Source of the DNA: Algoriphagus sp.
GTDB lineage: Bacteria; Bacteroidota; Bacteroidia; Cytophagales; Cyclobacteriaceae
Assembly: GCA_021298245.1 (NCBI GenBank)
Contig: JAJTDZ010000002.1
Location: 122,540 to 186,539, forward strand
DNA length: 64,000 nt
Direction: 5' to 3'
The notes below the pieces were generated by a model. It searched no databases, was not told where the DNA came from, and was given only the letters and a program-made list of their open reading frames with translations. Below, one piece after another: positions 1 through 64,000 of this stretch. Positions within the stretch are counted from its first letter, which is position 1, and every line of letters starts with the position of its first letter. The position numbers were made by a program, and so were the translations under genes.

Positions 1-2
1 AC

Positions 3-632
3 GAGCTAGGACACGAATGGTTTGGCAATAAGATTTCTGTGGGAGACTGGGCAGACATGTGGATCCACGAAGGCCTCACCGCCTACGGAGATTGGCTATT
101 CTATTGGGAACATGGGGGACCTGATGCCTATTTTGAAAAAGTAAAATTAGAGGAAGCCTATATTCCACACGAAAAACCGGTAGTGAGCCCTCGCAACTCC
201 ACTGAAAAAACGGCCTACCATCCTGAAATCTACACCAAAGGAGCCATGGTCATTCATTCTTTAAGAGGAGTATTAGGAGATGAACTCTTTTTTAAAGCTC
301 TCAAAGCAGTAGCCATGGAAGAAGAATTTGCCTACACCACCAAGATAAGCACGGATGCCTTTGTAGAATTTATTCAAAACTATACGGGAAAGGACCTGAA
401 AGATTTTTTCCAGCTCTACCTCTACAGCACCAATCTTCCCGAAGTACATCTGAAAAAGAAGGGGAAAAATCAATACCAATTATCCTTAGAGGGAATCCAA
501 TTTGAGCTACCGATAGAAGTAAAAACCTCCACTGGAATTCAAAAGTACTATTTAGGAAAAACCCCTACGCTGATCTCCAGTACCAGTACGCCCGAAGTAG
601 ATCCACGGGGCTGGCTGATGCTGAAGCGGTAA
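3..632 (+). CDS. M1 family metallopeptidase (aminopeptidase), C-terminal part; 5' end lies outside the window
   Basis: Open frame from nt 3 reads ELGHEWFGNKISVGDWADMWIHEGLTAYGDWL, matching the (HEx)xH plus WIHEGLT zinc-ligand region of M1 peptidases. Confidence 0.9.
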   Translation, partial: ELGHEWFGNKISVGDWADMWIHEGLTAYGDWLFYWEHGGPDAYFEKVKLEEAYIPHEKPVVSPRNSTEKTAYHPEIYTKGAMVIHSLRGVLGDELFFKALKAVAMEEEFAYTTKISTDAFVEFIQNYTGKDLKDFFQLYLYSTNLPEVHLKKKGKNQYQLSLEGIQFELPIEVKTSTGIQKYYLGKTPTLISSTSTPEVDPRGWLMLKR

Positions 633-711
633 GGGAGTTTGTTCACGCGGCAAAAAGAATGTGAAGGAGGAGTTGGTGTACATTTATTTTAAAGTGGATT
701 ACTTACAAAAA

Positions 712-740
712 ATCTCCCTACCCCCCTTGGTAAGGGGGAG
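712..740. repeat. Intergenic palindrome (ctccctacccccCTTGGTAAGggggag)
   Basis: cccccTT-ggt-AAggggg inverted repeat between two CDSs. Confidence 0.5.
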
Positions 741-907
741 TCACATCTCCTGATCCTAAAAAATAAATTAAGAACTTGACGGTCTATTTCTAAAAGTAAA
801 ATTTTACCGAGTCCATAAAAAGTTGTTGAATGAGCTTTGAGGCTCCTTGCCCCTCAGAATTCCGGGGGGATTTAGCACTCAAAATCATACAACAAATGTA
901 GCAACCC

Positions 908-960
908 CCTAAACCAAAAAAGCGGCGAAGCCTTTAGACTTCTACCGCTTTTTGGTTTTG
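908..960. terminator. Hairpin with flanking A/T tracts, probable (bidirectional) terminator beyond metK
   Basis: AAACCAAAAAAGCGG ... CCGCTTTTTGGTTT inverted repeat with an internal gaag/cttc stem. Confidence 0.5.
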
Positions 961-1000
961 TAAAGTTAAATTTACTTTAGAGCAGGAGTAATTAACGTTT

Positions 1001-1050
1001 AACCTGCCTGCCTTCGGCAGGCTTTTAACCTGCTTGCCGCAGGCAGGCTC
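1001..1050. repeat. Two adjacent palindromic repeat units (cctgcctgccttcggcaggc / cctgcttgccgcaggcaggc)
   Basis: gcctgcc-ttc-ggcaggc palindrome plus a second diverged copy starting with the same 'ttaacctgc'. Confidence 0.7.
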
Positions 1051-1068
1051 TTAACGCTCATAAAGCCC

Positions 1069-2322
1069 TTAAAGTCCGAATTCTTTCTTTACCCGCTCTA
1101 CGTAATCCAACTTCTCCCAGGTAAATAGCTCCACCTTCTTGGTAATCGCTGGGCGGTACGGGGAAGTGAAGGTTTTCTCTACCACCACGCTCTCTCTACC
1201 CATGTGACCATATGCCGCAGTCTCTAGGTAGATCGGCGTACGCAACTTCAAGCGCTGCTCGATGGCATAGGGACGCATGTCGAAGATGCCCTCCACCTTT
1301 TTGGCAATCTCTCCATCACTCATGTTCACCTTGGCCGTGCCGTAGGTATTGATGTAGATACCCATCGGCTTGGCTACACCAATCGCATAGGATACCTGCA
1401 CCAAGATCTCGTCAGCCACTCCCGCTGCCACCATGTTCTTGGCAATGTGACGGGTAGCGTATGCTGCGGAGCGGTCTACTTTCGAAGGATCTTTGCCAGA
1501 GAAGGCTCCTCCTCCGTGAGCACCCTTGCCCCCGTAGGTGTCTACGATGATCTTTCTTCCGGTAAGTCCAGTGTCTCCGTGTGGTCCACCGATCACAAAC
1601 TTGCCCGTTGGGTTGATGTGGTAGGTGATCTGGTCCGTGAATAATTTTTGTAGCGAAGGCTTCAACTTGGCCTTCACACGTGGAATCAGGATGTTGATGA
1701 TATCCGCTTTGATTTTGGCAAGCATTGTGGCTTCGGTATCAAAGTCGTCGTGCTGGGTAGATACCACAATCGCATCGATGCGTTGAGGCACGTTGTCGTC
1801 GGAGTATTCGATGGTCACCTGAGACTTGGAGTCAGGACGTAGGTAAGGCATGTCCTTGTTCTCTCTACGCAATTCCGCAAGTTCCAAAAGAATGCGGTGC
1901 GAGAGGTCCAATGCCAAAGGCATGTAGTTTTCTGTTTCGTTGGTGGCATAGCCAAACATCATTCCTTGGTCGCCTGCACCCTGCTCTTCTGGGTTCTTGC
2001 GTTCTACACCTTGGTTGATGTCCGCAGATTGCTCATGGATAGCAGAAAGCACCCCGCAGGAGTTGCCTTCAAACATGTATTCACTTTTGGTATAACCAAT
2101 CTTGTTGATCACCTCGCGGGCAATCTTTTGCACATCTAAGTACACTTCGGATTTTACCTCTCCAGCAAGGACTACCTGTCCGGTAGTTACCAGCGTTTCG
2201 CAGGCTACCTTGGAGTTGGGATCAAAAGCCAAAAAGTTGTCAATCAATGCGTCCGAAATCTGGTCCGCAATTTTATCTGGGTGACCCTCAGATACAGATT
2301 CTGAGGTAAATAGGTAAGGCAT
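1069..2322 (-). CDS. metK: S-adenosylmethionine synthetase
   Basis: [68 protein letters not shown] signatures; the start chosen is the internal Met (the longer ORF begins at 2355). Confidence 0.97.
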
Positions 2323-2386
2323 ACCGTTTTTTATTTTTCGTGAATGGTGCCCCAAAATTACAGGAAGTAGGGGAAATAAAAAACTG

Positions 2387-2406
2387 CAGTAAGGGGTTAC
2401 TTACTG
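2387..2406 (-). other. Small hairpin (cagtaag-gggtta-cttactg) upstream of metK
   Basis: Perfect 7-bp inverted repeat with a 6-nt loop. Confidence 0.35.
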
Positions 2407-2447
2407 AGCAGCAGCGATTCCTTTTTTTATGCTCACAAAGAAGGAAA

Positions 2448-2470
2448 GTCTGCCTGCGGTAGGTAGGCTC
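2448..2470. repeat. Degenerate copy of the metK-downstream palindromic repeat (tctgcctgcggtaggtaggc)
   Basis: Visual similarity to the 1001-1050 units. Confidence 0.4.
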
Positions 2471-2535
2471 TACTACTTTACATGAGTACTTTTTTTACTC
2501 AAAAATGGGTAAAGAAAAAAGAAGTGGACATCTCA

Positions 2536-2784
2536 TTAAATGCCATCTTTTAAAAGAAAAAATGCTATAAAAAGTATTCCTCCAATTACCGCCCCAGCTT
2601 TCTTTTTGAGATACTCCTGCTGCAAATCGATCTTTTTATAGAGATAAAAAATATAGCCCTGTACAAAAAGTCCAAAGGTAAAAATGAGGAGTGCAATGGG
2701 GATAGATTTGAAAAAGAACCCCGCAAAAGCAACAGCTAGGGCAAGGAATATTGAATAAGTTTCCCACTTTTTTATTGTGTCCAT
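2536..2784 (-). CDS. Small multi-TM hypothetical membrane protein (82 aa)
   Basis: About three hydrophobic segments; begins 5 nt after the stop of the upstream lipoprotein gene on the same strand. Confidence 0.7.
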   Translation of the reverse strand: MDTIKKWETYSIFLALAVAFAGFFFKSIPIALLIFTFGLFVQGYIFYLYKKIDLQQEYLKKKAGAVIGGILFIAFFLLKDGI

Positions 2785-2789
2785 GTTCT

Positions 2790-3428
2790 TTAATTTTCGT
2801 ATTTTTTACAAGTCTTATAAGATTTTGTAGCATCATCTATACATACCAATTCAGATAAATAGACAAATCCTCCACAAGCCAATGCGCCTAGCAGAGTAGG
2901 AGTCAATAAGCCACAAGCGGCTGAAGCTACTAGTGCCGCATTCCTACAGGTTTCAATACCGGTATCAAATTCCTCTTCACAAGCTCCATAAATTCTCAAA
3001 TTTGCTGAATGAACGCTTCTTTTTTGCACTAACTCAGAAATATTTTCTGCTAGTAGCATATCAAGTTCTTCTCGATTCGCTACAAGGAGTTGAGGATATT
3101 TTTCCCTTAATTTTTGACCTAAAATCACCATTTCAAGTAAAGGATGTTCGATTTTAAGGTTAGACCCACTAAGTGTATACCGATCTTTTTCCACCTCTGC
3201 AAAAGAAGAAGCTGATATCACTCGCTGCTGAATTTTTTCAAAATCTTCTTTGGAAATCCTTGAAGCATTCGCCTGGCTCTTTTGTAAGGAATTCATAAAC
3301 TCAATGAATAAGGGGTCTTCAGGTAGCTGATCAACCAAAAGTTCTGCCTGCTTGGGTTGTGGATCTTCCGCAACGCAGCCCAAAAAAAGGCAGGAAAAAG
3401 ACACAAAAAAAAGGGATTTCATTTTCAT
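2790..3428 (-). CDS. Lipoprotein with C-terminal six-Cys halocin-C8-like domain (hypothetical)
   Basis: Signal peptide with lipobox (SCLFLGC); C-terminus CEEEFDTGIETCRNAALVASAACGLLTPTLLGALACGGFVYLSELVCIDDATKSYKTC. Confidence 0.75.
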   Translation of the reverse strand: MKMKSLFFVSFSCLFLGCVAEDPQPKQAELLVDQLPEDPLFIEFMNSLQKSQANASRISKEDFEKIQQRVISASSFAEVEKDRYTLSGSNLKIEHPLLEMVILGQKLREKYPQLLVANREELDMLLAENISELVQKRSVHSANLRIYGACEEEFDTGIETCRNAALVASAACGLLTPTLLGALACGGFVYLSELVCIDDATKSYKTCKKYEN

Positions 3429-3597
3429 GGATTAAAAAGTGTTTAGAATTAAAAAATTATTTATACTAATTTATAGATTAAATTAAATTTATCAAATATT
3501 TATAGATATTTTTTTAATTAAACTACTACAAAAATTAATCACCCCAGATTAAATTTTAAAAAGCAGCAGTTTTGAATGAAGAAGCCTTTGCCTTCAA

Positions 3598-3629
3598 CCA
3601 AAAAAAATCCCCTACAAATGGTAGGGGAT
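3598..3629 (-). terminator. Rho-independent terminator downstream of htpG
   Basis: atcccctac-aaatg-gtaggggat 9-bp stem followed (minus strand) by a T tract. Confidence 0.75.
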
Positions 3630-3654
3630 AGCGTGCAATTTTGGAGTTGCAAAA

Positions 3655-3721
3655 GACCTTCGAGGTTTTAGAAAACTTAAAGGGGAACAAGACCTTCGGG
3701 GTTTGAAAAACCCCGAAGGTC
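3655..3721. repeat. Palindromic repeat gaccttcggggtttgaaaaaccccgaaggtc plus adjacent degenerate copy
   Basis: Near-perfect inverted repeat at 3691-3721; 'gaccttcgaggttttagaaaac' at 3655-3676 is a diverged half copy. Confidence 0.8.
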
Positions 3722-3722
3722 A

Positions 3723-5609
3723 TTAAATCATTTCCACGCTGCGCTTCACGAAGGCAGTCAGGTCCTTGCCTGTCAGCAAGCCCTGAGACAATAAAGCCAG
3801 ATCAAAAGCCTGCTTGGCCAACTTCACTTGCTCCTCTTCTCCTTCCGCTTTCAAAATTTTATCCACCAAGGGGTGATTGCCGTTGATGGCTACCTTATAG
3901 CTATCCGGCAAACTACCGTAGAAACTCATCGGCCCCCCACCCGTTTGTGCCATTTCCTTCATTCGGCGCATCCACTCTTCCATGGTGATAGTCACTGGGA
4001 ATTCCTCTGGGCTAAGGCCCTCGATCTCCACGGTATAGGTCTTATTTTGAATGGCTTTTTCAAAAAGCTCTTTCACCGATTTGCTTTGATCTTCTGTCAA
4101 TAAATTGGCATAAGCTGCTTCTTTTTGAATCAATTTTTCAATCACATCCGCATCCACCCGCTTCAGTTGGGTTTTTTCCAACTTCGTTTCCACATGCTGG
4201 ATGAAATGGTTGTCAATGGGGGAGTCCATGACCAAGACATCGTATTCTTTTTTCAAAGCAGAATCGATAAAGCTGTCTTGTTTTTTGACATCGCTGGCAT
4301 AGAGGTAAATCACTTGCTCGTTTTTATCCGTTTGCGTAGCAGCTACCTTTTCTCGGTACTCGTCTAAAGTGTAATATTCGTCCTTGGTGTTTTTGAGAAG
4401 GGTAAACTCTTTGCCCTTTTCATAAAACTTCTCCTCGGAGATCATGCCATACTTCACAAAAAGACCGATGTCATTCCACTTTTCTTCGTAGACTTTTCTG
4501 TCTTTCTTGAAGAGCTCTGAAAGTTTGTCAGCAACCTTTTTGGTGATGTAATTGTTGATTTTCTTCACGTTGCCATCCGCCTGCAAGAAACTTCTCGACA
4601 CGTTGAGCGGAATATCTGGAGAGTCAATCACCCCGTGTAGGAGCATTAAAAACTCTGGAACTATGTCTTTAACTTCATCGGTAATGAAGACTTGACGACT
4701 AAATAATTTGATTTTATTTCGCTGCAACTCAAAATCATTTTTGAGTTTGGGAAAATACAAGACTCCCGTCAAATTGAAAGGATAATCTACATTGAGGTGA
4801 ATCCAAAACAAGGGATCTTCGCCCATGGGATATAGACTCTTGTAAAAAGCCAAATAGTCTTCGTCTTGAAGGTCATTAGGAGATTTGGTCCAAATGGGTG
4901 AAGTGGTATTGATGATGTTGTCCACCTCAATGGATTTCCACTTCTTCTCCCCTTTGTCATCTACTCCATCCTCTACGGATTGGGATTTTGTTCCAAATTT
5001 GATAGGAACGGGCAAAAACTTGCAGTATTTATCCAAGATCCCCTGCAGCTTCCAGTTGTCTAAAAACTCTTCGGAGTCCTCATTGATGAAAAGGATGATT
5101 TCTGTCCCGCGACTTTTTCTTTTGCCTTTTTTAATTTCAAATTCTGTACTGCCGTCACAGGTCCAAATGGCCGGCTCAGCCCCTTCTTGGTAGGATAGCG
5201 TATGGATCTCCACATTCTTGGCAACCATGAAGGCAGAGTAGAATCCTAAACCAAATTTTCCAATGATTTCATTGGCATCCTTGGCATCCTTAAATTTTTC
5301 TACAAATTCGGTTGCCCCAGAAAATGCAATTTGGTTGATGTACTTTTTGATTTCCTCGGCTGTCATACCAAGGCCCTTGTCCGAAATGGTGATGGTTTTC
5401 TTCTTCTCATCAAAAGAAACTTCCACGGTAAGGTCTCCAAGCTCTCCAGCATACTGACCTAATGTCGCCAGCCTCTTGATTTTTTGGGTAGCATCAACTG
5501 CATTGGAAACGAGCTCTCTGAGGAAAATCTCATGGTCGGAATAGAGAAATTTTTTAATTATTGGGAAAATGTTCTCGGTATGAATCGAGATGGTGCCTTT
5601 TTCCTGCAT
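3723..5609 (-). CDS. htpG: Molecular chaperone HtpG (Hsp90)
   Basis: MQEKGTISIHTENIFPIIKKFLYSDHEIFLRELVSNAVDA..., DKGLGMT, GKFGLGFYSAFMV motifs. Confidence 0.98.
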   Translation of the reverse strand: MQEKGTISIHTENIFPIIKKFLYSDHEIFLRELVSNAVDATQKIKRLATLGQYAGELGDLTVEVSFDEKKKTITISDKGLGMTAEEIKKYINQIAFSGATEFVEKFKDAKDANEIIGKFGLGFYSAFMVAKNVEIHTLSYQEGAEPAIWTCDGSTEFEIKKGKRKSRGTEIILFINEDSEEFLDNWKLQGILDKYCKFLPVPIKFGTKSQSVEDGVDDKGEKKWKSIEVDNIINTTSPIWTKSPNDLQDEDYLAFYKSLYPMGEDPLFWIHLNVDYPFNLTGVLYFPKLKNDFELQRNKIKLFSRQVFITDEVKDIVPEFLMLLHGVIDSPDIPLNVSRSFLQADGNVKKINNYITKKVADKLSELFKKDRKVYEEKWNDIGLFVKYGMISEEKFYEKGKEFTLLKNTKDEYYTLDEYREKVAATQTDKNEQVIYLYASDVKKQDSFIDSALKKEYDVLVMDSPIDNHFIQHVETKLEKTQLKRVDADVIEKLIQKEAAYANLLTEDQSKSVKELFEKAIQNKTYTVEIEGLSPEEFPVTITMEEWMRRMKEMAQTGGGPMSFYGSLPDSYKVAINGNHPLVDKILKAEGEEEQVKLAKQAFDLALLSQGLLTGKDLTAFVKRSVEMI

Positions 5610-5767
5610 GGACGTATATAGGTTTAGTTAAACACAGATGAATTTGCCTATCTAGTAACAAGGGGCATTCCAAGAATAAAAAAGTGACAAGATGACAGAG
5701 TGCTTGCTTGGACTAGTTCTACCCCATGGGAGTGTTCTAGTACCTTCAATCGCCTGACTAGGGAAAA

Positions 5768-6589
5768 TTAGCAGTACTCAAAATGCAAGGGATCTGGAAA
5801 AGTAAATTGAAATCCCGTTTCTAAAATTTTCCTAGAATCTATGACCCTATCCACCCCATTTTGGAATTGGGCATAGCTTCTAGGGGGGACTATCCCAAAA
5901 CTGGCTGCATTCTGTTCGTAGATTTCTTTCCTCCGAGGATGGTAGGGAGCTACCCCATTGAAAGTTTGATTCCACAATCCCTTTTGAATTATCCATGCAA
6001 TCATCCGAACCGCATCGAGTTGGTGAATGTAATTGACGCGAGCATGGCCCACAACTTCAGATTTTCCGGAAACATAGCTCCCCGGAATTCTACCTGGTCC
6101 CATCAATCCTCCCAAACGAAGGCAGGTGAGTGCGTAGGCCCTCTGCTCCTCCATGAAACCTTCGGCTTGTAAAAGAATGGGGTTCCCAGGGCTTACTCCC
6201 TCCTGCAAACTTTCTTCCGTATACCTCTCTTCCTGAGGATGCTCCGGATAGATCCCTGTACTGGAAATCATTAAGACTTTTTCTATTGGAGAACTGTCAA
6301 TAAGCTTCTTCAAAGACTGGAGTTGAGCCAGGTAGAATTCCCCCTCCCCCGAACGCGTGCGCGCTGGAAGGGTAATGACGAGTACTTCCGAGGCAAAAAG
6401 ACGGTGGTTTTCTTCTCCCTGAGCTTGGGGGGCAAGGGAAAATACCACCGTATCTAATTCCAATTCCATCAATTTGGATTGCTTTTCTTTGCTGGTAGTA
6501 GATCCAATTACCCGCATACCCTCCTTTTTCAAATGGATTCCAAGGGCTAAACCCAGCCAACCGTAACCCAGAATGGACACGCTATGCAT
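5768..6589 (-). CDS. NAD(P)-dependent epimerase/dehydratase-like protein (YeeZ-like)
   Basis: N-terminal Rossmann motif SILGYGWLGLALGIHLKKEGMRVIGSTTS; extended-SDR-like body. Confidence 0.75.
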   Translation of the reverse strand: MHSVSILGYGWLGLALGIHLKKEGMRVIGSTTSKEKQSKLMELELDTVVFSLAPQAQGEENHRLFASEVLVITLPARTRSGEGEFYLAQLQSLKKLIDSSPIEKVLMISSTGIYPEHPQEERYTEESLQEGVSPGNPILLQAEGFMEEQRAYALTCLRLGGLMGPGRIPGSYVSGKSEVVGHARVNYIHQLDAVRMIAWIIQKGLWNQTFNGVAPYHPRRKEIYEQNAASFGIVPPRSYAQFQNGVDRVIDSRKILETGFQFTFPDPLHFEYC

Positions 6590-6704
6590 CGTGATTTTGG
6601 TTTAAGGTTATTCCCAAGAATAAATCCAATTGCAGCATGGTCGTTTTTCCTACCCCCAAAGGTAAGGACACTATACCTAAAAAAAGCCTCTAAGAAGGAG
6701 GTGT

Positions 6705-7328
6705 TTATTCTTTCTTGGGGAGGGTTCCAAAAACATAATCCCAAAGAGGAGAACTTACTCCATAAGAAGTAGATGGATCTTTGTAATGGTGAATGGCGTG
6801 ATTGACCCAAAGGACTTTGAAAAAATTCTTGGGAGGCTGGTAGGCGTGCACCACGTAATGAACACCCAAGTAAAGGGAATAGCCTAGCAAAAATCCTGGT
6901 AGAAAATACAGCGCATAATCCCCCATCACTAAATGAAACACCAAGTAGAAAATTGCCGCATAGGCAGCACTGACAAATGGCGGCATGGCCAATCTATCTT
7001 TATCTTTGGGATAATCGTGATGTACTCCATGCATGCTGTACTGCACCTTGTCCTTGAGCGGCGTATCTGGCTCCATATGAAACAAGTGTTTGTGCATTAA
7101 GTATTCCACAAAAGTAAAGGCAAAAAGGCCTAAAAAAACGAAGACAAAGCCCAACCAAAGTGGAATGCTGGTAGTGAGGGCATAATAAAACGAAACAGAG
7201 GAAATCCCTAAAAATAAGGTGATAGGAACTAAAATGTGGGTTCTGGAAATTCGCTCCAAAATAGGGTTAGAAAACATCTTGGCAGAACCGAAATTGTCAG
7301 GCCGGTCTAATCTCCCAATCTTTTTCAT
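6705..7328 (-). CDS. Fatty acid hydroxylase superfamily protein (FA2H/Scs7-like)
   Basis: Histidine clusters HKHLFH, HGVHHDYPKDKDRLAMPP, HYVVH, NHAIHHYKDPSTSYGVSSPLWDYVFGT. Confidence 0.85.
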   Translation of the reverse strand: MKKIGRLDRPDNFGSAKMFSNPILERISRTHILVPITLFLGISSVSFYYALTTSIPLWLGFVFVFLGLFAFTFVEYLMHKHLFHMEPDTPLKDKVQYSMHGVHHDYPKDKDRLAMPPFVSAAYAAIFYLVFHLVMGDYALYFLPGFLLGYSLYLGVHYVVHAYQPPKNFFKVLWVNHAIHHYKDPSTSYGVSSPLWDYVFGTLPKKE

Positions 7329-7446
7329 GACGACAATAAATTAGGCTTGAAGGTAAAGGTGTTGTTTTTGAATTTAAACTAGACTACAAAAATAAGGGTT
7401 TCAATTTTCAGCTCAATTTTTTTGTTCCTGATTGAAATCATGTTTT

Positions 7447-8586
7447 TTATTGAATTTTCAACATTTTTTCGAGAGTTCTTTCGTAGTAGCTCACGTACTT
7501 AGGCAGGACTTGATCGATATCAAATTCTTTTGCTCTTGCAAGAGCTCTTTCCTTGAATCCTGGCAAGCGAGATTCGTCTAAAATGCTTAAGGCTTTTTCG
7601 GTCATGTCCTCTACATCACCAACCTCACATACAAACCCCGTAACCCCATCGAGATTGAGTTCGGGAATGCCTCCTGCATTGGAGGATAATACAGGTACTT
7701 CACAAGCCATAGCCTCCAAGGCAGCAAGTCCAAAGCTTTCTTTTTCGGAAGGCATGACAAAGAGATCTGCTACAGAAAGAACTTCCTCTACCGCTTCCAA
7801 TTTGCCTAAAAATCTTATGTCCTCGCAGGTGCCTAAAGTTCGGCAAAGCCTTTCCATTCGGTCCCTTTCCGGTCCATCTCCTACCAATAGCAACTTGGCG
7901 GGGATTTGCTTCCGGATATTGTAAAATACCTGAATCACATCCTCTACCCGTTTTACTTTTCGAAAATTAGAGGTGTGCACCAAAAGCTTTTCTCCGTTGG
8001 GACAAATGGCAAATTTAAAATGATCCTTTCGCTGTTTTTTAAATCGCTCCAAATCAATAAAGTTAGGGATCACCTCTATTTCCTGCTGAATATCAAAGTA
8101 TTCGTAGGTTTCTTTTCTCAAATCCTCCGAAACGGCCGTTACCCCATCGGATTGATTGATGGAAAAGGTCACCACGGGTTCATAACTGGGATCTTTCCCC
8201 ACCAAAGTAATGTCTGTCCCATGCAGGGTCGTGACTACCGGAATGGAAATTCCATGCGTTTTGAGAATTTGCTTGGCCAAATATGCAGAAGAAGCATGGG
8301 GAATGGCATAATGAACGTGGAGTAAATCCAGCCCTTCGTACTTTACCACACTGACCATTTTACTGGCCAAGGCCAATTCATATGGAGCAAACTCAAATAA
8401 GGGATAGCTCTTGATGTCTACCTCATGGTAGAAAAGATTCTCACTAAAAAAATCCAAGCGCATGGGTTGCTTGTAGGTAATAAAGTGCACTTCATGCCCT
8501 ACTTTGGCCAATCCTTTTCCTAATTCTGTGGCTACCACCCCACTACCTCCAAACGTAGGATAACATACTATTCCAATTTTCATCAC
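7447..8586 (-). CDS. bshA: N-acetyl-alpha-D-glucosaminyl L-malate synthase BshA (GT4 family)
   Basis: MKIGIVCYPTFGGSGVVATELGKGLAKVGHEVHFITYKQP; LHVHYAIPHASSAYLA; EKESFGLAALEAMACEVPV. Confidence 0.93.
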   Translation of the reverse strand: MMKIGIVCYPTFGGSGVVATELGKGLAKVGHEVHFITYKQPMRLDFFSENLFYHEVDIKSYPLFEFAPYELALASKMVSVVKYEGLDLLHVHYAIPHASSAYLAKQILKTHGISIPVVTTLHGTDITLVGKDPSYEPVVTFSINQSDGVTAVSEDLRKETYEYFDIQQEIEVIPNFIDLERFKKQRKDHFKFAICPNGEKLLVHTSNFRKVKRVEDVIQVFYNIRKQIPAKLLLVGDGPERDRMERLCRTLGTCEDIRFLGKLEAVEEVLSVADLFVMPSEKESFGLAALEAMACEVPVLSSNAGGIPELNLDGVTGFVCEVGDVEDMTEKALSILDESRLPGFKERALARAKEFDIDQVLPKYVSYYERTLEKMLKIQ

Positions 8587-8759
8587 TTACAAGGCTTCGG
8601 GGACAATTATTCTGTTATTAACAACAGATGACTGGTATTTTGTTCAAACTATTCAAGTTTTAGAAATCTCAGGTTTGACAAAAGGGACGCAGCAAAGTTA
8701 ACTAGGAGCTCTAGAGAACACAAAATTCTCCTAAATTTAGGCTGGTTAATTTCCTATCT

Positions 8760-10097
8760 ATGAAATATACTTTCCTTTTTGTTGGATTTTTGTTGGCCTG
8801 TATGGCCTGTCAACCTTCGGATCCTGCCAGTACCCAAACGAAGGATCAGATAGATCTTAGTACCTACTGGGGCGAAAATCCCTGGCCTGAAATCCGTAAA
8901 AAACGAATCAACCAACTTTTGCCCGAAGCACTAAAAAATGCTCAAATCGATAGCTGGTTGGTCATTTGCAGAGAAAATTACAACGATCCCATTGCTACCC
9001 ATGTGGGAGGAGAAAATGCGAGTGGTACAGCTGCTTTCCTTTTTTACAACGATCAAGAGGGATTTCATTCCCTGGCTTTTTCACCCGATGGAGAAGCTAC
9101 TGCTTTGGAGGATTTGGCCATACATCAGCAGGTAATCCGTGTTCCCAGAGGTGAGTCTGCCCTGGCAAAAGCAGTAGCCTTCATCAAGGAAAAAGGATTC
9201 TCTACCGTAGCCATCAATACTTCCACCTCCAACGAAATGGCAGATGGACTTACCTACAGCCAACACCAAGAATTGGTAAGCCTGATGGGTGTAGATCAAA
9301 AAAAATTGGTTTCTTCGGAAGAATTGGTCTACGAATGGCTCTCCATCAAGCTGCCTGAGGAAGTTGAAATTTTGAAAAAAGCGGCTCAGCTGGCTGCTGA
9401 CTTTCAAGAGGAGGCCTATGCCAGCATTGTTCCGGGCAAAACCACCGATGCCGAAGTAGCAAAATTTTTAAAAGCAAAAATGGCAGCCTACGGGGTAACC
9501 GATGCTTGGCATCCCGACCAAAATCCAAATGTCAATTCTGGTCCAGACCGAGGTCACTCTCATGCCACCGACAAGGTGATTCAGCCAGGAGATGTGATCC
9601 AAACAGACTTTGGCGTTAAGCTCTACGGCATTTGGGTAAGTGACATTCAAAGATTTGCCTACGTGCTTAAGGAGGGCGAGACCAGTGCCCCAGAAGATAT
9701 CCAGAACTACTGGGAATTTGGCAAGGCAGGTAGTCGCGCCGCCTTGGGAGCCATGAGACCAGGCGTGAAAGGGGAAGATGTAGACCGAGCCCAGCGCGAT
9801 CTTATGGATGCCAACGGTTCTCTGCACGTGCCCTGGAGTACGGGCCATCCCGTAGGCTATGTCGCACACGATGTGGGTCCCAACCTTGGTGGAGCTCGAC
9901 TTCCTCAGCCCAGGCCTGCGGCGCAAAAACTATTGAAAAAAGGGATGGTATTTGCGTTTGATGGATTCCATTGTTGGAAAAGAAGCGATGGCAGTGAGAA
10001 AACTATTTCTGTAGAAGAAATGGCCGTGGTCACCGATACGGGAGCCACTTACCTTATTCCTCCGCAGGAGGAACTGATTCTAATCGGAAAAAAATAG
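8760..10097 (+). CDS. M24 family Xaa-Pro-type metallopeptidase, lipoprotein
   Basis: Lipobox LACMAC; PGDVIQTDFGVKLYGIWVSDIQR, TGHPVGYVAHDVGP metal-ligand motifs. Confidence 0.85.
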   Translation: MKYTFLFVGFLLACMACQPSDPASTQTKDQIDLSTYWGENPWPEIRKKRINQLLPEALKNAQIDSWLVICRENYNDPIATHVGGENASGTAAFLFYNDQEGFHSLAFSPDGEATALEDLAIHQQVIRVPRGESALAKAVAFIKEKGFSTVAINTSTSNEMADGLTYSQHQELVSLMGVDQKKLVSSEELVYEWLSIKLPEEVEILKKAAQLAADFQEEAYASIVPGKTTDAEVAKFLKAKMAAYGVTDAWHPDQNPNVNSGPDRGHSHATDKVIQPGDVIQTDFGVKLYGIWVSDIQRFAYVLKEGETSAPEDIQNYWEFGKAGSRAALGAMRPGVKGEDVDRAQRDLMDANGSLHVPWSTGHPVGYVAHDVGPNLGGARLPQPRPAAQKLLKKGMVFAFDGFHCWKRSDGSEKTISVEEMAVVTDTGATYLIPPQEELILIGKK

Positions 10098-10121
10098 ATT
10101 TGCCTAGAGATATCTAGAAGA

Positions 10122-10148
10122 GGCCCAAGAGTACTTGGGCCTTTTTTA
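10122..10148 (+). terminator. Rho-independent terminator after M24 peptidase gene
   Basis: ggcccaag-agta-cttgggcc followed by T6. Confidence 0.9.
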
Positions 10149-10204
10149 TTCCATAACTTCTCGGGAAATAGACAATTTTTTACTTTTTCCAAATTTCAAT
10201 TTTC

Positions 10205-10232
10205 CAATTGGTTACCTTTGAGCAACCAATTG
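10205..10232 (+). promoter_or_regulatory. Inverted repeat spanning a possible Bacteroidota -7 element (TACCTTTG) upstream of purM
   Basis: caattggtt-N10-aaccaattg perfect 9-bp IR; TAnnTTTG match at 10213-10220; ATG at 10244. Confidence 0.4.
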
Positions 10233-10243
10233 TCTCCCAATAC

Positions 10244-11407
10244 ATGAACGAGCGCTACCTTCAGCGCGGGGTGTCCGCAGCCAAAGAAGATGTACATCGA
10301 GCGATTTCCAATTTGGACAAAGGTCTTTTTCCCAAGGCCTTCTGCAAAATTGTAGAAGATGCCCTAGGCAACGACCCCTTGTATTGCAATATCATGCATG
10401 CAGACGGGGCAGGCACAAAGTCTTCCTTGGCCTATCTGTATTGGAAAGAGACTGGGGACATGAGTGTCTGGAAGGGGATAGCTCAAGATGCCATCGTCAT
10501 GAATACCGACGACCTACTTTGCGTAGGCGCTACCACCAATATTTTAGTTTCTTCCACCCTAGGGAGAAACAAACACCTCGTCCCAGGAGAAGTCATCTCT
10601 GCTATCGTAGAAGGTACCGAAGAAATTCTCCAGCTCCTTAGAGACCACGGCATGCACGCTGTACTCACGGGAGGGGAAACGGCAGATGTGGGGGATTTGG
10701 TCCGAACCATCATTGTAGATAGCACGGTAACTTGCCGCATGAGACGGGAGGACATTATCTCCAACGATAGGATTCAAGCAGGTGACGTCATCGTGGGGCT
10801 TAGCTCTTTTGGAAAAGCCTCCTACGAAAAGGAGTACAACGGGGGGATGGGCAGCAACGGGCTGACCTCCGCACGCCATGACGTATTCCACAAGGTATTG
10901 AAAACAAAGTATCCAGAAAGCTTTGACCAAGCTGTACCTGATCATTTGGTTTACTCTGGAAAATACCAACTCACAGATCCAGCACCCGGTACTACCTTAG
11001 ACATGGGAAAATTGGTTCTTTCTCCTACCAGAACCTATGCTCCTATTCTCGTAGAAGTATTAAACTATATGAGGCCCCATATTCACGGTTTGGTTCATTG
11101 CTCAGGAGGAGCACAAACCAAGGTCCTCCATTTTGTAGAAAACTTGCACATCATCAAAGACAATTTGTTTGAGATTCCCCCTTTGTTTCGCATCATTCAG
11201 GAAGAAAGCGGCACAGATTGGAAAGAAATGTACAAGGTTTTTAATATGGGACATAGGATGGAGATCTACTTGGATGAGCGATATGCGGAGGAAATCATCG
11301 ATATCGCAGAATCCTATGGCGTAGAGGCCCAGCTTATCGGAAGAGTGGAGCCTCATCAAGGCAAAAAAGTAACCATACAAGGGCCCCAAGGGACCTTTGA
11401 ATATTAG
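10244..11407 (+). CDS. purM: Phosphoribosylformylglycinamidine cyclo-ligase (AIR synthase)
   Basis: HADGAGTKSSLAYLYWKETGD, VMNTDDLLCVGA, LTGGETADVGDLVRT, GLSSFGKASYEKEYNGGMGSNG; ATG at 10244 preferred over the TTG at 10208. Confidence 0.93.
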   Translation: MNERYLQRGVSAAKEDVHRAISNLDKGLFPKAFCKIVEDALGNDPLYCNIMHADGAGTKSSLAYLYWKETGDMSVWKGIAQDAIVMNTDDLLCVGATTNILVSSTLGRNKHLVPGEVISAIVEGTEEILQLLRDHGMHAVLTGGETADVGDLVRTIIVDSTVTCRMRREDIISNDRIQAGDVIVGLSSFGKASYEKEYNGGMGSNGLTSARHDVFHKVLKTKYPESFDQAVPDHLVYSGKYQLTDPAPGTTLDMGKLVLSPTRTYAPILVEVLNYMRPHIHGLVHCSGGAQTKVLHFVENLHIIKDNLFEIPPLFRIIQEESGTDWKEMYKVFNMGHRMEIYLDERYAEEIIDIAESYGVEAQLIGRVEPHQGKKVTIQGPQGTFEY

Positions 11408-11444
11408 TCCTAAGGACATACAATTCCCCTCAGCTGATCCGAAT

Positions 11445-12776
11445 ATGCGAAAAATAGTACGCGTCCTTGCTTGGATTTCAGCAGTCCTGCTCCTTCTGAG
11501 CCTGGCCACTTTGACTTGGGTCGATCGAAGCCCAATTCTTCAACAGGCACATGTACAACAAACGCTAGCGCGTATAAAAGCCACTCCATGGAAAAGTACT
11601 TCTGGAGAATTTTGGGTAGCCGGTTGGGCCAAAGCCAATGTCACGCCCTCACATCCAGTCCCCTTAGTTGGGTATTCCCCCAGGGGTAACTATGAATTTA
11701 TTCAGGATTCCAGCTTTGTCAAAGTCCTGACGCTGAGCAATGGCACTAGCCAGGTGGCTTGGCTAAACTACGAGTTGCTCATCGTACATCCCTACCTGGC
11801 CCAGCAGGTAAGGCAAGGAATTCAAGAGGCAGGCCTAAACCTTGACCAAGTCCTATTTACTGCTACCCATACCCATGCCGGCATGGGAGGTTACATGCCT
11901 GGACCTTTGGGTGAAATTGCCTTTGGAGGCTATGAAGAAGAAGTGGTACGTGGCCTTGTACAGGGATCTGTCCAGGCTCTTCAGGCCGCATTAGCCTCAC
12001 AAGATACGGTCACAGTCTCCTATCGTCAAACCGCTGCTCCAGCCTACGTGTCGAATCGATTTGTCAAAGGAGGCCCGATAGATCCTTTTCTCAGACAAGT
12101 ACTATTTGAGAAAAGGGACGGAAAAAAAGCGGTATTTCTAACGTATGCCGCACATGCCACGGCCTTAAGTTCCAAGTTTATGGGGCTTTCAGGAGATTAC
12201 CCACAGGCTTTGACAAAAGGTCTGGAAGGAGAAGGCTATGACTTTGCACTCTATGCCTCTGGCACAGTGGGAAGCCACCGACCCAATACCGAAGGAAATA
12301 CGCCTGAAAAAGTCAAGGCCTACGCCTTGGCCATACAGCAGGTACTGCAGGCAGATAGCAGCTCCAGGTATGTTGAAAACATGCAGCAACTGAGGCTTGC
12401 CGATGTAGAAGTATCTTTAGGCGATCCCCAACTTAGAATTTCCAAAGACATCAGGCTTCGCCCATGGCTATTTAGGTACTTGGTTGGAGACACTCCTGCC
12501 TATTTCAACGTCACCCAGGTAGGGTCCCTCCTCTTTATTTCCAGCAGCGGGGAACTTTCGGGAGTTTTTTATGAGGAATGGGAAAAGCTTGCGAAAGCGC
12601 AAGGACTCCATCTTGTAATCACTGTTTTTAATGGAGGCTACGTCGGTTACATTACACCAGACGAACTTTATGATGAGGATTTCCATGAGGTCCGGGAAAC
12701 CAATTGGTTTGGACCAGGCAATGGCACCTATTTCGATCTGATGATGCAAGAACTAATTAAAAAAGCAGGCCAGTAA
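11445..12776 (+). CDS. Neutral/alkaline non-lysosomal ceramidase-like N-terminal domain protein
   Basis: N-terminal TM/signal; GWAKANVTPSHPVPLVGY, LFTATHTHAGMGGYMPG. Confidence 0.8.
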   Translation: MRKIVRVLAWISAVLLLLSLATLTWVDRSPILQQAHVQQTLARIKATPWKSTSGEFWVAGWAKANVTPSHPVPLVGYSPRGNYEFIQDSSFVKVLTLSNGTSQVAWLNYELLIVHPYLAQQVRQGIQEAGLNLDQVLFTATHTHAGMGGYMPGPLGEIAFGGYEEEVVRGLVQGSVQALQAALASQDTVTVSYRQTAAPAYVSNRFVKGGPIDPFLRQVLFEKRDGKKAVFLTYAAHATALSSKFMGLSGDYPQALTKGLEGEGYDFALYASGTVGSHRPNTEGNTPEKVKAYALAIQQVLQADSSSRYVENMQQLRLADVEVSLGDPQLRISKDIRLRPWLFRYLVGDTPAYFNVTQVGSLLFISSSGELSGVFYEEWEKLAKAQGLHLVITVFNGGYVGYITPDELYDEDFHEVRETNWFGPGNGTYFDLMMQELIKKAGQ

Positions 12777-12789
12777 CTTATAGAAACTC

Positions 12790-13071
12790 GTGTCACTCCC
12801 TAAACTATTTACTAGTGTACTATCCTTGCGATGTCCCAGATGTCGAAAAGGACCACTTTTTCGCTCGGGTACTAAAACAAGTCCAGGAAGTTACTTTCAA
12901 ATGCACCCTGCTTGTCCCGTTTGCCAACTTTCTTTTGAGCCAGAGCCTGGATTTTATTTTGGAGCCATGTTTGTAAGCTATGCCATCAATACCCTACAAT
13001 TTTTCTTTGCTTGGGGGCTTTTGGTCTACTTGTATCCCTCCTACACCCTAGTTCACTTGCTTACCGATTAA
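12790..13071 (+). CDS. DUF983-family protein, possibly C-terminally truncated
   Basis: LRCPRCRKGPLFRSG...CPVCQLSFEPEPGFYFGAMFVSYAIN; only one clear TM before the stop. Confidence 0.75.
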   Translation: MSLPKLFTSVLSLRCPRCRKGPLFRSGTKTSPGSYFQMHPACPVCQLSFEPEPGFYFGAMFVSYAINTLQFFFAWGLLVYLYPSYTLVHLLTD

Positions 13072-13901
13072 AAAAGTGCCAAGATCCAGGGCATGCTGAA
13101 GCTTAGTTCCATGGCTATTCGCTTTTGATTTTCTGAACTTTTACTCCCAAAAAAAATCAGGTAATGTGCCAAAGTCATTAAAAATAGGATCCCTGAATAC
13201 GTTCGGTACAGAGAAGGCAAAAACGCAAAGGCGAGCAAAGAAGTAATGATCAATAATAAACCAAGCTTGCGAATTCCTCCCTGTAGCTGTGCGGTTGTCA
13301 TTTTCTGAGCTGCTGACCCAAAACCAGAGACCAAGTCTTCCTCCCTGTCCAAAAAAGTAAGCATCAGCAAATTGAGCAGGGCAAGAAGCACATAGAAGAC
13401 AAGAAATAGGAAGACCTCCCAGTTCAGATCCAAGGGAGAGGCCTTAAGCAAGGGTAGCCAAGCTACCCCGATTACATAAAATAAGGCAATGGAAACCTCT
13501 TTCCATTTAAACCAACCTTGGTAGTGAATTATCCCTAGGCTACCAGCTATCACCGTTCCTAGGCAAGTGGCCACTTGAAGTTCTATTCCCCAACCAAGCC
13601 AAAAAAAAGATCCCAGGATTCCAAAGACGATGGCGATTACGACCAGTAGTCCCAAGATCATTCTGTGCCGCCAATGAAATATCCTTCGAGCAGAAAGCGG
13701 TGCTTCCTTAGATCTCCTTAGGTCCACAAGATGATCTAAGGTATAGATCACCCAAACAGCCAATGCCAACAGTACATACCTCGTTCCCTCCAGCTCTACA
13801 TGCAGAAGTTGTTTAAAAAAATACATGCTTGCTAGTGCTCCTGAGACTACATCCAAGGAAAGGTAGGAAAAGGAGCTAAACTTATTCGTTGCATGGGCCA
13901 T
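13068..13901 (-). CDS. Multi-TM UbiA-prenyltransferase-like membrane protein
   Basis: About eight hydrophobic segments; YTLDHLVDLRRSKEAPLSARRIFHWRHR resembles UbiA-like proteins of Bacteroidota. Confidence 0.6.
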   Translation of the reverse strand: MAHATNKFSSFSYLSLDVVSGALASMYFFKQLLHVELEGTRYVLLALAVWVIYTLDHLVDLRRSKEAPLSARRIFHWRHRMILGLLVVIAIVFGILGSFFWLGWGIELQVATCLGTVIAGSLGIIHYQGWFKWKEVSIALFYVIGVAWLPLLKASPLDLNWEVFLFLVFYVLLALLNLLMLTFLDREEDLVSGFGSAAQKMTTAQLQGGIRKLGLLLIITSLLAFAFLPSLYRTYSGILFLMTLAHYLIFFGSKSSENQKRIAMELSFSMPWILALF

Positions 13902-14017
13902 GGTTCAAAAATACTTGGCTTGCCCATTAGAATGATGAAAGGGCTTATTTTTTAAATTAGTTTTTCTATTTTTCTACACCTAAACCCAAACTAGTACCTG
14001 AACCCCCTGCAATTCTT

Positions 14018-14656
14018 ATGAAACCCATTCTACTACTACTTATCCTCACGAGCTTTTCTCTTCTCCCCCTTCAGGCACAAGAGCCTATCAAGGTGGCATT
14101 TGTAGGTAATAGCATTACTCAAGGCCCAGGTCGAGAACATCCAGGATCCTTTCCCTTACTGGTTGGCAGTATATTAGGAGATGCTTACCAAGTGAAGAAC
14201 TTTGGGGTCTCTGGGAGAACCCTACTGAAAAAAGGTGATTTCCCCTACTGGAACGAACCTCAATATGAGGAGGTAAAGGCCTTTCGTCCTGATGTAGTCG
14301 TGATCAAATTAGGAACTAATGACTCTAAGCCACAAAATTGGCAGTACAAAGCTGATTTTGTCCAAGATTATCTAGACCTGATCCGAGAATTCAGGATGCA
14401 CATGCCCAAAGATGGAAAGGTATACATCGTCCTTCCGGTTCCTGTGACCCGAGTAAACTTTGGAATCACTCCAGACGTCATGAACAACGAGCAGCGCCTC
14501 ATGCTATTTGAAATCATCCAAAAATCGGGCGCAGAGGTCATTGACTTGTATACCCCGCTCATGGATAAGCCCGAATTACTCCCTGATGGAGTCCATCCCA
14601 ATGCAGAGGGCTTGACCATTATGGCTGGTGTGATCAGCCGAAGAATCAGACTCTAA
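14018..14656 (+). CDS. SGNH/GDSL hydrolase family protein (secreted)
   Basis: Signal peptide; FVGNSITQGPGREHPGSFP, VVIKLGTNDSK, DGVHPNAEG blocks. Confidence 0.9.
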   Translation: MKPILLLLILTSFSLLPLQAQEPIKVAFVGNSITQGPGREHPGSFPLLVGSILGDAYQVKNFGVSGRTLLKKGDFPYWNEPQYEEVKAFRPDVVVIKLGTNDSKPQNWQYKADFVQDYLDLIREFRMHMPKDGKVYIVLPVPVTRVNFGITPDVMNNEQRLMLFEIIQKSGAEVIDLYTPLMDKPELLPDGVHPNAEGLTIMAGVISRRIRL

Positions 14657-14674
14657 AAGACGGAGGGTAAAAAC

Positions 14675-14707
14675 AAAAAACCACAGCTACTCGCTGTGGT
14701 TTTTTTG
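14675..14707. terminator. Bidirectional terminator between SGNH hydrolase and atpG
   Basis: aaaaaaccacagc-tactc-gctgtggtttttt between convergent genes. Confidence 0.9.
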
Positions 14708-14724
14708 TTGGAACAAACAGGAAA

Positions 14725-15597
14725 TTACTTGCCAGCAAGTGCATTGGCGCCTGCAACAATTTCCAAAATTTCATTGGTAATGGCTGCCTGACGGGTACGG
14801 TTGTACATCAACTTAAGTTCCTTCAGCAATTCTCCTGCATTTTCGGTAGCCTTATCCATAGCAGTCATTCGGGCTCCGTGCTCGGATGCATTGCTTTCCA
14901 GTACAGCCTTGTAAAATTGAATTTTCAACGAGGTGGGAACCAATTCTTCGATGATATAATTTCTAGAGGGCTCTAGGATGTAATCGGTTTCCACTTGCTT
15001 TACCTCTTGCTCTACCTTGGGCGCCATGGGTAAAAATTGTTCTACTTGAACAATCTGGGTAGCCACATTTTTAAATTCATTAAAAATCAAAACGACCTGA
15101 TCGTAATTTCCTGATGCAAAGCCATTCATAGCAAAAAGAGCAGCTTCTTTTGCTACATCAAAATTTAAGTCTTGGAAAATCCCATAATAGGAATCTACCA
15201 CCTGATGTCCGGATTTTTTGAAGTATTCAAATGCTTTTTTTCCAAGAGGGAGGAGGTGGATCTCTTTTCCTGACCCTTGTTGCTGTATGGCAGCATTGGT
15301 CGCTTTGATGATGTTGGTATTGAATGCTCCACAAAGCCCTTTATCAGAAGTAATCGGCACCAAGAGTACTTTCTTGGTTTCTCTTTTGGTCGCATAGACT
15401 ATATCTGAAGCCCCTTCTGAAGCTGCAGACACGTTATTGAGAATGGTAGTCAGCTTCTGAGAATAAGGACGCATTTGGACAATCTTTTCCTGAGCCCTAC
15501 GTAGCTTGGCCGCGGAAACCATTTTCATGGCCTTCGTGATTTGCTGGGTAGAGATTACCGAGTTGATCCTTTGCTTTACTTCCTTAAGGTTAGCCAT
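14725..15597 (-). CDS. atpG: F0F1 ATP synthase subunit gamma
   Basis: MANLKEVKQRINSVISTQQITKAMKMVSAAKLRRAQ; ...MYNRTRQAAITNEILEIVAGANAL. Confidence 0.97.
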   Translation of the reverse strand: MANLKEVKQRINSVISTQQITKAMKMVSAAKLRRAQEKIVQMRPYSQKLTTILNNVSAASEGASDIVYATKRETKKVLLVPITSDKGLCGAFNTNIIKATNAAIQQQGSGKEIHLLPLGKKAFEYFKKSGHQVVDSYYGIFQDLNFDVAKEAALFAMNGFASGNYDQVVLIFNEFKNVATQIVQVEQFLPMAPKVEQEVKQVETDYILEPSRNYIIEELVPTSLKIQFYKAVLESNASEHGARMTAMDKATENAGELLKELKLMYNRTRQAAITNEILEIVAGANALAGK

Positions 15598-15657
15598 CAG
15601 AGATTGCTTTGTACGTATGACAAACCCTGCCAGCAAGCTAGCAGGGAGTTATTAAAA

Positions 15658-17235
15658 TTACTTTGCGTATTTAGGGGAAAGTTCGGCAGCTGCAGTAGCA
15701 AGAATCTTGCCTGCGCCATCAACATCTCCTTTTAGAATCAATTGGATTGCTTCAGGATAAGAGGCATCCAACAAAAGGTAGAACTCCTTTTCAAAAGCTC
15801 TTGCTTTTTCTACAGGTACGCTGTCCATTAGGCCTCGGGTAGAAGCATAAATGATAGCTACCTGGTGTGCTACTGACACGGGAGCATATTGTGCTTGCTT
15901 CAAAATCTCTTGGTTACGACGACCTCTTTCAATAGTTCTCTTGGTAGAAGCATCCAGGTCAGATCCAAACTTAGCAAATGCCTCAAGTTCACGGAATTGA
16001 GCTTGATCTAGCTTCAAGGTACCGGCAACTTTTTTCATGGATTTGATTTGTGCATTACCTCCTACTCGAGATACAGAGATACCCACGTTGATGGCAGGAC
16101 GTATACCGGAGTTGAAGAGGTTAGTCTCCAAGAAAATCTGTCCATCCGTAATTGAAATTACGTTGGTAGGAATATAGGCAGACACGTCGCTGGCTTGGGT
16201 CTCAATGATAGGCAAGGCGGTCAAGGATCCACCACCCTTTACCAAAGGACGAATAGAATCTGGAAGATCATTCATCTGCTTGGCAATGGCATCGGATTGA
16301 TTAATTTTTGCCGCTCTTTCCAAAAGTCTGGAGTGCAAATAAAATACGTCACCAGGATATGCTTCACGTCCTGGAGGTCTTCTCAATAGTAGAGAAACCT
16401 CACGGTAGGCTACTGCTTGCTTGGAAAGGTCATCGTATACCACCAAAGAAGGACGTCCTGTATCTCTGAAGAATTCTCCGATTGCCGCACCAGTAAATGG
16501 AGCAAAGAACTGCATAGGAGCAGGATCAGAAGCTGGAGCGGCTACAACCACCGTATAGGGAAGTGCGCCTCCTTTTTCCAAGGCAGCTACTACTCCAGCT
16601 ACGGTAGAAGCTTTCTGGCCTATGGCAACATAGATACAGAATACAGGCTCCCCTTTTTCATAAAATTCTCGCTGGTTAAGGATCGCATCGATAACAACGG
16701 CTGTCTTTCCAGTTTGTCTATCCCCGATAACCAACTCTCGCTGACCACGTCCAATAGGAATCATGGCATCGATAGATTTAATACCCGTTTGCAAAGGTTC
16801 GGTTACTGGCTGACGATAGATTACCCCAGGCGCTTTACGCTCCAAGGGCATCTCGTACAAGTCCCCAGAGATAGGGCCTTTTCCATCAATGGGATTACCT
16901 AGGGTGTCGACTACACGACCAAGCATTCCTTCACCAGCCATGATGGAGGCGATTTTCTTAGTACGCTTTACCGTATCCCCTTCCTTAATTTCCTTGGAAT
17001 CTCCAAAAAGTACCGCTCCCACATTGTCTTCTTCCAAGTTGAGAACCATTGCTTTTAGACCATTCTCAAACTCTAACAATTCACCAGCTTGGGCTTTTGT
17101 GAGTCCATAGATACGGGCCACACCATCCCCCACTTGGAGGACTGTTCCCACTTCTTCTAGTTCTGCTTCTGTTCTGGCCCCTGAGAGTTGTTCTCTCAAG
17201 ATTGCTGAAACTTCATCAGGTCTTACTTCTGCCAT
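15658..17235 (-). CDS. atpA: F0F1 ATP synthase subunit alpha
   Basis: [18 protein letters not shown] Walker [47 protein letters not shown]. Confidence 0.98.
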
Positions 17236-17260
17236 GATAGGATTCGGTTATAAAGATTCG

Positions 17261-17821
17261 TTAAAATTGTTTTTCGTAAAGATTTTTTGAAAACTGAACG
17301 CGCAATGCATTCAATTTGCTGCTGATAGATTCGTCCAATTGACGGTCATTGACCTTTAGAACAAATCCACCAATCAGGGAAGGATTTATTTTTTCTACCA
17401 ATTGTACTTCTTTCATCCCGCTAATTTCTTTGACAGCGGCAATCAATTGAGTTCGTTGCTTGTCTGTCAAACTTGAAGCCGAACTTACTTCCGCTACTTG
17501 AATAGATTTGTATGCGTTGTACTGAACGATAAACTCCTTGGCCATTTCCAACAAAACCCCTTCTCTATTTTTTCTAGAAATCACCTCAAAAAAGGTCAAG
17601 GTCAGTGGGTTGGCTCCTTTGGAAAAAAGGGCTTTTAAAATGTTTAGTTTTTTATCCGAGGTCAACACAGGATTATTTAGCGCTAGGTTTAGCTCACGAG
17701 AAGCTTTCCCCATAGCGGCCAAATTATTGAAATCTGAAAATACCCCCTCCAATTGACCCTTTTCTATGGAAAGATCCAATATAGATTTGGCATAACGAGA
17801 CGCGGCTCTGTGGTTGGACAT
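17261..17821 (-). CDS. atpH: F0F1 ATP synthase subunit delta
   Basis: RYAKSILDLSIEKGQLEGV...; PSLIGGFVLKVNDRQLDESISSKL C-terminal signature. Confidence 0.95.
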   Translation of the reverse strand: MSNHRAASRYAKSILDLSIEKGQLEGVFSDFNNLAAMGKASRELNLALNNPVLTSDKKLNILKALFSKGANPLTLTFFEVISRKNREGVLLEMAKEFIVQYNAYKSIQVAEVSSASSLTDKQRTQLIAAVKEISGMKEVQLVEKINPSLIGGFVLKVNDRQLDESISSKLNALRVQFSKNLYEKQF

Positions 17822-17827
17822 AAAACT

Positions 17828-18322
17828 TTAGTTAATCTTCAAGTCTTTGATAAATTGATCCACTAGGGCAGCTTGGGCTTTATCGTCAGCAAGCTGTTTC
17901 CTAAGCAATTTTTCGGTAACTTCTAAGGTCAATAAGGCTACCTGATTTTTAACTTCTGAAAGGGCAGCTTTCTTTTCGGTTTCTATAACCGCCTTTGCAT
18001 TTGCAATAAGTTGTGCGCCTTGCTTACTCGCCTCCGTCTTGGCGTCTTCGATCATCTTTACAGAGGCTTCGTGGGCTTTTTTCAAAATCACGTCACGCTC
18101 TATTCTAGCTTCTTGAAGCAGCTTCTCGTTTTCTGACTTGAGGTTAGACATTTCATTTCTCGCCTTTTCAGCGGATTGAAGAGCCTCCTCAATGCTAGAT
18201 TCTCTCTCGGCCAATGAAGCCAGCATGGGCTTCCATGCAAACTTGATTAGGATAAATAGCAGGGCCAAGAAACCCAAAAGTTGCCAAAATATGAGTCCGC
18301 CACTAGGTATTATTAGATCCAT
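17828..18322 (-). CDS. atpF: F0F1 ATP synthase subunit b
   Basis: Single N-terminal TM (LIFWQLLGFLALLFILIKFAWKPML) and long coiled coil; operon position. Confidence 0.95.
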   Translation of the reverse strand: MDLIIPSGGLIFWQLLGFLALLFILIKFAWKPMLASLAERESSIEEALQSAEKARNEMSNLKSENEKLLQEARIERDVILKKAHEASVKMIEDAKTEASKQGAQLIANAKAVIETEKKAALSEVKNQVALLTLEVTEKLLRKQLADDKAQAALVDQFIKDLKIN

Positions 18323-18396
18323 GGTAGATGGGATTAATTTCGATTTTGTTCAAAAGCAAAGGGATTGGCCTAGCGCCAATCCCCCTGTTGTACATC

Positions 18397-18693
<297 letters not shown>

Positions 18694-18697
18694 TTAC

Positions 18698-19741
18698 TTA
18701 ATGATGATCATCGTGGGCATGTTCTGCAACAGCACCCCCAATGTACATGGCTGAGAATAGGGTAAATACATAAGCCTGAATAGTTGCCACCAACAATTCA
18801 ATGATGTTGATAAACGTAACCATTACCGTAGATAATATGCCTATCGCATAGGACTCGAAGATGAATACCAAAGAAATAAAGGCCAAAATCACAATATGTC
18901 CAGCAGTAACAGCGACAAAGAGACGAACCATCAAGGCAAAGGGTTTGGTAAATAGTCCGATAAACTCTACCAAAACCATGATTGGCAACAATGCCGCAGG
19001 TACACCTGGGGTAGCAAATACGTGCTTCCAATAATCCTTGTTGCCATTCACGTTGACAATGATAAAGGTAAGGAAGGCTAAGGTGCAGGTAACTGCAATA
19101 TTTCCCGTAAGGTTGGCTGCTCCTGGAAGTAGTCCCAGTAAATTACCTGTCCAAATAAATACGAACAAGGTTAATAGATAGGGAACAAACCTCATGTACT
19201 TAGGACCTATTGCTTTTTGGGCAATTTCATCCCGCACAAAAATGACGATGGGCTCCAGCAAGGAAGCAGCGCCTTTTGGAGCTGCTGTCCCATTCTTTTT
19301 GTAATGAGATGCTGCAGAAAGCGTAACATAGAGCACAATGGCAATGACAATAAACATCATGGCCACGTTTTTGGTGATGGAAAAATCCATGATAGAACCC
19401 TCATCGACTCTACCTAGGTGTTCGTGCTCGTCGATATAAATTCCATTATGAGCAAATTCTTTACCGAATTTGTGGGTCTCGGGATCTTGAAAGTCTGAAG
19501 AAAGATAAAATTCTATGCCTCGATCGGAGGCATAGGTAATCACAGGCAAAGGCAAGGTGATATGGGTATGACCCACATTAAAAAAATGCCACTCGTGCGC
19601 ATCCTTGATGTGGTGCATGATGAAGCTTGTCGGGTCCTCTTTGCCTTCTTTGGCACCCGCTTCAGCTGCGAAAATCTCTCCAAAGGAATGCAGAAAAAGT
19701 ACTGAAAATAAAAGGCTTAGGGCCAAAAACTTGCGCGACAT
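18698..19741 (-). CDS. atpB: F0F1 ATP synthase subunit a, with long N-terminal extension
   Basis: LVEFIGLFTKPFALMVRLFVAVTAGHIVILAF; about 120-aa extension with signal-like N-terminus. Confidence 0.96.
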   Translation of the reverse strand: MSRKFLALSLLFSVLFLHSFGEIFAAEAGAKEGKEDPTSFIMHHIKDAHEWHFFNVGHTHITLPLPVITYASDRGIEFYLSSDFQDPETHKFGKEFAHNGIYIDEHEHLGRVDEGSIMDFSITKNVAMMFIVIAIVLYVTLSAASHYKKNGTAAPKGAASLLEPIVIFVRDEIAQKAIGPKYMRFVPYLLTLFVFIWTGNLLGLLPGAANLTGNIAVTCTLAFLTFIIVNVNGNKDYWKHVFATPGVPAALLPIMVLVEFIGLFTKPFALMVRLFVAVTAGHIVILAFISLVFIFESYAIGILSTVMVTFINIIELLVATIQAYVFTLFSAMYIGGAVAEHAHDDHH

Positions 19742-20164
19742 CTACTCGTTTAGGTTAGGTCTTTTAGAAATTTGGCGCAAGTTAGATATAATAAAGTAGA
19801 TATCAAAAATCAGGTAGAACAAAAAAAGAATAAAGAAATTGGCAATAAACAAAATAATATTTTCCAATTCCAGCATGCTAAACAGGACAATAAAACCTAA
19901 TGCACTTAGGATGCGAATAAGCATTCCAAGTAATTTAATATTTGCAAAATTTTCTGGGGATTTTTTATTTAGCCACAGACTAAGTCCACTTACCAAATAA
20001 TTCAAGCCTACAGAGTACACAAAAATAGACCAGATTTCGGTATGAAGGGCCTTTGGAAATAATTGGCCTACTCCAAGGAGGATCAATCCACCAACCAAGG
20101 AGACTAGAAAAAACATAGCGTGGAAATTTTGACGTAGCTTCATGCCTATAGATTTAGCTCTCAA
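19742..20164 (-). CDS. AtpI-like membrane protein preceding atpB (tentative)
   Basis: Four hydrophobic segments, abuts atpB start; operon position. Confidence 0.6.
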   Translation of the reverse strand: MRAKSIGMKLRQNFHAMFFLVSLVGGLILLGVGQLFPKALHTEIWSIFVYSVGLNYLVSGLSLWLNKKSPENFANIKLLGMLIRILSALGFIVLFSMLELENIILFIANFFILFLFYLIFDIYFIISNLRQISKRPNLNE

Positions 20165-20188
20165 AGTTACTTTCTTTTTTCTTTAGCC

Positions 20189-20422
20189 CTAGCGATCTTC
20201 TTGAATAGACTTCCAAAGAGTGTATCCCGCAGCCATCATCCCTATGGCCAAGCCTAGGAGCAACCAAAGGGGAAACTTCATGGCCGATTGGTGGTGAAGC
20301 CACCAACCCAAAGCAGTACAGCCTCCAATTAAAGCCAAAAGTTGAAAAGATAGCCCAAGGTATTTTATCCAAATCGGGACTTCTTGTTGCTTTGCAGGTT
20401 TATCGTAGTGAGGTTTTGACAT
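20189..20422 (-). CDS. AtpZ/AtpI-like small membrane protein (putative F0F1-ATPase accessory subunit)
   Basis: 77 aa, two TM: IKYLGLSFQLLALIGGCTALGWWLHH / LWLLLGLAIGMMAAGYTLW; heads the atp operon. Confidence 0.8.
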   Translation of the reverse strand: MSKPHYDKPAKQQEVPIWIKYLGLSFQLLALIGGCTALGWWLHHQSAMKFPLWLLLGLAIGMMAAGYTLWKSIQEDR

Positions 20423-20546
20423 GTGCTTAAATATAAGTTATTGATTCAGCTTTTTTATTTGAGGAACACAGAATAATTCCTGTTCCGAATCGTTCGGTAA
20501 TGGGGTAAATGCCCTAATTTGGTATTTTGAAAAAGACATTACCTTA

Positions 20547-23171
20547 ATGAAAAGCAGAAAACTATTTTTTGCAGGAATTTTACTCCTGTGTATGGGCGGA
20601 TGTTCATCTGAACGCAACACCTTTATCAATCGGGCTTTTCATAACCTAACTTCTCATTACAATGCTTTTTACCTCACAGAATCAAAAATCGCTAAGGTAG
20701 AAGATCAGATTTTGACGAACTACAAGGAAGATTATACCCAGCTCTTGCCGGTAATCATTGCCTATGACTCCTCCTCTGTACAACAACATAAAGCTAGCCT
20801 GGATTCGGCAAGGGCTTTAGCATCCAAAGCCATAGACTGGCACAGGATTTCCAAATGGGTGGATGACAGTTACTATTTGATTGGAAAAATTGACTACTTA
20901 CAAGGCCGGTCCGACGATGCAAAAAACACCTTCCGCTATGTGAATAGCCAAAGCAAGGACAAAGATTTGCGGCATCAGGCTTTAATTAGTCTCCTCCAAC
21001 TTTACATCGATCAAAATGCCTTAGAAGATGCCAACTTTACCATTGACTATTTGTCTAAGGAAACAGAAATCAATCCAACAAATCGACACGAACTCTTTAA
21101 AACCTTGGCGTATTACTATGAATCCAAATCGGATCAAAATGGGGTAATTGGCGCCTTAGATCGAGCAATCACCTACAGTAAAGATAAAAAGGAGCGCTCC
21201 AGAATGTACTTCATGTTGGCCCAAAGGTACCAAAGCGAAGGCTTGGACGCACTGGCCTACGATTATTATCAAAAATCTTTGGAGGGCAATCCTCCTTACG
21301 AGCGTAGTTTTTTTGCTACCCTATATTCACAGCAAGTAGCCGAGCTTAATGCCTCCAAGGATGTGAAAAAGGTGCGCAATTACTACGATGGATTGTATGA
21401 GGATCCAAAAAACAAGGAGTTAAAAGATGTGGTAGTATACGAGCGTGCTCTTTTTGAAGAAAAACAAGGAGATATACCTTTGGCCCTAGAACTGCTGCAG
21501 AAGGCCGCCAAAGAACAAGGAAGCCTCCCTAGGATAAAGGGGTATATCTATGAAAAGTTGGCAAAAATTCAACTCGATCAATTCAAAAATTACCGCGCCA
21601 GCAAATACTACTTGGACTCCGCACTCAATTTTATCACCGAGGAAGATGAAGATGCATTGGCCCTAAGGGAACAAAAACAAACCCTAGATACCTACGTTTT
21701 TCATTTCGAAAGAATTCAGACTACAGATAGTTTGCTACAGCTATCCAATTTGACCCCTGAAGAGCAACGCATGCGCGCAGAAGCATTTTTAGAAAATGAA
21801 AAAGCAAAATTAGAAGAACAAGCACTTAAGGAAAAAACTAGCACTTCAGCCTCCCTTTTTGATAACCTGCTGGCATTTGGAGATCGAGGCAATGCCTCTA
21901 GTTTTTATTTTGACAACAGTACCGCCATGCAGCAAGGGGCTATAGATTTTGTCCGTACCTGGGGAAATCGTACCCTTCAAGACAATTGGAGAAGGAAAGC
22001 AGCCTTATTTGAAACTTCAACCCAAGCTACTACTCCCCTAGATGTAAATGATAATCCGAAGCAAGCAGATTCCTTAGCTAATGCAGGACTTCCTTCTGTA
22101 GAAAGTTTGCTAGCAAGTATTCCCGCTTCACCAGAACAAATTCAAGCTGCAAATCAGGAGGTAGAAACTTCTTATTTTGAATTAGGAAAACTACTGTACA
22201 TCAACTTAAAAGAACCCGAACTCAGCGCCCAATACCTAGAAAAATTTATTAACAACTTTCCTAAAAGCATCAAAAAACCTGAAGCCTACTACCTTTTGTA
22301 TTTAGGTCAGAAAGAAGTGCAAGGCAGACCCGATTATTACGTGACCTTGCTCAATAGTGAATTTCCAGAATCACCTTACACCTTTTCAGTAAATAATCCC
22401 GAGGCCACTTCAGGTAACTTGGCTTACCTAGAATCTGCCAAAGGCTACGAACAAGCCTATGATGCCTATTATGCAGGAAATTACAGTGAAGCAAAATCTC
22501 TAATTTTTTCCACTCTTGAAAAATTTCCCTTGACCCGAAATACGGAAAAATTACTCCTACTCAACGTCATGATAGCTGGCAAACTAGAAAGCCGCACGAA
22601 TTATAGGGTAAAGCTTGAAGAGTTTATTCAGCTTGGAAAAGAACCAGCATTGGTAGAATTGGCAAAATCCATGCTTTTGCCACTATTGAGTCAAGAGGAA
22701 CTGGATCAGCGTGCTCAAGCAAACCAGGCAGCGCCAGCAAATGATACCCCAATTAAGGAGGCAATTGTGGAAAAAGAAGCCATAAGCCCCGTTGAAAACA
22801 GTCCGTATAAAATTTCTAATGATCAAACTCATATTTTTATTTTGGTTTTGTCACAAAGCGAAGCAGAATCGGCCAAGAATTTGCTTGGAGACCTAGAGAC
22901 CTTTCATTCCCAATCCTTTGGGGAAGCAAGATTACGAACAGGAAATATGAGCATGAGCCAAGAGCTTACCTTTTATATTATTAGCCCATTTTCTACTGCT
23001 GAAAAAGCCATGGACTATTTCACTACCTTTAAAAATAAATTTTCCTCTACAGAATTGAGTGAAGAAGCAAAATCCAAGGCATTTTTCATTTCTATTGAAA
23101 ACTTTCAAGTCTTAAACAAAACCAAAAACGTAGAGGAGTACCTCAACTTCTTTACTTCTACCTATCACTAA
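20547..23171 (+). CDS. porW: TPR lipoprotein, PorW/SprE-like T9SS-associated protein
   Basis: Lipobox LLLCMGGC; SSERNTFINRAFHNLTSHYNAFYLTESKI N-terminus; multiple TPR-like repeats. Confidence 0.8.
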   Translation: MKSRKLFFAGILLLCMGGCSSERNTFINRAFHNLTSHYNAFYLTESKIAKVEDQILTNYKEDYTQLLPVIIAYDSSSVQQHKASLDSARALASKAIDWHRISKWVDDSYYLIGKIDYLQGRSDDAKNTFRYVNSQSKDKDLRHQALISLLQLYIDQNALEDANFTIDYLSKETEINPTNRHELFKTLAYYYESKSDQNGVIGALDRAITYSKDKKERSRMYFMLAQRYQSEGLDALAYDYYQKSLEGNPPYERSFFATLYSQQVAELNASKDVKKVRNYYDGLYEDPKNKELKDVVVYERALFEEKQGDIPLALELLQKAAKEQGSLPRIKGYIYEKLAKIQLDQFKNYRASKYYLDSALNFITEEDEDALALREQKQTLDTYVFHFERIQTTDSLLQLSNLTPEEQRMRAEAFLENEKAKLEEQALKEKTSTSASLFDNLLAFGDRGNASSFYFDNSTAMQQGAIDFVRTWGNRTLQDNWRRKAALFETSTQATTPLDVNDNPKQADSLANAGLPSVESLLASIPASPEQIQAANQEVETSYFELGKLLYINLKEPELSAQYLEKFINNFPKSIKKPEAYYLLYLGQKEVQGRPDYYVTLLNSEFPESPYTFSVNNPEATSGNLAYLESAKGYEQAYDAYYAGNYSEAKSLIFSTLEKFPLTRNTEKLLLLNVMIAGKLESRTNYRVKLEEFIQLGKEPALVELAKSMLLPLLSQEELDQRAQANQAAPANDTPIKEAIVEKEAISPVENSPYKISNDQTHIFILVLSQSEAESAKNLLGDLETFHSQSFGEARLRTGNMSMSQELTFYIISPFSTAEKAMDYFTTFKNKFSSTELSEEAKSKAFFISIENFQVLNKTKNVEEYLNFFTSTYH

Positions 23172-23174
23172 TCC

Positions 23175-25478
23175 ATGTTTAAATCGGATCAATCTTCTTC
23201 ACCTGACTGGGCTTCCAAAACAATAAAGTACTTGTGGATGGCCTTTTTTGGAGGACTGGTGTTTTTTATCCTGTTCGTTTGGCTGGTAAGCATCAATTTT
23301 CTAGGCCTATTTGGATCCCTACCAGATTTTAAAGCCTTGGAAAATCCAGATAGCGAGCTGGCTTCCGAACTTTATTCGGCAGATGGCGTCCTACTAGGCA
23401 CTTTTGCTAGAGAAAATCGAAGCCCAGTAACCTACGAAGAGTTGGCTCCTAACTTGGTTCAAGCCCTTATTTCCACAGAAGACGAACGATTTGAAGAGCA
23501 CTCTGGGATAGATTTGAAAGCCATGATGAGGGTAATCTTCAAATCGATTTTGTTAGGCCAAAATGCAGGTGGTGGCTCTACACTCAGTCAGCAAACAGCT
23601 AAAAATTTATTCAAAACAAGAACGGATGCTAGTGCAGGAGTTCTAAGCAATATTCCTGGACTCAGAATGCTGATTATCAAAACCAAGGAGTGGATTGTAG
23701 CTACCCAATTGGAAAAGGCATATACGAAAAACGAAATACTTACTCTTTATCTAAACACTTCTGAATTTGGATCCAATGCCTTTGGAATAAAAACTGCAGC
23801 CAGAACCTTTTTCAATAAGGACCCAAAGGACTTGTCCGTGCAAGAGTCAGCCGTTTTGGTGGGTTTGTTTAAAGCGCCTACCTATTACAGTCCAGTTTTC
23901 AATCCTGAAAATTCTCTTGCTAGAAGAAATACAGTATTGTCTCAAATGGTCAAAAACGATTTTTTATCTGCAGCGGAATACGATTCCTTGTCTAAATTAC
24001 CTATAGAATTGGACTACAGAATCCAAAACCAAAACCAAGGCTTGGCTACTTATTTTCGTGAAATAGTAAAGGCAGACTTAATAAAATGGTCTAAAGAAAA
24101 TTTGAAACCGGATGGATCTGCATACGATATTTTTGGGGATGGTCTAAAGATCTATGTGACCATAGATAGCAGAATGCAACGCTATGCAGAAGAAGCCATG
24201 AGGGAGCATATGGCGGAACTTCAAAAGGTTTTTTTCAATGAGATGGGTGACAGGGACCCCTGGATTAATGAAAACTTACAGGTTATTCCAGGATTTATAG
24301 AAAATGCGGTTAAAAGAACCGAACGATATAGAATTTTGAAAGAGAAATATGGAGATCAAAACGATTCCATCAACCTCAAACTGAATGAAAAGAAGAAAAT
24401 GAAGGTATTCTCTTGGAAAGGAGAACGTGATACCTTGATGAGTACCATGGACTCTCTTGCTTATTATAAAAAGTTTCTTCAGGCAGGATTTCTTAGCATG
24501 GATCCGCATACTGGCCATATCAAAGCTTGGGTAGGTGGTATGGATCATAAATATTTTAAGTTTGACCACGTGAAGCAGGGGAAAAGGCAGCCTGGTTCAA
24601 CTTTTAAACCTTTTGTTTATGCTGCAGCCATTGAAAACGGGTATAGTCCATGTTATAAAGTTACTGACCAGCCAATTGAGGTAAATATTCCAGGACAACC
24701 CCCGTGGAGCCCAGCGAATGCAGATGGAAAATTTTCATATGAAAATATGACGATTAGGAAAGCAATGGCGCAATCTGTCAACTCAGTGACTGCTTATATG
24801 ATGAAAAAACTGAGTCCAAAATTGGTTATTGAAACTGCCAACAGGATCGGCATAACTAGTGATTTGGAAGAAGTTCCTTCTCTTGCTCTAGGTGTGAATG
24901 ATGTTTCCATTTTCGAGATGGTCGGGGCATTTGGAACTTTTGTTAATAAAGGAGAACACTCTACTCCCTTCTATATTGATAGAATTGAGGATAAAAATGG
25001 AAATGTAATCCAGCAATTTACTCCTAAAAAAAGGCCGGCAATGACAGAAGAGCATGCCTATTTGATGACCTATATGCTTCGTGGTGGATTTGAAGAAGAA
25101 TCGGGTACTAGCCAAGGAGTTCCTTCAAGCTTGCGAGAGGGAAATGAATTGGGCGGAAAAACAGGAACGACCCAAAATGCTTCTGACGGTTGGTATATGG
25201 GGTTGAGTAAAGATCTAGTTTCTGGTGTTTGGGTAGGTGGCGATGATCGGGCCATTCACTTTCGTAGCTGGCCTCTTGGACAAGGGGCAAAAACTGCACG
25301 TCCTATTTGGGTAAAATATATGACTAAAGTATATGCAGATCCCAGTCTTGGCTATACCAAAGGACCATTCCCCAGACCAGAAAGACCCTTAAGCATAGAG
25401 ATTGATTGCGATAAGTACGAACAAGAAAGTCAACGATTTGCGGATTTTAATTACGATGCTGAGAAAAATGATTTTTAA
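23175..25478 (+). CDS. Penicillin-binding protein 1A-type transglycosylase/transpeptidase
   Basis: GT51: STEDERFEEHSGIDLKAM, GGSTLSQQTAKNLF; transpeptidase: RQPGSTFKPFVYAAA, SVN, GGKTGTTQNASDGWYMG. Confidence 0.95.
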   Translation: MFKSDQSSSPDWASKTIKYLWMAFFGGLVFFILFVWLVSINFLGLFGSLPDFKALENPDSELASELYSADGVLLGTFARENRSPVTYEELAPNLVQALISTEDERFEEHSGIDLKAMMRVIFKSILLGQNAGGGSTLSQQTAKNLFKTRTDASAGVLSNIPGLRMLIIKTKEWIVATQLEKAYTKNEILTLYLNTSEFGSNAFGIKTAARTFFNKDPKDLSVQESAVLVGLFKAPTYYSPVFNPENSLARRNTVLSQMVKNDFLSAAEYDSLSKLPIELDYRIQNQNQGLATYFREIVKADLIKWSKENLKPDGSAYDIFGDGLKIYVTIDSRMQRYAEEAMREHMAELQKVFFNEMGDRDPWINENLQVIPGFIENAVKRTERYRILKEKYGDQNDSINLKLNEKKKMKVFSWKGERDTLMSTMDSLAYYKKFLQAGFLSMDPHTGHIKAWVGGMDHKYFKFDHVKQGKRQPGSTFKPFVYAAAIENGYSPCYKVTDQPIEVNIPGQPPWSPANADGKFSYENMTIRKAMAQSVNSVTAYMMKKLSPKLVIETANRIGITSDLEEVPSLALGVNDVSIFEMVGAFGTFVNKGEHSTPFYIDRIEDKNGNVIQQFTPKKRPAMTEEHAYLMTYMLRGGFEEESGTSQGVPSSLREGNELGGKTGTTQNASDGWYMGLSKDLVSGVWVGGDDRAIHFRSWPLGQGAKTARPIWVKYMTKVYADPSLGYTKGPFPRPERPLSIEIDCDKYEQESQRFADFNYDAEKNDF

Positions 25479-25500
25479 TTTTAATCTTCCTTCACATTTA

Positions 25501-25533
25501 AAAACAGCCCTTTACTAATGGGCTGTTTTTTTT
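25501..25533 (+). terminator. Rho-independent terminator after PBP1A gene
   Basis: aacagccc-tttactaat-gggctgttttttt. Confidence 0.9.
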
Positions 25534-25544
25534 AATTTCACCCC

Positions 25545-27350
25545 ATGCTTTCCTCGTCTTTTCTACCCGAAGAACACCTCCTCCTTCCCGATCAACCTGG
25601 TGTTTATAAGTTTTTCAATCCCGATGAGGAATTGATCTATGTAGGGAAAGCGAAGAGTCTAAAAAAAAGAGTTAGTAGCTATTTCACAAAAAATAGTGGA
25701 GTCAATCTCAAAACCAAAAGGATGGTCAAAGAAATCTCAAAAATTGAGATTACTTTGGTTCATAGCGAATTAGATGCCTTGCTATTGGAAAACAACCTGA
25801 TCAAAAAAGTTCAACCCAAATACAACATACTTCTTAGGGATGACAAGACCTATCCCTACTTGTTGCTTACCAAAGAACATTTTCCTAGAATATTCCCTAC
25901 TCGAAAATACCTGCCTAAAAAAGGGACTTACTTTGGGCCATTTGCAAGTGTGAAAGCCATGAACAATGTGCTTGATTTGATTCGGGAACTTTTTACCATC
26001 CGAACTTGCAGCTTAGACCTCTCTCCTGAAAAAATAAAGGAAGAAAAATACAAAGTTTGCCTAGAGTATCATATTGGGAATTGCCAAGGCCCTTGTATAG
26101 GCAAACAAAAAGAGCAAGACTATTTGACCGATTTGGAACAGGCAAAACACATCTTAAAAGGAAATCTGGCTACTGCCAAGTCCTATTTCAAGCAACACAT
26201 GCAGGCACTCGCCGAAAACTTATCCTTTGAACAAGCCCACCAAGTAAAAAATAAATTAGAACTACTTGATAAATACCAGGCCAAGTCACTAATCACTTCT
26301 CCTAACATCTCCAACCTGGACGTATGTACCCTAGTGTCGGATGAGAAAAATGCGTACGTTAATTACATGAGGATAAAAAGTGGCGCTTTGATTACCTCGA
26401 AAAATGTAGAACTCAAAAAGCGATTGGATGAATCGGAGGAAGAGCTATTAGTCACTGCCCTGATCCGGCTCCAAGATCAATTCCAAAGTGATGCCACTGA
26501 AACCTTGATCAATATTGACTTGGAACAGCCTATTGAGGGATTGCAGCTCACCCATCCAAAAATTGGAGATAAGAAAAAGTTGGTAGAGCTCTCTTTAAAA
26601 AATGCCATATACTACAAAAAAGAAAAAGCATCGCTGCAGGGCCTGAATGTAGATAAAAAAGATAGGGTCATTCGGCAACTACAACATGATCTTAATTTGC
26701 AAGAAATTCCCGATCATATCGAATGCTTTGATAATTCAAATATTCAAGGCAGTAGCCCTGTAGCCAGTATGGTTTGTTTCAAACAGGGCAAACCAGCAGT
26801 CAAAGAGTATAGGCATTACCATATCAAAACGGTACAAGGCCCCAATGATTTTGCAAGCATGAAGGAAATTGTAGGAAGACGTTACAAAAGACTCTTAGAA
26901 GAAGGAGTGCCTCTCCCCAAATTGGTGGTGATCGATGGAGGAAAAGGACAATTGTCTTCAGCAATAGAAGCCTTACACGAGCTAGGTATTTATGGTAAGA
27001 TGCCCATCATAGGGATAGCCAAAAGACTCGAGGAAATCTACTTTCCAGGTGATCAATTTCCTCTACATATCGATAAAAAATCCGAAAGCTTAAAATTATT
27101 GCAGCGCATCCGGGACGAAGCCCACCGATTTGCCATTACCTTTCACCGACAGATACGTAGCAAGAAGGCGATAGAAAGCCAGCTGACTGAAATTGAGGGA
27201 ATTGGAAGCAGCAGCATTCAAAAATTACTTCAGCATTTCAAATCCCTTCGAAAGGTCGAACTTGCCAAGGAGGAGGAAATTGAAGAACTACTTGGAAAAG
27301 CAAAAGCCAAACTTGTACAAGCTTGGATACATAAAAAGAAAGGGGCCTAA
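25545..27350 (+). CDS. uvrC: Excinuclease ABC subunit C
   Basis: PDQPGVYKFFNPDEELIYVGKAKSLKKRVSSYF (GIY-YIG); ECFDNSNIQGSSPVASMVCF; C-terminal HhH. Confidence 0.97.
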   Translation: MLSSSFLPEEHLLLPDQPGVYKFFNPDEELIYVGKAKSLKKRVSSYFTKNSGVNLKTKRMVKEISKIEITLVHSELDALLLENNLIKKVQPKYNILLRDDKTYPYLLLTKEHFPRIFPTRKYLPKKGTYFGPFASVKAMNNVLDLIRELFTIRTCSLDLSPEKIKEEKYKVCLEYHIGNCQGPCIGKQKEQDYLTDLEQAKHILKGNLATAKSYFKQHMQALAENLSFEQAHQVKNKLELLDKYQAKSLITSPNISNLDVCTLVSDEKNAYVNYMRIKSGALITSKNVELKKRLDESEEELLVTALIRLQDQFQSDATETLINIDLEQPIEGLQLTHPKIGDKKKLVELSLKNAIYYKKEKASLQGLNVDKKDRVIRQLQHDLNLQEIPDHIECFDNSNIQGSSPVASMVCFKQGKPAVKEYRHYHIKTVQGPNDFASMKEIVGRRYKRLLEEGVPLPKLVVIDGGKGQLSSAIEALHELGIYGKMPIIGIAKRLEEIYFPGDQFPLHIDKKSESLKLLQRIRDEAHRFAITFHRQIRSKKAIESQLTEIEGIGSSSIQKLLQHFKSLRKVELAKEEEIEELLGKAKAKLVQAWIHKKKGA

Positions 27351-27361
27351 GCCCCTTTTTA
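27338..27361. terminator. Terminator overlapping uvrC stop (convergent with gldN)
   Basis: aaggggc-ctaa-gcccctttttatt; the TAA stop is the loop. Confidence 0.8.
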
Positions 27362-27364
27362 TTT

Positions 27365-28195
27365 CTACCATTCCCAAACCGAACTTTCAATTTCTAGCAG
27401 GTTATATTCATAGGCCAAGGCATCCAAATACGCCTGCATTTTTTTTACCTCTGGGGATTCTTTTGGGATTTTATTTTCAACCAAATCCACTATAAACTTA
27501 TCATCTCGATTAGTATATTTAGTTATAACAGATCGAAAAAAACGGGATTCAAATGCCTTATCGTAGGTCATATTTTTAGAAATATTATCAAAATTTATCC
27601 AACGAGCATCAGGGTGATTTGCAAAATATTTAATAAAGTCCTTGTACCTAATGTATCCAATAATTTTAATTCCTGCTCCATTGATTTCTGCAGGCATTAT
27701 TAAACTTAAGTATTTGATATCAAAGGTGAATCGAGAATGAAGCTTATCAAAAACAAAATCTTCCTTAAAATCTAAGTAATAAAGTTGCTTTACAAAAATA
27801 CTGTCACCGTTATCTGTAACCCAAAAAAGAGAATCAAATTTTGGAATACTGAGGGGTTTAGAAAAACTTTCATCAGCGAATACTTCAAGCTCATTCTTTT
27901 TGACCGCCTTATAGATTTGATTGATGATCCCGTTTTCTTTAGAATCACCTGATCCATAAAAAGACACATTATTTTTCTCACGCAAGTCAATTCTCCTCCA
28001 AACTGAGATTTGATACATCTTATCCTCTTCTTTAATACGTTTAGCTGAATAAATCGTATCAGTATTAAAACTGTCATAAGTCTTTTTCGCGGGCAATCCA
28101 GCACTCAAAGACGTAGTGATTTGGGAAAAAGCATCTACGACCAATACAAATCCAAAAAAAAGGATAAGACAGACGTTACGAAGTATGACTTTCAT
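27365..28195 (-). CDS. gldN: Gliding motility/T9SS protein GldN (PorN)
   Basis: DKMYQISVWRRIDLREKNN; last gene of gldKLMN. Confidence 0.9.
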   Translation of the reverse strand: MKVILRNVCLILFFGFVLVVDAFSQITTSLSAGLPAKKTYDSFNTDTIYSAKRIKEEDKMYQISVWRRIDLREKNNVSFYGSGDSKENGIINQIYKAVKKNELEVFADESFSKPLSIPKFDSLFWVTDNGDSIFVKQLYYLDFKEDFVFDKLHSRFTFDIKYLSLIMPAEINGAGIKIIGYIRYKDFIKYFANHPDARWINFDNISKNMTYDKAFESRFFRSVITKYTNRDDKFIVDLVENKIPKESPEVKKMQAYLDALAYEYNLLEIESSVWEW

Positions 28196-28221
28196 ATTTA
28201 GTTAATTTTTTTTATAAATTC

Positions 28222-29826
28222 CTATTTCACCCTTACGGTTATCAAATCTTGATAATCCATAGAAATTTTTTCTCCTCTAAAATTGGTCCTAGTGACTCCA
28301 GTAACCTTTATCACAATGAGATCTCCTGTAGCCGCATTACTCAATAATCCTCTTAAACCCGAACTTAAGTCTACTGGAGCTCCTCGTGGTATATCGTTGC
28401 GGACTAAAGTAATTTGCCCTCTAGTTACTGCAAAATTCGCATCCCTTGCCATGGTACGAGCAAAATTAGGGTCTGATTTAGCAGTTACTTTTATTCCTTG
28501 CAATGCATTGATGGTATGCGATTGACTAAGATCTAATTCAGAACCATTGGCGGCTAAGATAGTGATGGTAGGATTAGGGACAGGCTTAATATCAAAGGTT
28601 TCGTCTCCAATCTTATTTCCTCCACTACTCACACCAATAGTCACCTTACCAGTAGCATTTGGAATGATGGTCACTTGTCCTGCTTTTGCACCTTTTATTT
28701 TATCTCCATTACTTACAGTAAATTCAGGAGCATAGGCATTACCCAGAGCGGGTACATCAATACTCAAATCGTTGGCACAGCCAGCATAAAGTTGTTGAAC
28801 AACTTCAGAAGTAATTTTAATGACAGGCTGAGCTACATAATATTCATATTCGATAGGGAGAACCTTGTCTTCTCCGCCTACATTGGTAATAATCTCTCCT
28901 CTCAATAATTTTTTTGCCAAACCTCTGTCATCATAGGCTCCCGCTGGTGTAGCCGTAAATTCTATTTTTCCAAATCCTTTTTCGTCTACTGGAACCGCCC
29001 GACCATCCAAGGTCATGGTGGGAGTAGCCGAAGAAGAAGAAGAGGCAATAAACATGGTTCCTTCAAACTTAGTTCCTGCTGCTACAACATTAGAAATAGC
29101 GGAAATCTTGGCTTCTGTAATATCAGCTTTAAAATAAAAAGAACCTATGGTATTGGCCATGGTAGTCAAGGCCTCACTCTCAATATTCAACACTTCATTT
29201 TGAAATTGGGAAATGATAGCGAGTACCGCGCCTACAGGAGATTTCACAAAATTCAAGGCAACGAAACTTTTATTTTTAGCTTCTAGGTCGTTTGCAAATA
29301 AGTCGATCTCTGCAGCATCCCGCGCTATGGGCCTAAAGGTCAAATTACTTATACCTACTCCTTTTAATATACTTTCTATCTGTTTGGGATAGTCATTGAG
29401 CTTTTTCTTTAACTCCTCACCTTTGCCTTGGTTGGCAAACATGTTGCCTGCTGCTTCCGTATTTTTTAAGGCAGCATTGACAAAGTTTCCACTTTCATTT
29501 TTCGCATTGGATTGCTCGATCAGCTCCCTTTTGAGACCCTCTAGGTAATCATAAATTTCTTTGGAAGCTGCCCGGACTTTTTTAGAGGCATCCACTTTTG
29601 GGAAATCTTTTGGATTATTCCCTTGCTGGGCAATGGTGTATTCAATGGAACCCACCATGGATTCATTTTTTAATACGTAGTTTTTGGAAGTTCTTTCCAT
29701 CCCATCGTTGAGAAGAACAAACTTCTGGAGAATCTGATTACTTACCTGTAGGGCCAAAAGGGCCGTAAGTACCAGGTACATCATCCCGATCATCCGCTGT
29801 CTAGGTGTTTCCTTAGCTCCTGCCAT
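28222..29826 (-). CDS. gldM: Gliding motility/T9SS protein GldM (PorM)
   Basis: MAGAKETPRQRMIGMMYLVLTALLALQVSNQILQKFVLLNDGMERT, characteristic of GldM. Confidence 0.97.
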   Translation of the reverse strand: MAGAKETPRQRMIGMMYLVLTALLALQVSNQILQKFVLLNDGMERTSKNYVLKNESMVGSIEYTIAQQGNNPKDFPKVDASKKVRAASKEIYDYLEGLKRELIEQSNAKNESGNFVNAALKNTEAAGNMFANQGKGEELKKKLNDYPKQIESILKGVGISNLTFRPIARDAAEIDLFANDLEAKNKSFVALNFVKSPVGAVLAIISQFQNEVLNIESEALTTMANTIGSFYFKADITEAKISAISNVVAAGTKFEGTMFIASSSSSATPTMTLDGRAVPVDEKGFGKIEFTATPAGAYDDRGLAKKLLRGEIITNVGGEDKVLPIEYEYYVAQPVIKITSEVVQQLYAGCANDLSIDVPALGNAYAPEFTVSNGDKIKGAKAGQVTIIPNATGKVTIGVSSGGNKIGDETFDIKPVPNPTITILAANGSELDLSQSHTINALQGIKVTAKSDPNFARTMARDANFAVTRGQITLVRNDIPRGAPVDLSSGLRGLLSNAATGDLIVIKVTGVTRTNFRGEKISMDYQDLITVRVK

Positions 29827-29859
29827 GTGTGTTTAGTCGTTCTGGAAGTTAGCTTACAC

Positions 29860-30657
29860 TTATCCCTTCATGGCAGAAAGCATTCCACCGTAAATCTTGC
29901 TTAGCGCACCTACGTTTTGATTCAGTTTTTCTAGCTCCTCTTTGAAAGCTTGAGATTGCTGCCCTGCCTCAGTGAAGCTTGACATCGCTGTAGACATTTT
30001 CGTATAAAACTCAGATCTTGCTTTCCTTTGCTCTGCAGTATCTTGAAGTTCTAATTCGTACACAGCATTTAATGCAGCAAGATTTTTGGTTACCAACTGA
30101 ATTTGTACCTGGTAAGCTTGAGCATCCTGAGAAGCGGATGACATTTCCATCAAGGCTGCGGCAGTCTGGGCATAAGATTCATTCATGCTTGCCAATGTTT
30201 TTGATGCTGCCTTTACCTGAGTCGCATATTCTGTAGTAGCCACTGCGGCATCCGCAAGATTTCCCATTCGTTCTGCAGAGGTAGCCAAATTAGCCATGCC
30301 TTTACCCAAACTTTCTATCAGTTCCGGTCCAATGTTTGCTTTAAATAACACCTCATCAAGTTGGGCTGCAACCCCGTCCGCTTGAGCAGGTCTGCTCGGT
30401 CTAGGCGTGGGAGTACCTTCTTCCTCCAATTCTGGATAAACTTTACTCCAATCTACTTCTTTAGGGGAAGGTTCAAATGCAGATAGGAAAAATATAACTG
30501 CTTCGGTAGATAGACCAATTCCAATCATCCAATTGGCACCCTGCCAATCTAGGATTTTAAACATAGCTCCTAAAATTACTACCGCTGCGCCAATGCCATA
30601 AATTTTAGGCATTATTACATCATAAAAGAAGTTTTTGGATTTTTTGTTACCGGCCAT
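29860..30657 (-). CDS. gldL: Gliding motility/T9SS protein GldL (PorL)
   Basis: MPKIYGIGAAVVILGAMFKILDWQGANWMIGIGLSTEAVIFFLSAFEP. Confidence 0.96.
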   Translation of the reverse strand: MAGNKKSKNFFYDVIMPKIYGIGAAVVILGAMFKILDWQGANWMIGIGLSTEAVIFFLSAFEPSPKEVDWSKVYPELEEEGTPTPRPSRPAQADGVAAQLDEVLFKANIGPELIESLGKGMANLATSAERMGNLADAAVATTEYATQVKAASKTLASMNESYAQTAAALMEMSSASQDAQAYQVQIQLVTKNLAALNAVYELELQDTAEQRKARSEFYTKMSTAMSSFTEAGQQSQAFKEELEKLNQNVGALSKIYGGMLSAMKG

Positions 30658-30698
30658 AATAGATATAAATGAAAGATTTAAATTTTTGAAAAGTTAAA

Positions 30699-31805
30699 TT
30701 ACCTGGTCATGCGTTTGTTTTGAACTGCATCCATAGTCGCTGATCTTCCAACAAAAGACATCACCGTGCGAAAACCAATGTAAGGTCTACTTTGATCTTG
30801 GTATTCGTAGGTTCTTGTAGAAGTCTCTAGATAAAAGGCTATATCTTTCCAACTTCCACCCCTGACTACTTTCTTTGGTTCTTTATCGTCAACATAGATT
30901 GGATTTAAATCCCAAGTACTCATTTGGGCTGTAGGATTGTATGCATCTAAAACCCATTCAGAAACATTTCCAGCCATATTAAATAAGCCAAAATTATTAG
31001 GTTCAAATACATCGACTGGAGCCGTGGTAGTGAATCCGTCATCAATATAATTTCCTCTTCCAGGTTTGAAATTTGCCATCAAACATCCTCTCTTGTTTTT
31101 GAGGTAAGGACCTCCCCAAGGATATTTAGCTATTTTTTTTCCTCCTTTGGCTGCATATTCCCATTCTGCCTCAGTAGGTAATCTAAACGCTGGATAATTA
31201 AAGCTAAGTTGACCTTTATTTTGAAGGTGAATAGTCCTCCAAAGGCAATACTGCTGCGCCTGATCGTAACTAACATTGACTACAGGGTAGGTATCGAAAG
31301 CAGGATGGTAAAAATAATACTCCACCAATGGATCTCCATAATGGCCAGAAATTCTATTAGTTTCGTATGTAAAATCGGTATTCCAACGTTTTTCATCAGG
31401 TTTTAAAAAAGTAGTATCAAAAGATATTTTGATTTCCTTTCCTAATTTATCAACATAAGTGTAGTCTTTCGTTTCAGCTACATCATTCAAAAATTGCCTG
31501 TATTTACTATTGGATACTTCATATTTATCCATGTAAAATTCAGATATAGTAATTTGTTTATTGAGTGAAGATTGGGAGTAGGTAATGTCTTCATCCGCCT
31601 GTCCCATCCAAAAAGTGCCCGCTTTTATAGGAACCATATCTATTGGAAGATGTTGACTCCATTTTTTTTTCGTAGGCACTCCAGTTACTTCACCTCTATT
31701 ATTTTCCCTCTCACTAGGTCCTCCCTTTTTATTGATGAGACCACAACCTTGCAGGATGAAAAACATCATACCTACCAGAATAAGTGAAAGAAGATTTGAC
31801 TTCAT
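30699..31805 (-). CDS. gldK: Gliding motility/T9SS lipoprotein GldK (PorK), FGE-sulfatase fold
   Basis: Lipobox LQGC; PIKAGTFWMGQADED, RLPTEAEWEYAAKGG, NMAGNVSEWVLD, VVRGGSWKD. Confidence 0.96.
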   Translation of the reverse strand: MKSNLLSLILVGMMFFILQGCGLINKKGGPSERENNRGEVTGVPTKKKWSQHLPIDMVPIKAGTFWMGQADEDITYSQSSLNKQITISEFYMDKYEVSNSKYRQFLNDVAETKDYTYVDKLGKEIKISFDTTFLKPDEKRWNTDFTYETNRISGHYGDPLVEYYFYHPAFDTYPVVNVSYDQAQQYCLWRTIHLQNKGQLSFNYPAFRLPTEAEWEYAAKGGKKIAKYPWGGPYLKNKRGCLMANFKPGRGNYIDDGFTTTAPVDVFEPNNFGLFNMAGNVSEWVLDAYNPTAQMSTWDLNPIYVDDKEPKKVVRGGSWKDIAFYLETSTRTYEYQDQSRPYIGFRTVMSFVGRSATMDAVQNKRMTR

Positions 31806-31984
31806 TTTTAAGCGCATAAAATTATTTTTTAATCTTATCAAATTCTTGGCCAAACTCTATTTTACTAAGAAAAAGATGGCGAAAGTTAGTGTAATTTGAA
31901 CCAATAAACCAAATTAATATGAAATAGAGCAAGAATTTCTTAGCGATGGAAAACCTAATAGATTCTAAATTTTTAATTAAAAGA

Positions 31985-32965
31985 TTAAAATCTAAATCTT
32001 GGCGTTCGCTGGATCACTCGATCTACTACTCGCTCTACCTCAGACCAAGTATACCTAAGCATCAATTCATGAGAAGTTGGAGATTTAGCTTCCAAACCAC
32101 CCACTACCAAATCAAAGGCATACCCTAGTCGTAAACTATTGTCATTCAATAAACTATATCCCAAGATTAAGGATACAGATTCCTCACCTCTATAGGCGAG
32201 GCCTGCATTAATTCTTTCTTGAAGTGTTGCTATAACGCTTACGTCGTAGGAAAAAGTATGAGTTCCAATGGATTTTACTAAAATAGATGGCTCAATCCTC
32301 AATTGCCCTATTGGCCTAAGCCGATATCCTAGCAAGAAATAATTATGCATGGTAAGTTGATTGCCATACGTACCATTCCCAAAGTCAAAGGAAGGTTGAT
32401 TGAGGTGACGGGCACTCAATCCTGCATAAATATCCCCTCTATCAATAAGAACTCCAGCACCAGCATCCACCCCTACCAGGTTTTCTCTTCCCGACTGAGG
32501 CAGATTAGGTTCAGGATTGATCACCACCAATTCTCCATAATCCAAACTCCTATTTACCGCGCCCACATAAGCCCCTATACTGAATAAACTTCTCTTGATT
32601 TTTTTATGATAACTCCCTAAAAAATTAATTTCTAAGGAATTATTTGCCCCGATTTGGTCATTAATTACCGTAAGTCCATACCCTACAGGAGAAGATTTAA
32701 CCCTTCCTTGGGCAGTAATTACTTGGGTAATTGGAGCTCCCCCAGCTCCCGAACTACTGGTGTAGGATTGCCATTGAGACCGATGAAGTGCAGAAAACCT
32801 ATACCCCTCTTCTTTCCCTACAAAAGCGGGATTGAAAAAACTGCCTGAAAACATGTATTGGGTAACTTGAGGGTCTTGCTGAGAAAATACAGGAACAGAG
32901 GCGAGAAGCAACGCTAATGAAGCAATTGCTCTAAAAAATGCATTCAGGGGTTTTACTGTGGTCAT
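31985..32965 (-). CDS. PorP/SprF family type IX secretion membrane protein
   Basis: QQDPQVTQYMFSGSFFNPAFVGKEEGYRFSALHRSQW; position upstream of gldK. Confidence 0.92.
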   Translation of the reverse strand: MTTVKPLNAFFRAIASLALLLASVPVFSQQDPQVTQYMFSGSFFNPAFVGKEEGYRFSALHRSQWQSYTSSSGAGGAPITQVITAQGRVKSSPVGYGLTVINDQIGANNSLEINFLGSYHKKIKRSLFSIGAYVGAVNRSLDYGELVVINPEPNLPQSGRENLVGVDAGAGVLIDRGDIYAGLSARHLNQPSFDFGNGTYGNQLTMHNYFLLGYRLRPIGQLRIEPSILVKSIGTHTFSYDVSVIATLQERINAGLAYRGEESVSLILGYSLLNDNSLRLGYAFDLVVGGLEAKSPTSHELMLRYTWSEVERVVDRVIQRTPRFRF

Positions 32966-33040
32966 TTGGCTTTGGTTTCCTAAGTTACTCCTTTGTCTAG
33001 GAATTTAAACTGATAAACCACAAAAAATGATTCTAAATAG

Positions 33041-33853
33041 TTACAAATTATTCGCTTTTTTGATGAATAATTCCAAAGCCCCAGTCATACTTGGAGCATT
33101 GGGCATGGGCGCTTCAATGTCCAAAATGAGTCCCATGTCGCGTACCGCTTGAGCCGTGGTGGGTCCAAAAGCTGCAATTCTGGTTTTACCTTGCACGAAA
33201 TCTGGGAAGTTTTGGCGCAGAGACTTTATGCCTGATGGACTAAAAAATGCCAAAATATCGTATTTCACATCGGCCAAATCAGATAAATCAGCCGCAACGG
33301 TGTGGTAAATAATGGCTTCGGTAAAGGAAATGCCATGCTTTTCCATAAAACTTGGGATATCATCCTTTCGGATATCCGAACATGGGAAAAGATATTTCTC
33401 AGTTTTATGCTTTTTAAAATAATCAAACAGGTCCTCAGCCGTCTTAAGGCCAACAAAAAGCTTTCTCTTTCGAATCACTATGTATTTCTGAAGGTAATGC
33501 GCTGTTTGATCCGAAATACAGAAATACTTCATCTCTGCAGGCATTTCTACCTTAAATTCCTTACAAATGGCAAAGAAATGATCTATGGCATTCCTGCTTG
33601 TAAAAATAATGGCGGTATGCTTTAAAATTTCGATTTTTTGCTTCCTAAATTCCTTGGGAGGAACAGGCTCCACCTTGATAAATTGCCTAAAGTCAATTTT
33701 CAATTTGTACTTCTCTGCAAGCAACAAATAGGGGGAATTGGCTTCAGTAGGTTTGGGTTGGGAAACTAAAATACTTTTTACGGGGGTAAAGCGATCTTTT
33801 GAAGCTGCACTCATGCCAGTAGTTCGATTAGCGTTCAACTCGTCACTGTCCAA
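33041..33853 (-). CDS. hemD: Uroporphyrinogen-III synthase
   Basis: VKSILVSQPKPTEANSPY..., AIIFTSRNAIDHFF, LAFFSPSGIKSL, RIAAFGPTTAQAVRDMG. Confidence 0.9.
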   Translation of the reverse strand: MDSDELNANRTTGMSAASKDRFTPVKSILVSQPKPTEANSPYLLLAEKYKLKIDFRQFIKVEPVPPKEFRKQKIEILKHTAIIFTSRNAIDHFFAICKEFKVEMPAEMKYFCISDQTAHYLQKYIVIRKRKLFVGLKTAEDLFDYFKKHKTEKYLFPCSDIRKDDIPSFMEKHGISFTEAIIYHTVAADLSDLADVKYDILAFFSPSGIKSLRQNFPDFVQGKTRIAAFGPTTAQAVRDMGLILDIEAPMPNAPSMTGALELFIKKANNL

Positions 33854-34974
33854 GCACCAAAATCCATTTTGAAAGGATCAAAAATGGTACAATTTCAGCG
33901 ATACAAAGGTAAGTAAATAAATGATATTTCTTAACATCCAATCGATTCATCATAAGTAGGAACAGTCCAAAAACACCCAACATATACACCCAGAAAAACC
34001 CCATGACGAGTAAGGTAAAGATGGATTTTAAGGCAGTGAAATCGTTTAAAACAAAAAATGAAGACAAAACAAGGAGAATTGCACAGCCAAAGGAGATCAG
34101 CCGGAGCAAATAAAAAAAATGAGCAAATTCTGCTTTTCCCAACTCAAATAGGTAGCTCATGACTTTGAGAATCATAAATTTTACCACCGTCAACAATAAA
34201 ATGACTACAGCTCCTAGCAGCCATGCTCCTAATAAGGAAGTAAAATAAGGTTCTATCTTTCCCTGAAACCATTCTGGATTAAAAATTAAAATGCCCGTAA
34301 TCAAGCATTGGGACAACATTAAGGAAACGATAAACAAAAAAAACAGGATATCTAATGAAAATACTTTTTGTAATCCCCCGCTCTCCGAAAAATCTTCTGC
34401 CTTAATTACGGCTAAGGGCCGTAGCAGAGCTCCAAGCAAATAAGGATACGCAATTCTATAAATTGCTATCAAGCTCAATACCACCACTAAAGAAATGACA
34501 AAAAAATCTTTTATGGGCTGAGTCAGCAATCTTTCTTGCCACAAGGCTAGGCTCCCTGTGCTCTTTTGAATTTCCGATTCAGGAGGTGAGGCAATCTTAG
34601 TAATACTTACCGCAGAATTTTCTTGATTTTTTTTCTCAGAAACCAGGGTGACAGTCAAGGTATCCTTTTCAAACTCTTTACGAAGAATTCCCGAAGGCAA
34701 ATAAAATAGGGAGTCCTGCAGAAAAAGTCCCCATAGTTTTCCATCGATAAATAAAGTAGAATTTTTTGGGACCTGGAAGTAAACAAATGATTCCGGAAAA
34801 GTTGCAATCGGAATTTTGACTTCCTTTTCTGTACTGGGTCCAAACCAAGAGTTTGAATTTTTGCTGATCCAAGAGCCCTCATAATTTTCCAGCACCTGAG
34901 AAAATCCCAGGTGTGAAATTCCCAAAAAAAGTAATACTAGAATTAGTCTACCCCTATTTCCCAGCTTTACATGC
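33843..34974 (-). CDS. DUF4271-type multi-TM protein
   Basis: N-terminal signal, about seven TM in the C-terminal half; overlaps the hemD start, as often seen in Bacteroidota. Exact start uncertain (ORF extends to 35042). Confidence 0.7.
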
Positions 34975-35219
34975 ATGAACTGCCAATTTAGAGCATGGGA
35001 AATCCAGCTTCTTCTAAGATTTGCTTGGATCTCACATACCATGATTTACAAAATTCATCATTCTAAAGCCTGCTTCCAAATGTATTTTCTATTCGGAACA
35101 ATTATCCTTTCCTACTGAGATGGAAAATTAATCCATAGGCGGCCTCAGAAAAAAGGATTATTGATTGTCTACATGTTTGTGAAACAGCAAGACGTATCTT
35201 TGTAGCTCATTACTTGTTC

Positions 35220-36371
35220 ATGGCAGGCATTTATATTCATATCCCCTTTTGCAAGCAAGCCTGTCATTATTGTAATTTCCATTTTTCCACAAACCATAAT
35301 AGCATGGAAGCCATGGTGGAAGCACAAGTACAAGAAATGCAACTTCGAGAGCAATACCTCCAAGGGCAACAAGTAGATACGGTATATTTTGGAGGCGGAA
35401 CACCCTCCTTGCTTCCAATAAGGTCTTTAGAAAAGCTTTTAGAAAAAATCAACTTGATCTTCCCAGGTAAAAAATCCGAAATTACCTTGGAGGCCAATCC
35501 AGATGACCTACATTCTTCTGACTTGGTTGCCTGGAAATCCTTGGGCATTGATAGACTAAGCCTAGGGGTGCAGAGTTTTCAAGACCAAATCTTAAAAAAA
35601 TACCATAGGGCACATAACTCCGAGCAAGCGAAAAAGGCTATAAAATTGGGTAGGGAAGCTGGCTTTGAAAAATTCTCCATTGACCTGATCTATGGCTATC
35701 CCCACCAGGACCATAGCTTATGGAAAGAGGATTTAAGCATCGCTTTAGAGCTAGATCCTGGGCACCTTTCCGCTTATGCCCTTACCATTGAGCCAAAAAC
35801 AGCCTTTGGTTCATGGACTAAAAAAGGAAAATTTCTACCTGCCTCTGAGGAATTTATAGCACAGCAATACGAGTACTTACTAGAGCGCTGCGACCAAGCA
35901 GGATACCTTTCCTATGAAATTTCAAACTTTAGCATTCCCACACAAATAGCCTTACATAACAGCAATTATTGGAAAGGGATACCCTACTTAGGCATAGGAC
36001 CTAGTGCCCATTCCTTCGACGGTAAATCCAGAGGACACAACCCTGCCTCAAATGCTCTCTACCTGCAAGCACTTCAAGCTAATAAAATACCTTTTGAAGA
36101 AGAGCCCCTTTCCTCGGAAGAGCGCATCAATGAGGCCATTATGATTGGACTTCGAACGATTTGGGGAGTAGATACTGAAGTTTTGGAAAAAAAATTTCAT
36201 GTAGATATCCTGCATGAAAAACAAGTGGAATTACAAAAATTAGCTGATTTAGATATGATTGAAATCAAGGGCAAGATCTTAACTTTGACCCGAAAGGGAA
36301 AGTTATTGGCAGACAGTATTGCTGCCGAACTTTTTCTAGATTCTTATGACGCCTCCACAACACAATCCTAG
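35220..36371 (+). CDS. hemW: Radical SAM heme chaperone HemW (coproporphyrinogen III oxidase-like)
   Basis: AGIYIHIPFCKQACHYCNFHFSTN; VDTVYFGGGTPSLL; DRLSLGVQSFQDQ. Confidence 0.95.
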   Translation: MAGIYIHIPFCKQACHYCNFHFSTNHNSMEAMVEAQVQEMQLREQYLQGQQVDTVYFGGGTPSLLPIRSLEKLLEKINLIFPGKKSEITLEANPDDLHSSDLVAWKSLGIDRLSLGVQSFQDQILKKYHRAHNSEQAKKAIKLGREAGFEKFSIDLIYGYPHQDHSLWKEDLSIALELDPGHLSAYALTIEPKTAFGSWTKKGKFLPASEEFIAQQYEYLLERCDQAGYLSYEISNFSIPTQIALHNSNYWKGIPYLGIGPSAHSFDGKSRGHNPASNALYLQALQANKIPFEEEPLSSEERINEAIMIGLRTIWGVDTEVLEKKFHVDILHEKQVELQKLADLDMIEIKGKILTLTRKGKLLADSIAAELFLDSYDASTTQS

Positions 36372-36657
36372 AAAAAAAGATGCTGCTCCATTAGAAGAGG
36401 CTTTGAAAGATTTATGGAAAGCTTACAGCCTAGAAGAAGCATACCAAGAAAAATTGTTGATTGCCTCCTGGCCGGAACTAATGGGCAAATCCATAGCAGA
36501 CCGAACAGGTACGATTTATATAAAAAACAAAAAACTGTTTGTCTTTATCACCTCAGGCCCCGTGAAAAAAGAATTGCAGCTAAGCAAATCAAAGGTATTG
36601 GCTCTCATAGAAACTAAACTTGGAAAGGGAATCGTAGAAGACCTGGCTTTTTTATAA
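36346..36657 (+). CDS. DUF721 / DciA-like protein
   Basis: Small protein with W-x-x-LMGKSIADRTGTIYIKNKKLFVFITSGPVKKELQLSKSKVLALIE, typical of DUF721. Confidence 0.8.
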   Translation: MTPPQHNPRKKDAAPLEEALKDLWKAYSLEEAYQEKLLIASWPELMGKSIADRTGTIYIKNKKLFVFITSGPVKKELQLSKSKVLALIETKLGKGIVEDLAFL

Positions 36658-36737
36658 AAATTTTGATAAGATTTAACACTTTTTCCAATCCTCACCCTAA
36701 TCAAATGTAGGTAAGGATTCAGGTACATTCCCTATTT

Positions 36738-38813
36738 TTGATGGGTAATCCCATGAACAAATTCAATCCTTTTTCCCTAGGTAAAATCAGCTTTTTGCTA
36801 GCCATTTTAGTTTGGCTTGCCTTGGTGACTGTGGACTTGATTCGAATTTTTGGGATGATCAATAACCTAGAATCAGGCATTTCAGAAGAAATTACCTGGA
36901 CTCTTGAGTTGCTTTTTTTTAGTATGCTATACCTTCTGTATAGGCATATTTATCGAAAAATGCGAGAATTGGATTTTTTGACTCTACTCTGGAGAGGGAC
37001 CTCTACGGGAATTTTCGCGGCAGGAGCAGGATTTTTGACCGATTTGTTATTTTTCTCACTGGGCGATAGTAAAATCAGTTCAGATCCCTTTTTAAAAAAT
37101 ATATTCTACCATCTCAATTTTGCTTTCACCAGTGCTTTCCTAATTTCCACTACCCTATTGTGGAGGCATTTGATCTTGTACCAGCGCAGCAAACAAGTGG
37201 TCAATCAATGGCAAGTATTTGAAGTGATGATGGGTATTGCCCTGTTTTTTGTCTTTTTCAATCAAAATAAGTTTGATTATAGCTTCTTTTTTGGATTGAT
37301 AGTGTTGGTGATTTTATCCTTACTCTTATCGAGTAACTTAAAATGGATTCCTTACCTAAATTTTAAAGAAAAATGGAAATCCTTACTTTTTCTGTTTCTC
37401 ATATTCCTGTGTGCCAGTTTCCTTTTCTATAGAATTCTTTCCTATGGCAATGAAGCAAGATTACAAATCAACTTGACAGACAATTTGTTTTTGATGGGCT
37501 TATTCGCCTTCGTTTTTCTCTATGCTCTGTTTAGCTTTTTAGTTACCCTTTTCAATCTCCCCACCTCCTCTGTTTTCGAACAAAAACTTACTGAGGCCAT
37601 CAATTTTCAAAAATTAAGTCAATCCATACAGCCCGAGGAAAACGAAGAAAAGGTACTTGATATCCTTTTAGATTCTTGCGTAGGCGCCTCATATTCGGAT
37701 GGAGCTTGGCTAGAAATAAAGTCTACTCTAGGTTCTCCTGTTTTGATGCCCCCTCAAGGTTTAGATTCCACTACCCAATCTGCCTTATCCAAAGAAATTT
37801 CTTCCATGAATCATGTGGCATCCTGGGAGCAAGACAGCGGAGCTGATCAAATTTCTCCCTTGCCTCTACGGCTAAGCCATGACACCTTTAAGACAGCTTT
37901 GTTGGTCCCACTCTTGATCAACAGGCGGATGATAGGTAAAATTATTTTAGTCAAAGAAGTAAAAGAAGGTTACAATAAAGAAATGCTGGGGATCATAGGC
38001 ACTTTTTCCAGACAAGCCTGCATTGCAGTAGAAAACCACCAACTTCTCAAACAATCTTTACAAAATGAACGGTACCAAGAGGAACTAAAAATCGCGCAAA
38101 GGGTACAAAAAGCCTTACTACCCGTTCGCTTGGATCACTCTTCAGCATTTACCTTATGTGCCTATTCCCACACTGCTGATGAGGTGGGAGGGGACTACTA
38201 CGACACCTACAAGGAGAATGAACATACCTACGTCTTAATTATTGGAGATGTGTCAGGAAAGGGAACTTCTGCAGCATTCCATATGGCCCAAATGAAAGGT
38301 GTATTCCAAAGCTTGATTCAACTTGAAATGCCGCCTGCAGCCTTTATGGAAAAAGCAAATGCTGCCTTGAGCAAATGCTTGGAAAAAAACCATTTTATTA
38401 CCGCATCGATTTTCAGAATTGATTGTGAAAAGAAAGAATTCACCCATGCTAGAGCAGGGCATATTCCCACGCTGATGTACAAGGCAAAAGAGAAAAAATC
38501 GGCCTTATTAGAAATCGATGGACTTGGATTGGGAATTTTAAGAAACCAGACTTACCAAAATCACGTTTATGAAAAAACCTATTCATTTGCTCCCGGAGAT
38601 ATCTTGGTCATGCTAACAGATGGAATTCTGGAAGGAAAAAACCAACATGGGGAACAATTTGGATATGAACGAATCAAAAATTTAGTGGAAATCCACCATC
38701 ATAAATCTCCAGAGGATATCCAACAACTGCTAATACTTGCACTTCATGACTTTGTGGGCGGTGACGGTATAATAGACGATGATTATTCCCTTCTGCTTGT
38801 CAAATTTAGTTAA
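36738..38813 (+). CDS. Membrane-anchored GAF-SpoIIE/PP2C serine phosphatase
   Basis: N-terminal multi-TM region, GAF-like middle, C-terminal VGGDYYDTYKENEHTYVLIIGDVSGKGTSAAFHMA and DDDYSLLLVKF. Confidence 0.92.
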   Translation: MMGNPMNKFNPFSLGKISFLLAILVWLALVTVDLIRIFGMINNLESGISEEITWTLELLFFSMLYLLYRHIYRKMRELDFLTLLWRGTSTGIFAAGAGFLTDLLFFSLGDSKISSDPFLKNIFYHLNFAFTSAFLISTTLLWRHLILYQRSKQVVNQWQVFEVMMGIALFFVFFNQNKFDYSFFFGLIVLVILSLLLSSNLKWIPYLNFKEKWKSLLFLFLIFLCASFLFYRILSYGNEARLQINLTDNLFLMGLFAFVFLYALFSFLVTLFNLPTSSVFEQKLTEAINFQKLSQSIQPEENEEKVLDILLDSCVGASYSDGAWLEIKSTLGSPVLMPPQGLDSTTQSALSKEISSMNHVASWEQDSGADQISPLPLRLSHDTFKTALLVPLLINRRMIGKIILVKEVKEGYNKEMLGIIGTFSRQACIAVENHQLLKQSLQNERYQEELKIAQRVQKALLPVRLDHSSAFTLCAYSHTADEVGGDYYDTYKENEHTYVLIIGDVSGKGTSAAFHMAQMKGVFQSLIQLEMPPAAFMEKANAALSKCLEKNHFITASIFRIDCEKKEFTHARAGHIPTLMYKAKEKKSALLEIDGLGLGILRNQTYQNHVYEKTYSFAPGDILVMLTDGILEGKNQHGEQFGYERIKNLVEIHHHKSPEDIQQLLILALHDFVGGDGIIDDDYSLLLVKFS

Positions 38814-38836
38814 TCACCACCCCTAAGAATATAGCC

Positions 38837-39181
38837 ATGCTTCAACTAGAGAAACAAAAAAAGGGCAAAAATGATCTCCTCAGATTGATTGGGGAAGTAG
38901 ATGCCAGCAACTCCCTGATTCTAGATCAAGCCATACAGGAACTTATTCAGGCAGGTATTTCAACGCTTTTGATCGATGGCAATAAATTAACTTACATTTC
39001 TTCTGCTGGCCTAGGAGTCTTTATGTCTTACCTAGAAGAATTTAAGGAAAAAGGAATACGAATGGTAATCTTTGGGTTAAATGAACAAGTAATAGAGGTA
39101 TTCAAGATTCTTGGTTTGGATAAATTGATCCCCCTAGTAAAAGATCAAGCTGAAGCAGAAGCACATTGCCATGAAGAATAA
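38837..39181 (+). CDS. STAS domain anti-sigma factor antagonist
   Basis: LLIDGNKLTYISSAGLGVFMSYLEEFKEKG. Confidence 0.93.
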   Translation: MLQLEKQKKGKNDLLRLIGEVDASNSLILDQAIQELIQAGISTLLIDGNKLTYISSAGLGVFMSYLEEFKEKGIRMVIFGLNEQVIEVFKILGLDKLIPLVKDQAEAEAHCHEE

Positions 39182-39584
39182 ACTGCATTTAAATTGCCAA
39201 ACTTCCGCTCTTTCAGAATTGAGGACATTTTTACATGTGACTTTATCTGAAGTTCAGCTCAATGACATCGAGCGTCATCAAGTCACTTTGGCAGTGGAAG
39301 AAGTTTGTGCCAACTTGATTATTCATTCCCACTCCTGCAATCCTAAAGAAAGAATTGAATTGGAAATTTTAAAAAACAGAAAAGGAGTAATTTTTGAGAT
39401 TACAGACCAAGGGGAGGCCTTCAACCTGTTGGACTACGATGCCCCAGAACTCAAGCAAGTCGTGGAAGAAAAAAGAAAGGGAGGTTTAGGAATCATTTTG
39501 GTAAAAAAAATTATGGATGAAATTGAATTTGAATCCAAAAACGGTAAAAATATTTGTAGATTAATTAAAAATTTTCCCGCTTAG
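39171..39584 (+). CDS. HATPase anti-sigma regulatory factor (RsbW/SpoIIAB-like)
   Basis: VTLAVEEVCANLIIHSH (N box), FEITDQGEAFN (G1), KGGLGIILVKKIMDEIEFE (G2). Confidence 0.92.
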   Translation: MKNKLHLNCQTSALSELRTFLHVTLSEVQLNDIERHQVTLAVEEVCANLIIHSHSCNPKERIELEILKNRKGVIFEITDQGEAFNLLDYDAPELKQVVEEKRKGGLGIILVKKIMDEIEFESKNGKNICRLIKNFPA

Positions 39585-39671
39585 GGAAGAATGACCTTCC
39601 TCTAGTACAGGCTAATTCTAAATTTCCCTTTTAACTTCGTATATTTGATTGATTTTACGGTTTTGCAATTC

Positions 39672-41651
39672 ATGAATATCCGGATCCTTTCGGCAACCCT
39701 ACTACTTATTTCATTGATTTTGGTGGGTACTTCCCTGCCCCTAAGGGCTCAAGTACAAGAAGAGGTGCTTTTTTCTGTAGGTCAAAAACAAGTAGAGAAG
39801 AAGGAATTTTTATATCTCCTAACCAAAGGTAAGGGACTAGGAAATGCATCTGGATCATTCAGCCGAGAAGAATTTGAGGAAAATTTTGATCTTTTTTTAA
39901 AATTTAAGCTGAGGGTTATTGAAGCTGAAGCACTTGGCTTAGATACCTTGGAAGAATTTAAATTGGAGTTTGATTCGTTTAAAGAATCTCTAATTTTTCC
40001 ATTTTTAATCAAAAATTCAGTTCAGGAAGGAGAGGTCAGCAAAGTTTACGGTAGAATGCAAGAAATAGTACGTGCAAGTCATATACTTTTTCAAATTCCT
40101 TACAATGCTAGTACAGAAGATACCTTGACCGTTTTGAAATTAGCCCTGCAAGTGAAATCAGAAATAGAAAATGGGGGAGATATCAATGAACTTGCTGTTA
40201 AATACTCTGATGACCCTTCTGCAAAAATAAATAAAGGAGATTTGGGCTATTTTACCAGCCTTCAGATGGTACCTCAATTTGAGGAGGCTGCTTTTGGACT
40301 GCCCATTGGTACTGTGTCGGATCCCGTACTTACAGATTTTGGCTATCATATTCTTCAAGTCAAGGACCGCCAGCCTAATCCAGGGGAGGTAAGTGTTTCC
40401 CATATTTTGGTGCGATTTGATTCTGAAAATTTGGCTCAAGAAGAAAGTGCAAGAAGAAAAGTAGGTGACATATATGCAGAAATTCAAAAAGAAACTACTC
40501 TTTGGGAAGAGATAGTTAAGTCGTATTCAGAAGATCCAGCCACAAAGGATATTGGGGGGAAATTACCCTGGTTTGGGATCGGTACCATGATTCCGGAATT
40601 TGAAGTGGCTGCATTTTCTCTTACTGAAGTTGGGGAAATTTCACCACCCTTGAAGACCCCTTATGGGTACCACATTTTAAGATTGGAGGGGAAAAGAGAG
40701 CTTCCTTCCTTTGAAGAGTTGGAGCAAAGCATCAAATCCAAATTATTTCGCCAATCCAAATCAAACTTGATTCAATCCCAAGTCGAAGCTATACAAAAAG
40801 CCCGGTTTGGATTTAAAGAAAATGAGAGTACTATCCAACAATTAGCAACTGAACTGAATAGTGTTCCATTTGAAAATATTGGTGCAACCTTGGCCAGCAA
40901 AGGATGGGCAGGGGCAGAGCTTTTTGTACTTAAAGACATTTCTTACAGTGCAACTACTCTTTGGGAGTTTATGAAAACACAGGCCATACTTCCTCAACCC
41001 AATCAAGCTACCTTTGATGGTTGGTATACCTTTTTTGTAAGTCAAAAACTAGCGGAGACCGAGGTAAAAGATTTAGAAGAGAATAACAAAGAGTATCAGC
41101 TTCTTTTGAAGGAATATCGAGATGGAATTTTATTTTTCTCTTTAAATAATCAGGAAGTTTGGCAAAAAGGAATCAATGATTCCATTGGTCAAAAAGCTTA
41201 TTTTCAGAGTAACCTACAAAATTACCAATGGAAAAAAAGGGTACAAGCCTCCCTAATAAAAGTTGAAGACAACAGCAAACTTGAAAGTGCCAGAAAATAT
41301 CTTCAATTCAAAAATCTTGAAGCTTCTACCCTTTCTGGATTTGAGGCAGCATTTCCGGAAGGTTTTAGCATAGAATCTGGAAATTTTGAATACGAAGATC
41401 ATCCCTTACTTTCATTTGTGGATCTGAATAAACCCTACCAAGAGCTTAGTCAGGAAGGAAATACCTACCTAATCCTGCTCGGAAAAACTAGCCCTGCAGG
41501 TCCAAGACTTTTTGAGGAGTCTAGAGGATTGGTAATAAGAGATTATCAGGATTTTCTAGAAAAATCACTCGTCGATAGACTCCTTGCTAAATATCCCGTT
41601 GTGATCAATTCGGTAGTTAAAGAAAAAGCATTTCAGGACCTAAACCAGTAA
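39672..41651 (+). CDS. Peptidylprolyl isomerase with two parvulin (PpiC) domains
   Basis: VRASHILFQIP...AVKYSDDPSAKINKGDLGYFTSLQMVPQFEEAAF and a second VSHILVRFD...PEFEVAAFSL...YGYHILRL. Confidence 0.9.
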   Translation: MNIRILSATLLLISLILVGTSLPLRAQVQEEVLFSVGQKQVEKKEFLYLLTKGKGLGNASGSFSREEFEENFDLFLKFKLRVIEAEALGLDTLEEFKLEFDSFKESLIFPFLIKNSVQEGEVSKVYGRMQEIVRASHILFQIPYNASTEDTLTVLKLALQVKSEIENGGDINELAVKYSDDPSAKINKGDLGYFTSLQMVPQFEEAAFGLPIGTVSDPVLTDFGYHILQVKDRQPNPGEVSVSHILVRFDSENLAQEESARRKVGDIYAEIQKETTLWEEIVKSYSEDPATKDIGGKLPWFGIGTMIPEFEVAAFSLTEVGEISPPLKTPYGYHILRLEGKRELPSFEELEQSIKSKLFRQSKSNLIQSQVEAIQKARFGFKENESTIQQLATELNSVPFENIGATLASKGWAGAELFVLKDISYSATTLWEFMKTQAILPQPNQATFDGWYTFFVSQKLAETEVKDLEENNKEYQLLLKEYRDGILFFSLNNQEVWQKGINDSIGQKAYFQSNLQNYQWKKRVQASLIKVEDNSKLESARKYLQFKNLEASTLSGFEAAFPEGFSIESGNFEYEDHPLLSFVDLNKPYQELSQEGNTYLILLGKTSPAGPRLFEESRGLVIRDYQDFLEKSLVDRLLAKYPVVINSVVKEKAFQDLNQ

Positions 41652-41689
41652 CCCAAAGGATCCTACATTCCAGATTAAGAACCTATTTT

Positions 41690-43051
41690 ATGAAATTATT
41701 CCAACGACTTTTCTATTGTTTTAGCATCCTTGGCTTTTTTACCCAAGTGCAAGCCCAAGAAACAGCTACAGGACAGGTGTTAGATAAGATTGTTGCCAAA
41801 GTAGACAATAACATTGTTTTAGAGTCTGAAGTACAAAAAACCTATATCGAGGCTCTTTCTCAAGCCCAACAAGGGATTGAAGCCCCTACACGCTGTACTG
41901 TGTTTGAGAGCCTACTCATCAATAAGCTGATGGTGGCAAAAGCAGAAATAGATTCGGTAATCGTCACTGATGCAGAAGTTTTGCTTCAAACCAACAATAG
42001 ATTTAGCATGGTTATGCAACAGTTTGGCGGGGATGAGTCCATGCTCGCTGAAATGTATGGCAAAACAGCAGATCAATTGAAGGCAGAACTTGAGGAGGTG
42101 ATTCGAGAACAACTCATTGTGCAAAAAATGCGGGCCACCATTACGGAAGGAATCACGGTTTCCCCAGCAGAGGTTAGAGCTTTTTATTACAGCATTCCCA
42201 AAGACTCTCTACCCCTATTTACTTCGGAAGCTACGGTAGGACAAATTGTGAGAAAACCAAAAACAAACCCCCAAGTTAGGGAGCAACTCATTTCCCAACT
42301 TCTAAAATTCAAAAATGAAATTGGTACCGGTAAGGCCACCTTTGCAGAACTTGCACGTGCGTATTCCGAAGATCCGGGTTCTGCAGCACAAGGTGGAGAT
42401 TTAGGATTTTTTAGAAGAGGTGAATTGGCACCAGAATACGAGGCCACCGCCCTCAACCTTAGGCCAGGAGAGATTTCCGAGCCCGTGGAAACCCAATTTG
42501 GCTTTCACATGATCCAACTCCTAGAAATAAAAGGATCTACTTACAATACCCGACATATATTAAGAATTCCTAAACCTACCGAAGAGGACATTCAAAAAGA
42601 AGAACGATATCTTGATAGCTTAAAAAAAGAAATTTTAGCAGGCAAAATAGATTTCGCAAAAGCTGCCAAAGAATATTCAGAAGATAGGGCAACATCAGAT
42701 GCCGGTGGATATTTTACTGATCCTGCTACCACCTCCAACCGATTGTCTTTGAGAACTTTAGAAGATCCCGTGCTTTATTTTACCATTGATACGATGTCAG
42801 TGGGAGACATTACTCATCCGATTCGCTTCGAGGATCCTCGCGAAGGCACCAAGGTGAGAGTCCTATATTACAAGGCAAGGTACCCTGCTCATAAAGCCAA
42901 TCTTAATGACGATTACGAAAAAATGAAAGCAGCTACCCTCAGAAGAAAAGAAGATGAAGTTTTGAGTAAATGGTTTGTCACGGCCAAGGAAGATATTTTT
43001 ATTGACATTGATCCTAGCTACGACAGGTGCAATGCTTTAAAAGAAAAATAA
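41690..43051 (+). CDS. SurA-like periplasmic chaperone/peptidylprolyl isomerase
   Basis: VLDKIVAKVDNNIVLESEVQKTY N-terminal SurA domain; two parvulin-like modules. Confidence 0.9.
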   Translation: MKLFQRLFYCFSILGFFTQVQAQETATGQVLDKIVAKVDNNIVLESEVQKTYIEALSQAQQGIEAPTRCTVFESLLINKLMVAKAEIDSVIVTDAEVLLQTNNRFSMVMQQFGGDESMLAEMYGKTADQLKAELEEVIREQLIVQKMRATITEGITVSPAEVRAFYYSIPKDSLPLFTSEATVGQIVRKPKTNPQVREQLISQLLKFKNEIGTGKATFAELARAYSEDPGSAAQGGDLGFFRRGELAPEYEATALNLRPGEISEPVETQFGFHMIQLLEIKGSTYNTRHILRIPKPTEEDIQKEERYLDSLKKEILAGKIDFAKAAKEYSEDRATSDAGGYFTDPATTSNRLSLRTLEDPVLYFTIDTMSVGDITHPIRFEDPREGTKVRVLYYKARYPAHKANLNDDYEKMKAATLRRKEDEVLSKWFVTAKEDIFIDIDPSYDRCNALKEK

Positions 43052-43108
43052 TTACTCCTCCAAGGAAATTTTTAAAGGATTACTAGAAAAACGACTCAAA
43101 ACTGCGCC

Positions 43109-44899
43109 TTATTCTTCAAAAGTGGAAGCCTTTTGGGTTTGTTTTTCAAATAGCTCCGCATATACCCCTTTTAGTGCCATCAAGGTTTCGTGATTGCCTC
43201 GCTCAACAATTTTTCCCTCATCTAGCACAATAATTTGGTCTGCAAGTTTGGCAGATGAAACTCTATGGGAGATGATGATGGAGGTACGTTTCTTCATGAT
43301 TTTTTGCAAAGAATTCAAAATAGCATTCTCTGTTTTGGTATCTACTGCCGAAAGGCAATCGTCTAAAATTAGAATTTTAGGTTCTTTTGCTATCGCACGA
43401 GCAATAGAAACCCGTTGCTTTTGCCCCCCCGAAAGGGTAATGCCACGTTCTCCCAAAAGGGTATCAAAACCTTTTGGGAAGTCGAGTATATTTTGGTAAA
43501 CATCAGCATCTTGGGCAGCTTTACTAATCACCTCCAGGTCGGGTCGGTCCAAGCCAAAAGCAATGTTATTAGCGATGGTATCTGAAAAAAGAAAAACATC
43601 TTGAGGCACCACCCCCATTTGTCCTCTTAGATTAGCTAAAGAATAGTCTTGTATGGGTCTTTCATCAACAAGGATCTGACCATTAGATGGGTCGTACATG
43701 CGCAATAATAAATTGGCGATGGTAGACTTTCCCGAACCTGTAGTTCCAATGATACCCAAGGTTTGCCCTGCTTGGACTTCAAAGGAAACGCCCTTAAGGG
43801 CTTGAATACCTGAATCCGGATAGGTAAAGAAAATATCCTTCACCTGTATCGAACCGTTTAGTTCTGCACCAAGATTTTTTTCACTTATCAAATCATTCTT
43901 ACAATCAAGGAGTTCATTGATTCTACGCTGAGAAACCTCTGCCCGTTGGACTATACTCGTAACCCATCCCAATGAGGCTACGGGCCACGTCAACATGTTG
44001 ACATAAAGAATAAATTCTGCAATAACCCCATAGCCAATTTCTCCTTGTATAACTTTCATTCCCCCTACATAAATGGTGATGATGGTAGAAATCCCTACCA
44101 ATGCCATGATCAGAGGGAAAAACAAGGCGTTGACTCGGGTCAATTCAATAGACTTATGCTTGTATTTTTCGCTGGCTTTAAAAAATTCGTTCGCAGAATC
44201 TTCTTCTCTAACGAAGGCTTTCAATACCCGTATTCCTGAAAAGGCCTCTTGAACGAAACTGCTTAATTCAGAAAGGCTTTTTTGTATGCTTTCCGAGCGT
44301 TCGTTGATGAAATTATTGACCAGGTAGATACTCAAAGAGAGGACGGGCAAGGGAAGCAAAGAATAGAAAGTAAGCTCCACATTTACCGAAAGCATGTAGG
44401 TGATTACCAAAGGAAATAGTACCAGCAAATTGAGGCCATACATGATTGCAGGCCCTAAATACATACGCACCCTACTGACATCTTCTGAGATTCGTGCCAT
44501 CAAATCCCCCGTACTATTTTTTCTGTAAAAGCTTAAGGGCAGGTATTGGAAGTGATTAAAAAGTTCATTTTTCATGTCATATTCAATTTTTCTGGACATG
44601 ATGATGATTGTCTGACGAATTAAAAAAAGGAAAAAACCACGGAGTAAGGCCATGATTAAGATTAAAATTCCAAAAATAAATACCGATTCAAGGAAATCTT
44701 CTCTAGCCAACTCCCCCAGACCTCCCTTTTCTAGAGGCCGATAAAGAGAAAAACTTTCCACCACATAATCTATGGCAATTCTAACCAGCTGTGCAGGAAT
44801 AATTACGAAAAAGTTAGAGATCACCGTAAATACTATTCCCAAAAACAATAAGCCCTTGTATTTAAATAAATAGCTATTGATTCTCCAAAGCGATTTCAC
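43109..44899 (-). CDS. ABC transporter, fused permease/ATP-binding protein (exporter type)
   Basis: GIIGTTGSGKSTIANLLLRMYDP (Walker A), LSGGQKQRVSIARAIAKEPKILILDDCLSAVDT. Confidence 0.95.
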   Translation of the reverse strand: MKSLWRINSYLFKYKGLLFLGIVFTVISNFFVIIPAQLVRIAIDYVVESFSLYRPLEKGGLGELAREDFLESVFIFGILILIMALLRGFFLFLIRQTIIIMSRKIEYDMKNELFNHFQYLPLSFYRKNSTGDLMARISEDVSRVRMYLGPAIMYGLNLLVLFPLVITYMLSVNVELTFYSLLPLPVLSLSIYLVNNFINERSESIQKSLSELSSFVQEAFSGIRVLKAFVREEDSANEFFKASEKYKHKSIELTRVNALFFPLIMALVGISTIITIYVGGMKVIQGEIGYGVIAEFILYVNMLTWPVASLGWVTSIVQRAEVSQRRINELLDCKNDLISEKNLGAELNGSIQVKDIFFTYPDSGIQALKGVSFEVQAGQTLGIIGTTGSGKSTIANLLLRMYDPSNGQILVDERPIQDYSLANLRGQMGVVPQDVFLFSDTIANNIAFGLDRPDLEVISKAAQDADVYQNILDFPKGFDTLLGERGITLSGGQKQRVSIARAIAKEPKILILDDCLSAVDTKTENAILNSLQKIMKKRTSIIISHRVSSAKLADQIIVLDEGKIVERGNHETLMALKGVYAELFEKQTQKASTFEE

Positions 44900-44954
44900 G
44901 AAATAAAATCTATATTTTAATTAATATTATTAAATAAAATTTGGCGAAGTAAAA

Positions 44955-44984
44955 TTTGTATGCTGATAAAAGTATTTAATTTTG
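44955..44984 (+). promoter_or_regulatory. Candidate Bacteroidota-type promoter (TTTG-N18-TAATTTTG)
   Basis: TTTG at 44955-44958, TAnnTTTG match at 44977-44984, 58 nt upstream of ATG 45043. Confidence 0.5.
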
Positions 44985-45042
44985 TATCGGCTATTTTCTT
45001 GGCTAAACCCAAATATAACACATTCTTAAAAGTTACTTTCAG

Positions 45043-46143
45043 ATGTTAGAGATTAATGAAACCCAAATTATCCAGGAAGGTTCGATTTTTGGTCAAATCA
45101 CCAGCATGGATCATGAACAATTAGTGATCTGCCAGGACCAGGCCACAGGATTAAAAGCACTCATTGGGATCCACAATACCGTATTGGGTCCAGCATTAGG
45201 CGGTACCCGCCTGTGGAACTACGCAAGTGAGCAGGAAGCCATTAGGGACGTTTTGCGACTTTCAAGAGGAATGTCCTTCAAAAATGCTCTTGCAGGATTG
45301 AATTTAGGAGGAGGCAAGGCCGTAATCATCGGCACTCCTAGCCTGAAAAACGAGGCTTTTTTACGAAGATTTGGAAGATTTATCGAAAGTTTAGGAGGAC
45401 GCTATGTGACCGCAGAGGATGTCAATATGAAGACCTCAGACATGGAATACATTGCCATGGAAACCCGCTACGTCACCGGACTCCCTAAAAATAAGGGAGG
45501 AGCTGGCGACCCCTCTCCAGTGACCGCCTACGGAGTCTATATGGGCATGAAAGCTGCTGCAAAAAAAGCCTACGGTTCGGATTCCTTAGCAGGGAAAAAA
45601 ATAGCTGTTCAAGGAGTGGGGCAAGTGGGAAAATACCTTCTTCAATACCTGGTAAAAGAAGGTGCAATCCTTATGATCACAGATATTTTTGAAGATAAAT
45701 TGCAAGCTGTTGCCAAAGAAACGGGTGCCACCGTAGTCGATAGTCATGTCATCTACGATATGGAAATGGATATCTATGCTCCTTGTGCCTTGGGCGCCAC
45801 CATCAATGACCAAACCATAGACCGCTTGAAATGTAGCATCATTGCTGGCGGGGCAAACAACCAACTCGAAGATGAAGCCAAACATGGACAACTGCTACTG
45901 GAAAAAGGCATAGTCTATGCGCCAGATTTCCTAATCAATGCTGGAGGAGTCATCAATGTGGGGGCTGAATTTTATGGGGATTACCAAGAAGAAACCGTAT
46001 ATGCCCAAACAGAAAAAATTTACGACACCTGCCTATCCATTTTAACTGCAGCCGCACAACAACAAATTCCTGCGCAGCAAGCCGCTATTGCAGCTGCAAA
46101 ATCAAGGATAGAATCCATGGGTAAGGTAAAATTATCCTATTGA
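45043..46143 (+). CDS. Glu/Leu/Phe/Val dehydrogenase (leucine dehydrogenase-like)
   Basis: GIHNTVLGPALGGTRLWNY, RGMSFKNALAGLNLGGGKAVIIG, VQGVGQVGKYLLQYL. Confidence 0.93.
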   Translation: MLEINETQIIQEGSIFGQITSMDHEQLVICQDQATGLKALIGIHNTVLGPALGGTRLWNYASEQEAIRDVLRLSRGMSFKNALAGLNLGGGKAVIIGTPSLKNEAFLRRFGRFIESLGGRYVTAEDVNMKTSDMEYIAMETRYVTGLPKNKGGAGDPSPVTAYGVYMGMKAAAKKAYGSDSLAGKKIAVQGVGQVGKYLLQYLVKEGAILMITDIFEDKLQAVAKETGATVVDSHVIYDMEMDIYAPCALGATINDQTIDRLKCSIIAGGANNQLEDEAKHGQLLLEKGIVYAPDFLINAGGVINVGAEFYGDYQEETVYAQTEKIYDTCLSILTAAAQQQIPAQQAAIAAAKSRIESMGKVKLSY

Positions 46144-46162
46144 GCAGTCCTACGCCACTTAG

Positions 46163-46195
46163 AACCACCGGAAGTTGATTTTCGGTGGTTTTTTT
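46163..46195 (+). terminator. Rho-independent terminator after the dehydrogenase gene
   Basis: aaccaccg ... cggtggtttttttg. Confidence 0.85.
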
Positions 46196-46259
46196 GTGTT
46201 CTCCTTCATGGAGAGAAGCCCGGTCAAATTGCTTATATTTACGGCTCTTTACCATCCCT

Positions 46260-47444
46260 ATGCTCAACAGAAGAATCCTTAGAGTCAAGGCATTTCAAAA
46301 TTTGTATGCCTTCGAACAATGCAAAGGATCCAATCTTACCCTTGCGAAAGACTTCATTCGGGAGTCTTTTCTCCCTGATCTCAATAGCATGGAGATCCAA
46401 GATAAAGCCCTGCTTACAAAATATTCAGAGGAGGCCCTAGAGCTCTTTGAAAAGAGCATAGAAAATAAAGAGATAATTCCCTCAACTAACTCCTCTACAA
46501 AAATCAAAGGATTGGTCAAAAATGCATTGCAGCAATACCAAAAAGCCAATGAAAAGGACAAATCTTTTTTGCTTAAAAATATGGTCACCTCTGCGGAGCG
46601 AATTCCCCAGTTGTACCTTTTAGCCATAGAAATGCTCCAAGCCTTTTCAAGTCACGTAGCCCTGGAATTAGAAAAAAAGAAAAAACTTGCTGGAGAAGCA
46701 TCTCTCGAACTTGGAAATGAACTACATCTCGCTCAAAACCAAGTGTTGAAGCGGCTAAAGGATTCTTCAAACTATCAAAATGCTCTTAAAAGACATGGGG
46801 TTTCTTTAGATGATCTTGAGTTAGAACTAAAGGAATGGTTTAGAGAATACGTAAAACCCTCCGAACCCTATCAACACTATTTAAAAATACCACAGCCTAC
46901 GCAGGAACAAGACTTCGAGGTCTTGGATGACTTATTGAAAAAAATTATTTTTAAAAATGAAGTAGTGCTAAGCTTTTTCTCAGAAAAAGATTTGAATTGG
47001 ACTGAGAATAAAGCTATAGTCCGAAGTTTGGCAGCTAAAGTCTTAAAAAATGCAACATCTTCTGAGGTTCCAATCGATGAAATTTTGCCTGAAATAGCCA
47101 TCAATTGGGAAGAAGACAAAGAATTTTTTGAAAATATTTTTAACTTCACTATCGAAAATGCCATGGAAAGCAAGGCATTAATCGCAGAGAAAACTAAAAA
47201 TTGGGATATTGAACGATTGGCATTTACCGATAAGGTAATCATATCTATGGCCTTGGCTGAAATGATCCATTTCCCTAGTATCCCTGTAAAAGTGACGATC
47301 AACGAATACATTGATATATCAAAAACCTACAGTACTCCTAAAAGTAAGCAATTTGTAAATGGCCTACTGGATGTGCTTTCTAAAGAGTTGATGGACCAAG
47401 GAAAAATTAGAAAAAGTGGCAGGGGACTGCTAGACAATAAATGA
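46260..47444 (+). CDS. nusB: Transcription antitermination protein NusB with long N-terminal/middle region
   Basis: MLNRRILRVKAFQNLYAFEQ; C-terminal DKVIISMALAEMIHFPSIPVKVTINEYIDISKTYSTPKSKQFVNGLLDVLSKEL. Confidence 0.9.
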   Translation: MLNRRILRVKAFQNLYAFEQCKGSNLTLAKDFIRESFLPDLNSMEIQDKALLTKYSEEALELFEKSIENKEIIPSTNSSTKIKGLVKNALQQYQKANEKDKSFLLKNMVTSAERIPQLYLLAIEMLQAFSSHVALELEKKKKLAGEASLELGNELHLAQNQVLKRLKDSSNYQNALKRHGVSLDDLELELKEWFREYVKPSEPYQHYLKIPQPTQEQDFEVLDDLLKKIIFKNEVVLSFFSEKDLNWTENKAIVRSLAAKVLKNATSSEVPIDEILPEIAINWEEDKEFFENIFNFTIENAMESKALIAEKTKNWDIERLAFTDKVIISMALAEMIHFPSIPVKVTINEYIDISKTYSTPKSKQFVNGLLDVLSKELMDQGKIRKSGRGLLDNK

Positions 47445-47451
47445 TACGACC

Positions 47452-47754
47452 ATGAGCAAAACTACGAATACCTTACTTGCCTTTGCTGTAGGCGCAGGAG
47501 TCGGTGCAGCATTGGGGATTTTATTTGCCCCAGATACGGGAGCTAATACGCGAGACAAGCTTTCTTTTAAACTATCTAAATACAAAAAAGAGCTTGAAGA
47601 CCTCATCACCGAATTGATGGATGGAAAGGAAATTCATCTCAATGAGGCTAAATCTGAAGGAAAACGAGTAATTTCAGAGGCAAAAAATAAAGCAGAAGAC
47701 CTTCTAAACGACGTAAATAAATTAATTGATCAAATAAACCAAGATAATAACTAA
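47452..47754 (+). CDS. YtxH domain-containing protein
   Basis: AFAVGAGVGAALGILFAPDTGANTRDKLS. Confidence 0.88.
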   Translation: MSKTTNTLLAFAVGAGVGAALGILFAPDTGANTRDKLSFKLSKYKKELEDLITELMDGKEIHLNEAKSEGKRVISEAKNKAEDLLNDVNKLIDQINQDNN

Positions 47755-47755
47755 T

Positions 47756-48286
47756 ATGAAAACCAGATTCGCAAGTGTACTCCTATTTTCGGTAGTCATC
47801 CTAGCATCCTGCAACCAAGCAAAAGACGAGCAAGCAGAAAAAATCGCTGCCCTAGAAGAAAAAATCGCTACCCTAGAAGGTGGAAATACAGCGGTAAATC
47901 CGGATTTAGCACAAACCACTACTAATGCAGATCCTAGCACCTTAGGTGCCTTTCAGTTTACTGAAATGGAATTTGATTTTGGAACAATCAATGAAGGTAA
48001 AGTGGTTGAAAAGATTTTCAACTTTACCAACAATGGTCAAGCTCCATTGGTGATTTCCAACATTACTGCTTCCTGTGGCTGTACTAGCCCCGACTGGACT
48101 AAAACCCCCGTAAAGCCAGGAGAAAAAGGATATGTAAAAGTTGTATTCGATTCTAAAGCCAAGTCAGGGGCACAGTCTCCCACGGTCACTATCCAGGCTA
48201 ATACAAATCCCTCAGTGACCAGACTCTCATTGAAAGGTACCGTAACTTCAAGCGGGACAGCTCAGACTGGACCAGTGAATAGATAA
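47756..48286 (+). CDS. DUF1573 lipoprotein
   Basis: Lipobox ILASC; FDFGTINEGKVVEKIFNFTNNGQAPLVISNITASCGCTSPDW. Confidence 0.92.
   Translation: MKTRFASVLLFSVVILASCNQAKDEQAEKIAALEEKIATLEGGNTAVNPDLAQTTTNADPSTLGAFQFTEMEFDFGTINEGKVVEKIFNFTNNGQAPLVISNITASCGCTSPDWTKTPVKPGEKGYVKVVFDSKAKSGAQSPTVTIQANTNPSVTRLSLKGTVTSSGTAQTGPVNR
47837..47878 (+). repeat. In-frame 21-bp tandem duplication (EKIAALE/EKIATLE heptad)
   Basis: gaaaaaatcgctgccctagaa followed directly by gaaaaaatcgctaccctagaa (one mismatch). Confidence 0.9.
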
Positions 48287-48289
48287 GCC

Positions 48290-48607
48290 ATGTTAAGTTA
48301 CATTCTTGCACAAGCCGCTGGAGGCGGTTCAAGTATTCTTGGACAGGTCTTTTTGTTTGGGTCTATTATTCTGATTATGTATTTCTTTATGATCCGACCA
48401 CAGCAAAAGAAACAAAAAGAGACCAAGAAGTTTATCGATGAAATAAAAAAAGGAGACGATGTGGTCACCATTGGAGGGATCCATGGCAAAGTATATAGCG
48501 TAGAAGGCGATACCGTGCTTCTAGAACTTGACAAAGGCCTTAAGGTCAAATTAGAAAAGTCGGCTATATCTTTGGATTTCTCCAAAAAATCGGGTACAAC
48601 CAAATAA
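48290..48607 (+). CDS. yajC: Preprotein translocase subunit YajC
   Basis: YFFMIRPQQKKQKETKKFIDEIKKGDDVVTIGGIHGKV. Confidence 0.96.
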   Translation: MLSYILAQAAGGGSSILGQVFLFGSIILIMYFFMIRPQQKKQKETKKFIDEIKKGDDVVTIGGIHGKVYSVEGDTVLLELDKGLKVKLEKSAISLDFSKKSGTTK

Positions 48608-48614
48608 AATCCCC

Positions 48615-49580
48615 TTGCCAGATTCAAAGAAATCTTCCTGGAGAATTTCATCAAGAAAACTCTCTAATCTAAAAGTGGTAGTCCTATGTTGTGTAGCGGC
48701 TACCACTTTTTGGATTTTAAATGCCCTGAACAAGGACAATTACAATACCATCGTAGATTATCCGCTACAATGGGACTTTGATCAAGATAACTATGTGGCC
48801 GTAAAGCCACTTCCTAAAAGTATTCAAATACAAATTTCAGGAAATGGTTGGGATTTGTTGCGCAAGTATTTCAATTTTAGCGCCCCCCCTTTTCCCATTT
48901 TGCTGGCCAAGCCGGCAGATAAAAACTATATTCTTACTGCAGACATCCAAAGAGCACTCAGTGAGTTTATCGCACCTACCTATTTAGAGAATATTTTAGA
49001 AGATTCCATAATTTTCCAAATTGACCCCATTATCAAATCAAGCTTAACGCCATACTTAGATACTACGGCCTACTCCTTGGATAAGCATGTAGAGTTAGAT
49101 GGACAAGTGAGGTTTACTCCTGATAAAGTGGAAATAAGAGGCCCCTCATCTCTAGTGGAAGCCTACCAAGGAAAATTTCCAATATCCCTTAATGAAAGGG
49201 GTATAAAAAATAATTTTTCGGCAAAAGTCACTCTTGAGTTGGAGGATAAAGTTGTAGAACTAGTTCAAATCAACCCAAGTACCATTCAGGTAGATTTCAA
49301 GGTACTTACTTTTCTGGAGGGAAATAAACGTCTAAAAATCAAGAAACTAAACTTCCCGAAAAATGTAAGCCTCAGCAACGAGGAATTGATTCCCGTTATT
49401 ACCTATTTGGTAGAAGAATCCAAAGCAAAAGGCTTGGCTGAAATGGAATTTGAAGCGGTACTGGATTACAAAAAAAGAAATAGAGCAGACAGTACCTTGA
49501 AAATAACTCTTAACCCAGCTCCAAGTTACTTAAAAGATATTCGAATAGACCCCCCTCAAGTGAAACTTCGGTATGACTAA
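48615..49580 (+). CDS. YbbR/CdaR-like domain protein
   Basis: Single N-terminal TM then YbbR-like repeats (VRFTPDKVEIRGPSSLVEAYQGK); between yajC and coaE. Confidence 0.75.
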   Translation: MPDSKKSSWRISSRKLSNLKVVVLCCVAATTFWILNALNKDNYNTIVDYPLQWDFDQDNYVAVKPLPKSIQIQISGNGWDLLRKYFNFSAPPFPILLAKPADKNYILTADIQRALSEFIAPTYLENILEDSIIFQIDPIIKSSLTPYLDTTAYSLDKHVELDGQVRFTPDKVEIRGPSSLVEAYQGKFPISLNERGIKNNFSAKVTLELEDKVVELVQINPSTIQVDFKVLTFLEGNKRLKIKKLNFPKNVSLSNEELIPVITYLVEESKAKGLAEMEFEAVLDYKKRNRADSTLKITLNPAPSYLKDIRIDPPQVKLRYD

Positions 49581-50187
49581 TCCAAAAACACTCCGAATCG
49601 GCGTGACAGGAGGCATTGGGTCAGGAAAATCTACTGTCTGCAAGGTATTTTCTCTACTTGGCATACCTATCTACGCTGCCGATGAACAAGCCAAGAGGCT
49701 TATGACAAAGGAAGAAGGTCTTAAAAAAAAGATTTTAAGCGCTTTTGGCTCCAAGGCTTACACCGTGGAAGGGGAACTCAACCGATCATTTTTAGCAAAC
49801 ACTGTTTTTTCAGACCCTGAGAAGCTTGAAAGTCTGAATGCACTGGTGCATCCTGCAGTAGCAGCTGATTTTGATGCCTGGGCTAACACACAAACTAGTC
49901 CCTATGTCATCAAAGAGGCAGCCTTACTCTTTGAAACGGATGCTGTAAAGCAACTAGATTATGTGATCAATGTAAGTTCCCCTCTAAAAATACGAATGAA
50001 TAGAGTCCTCCTCCGAGATCCACATCGCTCAGAAATGCAAGTCAATCAAATTATTGACCAACAACTTCCTGACGAACAAAAAAACGAGAGAGCAGACTTT
50101 ATCGTCAAAAACCAGGAAAATAAGTTGATCATACCACAGGTACTAGACCTCCACAACAAGCTCTGTGCACTTTCTCAAAAGGGATAG
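49573..50187 (+). CDS. coaE: Dephospho-CoA kinase
   Basis: RIGVTGGIGSGKSTVCKVFSLLGIPIYAADEQAKRLM; EAALLFET. Confidence 0.97.
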   Translation: MTNPKTLRIGVTGGIGSGKSTVCKVFSLLGIPIYAADEQAKRLMTKEEGLKKKILSAFGSKAYTVEGELNRSFLANTVFSDPEKLESLNALVHPAVAADFDAWANTQTSPYVIKEAALLFETDAVKQLDYVINVSSPLKIRMNRVLLRDPHRSEMQVNQIIDQQLPDEQKNERADFIVKNQENKLIIPQVLDLHNKLCALSQKG

Positions 50188-50245
50188 TCCCTTGAAATAG
50201 GATGTCCCTAAAAAAATAGGGGGGCAACATCTTCTTTACTCTTCC

Positions 50246-51517
50246 TCAGATGCTATCAAATCCCAAATAGGAATGCAAAACCTTTGGCATCTTAATTCCA
50301 TGGGGAGTTTGATTGTTTTCCAAGATAGCTGCTACAATCCTTGGCAAGGCCAATGCACTCCCGTTTAGAGTATGTGCCAATTGAGGTTTTTTATCTTCTT
50401 CCTTCCAGCGTAACTTCAATCGGTTGGCTTGGTAGGTCTCAAAATTAGAAACCGAGCTTACTTCTAGCCAACGTTCTTGAGCAGCAGAATACACCTCCAT
50501 ATCATAAGTCATGGCAGAGGTAAAGCCCATATCTCCTCCGCAAAGTCGAAGGACCCGATAAGGTAGTTCAAGCTTGTTCAACAAGCCCTGTACATAGGAG
50601 CTCATTTCTTCCAAAGCAGCATAAGATGCTTCGGGATGGGTAATTTGGACAATCTCCACCTTGTCAAATTGGTGTAGCCTATTTAGGCCTCGAACATGAG
50701 CCCCCCAAGAGCCCGCTTCCCTTCGAAAGCAAGGGGTATATCCTACGTTCTTGATGGGAAGATCGCTACGGTTGACAATCACATCCCTGTACAAATTGGT
50801 AATGGGTACTTCTGCGGTGGGAATCAAGTACAATTGATCGGCTTGGGCAAAGTACATCTGCCCTTCCTTGTCAGGCAATTGCCCCGTTCCATATCCTGAA
50901 TCCTCATTGACAAGGATGGGAGGTTGCACTTCAAGATAGCCTTGAGCTTGTGCTTGATCTAGAAAAAAATTAATCAAGGCCCGTTGTAGCCTTGCCCCTT
51001 TCCCTTTGTAGACAGGAAATCCAGCTCCAGTAATTTTTACTCCAAGATCAAAATCAATTATGTCGTACTTTTTGATTAATTCCCAATGAGGCAGTTTTCC
51101 CTCAAAAAGGGCAGGTATCACTCCCTCTTGCTTTATTACCTCATTATCTTCTGCCGATTTCCCTGCTGGCACGGTCTCCTGAGGCACGTTGGGCAAGGTG
51201 TATAACAGCGCTTTTAACTGTTGCTCCACATGCTCATGCTGATCCTCCACATCCTTGATTTGTCCTTTGATCAGGGTGGTTTTTTCTCTAATAGCTGTGG
51301 CTTCAGCTTGCTTTCCTTCTTTCATCAAAACACCAATCTCCTTGGATATCGTATTGGATTCTGCTTGCAATTGATCCCTTTGGGTTTGACAAGCTTTTCT
51401 TTTATCGTCCAAAGCAAGTACCTGCTGCAAGGTGTTTTCTACCTGAGGCAGGTTTCTTTTTTGTAGCCCAAGAAGGACTTGATGGTAGTTTTCTCGGATA
51501 TGTTGAACTAAAAGCAT
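50246..51517 (-). CDS. serS: Seryl-tRNA synthetase
   Basis: N-terminal coiled coil; CFRREAGSWGAHVRGLNRLHQFDKVE; HTLNGSALALPRIVAAILENNQ. Confidence 0.98.
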   Translation of the reverse strand: MLLVQHIRENYHQVLLGLQKRNLPQVENTLQQVLALDDKRKACQTQRDQLQAESNTISKEIGVLMKEGKQAEATAIREKTTLIKGQIKDVEDQHEHVEQQLKALLYTLPNVPQETVPAGKSAEDNEVIKQEGVIPALFEGKLPHWELIKKYDIIDFDLGVKITGAGFPVYKGKGARLQRALINFFLDQAQAQGYLEVQPPILVNEDSGYGTGQLPDKEGQMYFAQADQLYLIPTAEVPITNLYRDVIVNRSDLPIKNVGYTPCFRREAGSWGAHVRGLNRLHQFDKVEIVQITHPEASYAALEEMSSYVQGLLNKLELPYRVLRLCGGDMGFTSAMTYDMEVYSAAQERWLEVSSVSNFETYQANRLKLRWKEEDKKPQLAHTLNGSALALPRIVAAILENNQTPHGIKMPKVLHSYLGFDSI

Positions 51518-51553
51518 GAAGAAAATTGGGATTTAAGATCCAAAGATAAGCAC

Positions 51554-52321
51554 TTATCGGACAAAGACCGTCTTGGTGCTGCTAGAGAAAGGTCCATCTA
51601 ATTCCTTGTTGTCCTTTCGAAGCAATTGAATTTTAAGTTGATGGTCTCCTTTTGGAAGATTAGTAATTCGGATAGAATTAGGCGAAGTAACTTCGGTACT
51701 GTCTCCACCGATGAGGACCTTTACTTTCAAATTATCCAATGCCAAGTCTCCTCCCAAAATCAAAAAATCGAGTAAAAGAGGCTCTCCAAAAGCCAAAATT
51801 TGTCCATTTTTTGGAAGATTTACAGCTATATAAGGTTCTGCAGAATAGGGGAAAGCTCGAGAGTCACCTACCATAAAATCCCGATCCACATAATTTCCAA
51901 AATTTTTGAGTGCAAATCCCTTTTCATCTACCAAATAGGCAACTACTCGGTAAGTGCCTCGAGTCAATTCTTTTTGGAAAATTGGCGAGGAATATCCCTC
52001 TGGATCACTTCCATTCAAAATCATCCTAAGCCTAGGACTAGAGGTAGAGGCAGCCCGGAGAGGGAAATTTTTTACATTAAACTCAAAGGGGACCTTGCCT
52101 GGTTTAAAAATTTGATTTCCTAGTGGAGTGTATAGCTCTACCATGGCATCGGGATAAAAGGCCAATGAATCCATGCTACTAAAAGAAAGCTGAAGCGAAT
52201 CTGAAGTAGCTTGGACCACTTGTACACTATCTTGAGCAGTTTGCGCCCTCTCCTTGTTGTCAGCAGCACAAGAACTCAGTAATAAAGAAAAGACCACAAA
52301 GGAAAAAAGGATTTTATTCAT
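51554..52321 (-). CDS. Conserved lipoprotein of unknown function
   Basis: MNKILFSFVVFSLLLSSCAADN lipobox; beta-rich body. Confidence 0.75.
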   Translation of the reverse strand: MNKILFSFVVFSLLLSSCAADNKERAQTAQDSVQVVQATSDSLQLSFSSMDSLAFYPDAMVELYTPLGNQIFKPGKVPFEFNVKNFPLRAASTSSPRLRMILNGSDPEGYSSPIFQKELTRGTYRVVAYLVDEKGFALKNFGNYVDRDFMVGDSRAFPYSAEPYIAVNLPKNGQILAFGEPLLLDFLILGGDLALDNLKVKVLIGGDSTEVTSPNSIRITNLPKGDHQLKIQLLRKDNKELDGPFSSSTKTVFVR

Positions 52322-52398
52322 GAAATCTCCAAGATTGATACTAAAGATATTTATTTTTGAAGAATTCAAGTGAAGTATTACGTAAACTACCCTCTTCT

Positions 52399-53376
52399 AT
52401 GGACATCTTATTTGATGAAGTTCCAAGTCTAGATCTCGCAGATTTCACATCTGGTAATCCGGATAAAAAAAATGCCTTTGTAAAAAAACTGGGTGAAGCC
52501 TATCAAAATATTGGTTTTGTGGCTATCAAAAATCATGGTCTTTCTCAGGAGCTACAAGACAGATTGTATGCCTCCATTACTTCCTTTTTTTCTCTCCCCG
52601 ATGAAGTAAAAGGAAAATACGAAAAACCTGAAATTGGTTATCAAAGAGGTTACACGGGAAAGGGCAAGGAACATGCCAAAGGAAGGAATACTGGTGATTT
52701 GAAAGAATTTTACCATGTAGGTCAGGAAGTTTCTTTGATTCCTGACGCTGATCCAGTAAAATCTGAATATCCTGAAAACCTTTGGCCAGAAGAAATACCA
52801 AACTTTAAGCAAGATGCTGTGGAAGCTTACCAGACCTTAGAGTATGCTGGCAGACAAATGCTCAAAGCTATTGCCCTGCATTTGGGTTTGGAAGAGTCCT
52901 ATTTTGAAGACAAGGTGATTCGTGGCAATTCTATCCTTCGGCAAATCCATTATTTTCCTATTGATAATCCTGATGCGGTCCCTGCAGATGCGGTTAGAGC
53001 CGCAGAACACGGAGACATCAATTTGATCACCTTACTTATGGGAGCAAGCGCAGATGGACTACAAGTCCTTCGAAAAGATGGAAAATGGATTCCCATCACA
53101 GCACTCCCAGATCAATTGGTAGTCAATGTTGGGGACATGCTGGAGCGACTTACCAACAAAAAACTCAAGTCAACCATCCATCGGGTGGTCAATCCCCCAC
53201 GTGAAAAGATGCATACCAGCCGATATTCCATTCCCTTTTTCATGCATCCACGGTCCGAGATGGATCTTTCTTGCCTAGACAGTTGCATTTCCGGAGCCCA
53301 CCCGAAGCAATTTCCAGACATTACAGCAGGAGAATTTCTTGAGGAAAGGCTTCGTGAATTAGGCTTAAGAAAATAA
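52399..53376 (+). CDS. Isopenicillin N synthase-like 2OG-Fe(II)/non-heme iron oxygenase
   Basis: GFVAIKNHGL, RQIHYFP, AAEHGDINLITLLMG (HxD), HRVVNPPREKMHTSRYSIPFFMHP. Confidence 0.92.
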   Translation: MDILFDEVPSLDLADFTSGNPDKKNAFVKKLGEAYQNIGFVAIKNHGLSQELQDRLYASITSFFSLPDEVKGKYEKPEIGYQRGYTGKGKEHAKGRNTGDLKEFYHVGQEVSLIPDADPVKSEYPENLWPEEIPNFKQDAVEAYQTLEYAGRQMLKAIALHLGLEESYFEDKVIRGNSILRQIHYFPIDNPDAVPADAVRAAEHGDINLITLLMGASADGLQVLRKDGKWIPITALPDQLVVNVGDMLERLTNKKLKSTIHRVVNPPREKMHTSRYSIPFFMHPRSEMDLSCLDSCISGAHPKQFPDITAGEFLEERLRELGLRK

Positions 53377-53377
53377 C

Positions 53378-54577
53378 ATGTCCGTTCGTAGGGTCAGATA
53401 CTACGTTTTTTTAAAGGATATTCTTACCCTATCGCTTACTGCATTTGGGGGGCCTCAAGCCTTATTGGCCATGATTTTAGAAAGAATGGTCAATAAGAGA
53501 GGTTATATTCAAGAGGAGGAATTATGGGAACTTAATGCTCTTTGCCAAATGCTCCCAGGTCCAGCTTCTACCCAATTGATTACCGCCATAGGTTTACGAG
53601 TAGGTGGACCCAAACTCGCTTACCTCACCCTATTGGTCTGGATCCTACCGGCTACCTTGGTGATGATTTCGGCGGCTATTCTAATAGATTTTTTAAAAGA
53701 AAAAACCCCTGGGGCACTAAATTTTGCCCAATTTATACAGCCTATGGCCATAGGTTTTATCATTTTTGCTGCGCAAAAAACCATAGGTAAAACAGTAAAA
53801 AGTACAGAGGCTACCATCCTGATGCTGTTGGCAGCCTTTGTTAGTTTTTTCTACAGTTCCCCTTACCTATTTCCAATCATGCTTCTTCTGGGAGGCCTTA
53901 GCACTGCAATCAAGTACAAAAATCAACCCAAGGTAGAAGAGGACAAATCCCTTCAAATCAAGTGGAGCAATTTTTACCTATGGGCCGGAGTTTTGTTGAG
54001 TGCTGCCATAGCTGGGGCCATCACCAAAAACCAAAGCATTATTCTTTTTGAAAATTTTTATAGAAACGGAAGCTTAATTTTCGGTGGAGGTCAAGTGCTG
54101 GTACCCTACCTGTATACTGAGTTTGTAGACTTTAAAAAATTTCTCTCTTCTGAGGAGTTTTTAACAGGGTATGCCATTTCTCAAGGTATTCCTGGCCCTA
54201 CCTTTTCGATTGCCTCCTATATTGGAGCCCTTTCCATGAGGGATTTGGGGATAGGGGGATTTGTCCTAGGCGGGCTGATTGGGAGTGCTGGGATTTTCCT
54301 CCCTGGCATCTTCATGATTTTCTTCGTCATTCGTTTTTGGGACCAACTCAAGCTATATAGACCTGTAAGGGCTGCGCTAGAAGGGATCAATGCGGTCTCA
54401 TGTGGAATGCTAATCGCCGCTGCCTACTTGCTGTTTGAGCCTCTTGAAGCTAATTTTATTCATATTTTCTTTATTCTGAGCACCTATTCCTTACTTCAAT
54501 TCACCAAAATATCCTCTCCTGTCATCGTTACTGGAGGTATTTTTCTCGGAATTTTGGCTCAGTACTTTTTTTCTTAA
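53378..54577 (+). CDS. chrA: Chromate transporter family protein (two-domain ChrA)
   Basis: LTAFGGPQALLAMILERMV, CQMLPGPASTQLITAIGLRVGG, FGGGQVLVPYL, QGIPGPTFSIASYIG. Confidence 0.93.
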   Translation: MSVRRVRYYVFLKDILTLSLTAFGGPQALLAMILERMVNKRGYIQEEELWELNALCQMLPGPASTQLITAIGLRVGGPKLAYLTLLVWILPATLVMISAAILIDFLKEKTPGALNFAQFIQPMAIGFIIFAAQKTIGKTVKSTEATILMLLAAFVSFFYSSPYLFPIMLLLGGLSTAIKYKNQPKVEEDKSLQIKWSNFYLWAGVLLSAAIAGAITKNQSIILFENFYRNGSLIFGGGQVLVPYLYTEFVDFKKFLSSEEFLTGYAISQGIPGPTFSIASYIGALSMRDLGIGGFVLGGLIGSAGIFLPGIFMIFFVIRFWDQLKLYRPVRAALEGINAVSCGMLIAAAYLLFEPLEANFIHIFFILSTYSLLQFTKISSPVIVTGGIFLGILAQYFFS

Positions 54578-54655
54578 GTGCCTTATTTAAGTAGAAGTAA
54601 CAAGATACCCTTCAAAACCGTTTTGTGTTTAGATTGGAATTCCTAACTTTCTTTC

Positions 54656-55321
54656 ATGCAAGCTTCAGAATTTATAGATCATCAGGTTCCTGTGCTTAAA
54701 AAAACCGATGTTGTAGGTACAGCATTGAGCTGGATGGAAGAACTCCGTGTAGATGCCTTACCTGTCACAGATTGCAGGAAGTTTTTGGGATTTGTGGACC
54801 AAGAAGTGCTGGAAGAACTGCCCAATTCTTTGGAGACTTTGGACCAGGTACCTTTGGAAAATTCATCTTGCTGGGTTATTGAAGGAAAGCACCTTTACGA
54901 TCTCCTAGGTGTTGCATATACTCATCATTCCAAATGGGTGGCTGTAGTAGATCGTAACATGCAATACCTTGGAGTAGTCCCTATAGAGAAAGCCATTGAA
55001 ACTATAGTAAAAGACTTATCAGCCCATATTGAAGGGAGTGTTCTTTCCCTTTCTATGCAAATCAAAGAATATCAACTTTCAGAAATTGCAAGGCTAGTGG
55101 AGTCTGAAAATGCAAAAATCCTGAGCTGCCTAGTATCTTCAAATCCTATTGACTCCACTGCCATTGAGGTGATCATAAAGTTAGATAAAGTGGATGTGCG
55201 CCATATCAAAGCCACCCTAGAGCGATTTGGCTATAGGGTAAGGGAGTATTTTCGAGAAGATGCCGCTATTTCCACAGAAGAAGAGCGAATCGGCAATTTG
55301 CTCAGATTTTTAGATATTTAA
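54656..55321 (+). CDS. CBS domain-containing protein
   Basis: Tandem CBS-like segments followed by an ACT-like C-terminus; abuts the NAD kinase gene. Confidence 0.8.
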   Translation: MQASEFIDHQVPVLKKTDVVGTALSWMEELRVDALPVTDCRKFLGFVDQEVLEELPNSLETLDQVPLENSSCWVIEGKHLYDLLGVAYTHHSKWVAVVDRNMQYLGVVPIEKAIETIVKDLSAHIEGSVLSLSMQIKEYQLSEIARLVESENAKILSCLVSSNPIDSTAIEVIIKLDKVDVRHIKATLERFGYRVREYFREDAAISTEEERIGNLLRFLDI

Positions 55322-55324
55322 GTC

Positions 55325-56200
55325 ATGAATGTAGCCTTGCACGGGCTTTCCCTGAAAGCAGAATTTTTGCCAGCCATTCGTGGGCTATTCACCCAACTTC
55401 ACTCTTTGGGAATCGAGGTACGTCTTACCCCTGCATTAGAAACTCAACTCCAATTGCTTGGTCTCCCTTTGCCAACCTATAAGGTATTGAATCAGCAAGA
55501 AGATTATGTTGGTCTTGATTTTATGCTCTCTATCGGTGGAGACGGAACACTTTTGGATACCGTATGCCTGGTAGGAAGTAAAGAAATCCCCATTTTGGGA
55601 TTAAATACTGGAAGACTTGGATTTTTGGCCACCGTGGCTACCAACAAAATTGAAGAGGCCATCCTTCAATTGGCCAAGGGCAATTTCCAACTAGAATCAA
55701 GGACCCTTCTGTCTCTACATAGCTCGAAAAAAATTTTTAACGGAATGAATTTCGCTCTTAATGAATTTACAATTCATAAAAAAGACACTTCTTCCATGAT
55801 CACAGTACATACCTATATCGACGGTATGTACCTCAACTCTTATTGGTCAGACGGGCTCATTGTAGCTACACCCACAGGCTCTACGGGATATTCATTGAGT
55901 TGTGGAGGACCTTTGATTACTCCTGGAGCAAAGAATTTTGTAATTACCCCTGTAAGTCCTCATAATCTTAATGTACGTCCCATCATCGTTTCTGATGAGT
56001 CCGAAATCAGTTTCGAAATCGAGGGCAGAACAGATAAGTTTATGATCTCTTTAGATTCAAGGTCGACGAGTATTTCTTCAGAAGTGAAATTAACAGTAAA
56101 AAAAGAAGTCTTTTGTGCAAAATTAGTGAAATTGCCTACCTACCATTTCTTTGATACCCTGAGACAAAAGTTAAATTGGGGTTTGGATATGAGAAATTAA
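55325..56200 (+). CDS. nadK: NAD kinase
   Basis: LSIGGDGTLLDTV (GGDG), LGLNTGRLGFLA, TPTGSTGYSLSCGGPLITP. Confidence 0.96.
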   Translation: MNVALHGLSLKAEFLPAIRGLFTQLHSLGIEVRLTPALETQLQLLGLPLPTYKVLNQQEDYVGLDFMLSIGGDGTLLDTVCLVGSKEIPILGLNTGRLGFLATVATNKIEEAILQLAKGNFQLESRTLLSLHSSKKIFNGMNFALNEFTIHKKDTSSMITVHTYIDGMYLNSYWSDGLIVATPTGSTGYSLSCGGPLITPGAKNFVITPVSPHNLNVRPIIVSDESEISFEIEGRTDKFMISLDSRSTSISSEVKLTVKKEVFCAKLVKLPTYHFFDTLRQKLNWGLDMRN

Positions 56201-56290
56201 AAAATTTAACGCTGGAGCTTAACAATAATTAACCCTCTACATACCTATCTTCATTTTTTAAACGTTTGGTCCTGTATAACTTGCATCGTC

Positions 56291-57049
56291 TTGAAAAAAG
56301 TCAACTCTAAGCGTATTATTCTATTGCTAGTTGCCTGTCTCTTGGCTTACGCTCCTTTATACTCTGGCTTTGCACAAAGTTATGAAGTTGGGGCGGGCAT
56401 AGGAACAGCAGTCTATTCGGGAGATATGCTACGCAAGATTGACTATGGCCAAAATGGCCTTCAAGGAACGTTATTTGGCAAGAGAAATTTTGACAATGTG
56501 TGGAGCTTAAGGCTTGGAGTAAATATGGCTGAGCTAATGGCTGCCGATAGCATTCGGCCCATTGACGCAGTAGCATCACTTCGAAATGCACACTTCAAGG
56601 GGCGAGTCACCGAACTATCGGCTATCATGGAGTTTAATTTCCTAGATTTTGTCAACCATAAGAGTGAATTTAGGTATTCTCCCTATGCTTTTTTTGGAGT
56701 TGGCATGTCTTTCTTATCGGCAGACGGTCGAGTAAACGCTAGCCTACCTGTTGAACCCTACGAGGTTTCCACAGTAGTTATTCCTTTTGGAGGCGGGATA
56801 AAGTACATGCTCTCCGAAAACCTTACCCTCGGATTAGAACTTGGATTCAGGCCAAGCCTTTCGGATTACCTAGACAAACTAGACAGTTCCCTTCCGGCAC
56901 AATCTAGGTATGCCCTTCCACTAGATCCTAAAAGCAAAGTTCTTCCGGAAGGATTAACTTATGGCAATCCTTACACGAAAGATTGGTATTATTTTATAGG
57001 GCTTACCCTAAGCCATACCCTCACCAAGGCCAGGTGCTACACCTATTAA
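56291..57049 (+). CDS. DUF6089-like outer-membrane beta-barrel protein
   Basis: Signal peptide; YEVGAGIGTAVYSGDM..., FGGGIKYMLSENLTLGLELGFRPS; between nadK and uppS. Confidence 0.82.
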   Translation: MKKVNSKRIILLLVACLLAYAPLYSGFAQSYEVGAGIGTAVYSGDMLRKIDYGQNGLQGTLFGKRNFDNVWSLRLGVNMAELMAADSIRPIDAVASLRNAHFKGRVTELSAIMEFNFLDFVNHKSEFRYSPYAFFGVGMSFLSADGRVNASLPVEPYEVSTVVIPFGGGIKYMLSENLTLGLELGFRPSLSDYLDKLDSSLPAQSRYALPLDPKSKVLPEGLTYGNPYTKDWYYFIGLTLSHTLTKARCYTY

Positions 57050-57130
57050 TTAATTGCAGCGTAGGGGGATTTATTGAAAAAGAAATCCCATTTTTGTACC
57101 TCCAAAAAAGTAGTTTTCTTAGCCACTAAA

Positions 57131-57868
57131 ATGAAGGAAACCTTAGATCGGAGCAATTTACCAAGACACATCGCTATCATCATGGATGGGAATGGGCGCT
57201 GGGCTAAAAAGAAAGGAGCCATGCGCATTTTCGGGCATAGAAATGCCATACAAGCGGTGCGTGAGTCCATAGAAGGAGCGGCAGAGTTGGGTATTGAATA
57301 CCTTACCTTATTTTCTTTTTCTACAGAAAATTGGTCCCGCCCTCAGGAAGAAGTAAAAGCTTTGATGGAATTACTTGTCCAAACCATCCTTGCGGAAGTT
57401 TCGCAAATGATGAAAAATAATATCCGTTTGAATGCCATTGGAGATTTGGCAAGTTTGCCTGGTCAGGCTCATGAAAAATTGGTAGAAACCATGCAAAAAA
57501 CTTCTACCAATACCGGGTTGACTGTTACCTTAGCTTTGAGCTACAGCGGACAGTGGGAACTTACCGAAGCTGCCAAACGCATTGCTCAAAAAGTCTCTGA
57601 AGGTAAATTAAAACCTGAAGAAATCAGTCAAGAAACCTTGGCCAATCATTTGGATACGGCAGGAATCCCTGATCCAGAGCTCATGATTCGCACAAGTGGT
57701 GAATTTAGAATTAGTAATTTTCTGCTTTGGCAGTTGGCCTACACGGAAATGGTTTTTACCCCCGTACTTTGGCCAGATTTTAGAAAAGAAGACCTTTTTG
57801 CTGCGATAGATGATTTTCAAAAGAGAGAAAGAAGATTTGGAAAGACTGGCGAACAAGTAAACTCGTAA
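57131..57868 (+). CDS. uppS: Isoprenyl transferase (undecaprenyl diphosphate synthase)
   Basis: LPRHIAIIMDGNGRWAKKKG; TLFSFSTENWSRP; DPELMIRTSGEFRISNFLLWQLAYTEM. Confidence 0.97.
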   Translation: MKETLDRSNLPRHIAIIMDGNGRWAKKKGAMRIFGHRNAIQAVRESIEGAAELGIEYLTLFSFSTENWSRPQEEVKALMELLVQTILAEVSQMMKNNIRLNAIGDLASLPGQAHEKLVETMQKTSTNTGLTVTLALSYSGQWELTEAAKRIAQKVSEGKLKPEEISQETLANHLDTAGIPDPELMIRTSGEFRISNFLLWQLAYTEMVFTPVLWPDFRKEDLFAAIDDFQKRERRFGKTGEQVNS

Positions 57869-57874
57869 GCGTTG

Positions 57875-59866
57875 ATGAAAAGAAGTATACTCCTTCTGTT
57901 GTGTTTGATATGGACCGTAAGTGCCCTCGCGCAGATTCGCTTGGGCCAAAGTAGGTATGCCTCGCCAAAGCCTATCAATATTTTAGAATTAAACTATGCC
58001 AAACCTCAGAAATTTAGAATAGCAGGCATTAAAGCCGTGGGGCTTTCTACTTTAGATGAAGTCGCCATCATCTCCTTGTCGGGATTGAAAGTGGACGATC
58101 GCATTGAGGTGCCAGGAGATGCCATTTCTGGTGCACTCAAGAAATTGTGGGGGCAAGGAATTATCGGAGATGTCAAAATCCTGGTGACCAAAATCGAGGG
58201 AGAAGACATTTACCTGCTTCTTGACCTCACCGAGCGCCCAAGATTTTCTCGCGTAGAATTTTCAGGGATCAATAAAACGCAGGAGGGAGAACTTCGGGAT
58301 AAAGTAAATATTAGGGGCCGTGTGGTCAGAGACGATGTGCTCAATACGGCCAAGAGAAACATAGAAAAATATTACCTAGACAAAGGCTACCTCAATACAG
58401 AAGTAAAAATCATTCAGGATCGAGATACTACCTTACCCAATAGTGTAAAGCTTCGCTTTGACATAGACCCAAAATCAAAGGTCAAAATCAATGAAATTGC
58501 TATTTATGGCAACAATGAAATCTCCGATAGAGCGATCAAGGGTAAATTAAAGAAAACAAAAGAGCACGCGCGGGTGGCCATATTCAAAGATTTCTACTCC
58601 CGTATCTTGGATGCAGACGCAAAAAGCATTTCTACTTCTGTCTTCAATACCCAGCAAGCTTCAGGAGAACAAGTCAATCAATACATCCACAAAAATTTCA
58701 AATTGAATTTTTTCAATGGGTCCAAATTTATCCCTAAAGAATATAGAAGCGACAAAGAAAAAGCCATCACATTCTACAATAGCAAAGGATTTAGGGATGC
58801 AAAAATCTTAGAAGATTCCGTCTATGATTTTACAGAAAACAAGATCAACATCGATATCTCTTTAGAAGAAGGCAGAAAATATTACTACCGAAACATCACC
58901 TTTACCGGAAATTACATTCATGAGGATGAGGTACTACTGGCCAAATTAGGTATTCAAAAAGGAGACGTTTACGATAAAGAAAAACTAGACAAACGACTCA
59001 ACTATGATCCTCAAAAAGGAGATGATGTAAGTTCCTTATACCAAGACAACGGTTATTTATTTTTTAGTATTGATCCTGTGGAAATCAATGTTTCTGGCGA
59101 TTCTATTGATTTAGAAATGCGAATTTTTGAAGGGCCGCAAGTGACAGTCAATAGCGTGGGCATTAAAGGAAATGACCGTACCTCTGACCACGTGGTCATG
59201 CGTGAAATTCGAATTCTTCCAGGTCAAAAATTCAACCGCAGTCTTTTGGTAAGGACCATTAGAGAGCTTTCTACCCTTGGGTATTTTGACCCAGAAAAAA
59301 TCAATCCTGACCTAAGACCTAATTTTGAAAGTGCCACCGTAGACATCACCTTTGAATTGGAGGAGCGACCCAATGACCAAATTGAGTTATCCGGAGGCTG
59401 GGGAGGATTTTTTGGATTTGTAGGTACTGTAGGATTGGTTTTCAATAATTTCTCCATCAAAAATATTGGGGATTTTAGCAAGTGGGATCCACTTCCTGTT
59501 GGGGATGGTCAAAAACTATCTCTACGCGTTCAAGCTAATGGTCAAGCATTTCAAAACTACTCCCTGTCCTTGAGTGAACCTTGGTTTGGTGGAAAAAAGC
59601 CAAACTCTCTAAGCTTTGCATTCAATCATTCGGTACAGCGTCAGGTAGATTACTTTAACCAAGCCGGAGGAGGAGATTTGGGTTCTTTCAAAATTACCGG
59701 AGTCACCTTAGGCTTATCCAGAAGAATTACCTGGCCAGACGATTACTTTAGCATCAGTAACTCTCTTCAATTCCAAAACTATGAATTATGCTACAGGAAA
59801 TTCAAAAAGTGTTGTTTTAAACACTACAATAGCGAGAAACAACGTAGACAATACCATTTACCCTAG
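57875..59866 (+). CDS. bamA: Outer membrane assembly factor BamA, N-terminal portion (POTRA + partial barrel), apparent frameshift near its 3' end
   Basis: POTRA repeats; LSGGWGGFFGFVGTVGLVFNNFS; last ~25 residues look out of frame. Confidence 0.92.
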   Translation: MKRSILLLLCLIWTVSALAQIRLGQSRYASPKPINILELNYAKPQKFRIAGIKAVGLSTLDEVAIISLSGLKVDDRIEVPGDAISGALKKLWGQGIIGDVKILVTKIEGEDIYLLLDLTERPRFSRVEFSGINKTQEGELRDKVNIRGRVVRDDVLNTAKRNIEKYYLDKGYLNTEVKIIQDRDTTLPNSVKLRFDIDPKSKVKINEIAIYGNNEISDRAIKGKLKKTKEHARVAIFKDFYSRILDADAKSISTSVFNTQQASGEQVNQYIHKNFKLNFFNGSKFIPKEYRSDKEKAITFYNSKGFRDAKILEDSVYDFTENKINIDISLEEGRKYYYRNITFTGNYIHEDEVLLAKLGIQKGDVYDKEKLDKRLNYDPQKGDDVSSLYQDNGYLFFSIDPVEINVSGDSIDLEMRIFEGPQVTVNSVGIKGNDRTSDHVVMREIRILPGQKFNRSLLVRTIRELSTLGYFDPEKINPDLRPNFESATVDITFELEERPNDQIELSGGWGGFFGFVGTVGLVFNNFSIKNIGDFSKWDPLPVGDGQKLSLRVQANGQAFQNYSLSLSEPWFGGKKPNSLSFAFNHSVQRQVDYFNQAGGGDLGSFKITGVTLGLSRRITWPDDYFSISNSLQFQNYELCYRKFKKCCFKHYNSEKQRRQYHLP

Positions 59867-60536
59867 GCAGGGGTCTAATATTATTTTGTCTATGAATTTG
59901 ACTCCTCCCTATGCTAGCTTAAATAATAATTTAAACGAAGAATCTCAAGATCAGGACAAATACAAGTGGCTAGAGTACCACAAGTGGATGTTTGATGCCT
60001 CCTTCTACACCCCTGTTTTTGGTTCCCCCAAATGGGTAGCAAGTGCACGAGCCCATATGGGTTTCTTGGGTTCTTACGGAAATAAACTGGGAATTATCCC
60101 TCTCGAACGCTTTGTCATGGGGGGAGACGGAATGAACTTCAATAACTTTGCGCTTGGGCAGGAAATCATTGGTTTAAGAGGCTACGAAAATCAATCCATC
60201 ACCCCAGGGAGAAGTACTCGAGGCACTGCCAATCCCGACCCTTACGGTGGAGTGGTATACAACAAATACGTCATGGAATTGAGATTTTTAGTATCTCCAA
60301 ATCCCTCTGCTACTATCTTCTTATTGACCTTTGCCGAAGCAGGAAATAACTGGGGCGATTACAAGGATTTTAATCCCTATAACCTCAATAAATCAGCAGG
60401 TGTAGGTGCTAGAATATTTATGCCTGCCTTCGGATTGTTGGGTGTCGATTGGGGCTATGGATTTGATCCCATCCCTGGCACCCTACAGCGCAGTGGACCT
60501 AAATTCCATTTTACGATCGGACAGCAGTTTAGATAA
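59781..60536 (+). CDS. bamA: BamA barrel C-terminal portion in a different frame (continuation of bamA)
   Basis: NVDNTIYPRQGSNIILSM, GGDGMNFNNFALGQEIIGLRGYEN; terminal barrel strand ...FHFTIGQQFR. Confidence 0.88.
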   Translation: MNYATGNSKSVVLNTTIARNNVDNTIYPRQGSNIILSMNLTPPYASLNNNLNEESQDQDKYKWLEYHKWMFDASFYTPVFGSPKWVASARAHMGFLGSYGNKLGIIPLERFVMGGDGMNFNNFALGQEIIGLRGYENQSITPGRSTRGTANPDPYGGVVYNKYVMELRFLVSPNPSATIFLLTFAEAGNNWGDYKDFNPYNLNKSAGVGARIFMPAFGLLGVDWGYGFDPIPGTLQRSGPKFHFTIGQQFR

Positions 60537-60623
60537 TCTTTTCGTTTGACGATCGTTTGTTAAATAATGTTAGGAAAATCCCACATTTCATCCCTTAGAA
60601 TAAAGCAAAATAGAAAGTAAGGC

Positions 60624-61154
60624 ATGAATAAATCATTGAAAATTGTACTTTTACTTTTCCTTGTAGGGGTTTCTGAGCCAGTATTTGCCCAAAAATTTGG
60701 ATATATTGATTCAGAATATATTCTCAATAAGCATCCAGATTACAAACTCGTGCAAGAGGAATTAAAAAAATTGAGTGAGGAATGGAAAAAAGAGGCACAA
60801 AGTTTGGACCAAGAAATAAAAGAGCTTTCCGCTCAACTTAAAGCAGAAGAAGTATTGCTCACGGAGGAGATGTATCAAAAAAGGATGGAGCAAATCAAAG
60901 CAAAGCAAAAGGCTTCGCAAGAGTTTAATAGCCGAATATTTGGAATTGATGGAACCTACTACCAGAAACAAGCAGAGCTCCTTCAACCTCTCCAATCTAA
61001 AATCTACGATGCCATAGAACGGGTGTCTAGAAAAAATAACCTTGCTGTTCTTTTTGATAAAGCGGCAGGACCCTCGGCAATTATTTATACAGATCCAAGA
61101 CACGATTATTCAGAATTTGTCTTGGAGGAATTAGGAATTGAAGACAACAATTAA
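60624..61154 (+). CDS. OmpH/Skp family outer-membrane chaperone (copy 1)
   Basis: QKFGYIDSEYILNKHPDYK, coiled coil, LAVLFDKAAGPSAIIYTD. Confidence 0.93.
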   Translation: MNKSLKIVLLLFLVGVSEPVFAQKFGYIDSEYILNKHPDYKLVQEELKKLSEEWKKEAQSLDQEIKELSAQLKAEEVLLTEEMYQKRMEQIKAKQKASQEFNSRIFGIDGTYYQKQAELLQPLQSKIYDAIERVSRKNNLAVLFDKAAGPSAIIYTDPRHDYSEFVLEELGIEDNN

Positions 61155-61165
61155 ATAAAAAAACG

Positions 61166-61708
61166 ATGAAAGTAAATGTTCTTTTAGCCACTCTAGCCCT
61201 GCTATTGTTCGGCTTTACTACCCAGGCGCAAACCCTCAAAATCGGCTACACCAGTGTAGAATTAATTATGGATTTGATGCCAGAAATGGAGCAAATTGGA
61301 GCTGATGTTCAAGATTATCAAACCCAACTGCAAACCAATATCCAAACCAAGGCTGCAGATTTTCAAAAGCAAGTGGAGGCTTACCAACAGGCTGCAGCTA
61401 CCATGACCGAAACAGCAAGAGCTGCAAAAGAGCAGGAATTGACCAAGCTTCGTGACGATCTCCAAAAGTACGAGCAAGATGCACAGGTTTCTTACCAAAG
61501 AAAACTTCAGGAGTTACTTGAGCCCGTACAAACAAAGGTGATCAATGCCATCAATGCAGTAGCTGCTGAAAACAACTATACCCACATCTTTGCTGAGACA
61601 GCAGGACAATCTCCTATTCTACTTTACACCAAAGAAGAGGATAAATTCACAGAGTTAGTTTTGGCTAAATTGGGAATTGAAATTCCCAAAGCTCCAGCGC
61701 AAAAGTAG
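61166..61708 (+). CDS. OmpH/Skp family outer-membrane chaperone (copy 2)
   Basis: LKIGYTSVELIMDLMPEMEQI, long coiled coil, same architecture as copy 1. Confidence 0.93.
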   Translation: MKVNVLLATLALLLFGFTTQAQTLKIGYTSVELIMDLMPEMEQIGADVQDYQTQLQTNIQTKAADFQKQVEAYQQAAATMTETARAAKEQELTKLRDDLQKYEQDAQVSYQRKLQELLEPVQTKVINAINAVAAENNYTHIFAETAGQSPILLYTKEEDKFTELVLAKLGIEIPKAPAQK

Positions 61709-61752
61709 GCTGAGCGCTTCTAGAAACTACCTTCGGATTTCATTGAAAATGT

Positions 61753-61782
61753 AAAAGGCCCCATGTTTTGGGGCCTTTTTTA
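61753..61782. terminator. Bidirectional terminator between ompH-like gene and rluB-like gene
   Basis: aaaaggcccc-atgtttt-ggggcctttttt between convergent genes. Confidence 0.9.
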
Positions 61783-63174
61783 GTGTTTATGATACTTCAG
61801 CCGTATTACTTCTTGTTCGGTGAGGAATCGATAATGTCCTCTTTTCAAATCTTTCTTATCTAAGCCAGCATACATTACCCGATCTAAGCCTACCACCTCA
61901 TACCCAAAATGGGCAAAAATTCTTCTAACTATCCTATTTCTTCCAATATGGATTTCAAGGCCTAATATCGTCCTATCCTTAGATAGTACCTGCATATCAT
62001 CTACTTTCACTTCCCCATCTTCCAGGGTGATTCCCTCTAGGATAGCTTCCTCGTCTTTCTGGGTAAGCGCCTTGTCCAGGGTTACTTGATAGATTTTTTT
62101 TATTTCATTGGAGGGATGTGAAAGCTTAGCTGCCAATTCTCCATCGTTGGTAAATAACAATAGCCCAGTTGTGTTTCTATCCAATCTGCCAACAGGAAAT
62201 ATTCGTTCTTCACAGGCATTCTCTACCAAGGCCATAACGGTTTTTCGATCCATGGGATCTTCGGTGGTGGTGATGAAATCCTTAGGCTTATTGAGCAATA
62301 CGTAAACTGGTTTTTCTGGATTAATTCGCTTTCCCTCAAACACTACTTGGTCCGATCTCCTTACCTTATACCCAAGTTCTTTGATTACCTCTCCGTTGAC
62401 AATAACCAATCCTTTCTGAATCAATTCATCTGCCTCCCTTCGGCTACAAATCCCAGAATTGGAAATATACTTGTTGAGTCGAATCAAGTCCTCCCCATCC
62501 TTGGTGCTTTTTTGCTGTGCTACCTTGTCAAAGGAATAGTTGGGTCGATCCGCATTGAGCGCAATGTACTTACTCCGATTTTTACCAAATCCTCGCTTTT
62601 CTCCAGTAGGCTTAGAAGAAAAATTCTCCTCTGTCTTTCCAAATACAGGTTGTTGATCCTTCCCTCTTCCTTTATAAACCAGTTTCTCATTTGAAAAAGA
62701 AGAAGAAGCATCCTTCTTCTCCCTACCTCTTCCGTATTTCTCCTTGGGTGAGTTGCTAGGTTCTTCAGCACCAAAGTTTCTTATTTTATTTCCTTGGGGC
62801 TTTTCTCCTCTAAGAGGATCTTTATGCGTTCCAAAAGTTTTTTTGTTCCTGTCTTTTGAAGAGTTGGTGTTCCAAGAATTAGACTTTTTCGAAAAGCTAT
62901 CTCCGTATTTTTTTTCTTCTCTTTCTTTAAAAGGGGAATTATCGAAGGCAGACTTTTGGTTTTCCCTATTTTCCTTAAAAAATTTACCCTTTGAGGAAGG
63001 GCTACTTCCGGAAGTTTCTTTTTTCTGTCTAGAGAAGGGGCTTTTTTCTGAAAATTTTCCTTTCTCTTCCAAAGGAGCTTCTTTTCCTCCTTTTTGATTT
63101 TTCTTTTGGAAAGGAGCAGTCTCTTCCAACTTCTCTTCCTTAAAAAATGGCTTTTTTGAATTATTTTTTTTCAT
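61780..63174 (-). CDS. RluB/RsuA-family 23S rRNA pseudouridine synthase with ~230-aa charged N-terminal extension
   Basis: S4 domain IRLNKYISNSGICSRREADELIQKG; LLNKPKDFITTTEDP; FPVGRLDRNTTGLLLFTNDG; low-complexity K/E/S/F-rich N-terminus. Confidence 0.93.
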   Translation of the reverse strand: MKKNNSKKPFFKEEKLEETAPFQKKNQKGGKEAPLEEKGKFSEKSPFSRQKKETSGSSPSSKGKFFKENRENQKSAFDNSPFKEREEKKYGDSFSKKSNSWNTNSSKDRNKKTFGTHKDPLRGEKPQGNKIRNFGAEEPSNSPKEKYGRGREKKDASSSFSNEKLVYKGRGKDQQPVFGKTEENFSSKPTGEKRGFGKNRSKYIALNADRPNYSFDKVAQQKSTKDGEDLIRLNKYISNSGICSRREADELIQKGLVIVNGEVIKELGYKVRRSDQVVFEGKRINPEKPVYVLLNKPKDFITTTEDPMDRKTVMALVENACEERIFPVGRLDRNTTGLLLFTNDGELAAKLSHPSNEIKKIYQVTLDKALTQKDEEAILEGITLEDGEVKVDDMQVLSKDRTILGLEIHIGRNRIVRRIFAHFGYEVVGLDRVMYAGLDKKDLKRGHYRFLTEQEVIRLKYHKH

Positions 63175-63295
63175 GGCATTGCAGCATCCCTGCTGTAGTT
63201 TTGAAGACACGAACCCCTGCTACATTACAAAGGCGCTTTAAGATTGTAAAGGTACGGCTCTTTCAGCAATAGCGGACCTAGAATCAAAATTTTAT

Positions 63296-64000
63296 TTACT
63301 TTTTACTTTTATTTTTATAATAATATTCTGTAGCAAGGCGTACAGAACCTTGGCTAAGCAAGAGGGCTTGCGCCTCTTCGTATCCTATCCCTGTAGCTTC
63401 CATGATCATTTGGGTACCCCTATCCACCAATTTGGCATTGGAAAGCTGCATATCTACCATTTTATTCCCCTTTACTCTACCCAGTTGGATCATCACTGCG
63501 GTAGATATCATATTGAGCACCAACTTCTGAGCAGTGCCTGACTTCATCCGCGTACTTCCAGTGACAAACTCAGGGCCTACAACTACCTCAATAGGGAAAG
63601 TCACCTCTCGAGCAAGGGGAGAATCCGGGTTGCACGTGATACAGGCCGTAAGTAGCCCCATTTCCTTGGCCTTTTTTACTCCTCCGATTACGTAGGGGGT
63701 AGTTCCCGAGGCGGCTATGCCAATGACGGTGTCTAAGGTAGAAAAACCAAAAGCTTGAATATCCTTCCAGGCTTGATGGGGATCGTCTTCTGCATGTTCT
63801 ACAGCCTTTCTTATGGCGGAATCTCCCCCTGCAATGAGTCCTATGACCCATTCGTGAGGTACTCCATAGGTAGGCGGGCATTCTGAGGCATCCAAAATTC
63901 CCAATCGTCCGCTCGTACCAGCACCGATATAAAAAAGTCTACCTCCTTCTCGCATTCTAACCACAATCTGATCTACCAAGGAAGAAAGCTGTGGAATAAT
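63296..64000 (-). CDS. murQ: N-acetylmuramic acid 6-phosphate etherase, partial (5' end outside window)
   Basis: GGRLFYIGAGTSGRLGILDASECPPTYGVP; GIAASGTTPYVIGG; FVTGSTRMKSGTAQKLVLNMIST; frame stays open to the window edge. Confidence 0.95.
   Translation of the reverse strand: MIPQLSSLVDQIVVRMREGGRLFYIGAGTSGRLGILDASECPPTYGVPHEWVIGLIAGGDSAIRKAVEHAEDDPHQAWKDIQAFGFSTLDTVIGIAASGTTPYVIGGVKKAKEMGLLTACITCNPDSPLAREVTFPIEVVVGPEFVTGSTRMKSGTAQKLVLNMISTAVMIQLGRVKGNKMVDMQLSNAKLVDRGTQMIMEATGIGYEEAQALLLSQGSVRLATEYYYKNKSKK

Follow-up and report, generated by a model that had tools for sequence, protein, structure and literature searches.

BcpT, a lipoprotein protoxin of Bacteroidales (Bacteroidota) with an SpII signal, is composed of an N-terminal pro/chaperone part and an active C-terminal part, and the gene for its immunity protein BcpI, a small lipoprotein, lies directly downstream (PMC9308784, PMC8406203). 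Fab1 has a related organization, with a pro-domain, an active C-terminal fragment and a downstream immunity gene for RFab1; orphan rfab1 genes exist, and Fab1 is cut after an Arg residue by the C11 protease fragipain (PMC9308784, PMC8406203). The Caulobacter proteins CdzC and CdzD are two small hydrophobic (Gly-zipper) killers that reach the cell surface by type I secretion and kill on contact in a pore-like manner, with CdzI as a small inner-membrane immunity protein (PMC5380434). In myxobacteria, polymorphic SitA lipoproteins carry unrelated C-terminal toxin domains, which are nucleases and are delivered through TraA outer-membrane exchange, and each is followed by a cognate SitI immunity gene within repeated accessory units (PMC5562445). 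Halocin C8 is a C-terminal, Cys-rich hydrophobic peptide, possibly with a Cys-bridged hairpin core, carried on a secreted precursor of ∼300 aa.

The cassette described here is found in a 64-kb stretch of Algoriphagus DNA (the window) from a source genome of 2.48 Mb that is 83% complete. It is composed of a gene for a lipoprotein (LP) followed by a gene for a small membrane protein (TM), an order that resembles that of BcpT and BcpI (Table 1). By analogy with the BcpT, Fab1, Cdz and SitA systems, we read LP and TM as a polymorphic, surface-tethered and membrane-active bacteriocin with its inner-membrane immunity protein, and give this reading a probability of about 60%. LP has no sequence relation to BcpT or Fab1. 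These toxins are ∼50 kDa in size with C-terminal fragments of ∼28 kDa or 300 residues, whereas LP has 212 residues, a Cys hairpin of ∼60 aa and a three-TM partner in place of a small lipoprotein. An earlier, sequence-only reading of this DNA had placed the TM start 5 nt downstream of LP on the same strand and described the product as an 82-aa protein with about three TM segments. The gap from the LP stop to the TM start codon is indeed exactly 5 nt, and both the AlphaFold2 model and hydropathy agree with the predicted membrane segments.

Table 1. Features of the LP/TM cassette and its surroundings (positions in the window)
Feature	Position	Strand	Basis or remark
htpG, left anchor of the slot	3723–5609	−	its 3'-end fragments separate modules in relatives
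metK, right-hand slot anchor in the lineage of the window	1069–2322	−	Rrf2 gene there in most relatives
Accessory block, edges approximate	2387–3650		alignment against empty-slot relatives L078 and L084
AT-rich upstream region, presumed promoter/leader	3429–3560		13.6% GC
LP, candidate surface-tethered bacteriocin precursor	2790–3428	−	212-aa ORF; homologs within Algoriphagus and in further genera of its family
LP signal peptide, lipobox LFLGC, lipidated Cys18	3375–3428	−	from sequence
Acidic residues VAEDP after the lipidated Cys	3360–3374	−	resemble Bacteroidota surface-export signal
LP mature N-terminal region, residues 19–144, candidate pro/linker domain, fast-diverging	2997–3374	−	dN, identity
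Arg145, candidate processing site, five residues ahead of the first domain Cys	2994–2996	−	position common to homologs
Six-Cys hydrophobic helical hairpin, LP residues 150–207	2808–2981	−	AlphaFold2 and Cys spacing
TM, 82 aa, three-helix membrane protein, candidate immunity protein	2536–2784	−	AlphaFold2; pairing with LP

LP is an SpII-type lipoprotein in which Cys18 lies in the context CVAEDP. Acidic residues also follow the lipidated Cys of the homologs (CDYNE, CDFNDE, CELGNTE and CYEE). Carboxylate residues at this place suggest surface export according to the rule used in PMC9308784, and the combination of an SpII precursor with such residues is one that LP and its homologs share with the BcpT/Fab1 mode. 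Judged by this signal, LP is probably displayed on the cell surface. There is no dedicated export or uptake gene near the cassette, and the accessory block holds no type I secretion genes of the CdzCD kind; the two small Cdz peptides depend on type I secretion, whereas the modules at this locus are Sec/SpII lipoproteins with one effector each.

The C-terminus of LP contains six cysteine residues in the arrangement C-x10-C-x10-C-x12-C-x10-C-x10-C. This symmetrical spacing, which the sequence-only reading had counted correctly, is unique in the window, where a search of all six frames for C-x10-C-x10-C-x(8-16)-C-x10-C-x10-C returns LP as the single match. Nine intact C-terminal domains were compared, taken from Algoriphagus and from further genera of its family; each has the six residues at identical spacing, and the pattern is therefore not a chance one. 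AlphaFold2, run with nine homologs, predicts two helices (residues 149–175 and 179–211; pLDDT ∼74–88) that meet at an invariant PT motif. The cysteines at positions 150, 161 and 172 and those at 185, 196 and 207 follow one another in 11-residue steps and are mirrored about the turn, a symmetry accounted for by an antiparallel hairpin, which would pair 172 with 185, 161 with 196 and 150 with 207. From the spacing and the predicted helices we infer a ladder of three disulfide rungs. The half of the hairpin near the turn is hydrophobic, with a tip GRAVY of +1.3 to +1.7 among nine homologs, and the open end is acidic. The TM model consists of three membrane-length helices (residues 2–24, 28–51 and 55–79) with which the hydropathy peaks agree.

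Twin Cx9C and α-hairpinin folds offer a parallel in shape: their two helices run antiparallel and are joined by disulfides between regularly spaced cysteines. They have two rungs and another spacing, whereas LP would have three rungs, 11-residue steps and a hydrophobic tip. In one distant relative (L027), the motif C-x21-C-x14-C-x21-C is followed directly downstream by a different small membrane protein, and this C-terminus may form a two-rung version of the hairpin.

Neither LP nor TM matches a Pfam or NCBIfam family above cut-off, and no toxin family in these collections matches LP or the other slot lipoproteins scanned. A Gly-zipper is absent from the window LP. PDB chains searched by sequence and by profile gave nothing convincing, and fold searches with the LP and TM models against the PDB returned generic helical matches, with nothing at E ≤ 0.001. 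That LP thus matches no known toxin in sequence or fold counts against the bacteriocin reading. No plasmid homolog of LP was found. Conserved cysteines that could be catalytic or metal-binding, in a protein with no known family to argue otherwise, would also suit envelope housekeeping by a small lipoprotein that works with a membrane partner in redox chemistry, metal binding or assembly. We consider this improbable, since LP lacks a CxxC motif, its symmetric 11-residue spacing suits structural disulfides, and the gene is absent from ∼90% of congeners and often pseudogenised. No homolog proved to carry an unrelated housekeeping annotation.

The sequence-only reading had described the pair as a possible bacteriocin-like cassette with a halocin-C8-like lipoprotein. 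The shared CGLL...C..GFV..VC string is real, and direct BLAST between the peptides aligns 21 of 51 residues; the halocin C8 query was checked by its match to TIGR04449 and by its homologs on haloarchaeal plasmids. This family model (NCBIfam halocin_C8_dom) does not match LP at E ≤ 10, compared with 1.1e-16 for halocin C8 itself. Profile–profile alignment (HHalign) gives a probability of 9.7% with P 0.003, and scores as high were reached by 6 of 150 within-segment shuffles and by 0 of 150 free shuffles. Halocin C8 has 10 cysteines with a core at 8-residue steps, in contrast to the 6 at 11-residue steps in LP, and its Haloferax homolog has a Tat-type signal (RRSFVRR) where LP has an SpII lipobox. 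The string, the BLAST alignment, the P value and the free shuffles speak for membership in the halocin C8 family, and the family model, the HHalign probability, the within-segment shuffles, Cys count and spacing and the export signal speak against it. We reject membership as a claim; that LP is a true member cut from a longer precursor is highly improbable. What the two share is at most a design, with a hydrophobic, Cys-bridged peptide at the C-terminus of a larger secreted precursor, and LP may work like halocin C8. Of the outcomes that were to refute the sequence-only reading, a lack of profile similarity to halocin largely came about, whereas a lack of conserved pairing and homologs with a housekeeping role did not. 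The halocin label is dropped, and what stands is a pair that is bacteriocin-like in kind, as indicated by its conserved pairing, its accessory locus and the pairs found in the same slot of relatives.

Constraint differs sharply along the cassette. In comparison with G036, dN is ∼1.0 in the middle of LP but 0.19 in the C-terminal hairpin domain and 0.16 in the TM gene, so the hairpin and TM form a constrained unit; this contrast speaks for the bacteriocin reading, as does the hydrophobic tip of the hairpin. The mature N-terminal region of the window LP is 11–27% identical to that of its homologs. Very fast divergence of this kind is seen in surface antigens, and LP could accordingly be a non-toxic surface receptor, adhesin or variable-antigen signal protein whose biogenesis is aided by TM, with the slot serving surface variation in evasion of phages or predators. 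This explanation seems unlikely to us; the conserved part is the hydrophobic Cys hairpin together with TM, and not the mature N-terminal region.

An Arg residue is located 3–8 residues ahead of the first cysteine in all nine six-Cys LPs, and 1–5 residues ahead of it in several unrelated LP types. Proteolytic release at this Arg would suit its conserved position. No C11 clostripain-type protease (PF03415) is encoded in the source genome as assembled (83% complete), which leaves the proposed cleavage without an enzyme.

The accessory insertion suggested by the sequence-only reading is supported, because relatives with an empty slot bound a block that contains LP and TM only. The third codon positions of these genes are AT-rich (GC3 0.29 for LP and 0.35 for TM, versus 0.59 for metK and 0.52 for htpG). 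The region upstream of LP, rightly called very AT-rich in that reading, is about as GC-poor as the window gets over a length of 132 nt, with 0.02% of such stretches as low. No Rfam element was detected between positions 2300 and 3800.

Among 76 Algoriphagus genomes, eight have LP, and TM adjoins it in all of them, although TM is frameshifted in one (G002). Wherever the flank was read in this genus, the pair stands after htpG, and A. chordae is one species with an intact pair. A survey of co-occurrence had been proposed along with the original reading, and pairing is kept in every intact case (G000, G036, G095, G023, G065, G747 and G563); no LP without TM was found among the relatives examined. 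The two genes overlap in several relatives. Profile searches identify the same pair at other loci in other genera of the family (L020, L021 and, in part, L040), where LP is 23–28% identical overall to the window protein and has identical Cys spacing. Class-wide searches gave nothing convincing beyond the family. The class-level matches L043–L046 and several weak family-level matches within L028–L039 were judged to be chance, mostly in the lipoprotein signal region; the ORFs of L032 and L043–L045 were read and are unrelated proteins, and the rest were assessed by alignment range and frame length. At L022 and L023, the weak matches to the TM profile do not correspond to genes for small membrane proteins.

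Two further loci were recorded during these searches. In G066, a distant TM homolog stands alone after a serC-like gene, with no LP (L019:1468–1749). In G786, of another genus, an early in-frame stop interrupts a lipoprotein-like gene (L042:1501–2346) whose product would end with six cysteines at a different spacing (GSFDRCMDIAVNACSSDWQCAILCGLAFWQCAAETAIACYATK); the gene after it encodes a 66-aa membrane protein, and the two may be a further type of this system.

TM is intact beside LP genes broken by an early stop in the signal peptide (G068), a frameshift before Cys5 (G061) or insertion of a transposase gene (G789), and occurs without LP in G009; both genes are broken in G002. Other module types also leave orphan partners, namely a TM of the G097 type in G017 and an intact partner of the G005 type beside a decayed LP in G020. 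The asymmetry in decay of LP and TM amounts to four cases in which LP is the longer target and some of the genomes are MAGs. In these few cases, loss of LP with retention of TM is as self-protection predicts, and would be unexpected if TM were a helper in LP biogenesis. By position, TM appears to behave as in the BcpT/Fab1 mode, where the downstream partner is kept with the toxin and orphans occur. A partner kept after LP loss is also compatible with a self-acting pair, akin to a toxin–antitoxin or abortive-infection system on the producer's own envelope, in which TM would be the antidote; the two genes are accessory, patchily distributed and translationally coupled in some relatives. We regard such a system as improbable. 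LP leaves the cytoplasm, as indicated by its SpII signal and acidic export-type residues, and orphan antidotes in LP-free genomes better fit protection against neighbours. PADLOC gave no match above noise; its best match, CARF_HEPN (E 8e-4), covers the variable middle region of LP and was considered spurious.

The stretch after htpG was read in 66 genomes, 54 of which have a recognisable right anchor (the Rrf2 gene or metK). Slot length in these 54 is ≤300 bp in 17, 300–600 bp in 7 and >600 bp in 30, and the interval is empty in many Algoriphagus genomes. In one recurrent kind of filling, unrelated lipoproteins with a hydrophobic or Cys-containing C-terminus each have a membrane protein or other adjacent partner of their own: Gly-zipper LPs with a 69- or 71-aa TM (G060 and G010, the Gly-zipper match in the latter being weak at E 0.008), a Cys-rich LP with a CPBP/Rce1-like protease of PF02517 (G025, G074 and G090; two of these were scanned, with E 7e-8 and 3e-8), an LP of 259 aa with a 59-aa TM (G070 and G072), a 186-aa ORF with a 56-aa TM (G097) and an LP ending in WGCWGSIAGPAGAVILG... 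with a 131-aa partner (G005). The Gly-zipper LPs in the slot of LP recall the Cdz killers. CPBP proteins have repeatedly been tied to bacteriocin immunity, although not always, since SilX was not (PMC9298176). Their presence in the place of TM in slot-mates fits a role of TM in membrane protection. Both the Gly-zipper and the CPBP-partnered modules fit bacteriocin biology and speak against a locus for surface receptors or antigens. With different toxin/immunity-like pairs at one spot, the slot seems to be a swap-in site for weapons, and this variety in relatives is the strongest evidence for the bacteriocin reading. Searches of open-access full text turned up neither an htpG-linked slot nor a six-Cys LP/TM cassette.

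A second kind of filling is composed of a secreted peptide of 60–90 aa, often Cys-containing, and a lipoprotein of 350–400 aa (L069–L077, L089, L094, L095, L098–L100, L104, L110, L111, L123 and L125). Many of these modules have the same leader as the LP/TM module. One of the two large lipoproteins scanned is a 6-bladed propeller of PF17170 and the other has no significant match. Modules pairing a peptide with a propeller lipoprotein count against the weapon reading, as they do not evidently have an antibacterial role, and they are a point in favour of the surface-variation explanation, as are the poly-G tracts just upstream of several modules. In A. antarcticus, an extra module between two htpG copies (L015:953–3282) encodes proteins of 383 and 393 aa, the latter peptidase-like, indicating that the slot also takes non-lipoprotein cargo.

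Modules of different type are alike at their 5' ends. DNA identity between them is ∼80% from −300 to +60, a span that includes the leader and the signal peptide up to codon 20, and falls to ∼40% beyond; between the two six-Cys modules compared, similarity extends further past +60. This 5' part is shared at one locus by five or more types of C-terminus, each with a partner of its own, an organization like that of SitA. No Pfam or NCBIfam toxin domain was recognised in the slot lipoproteins scanned, and SitA C-termini are nucleases, whereas the slot lipoproteins would carry hydrophobic hairpins with membrane partners. A leader motif, TTTAGTTCAAGTTCAANNCG, precedes the cassette in most relatives but not in the window, with 18 matches in 15 of 76 genomes versus 1 for the reversed control; the leader motif TTTAGTTCAAGTTCAA of relatives is not present in the window copy. 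For nine further genomes with a leader match, all of the longer regions fetched hold modules downstream of htpG. A run of ∼5–10 G residues lies directly before the shared leader motif TATGTTTAGTTCAAGTTCAA upstream of LP in L004, L005, L007 and L008 and varies in length between genomes. Such length differences could allow phase variation of module expression.

Extra htpG fragments occur at 11 loci, and 3'-end fragments recur downstream of the cassette in L013, L014 and L015. Fragments of this kind lie between modules at L013:5459–5947 and 7167–7652, L015:640–7037, L070, L071, L077, L090, L095 and L116; they sometimes include the following leader, over ∼490 bp at 89% identity. The arrangement looks as if modules were added via recombination anchored in htpG, with no integrase in sight. 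At least seven changes in the presence of the six-Cys module are required on the htpG tree, which is weakly resolved because it is based on 258 bp. Near-identical htpG neighbours differ in presence of this module (L009 versus L078).

The bacteriocin reading can be put as a sequence of steps. LP would leave the cytoplasm by the Sec pathway, receive its lipid and probably be displayed at the cell surface, where its last ∼60 residues, as a disulfide-laddered hydrophobic helical hairpin, would be the active part. The hairpin may act on contact while tethered, or after being freed by cleavage at the conserved Arg, and would then enter the inner membrane of a competitor and permeabilise it. TM, in the inner membrane of the producer, would block the hairpin there. 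Recombination in the htpG 3' end, the leader and the signal-peptide region would swap one lipoprotein/immunity pair for another. The broader proposal, on which we are evenly divided, is of a polymorphic Algoriphagus weapon locus in which each lipoprotein bacteriocin is a single effector, built on a disulfide-laddered or a Gly-zipper hairpin, and has its own inner-membrane immunity protein; modules would be exchanged at one slot via these anchors and without an integrase.

Bacteroidota bacteriocins beyond those of the gut Bacteroidales are little charted. If the bacteriocin reading is correct, the cassette would represent a compact surface system with one effector and one immunity protein, and a new, disulfide-hairpin type of effector. 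It would also offer a clear example of cassettes exchanged, as it seems, without an integrase, and the site after htpG would provide a fixed address at which new effector/immunity pairs could be read in any Algoriphagus genome.
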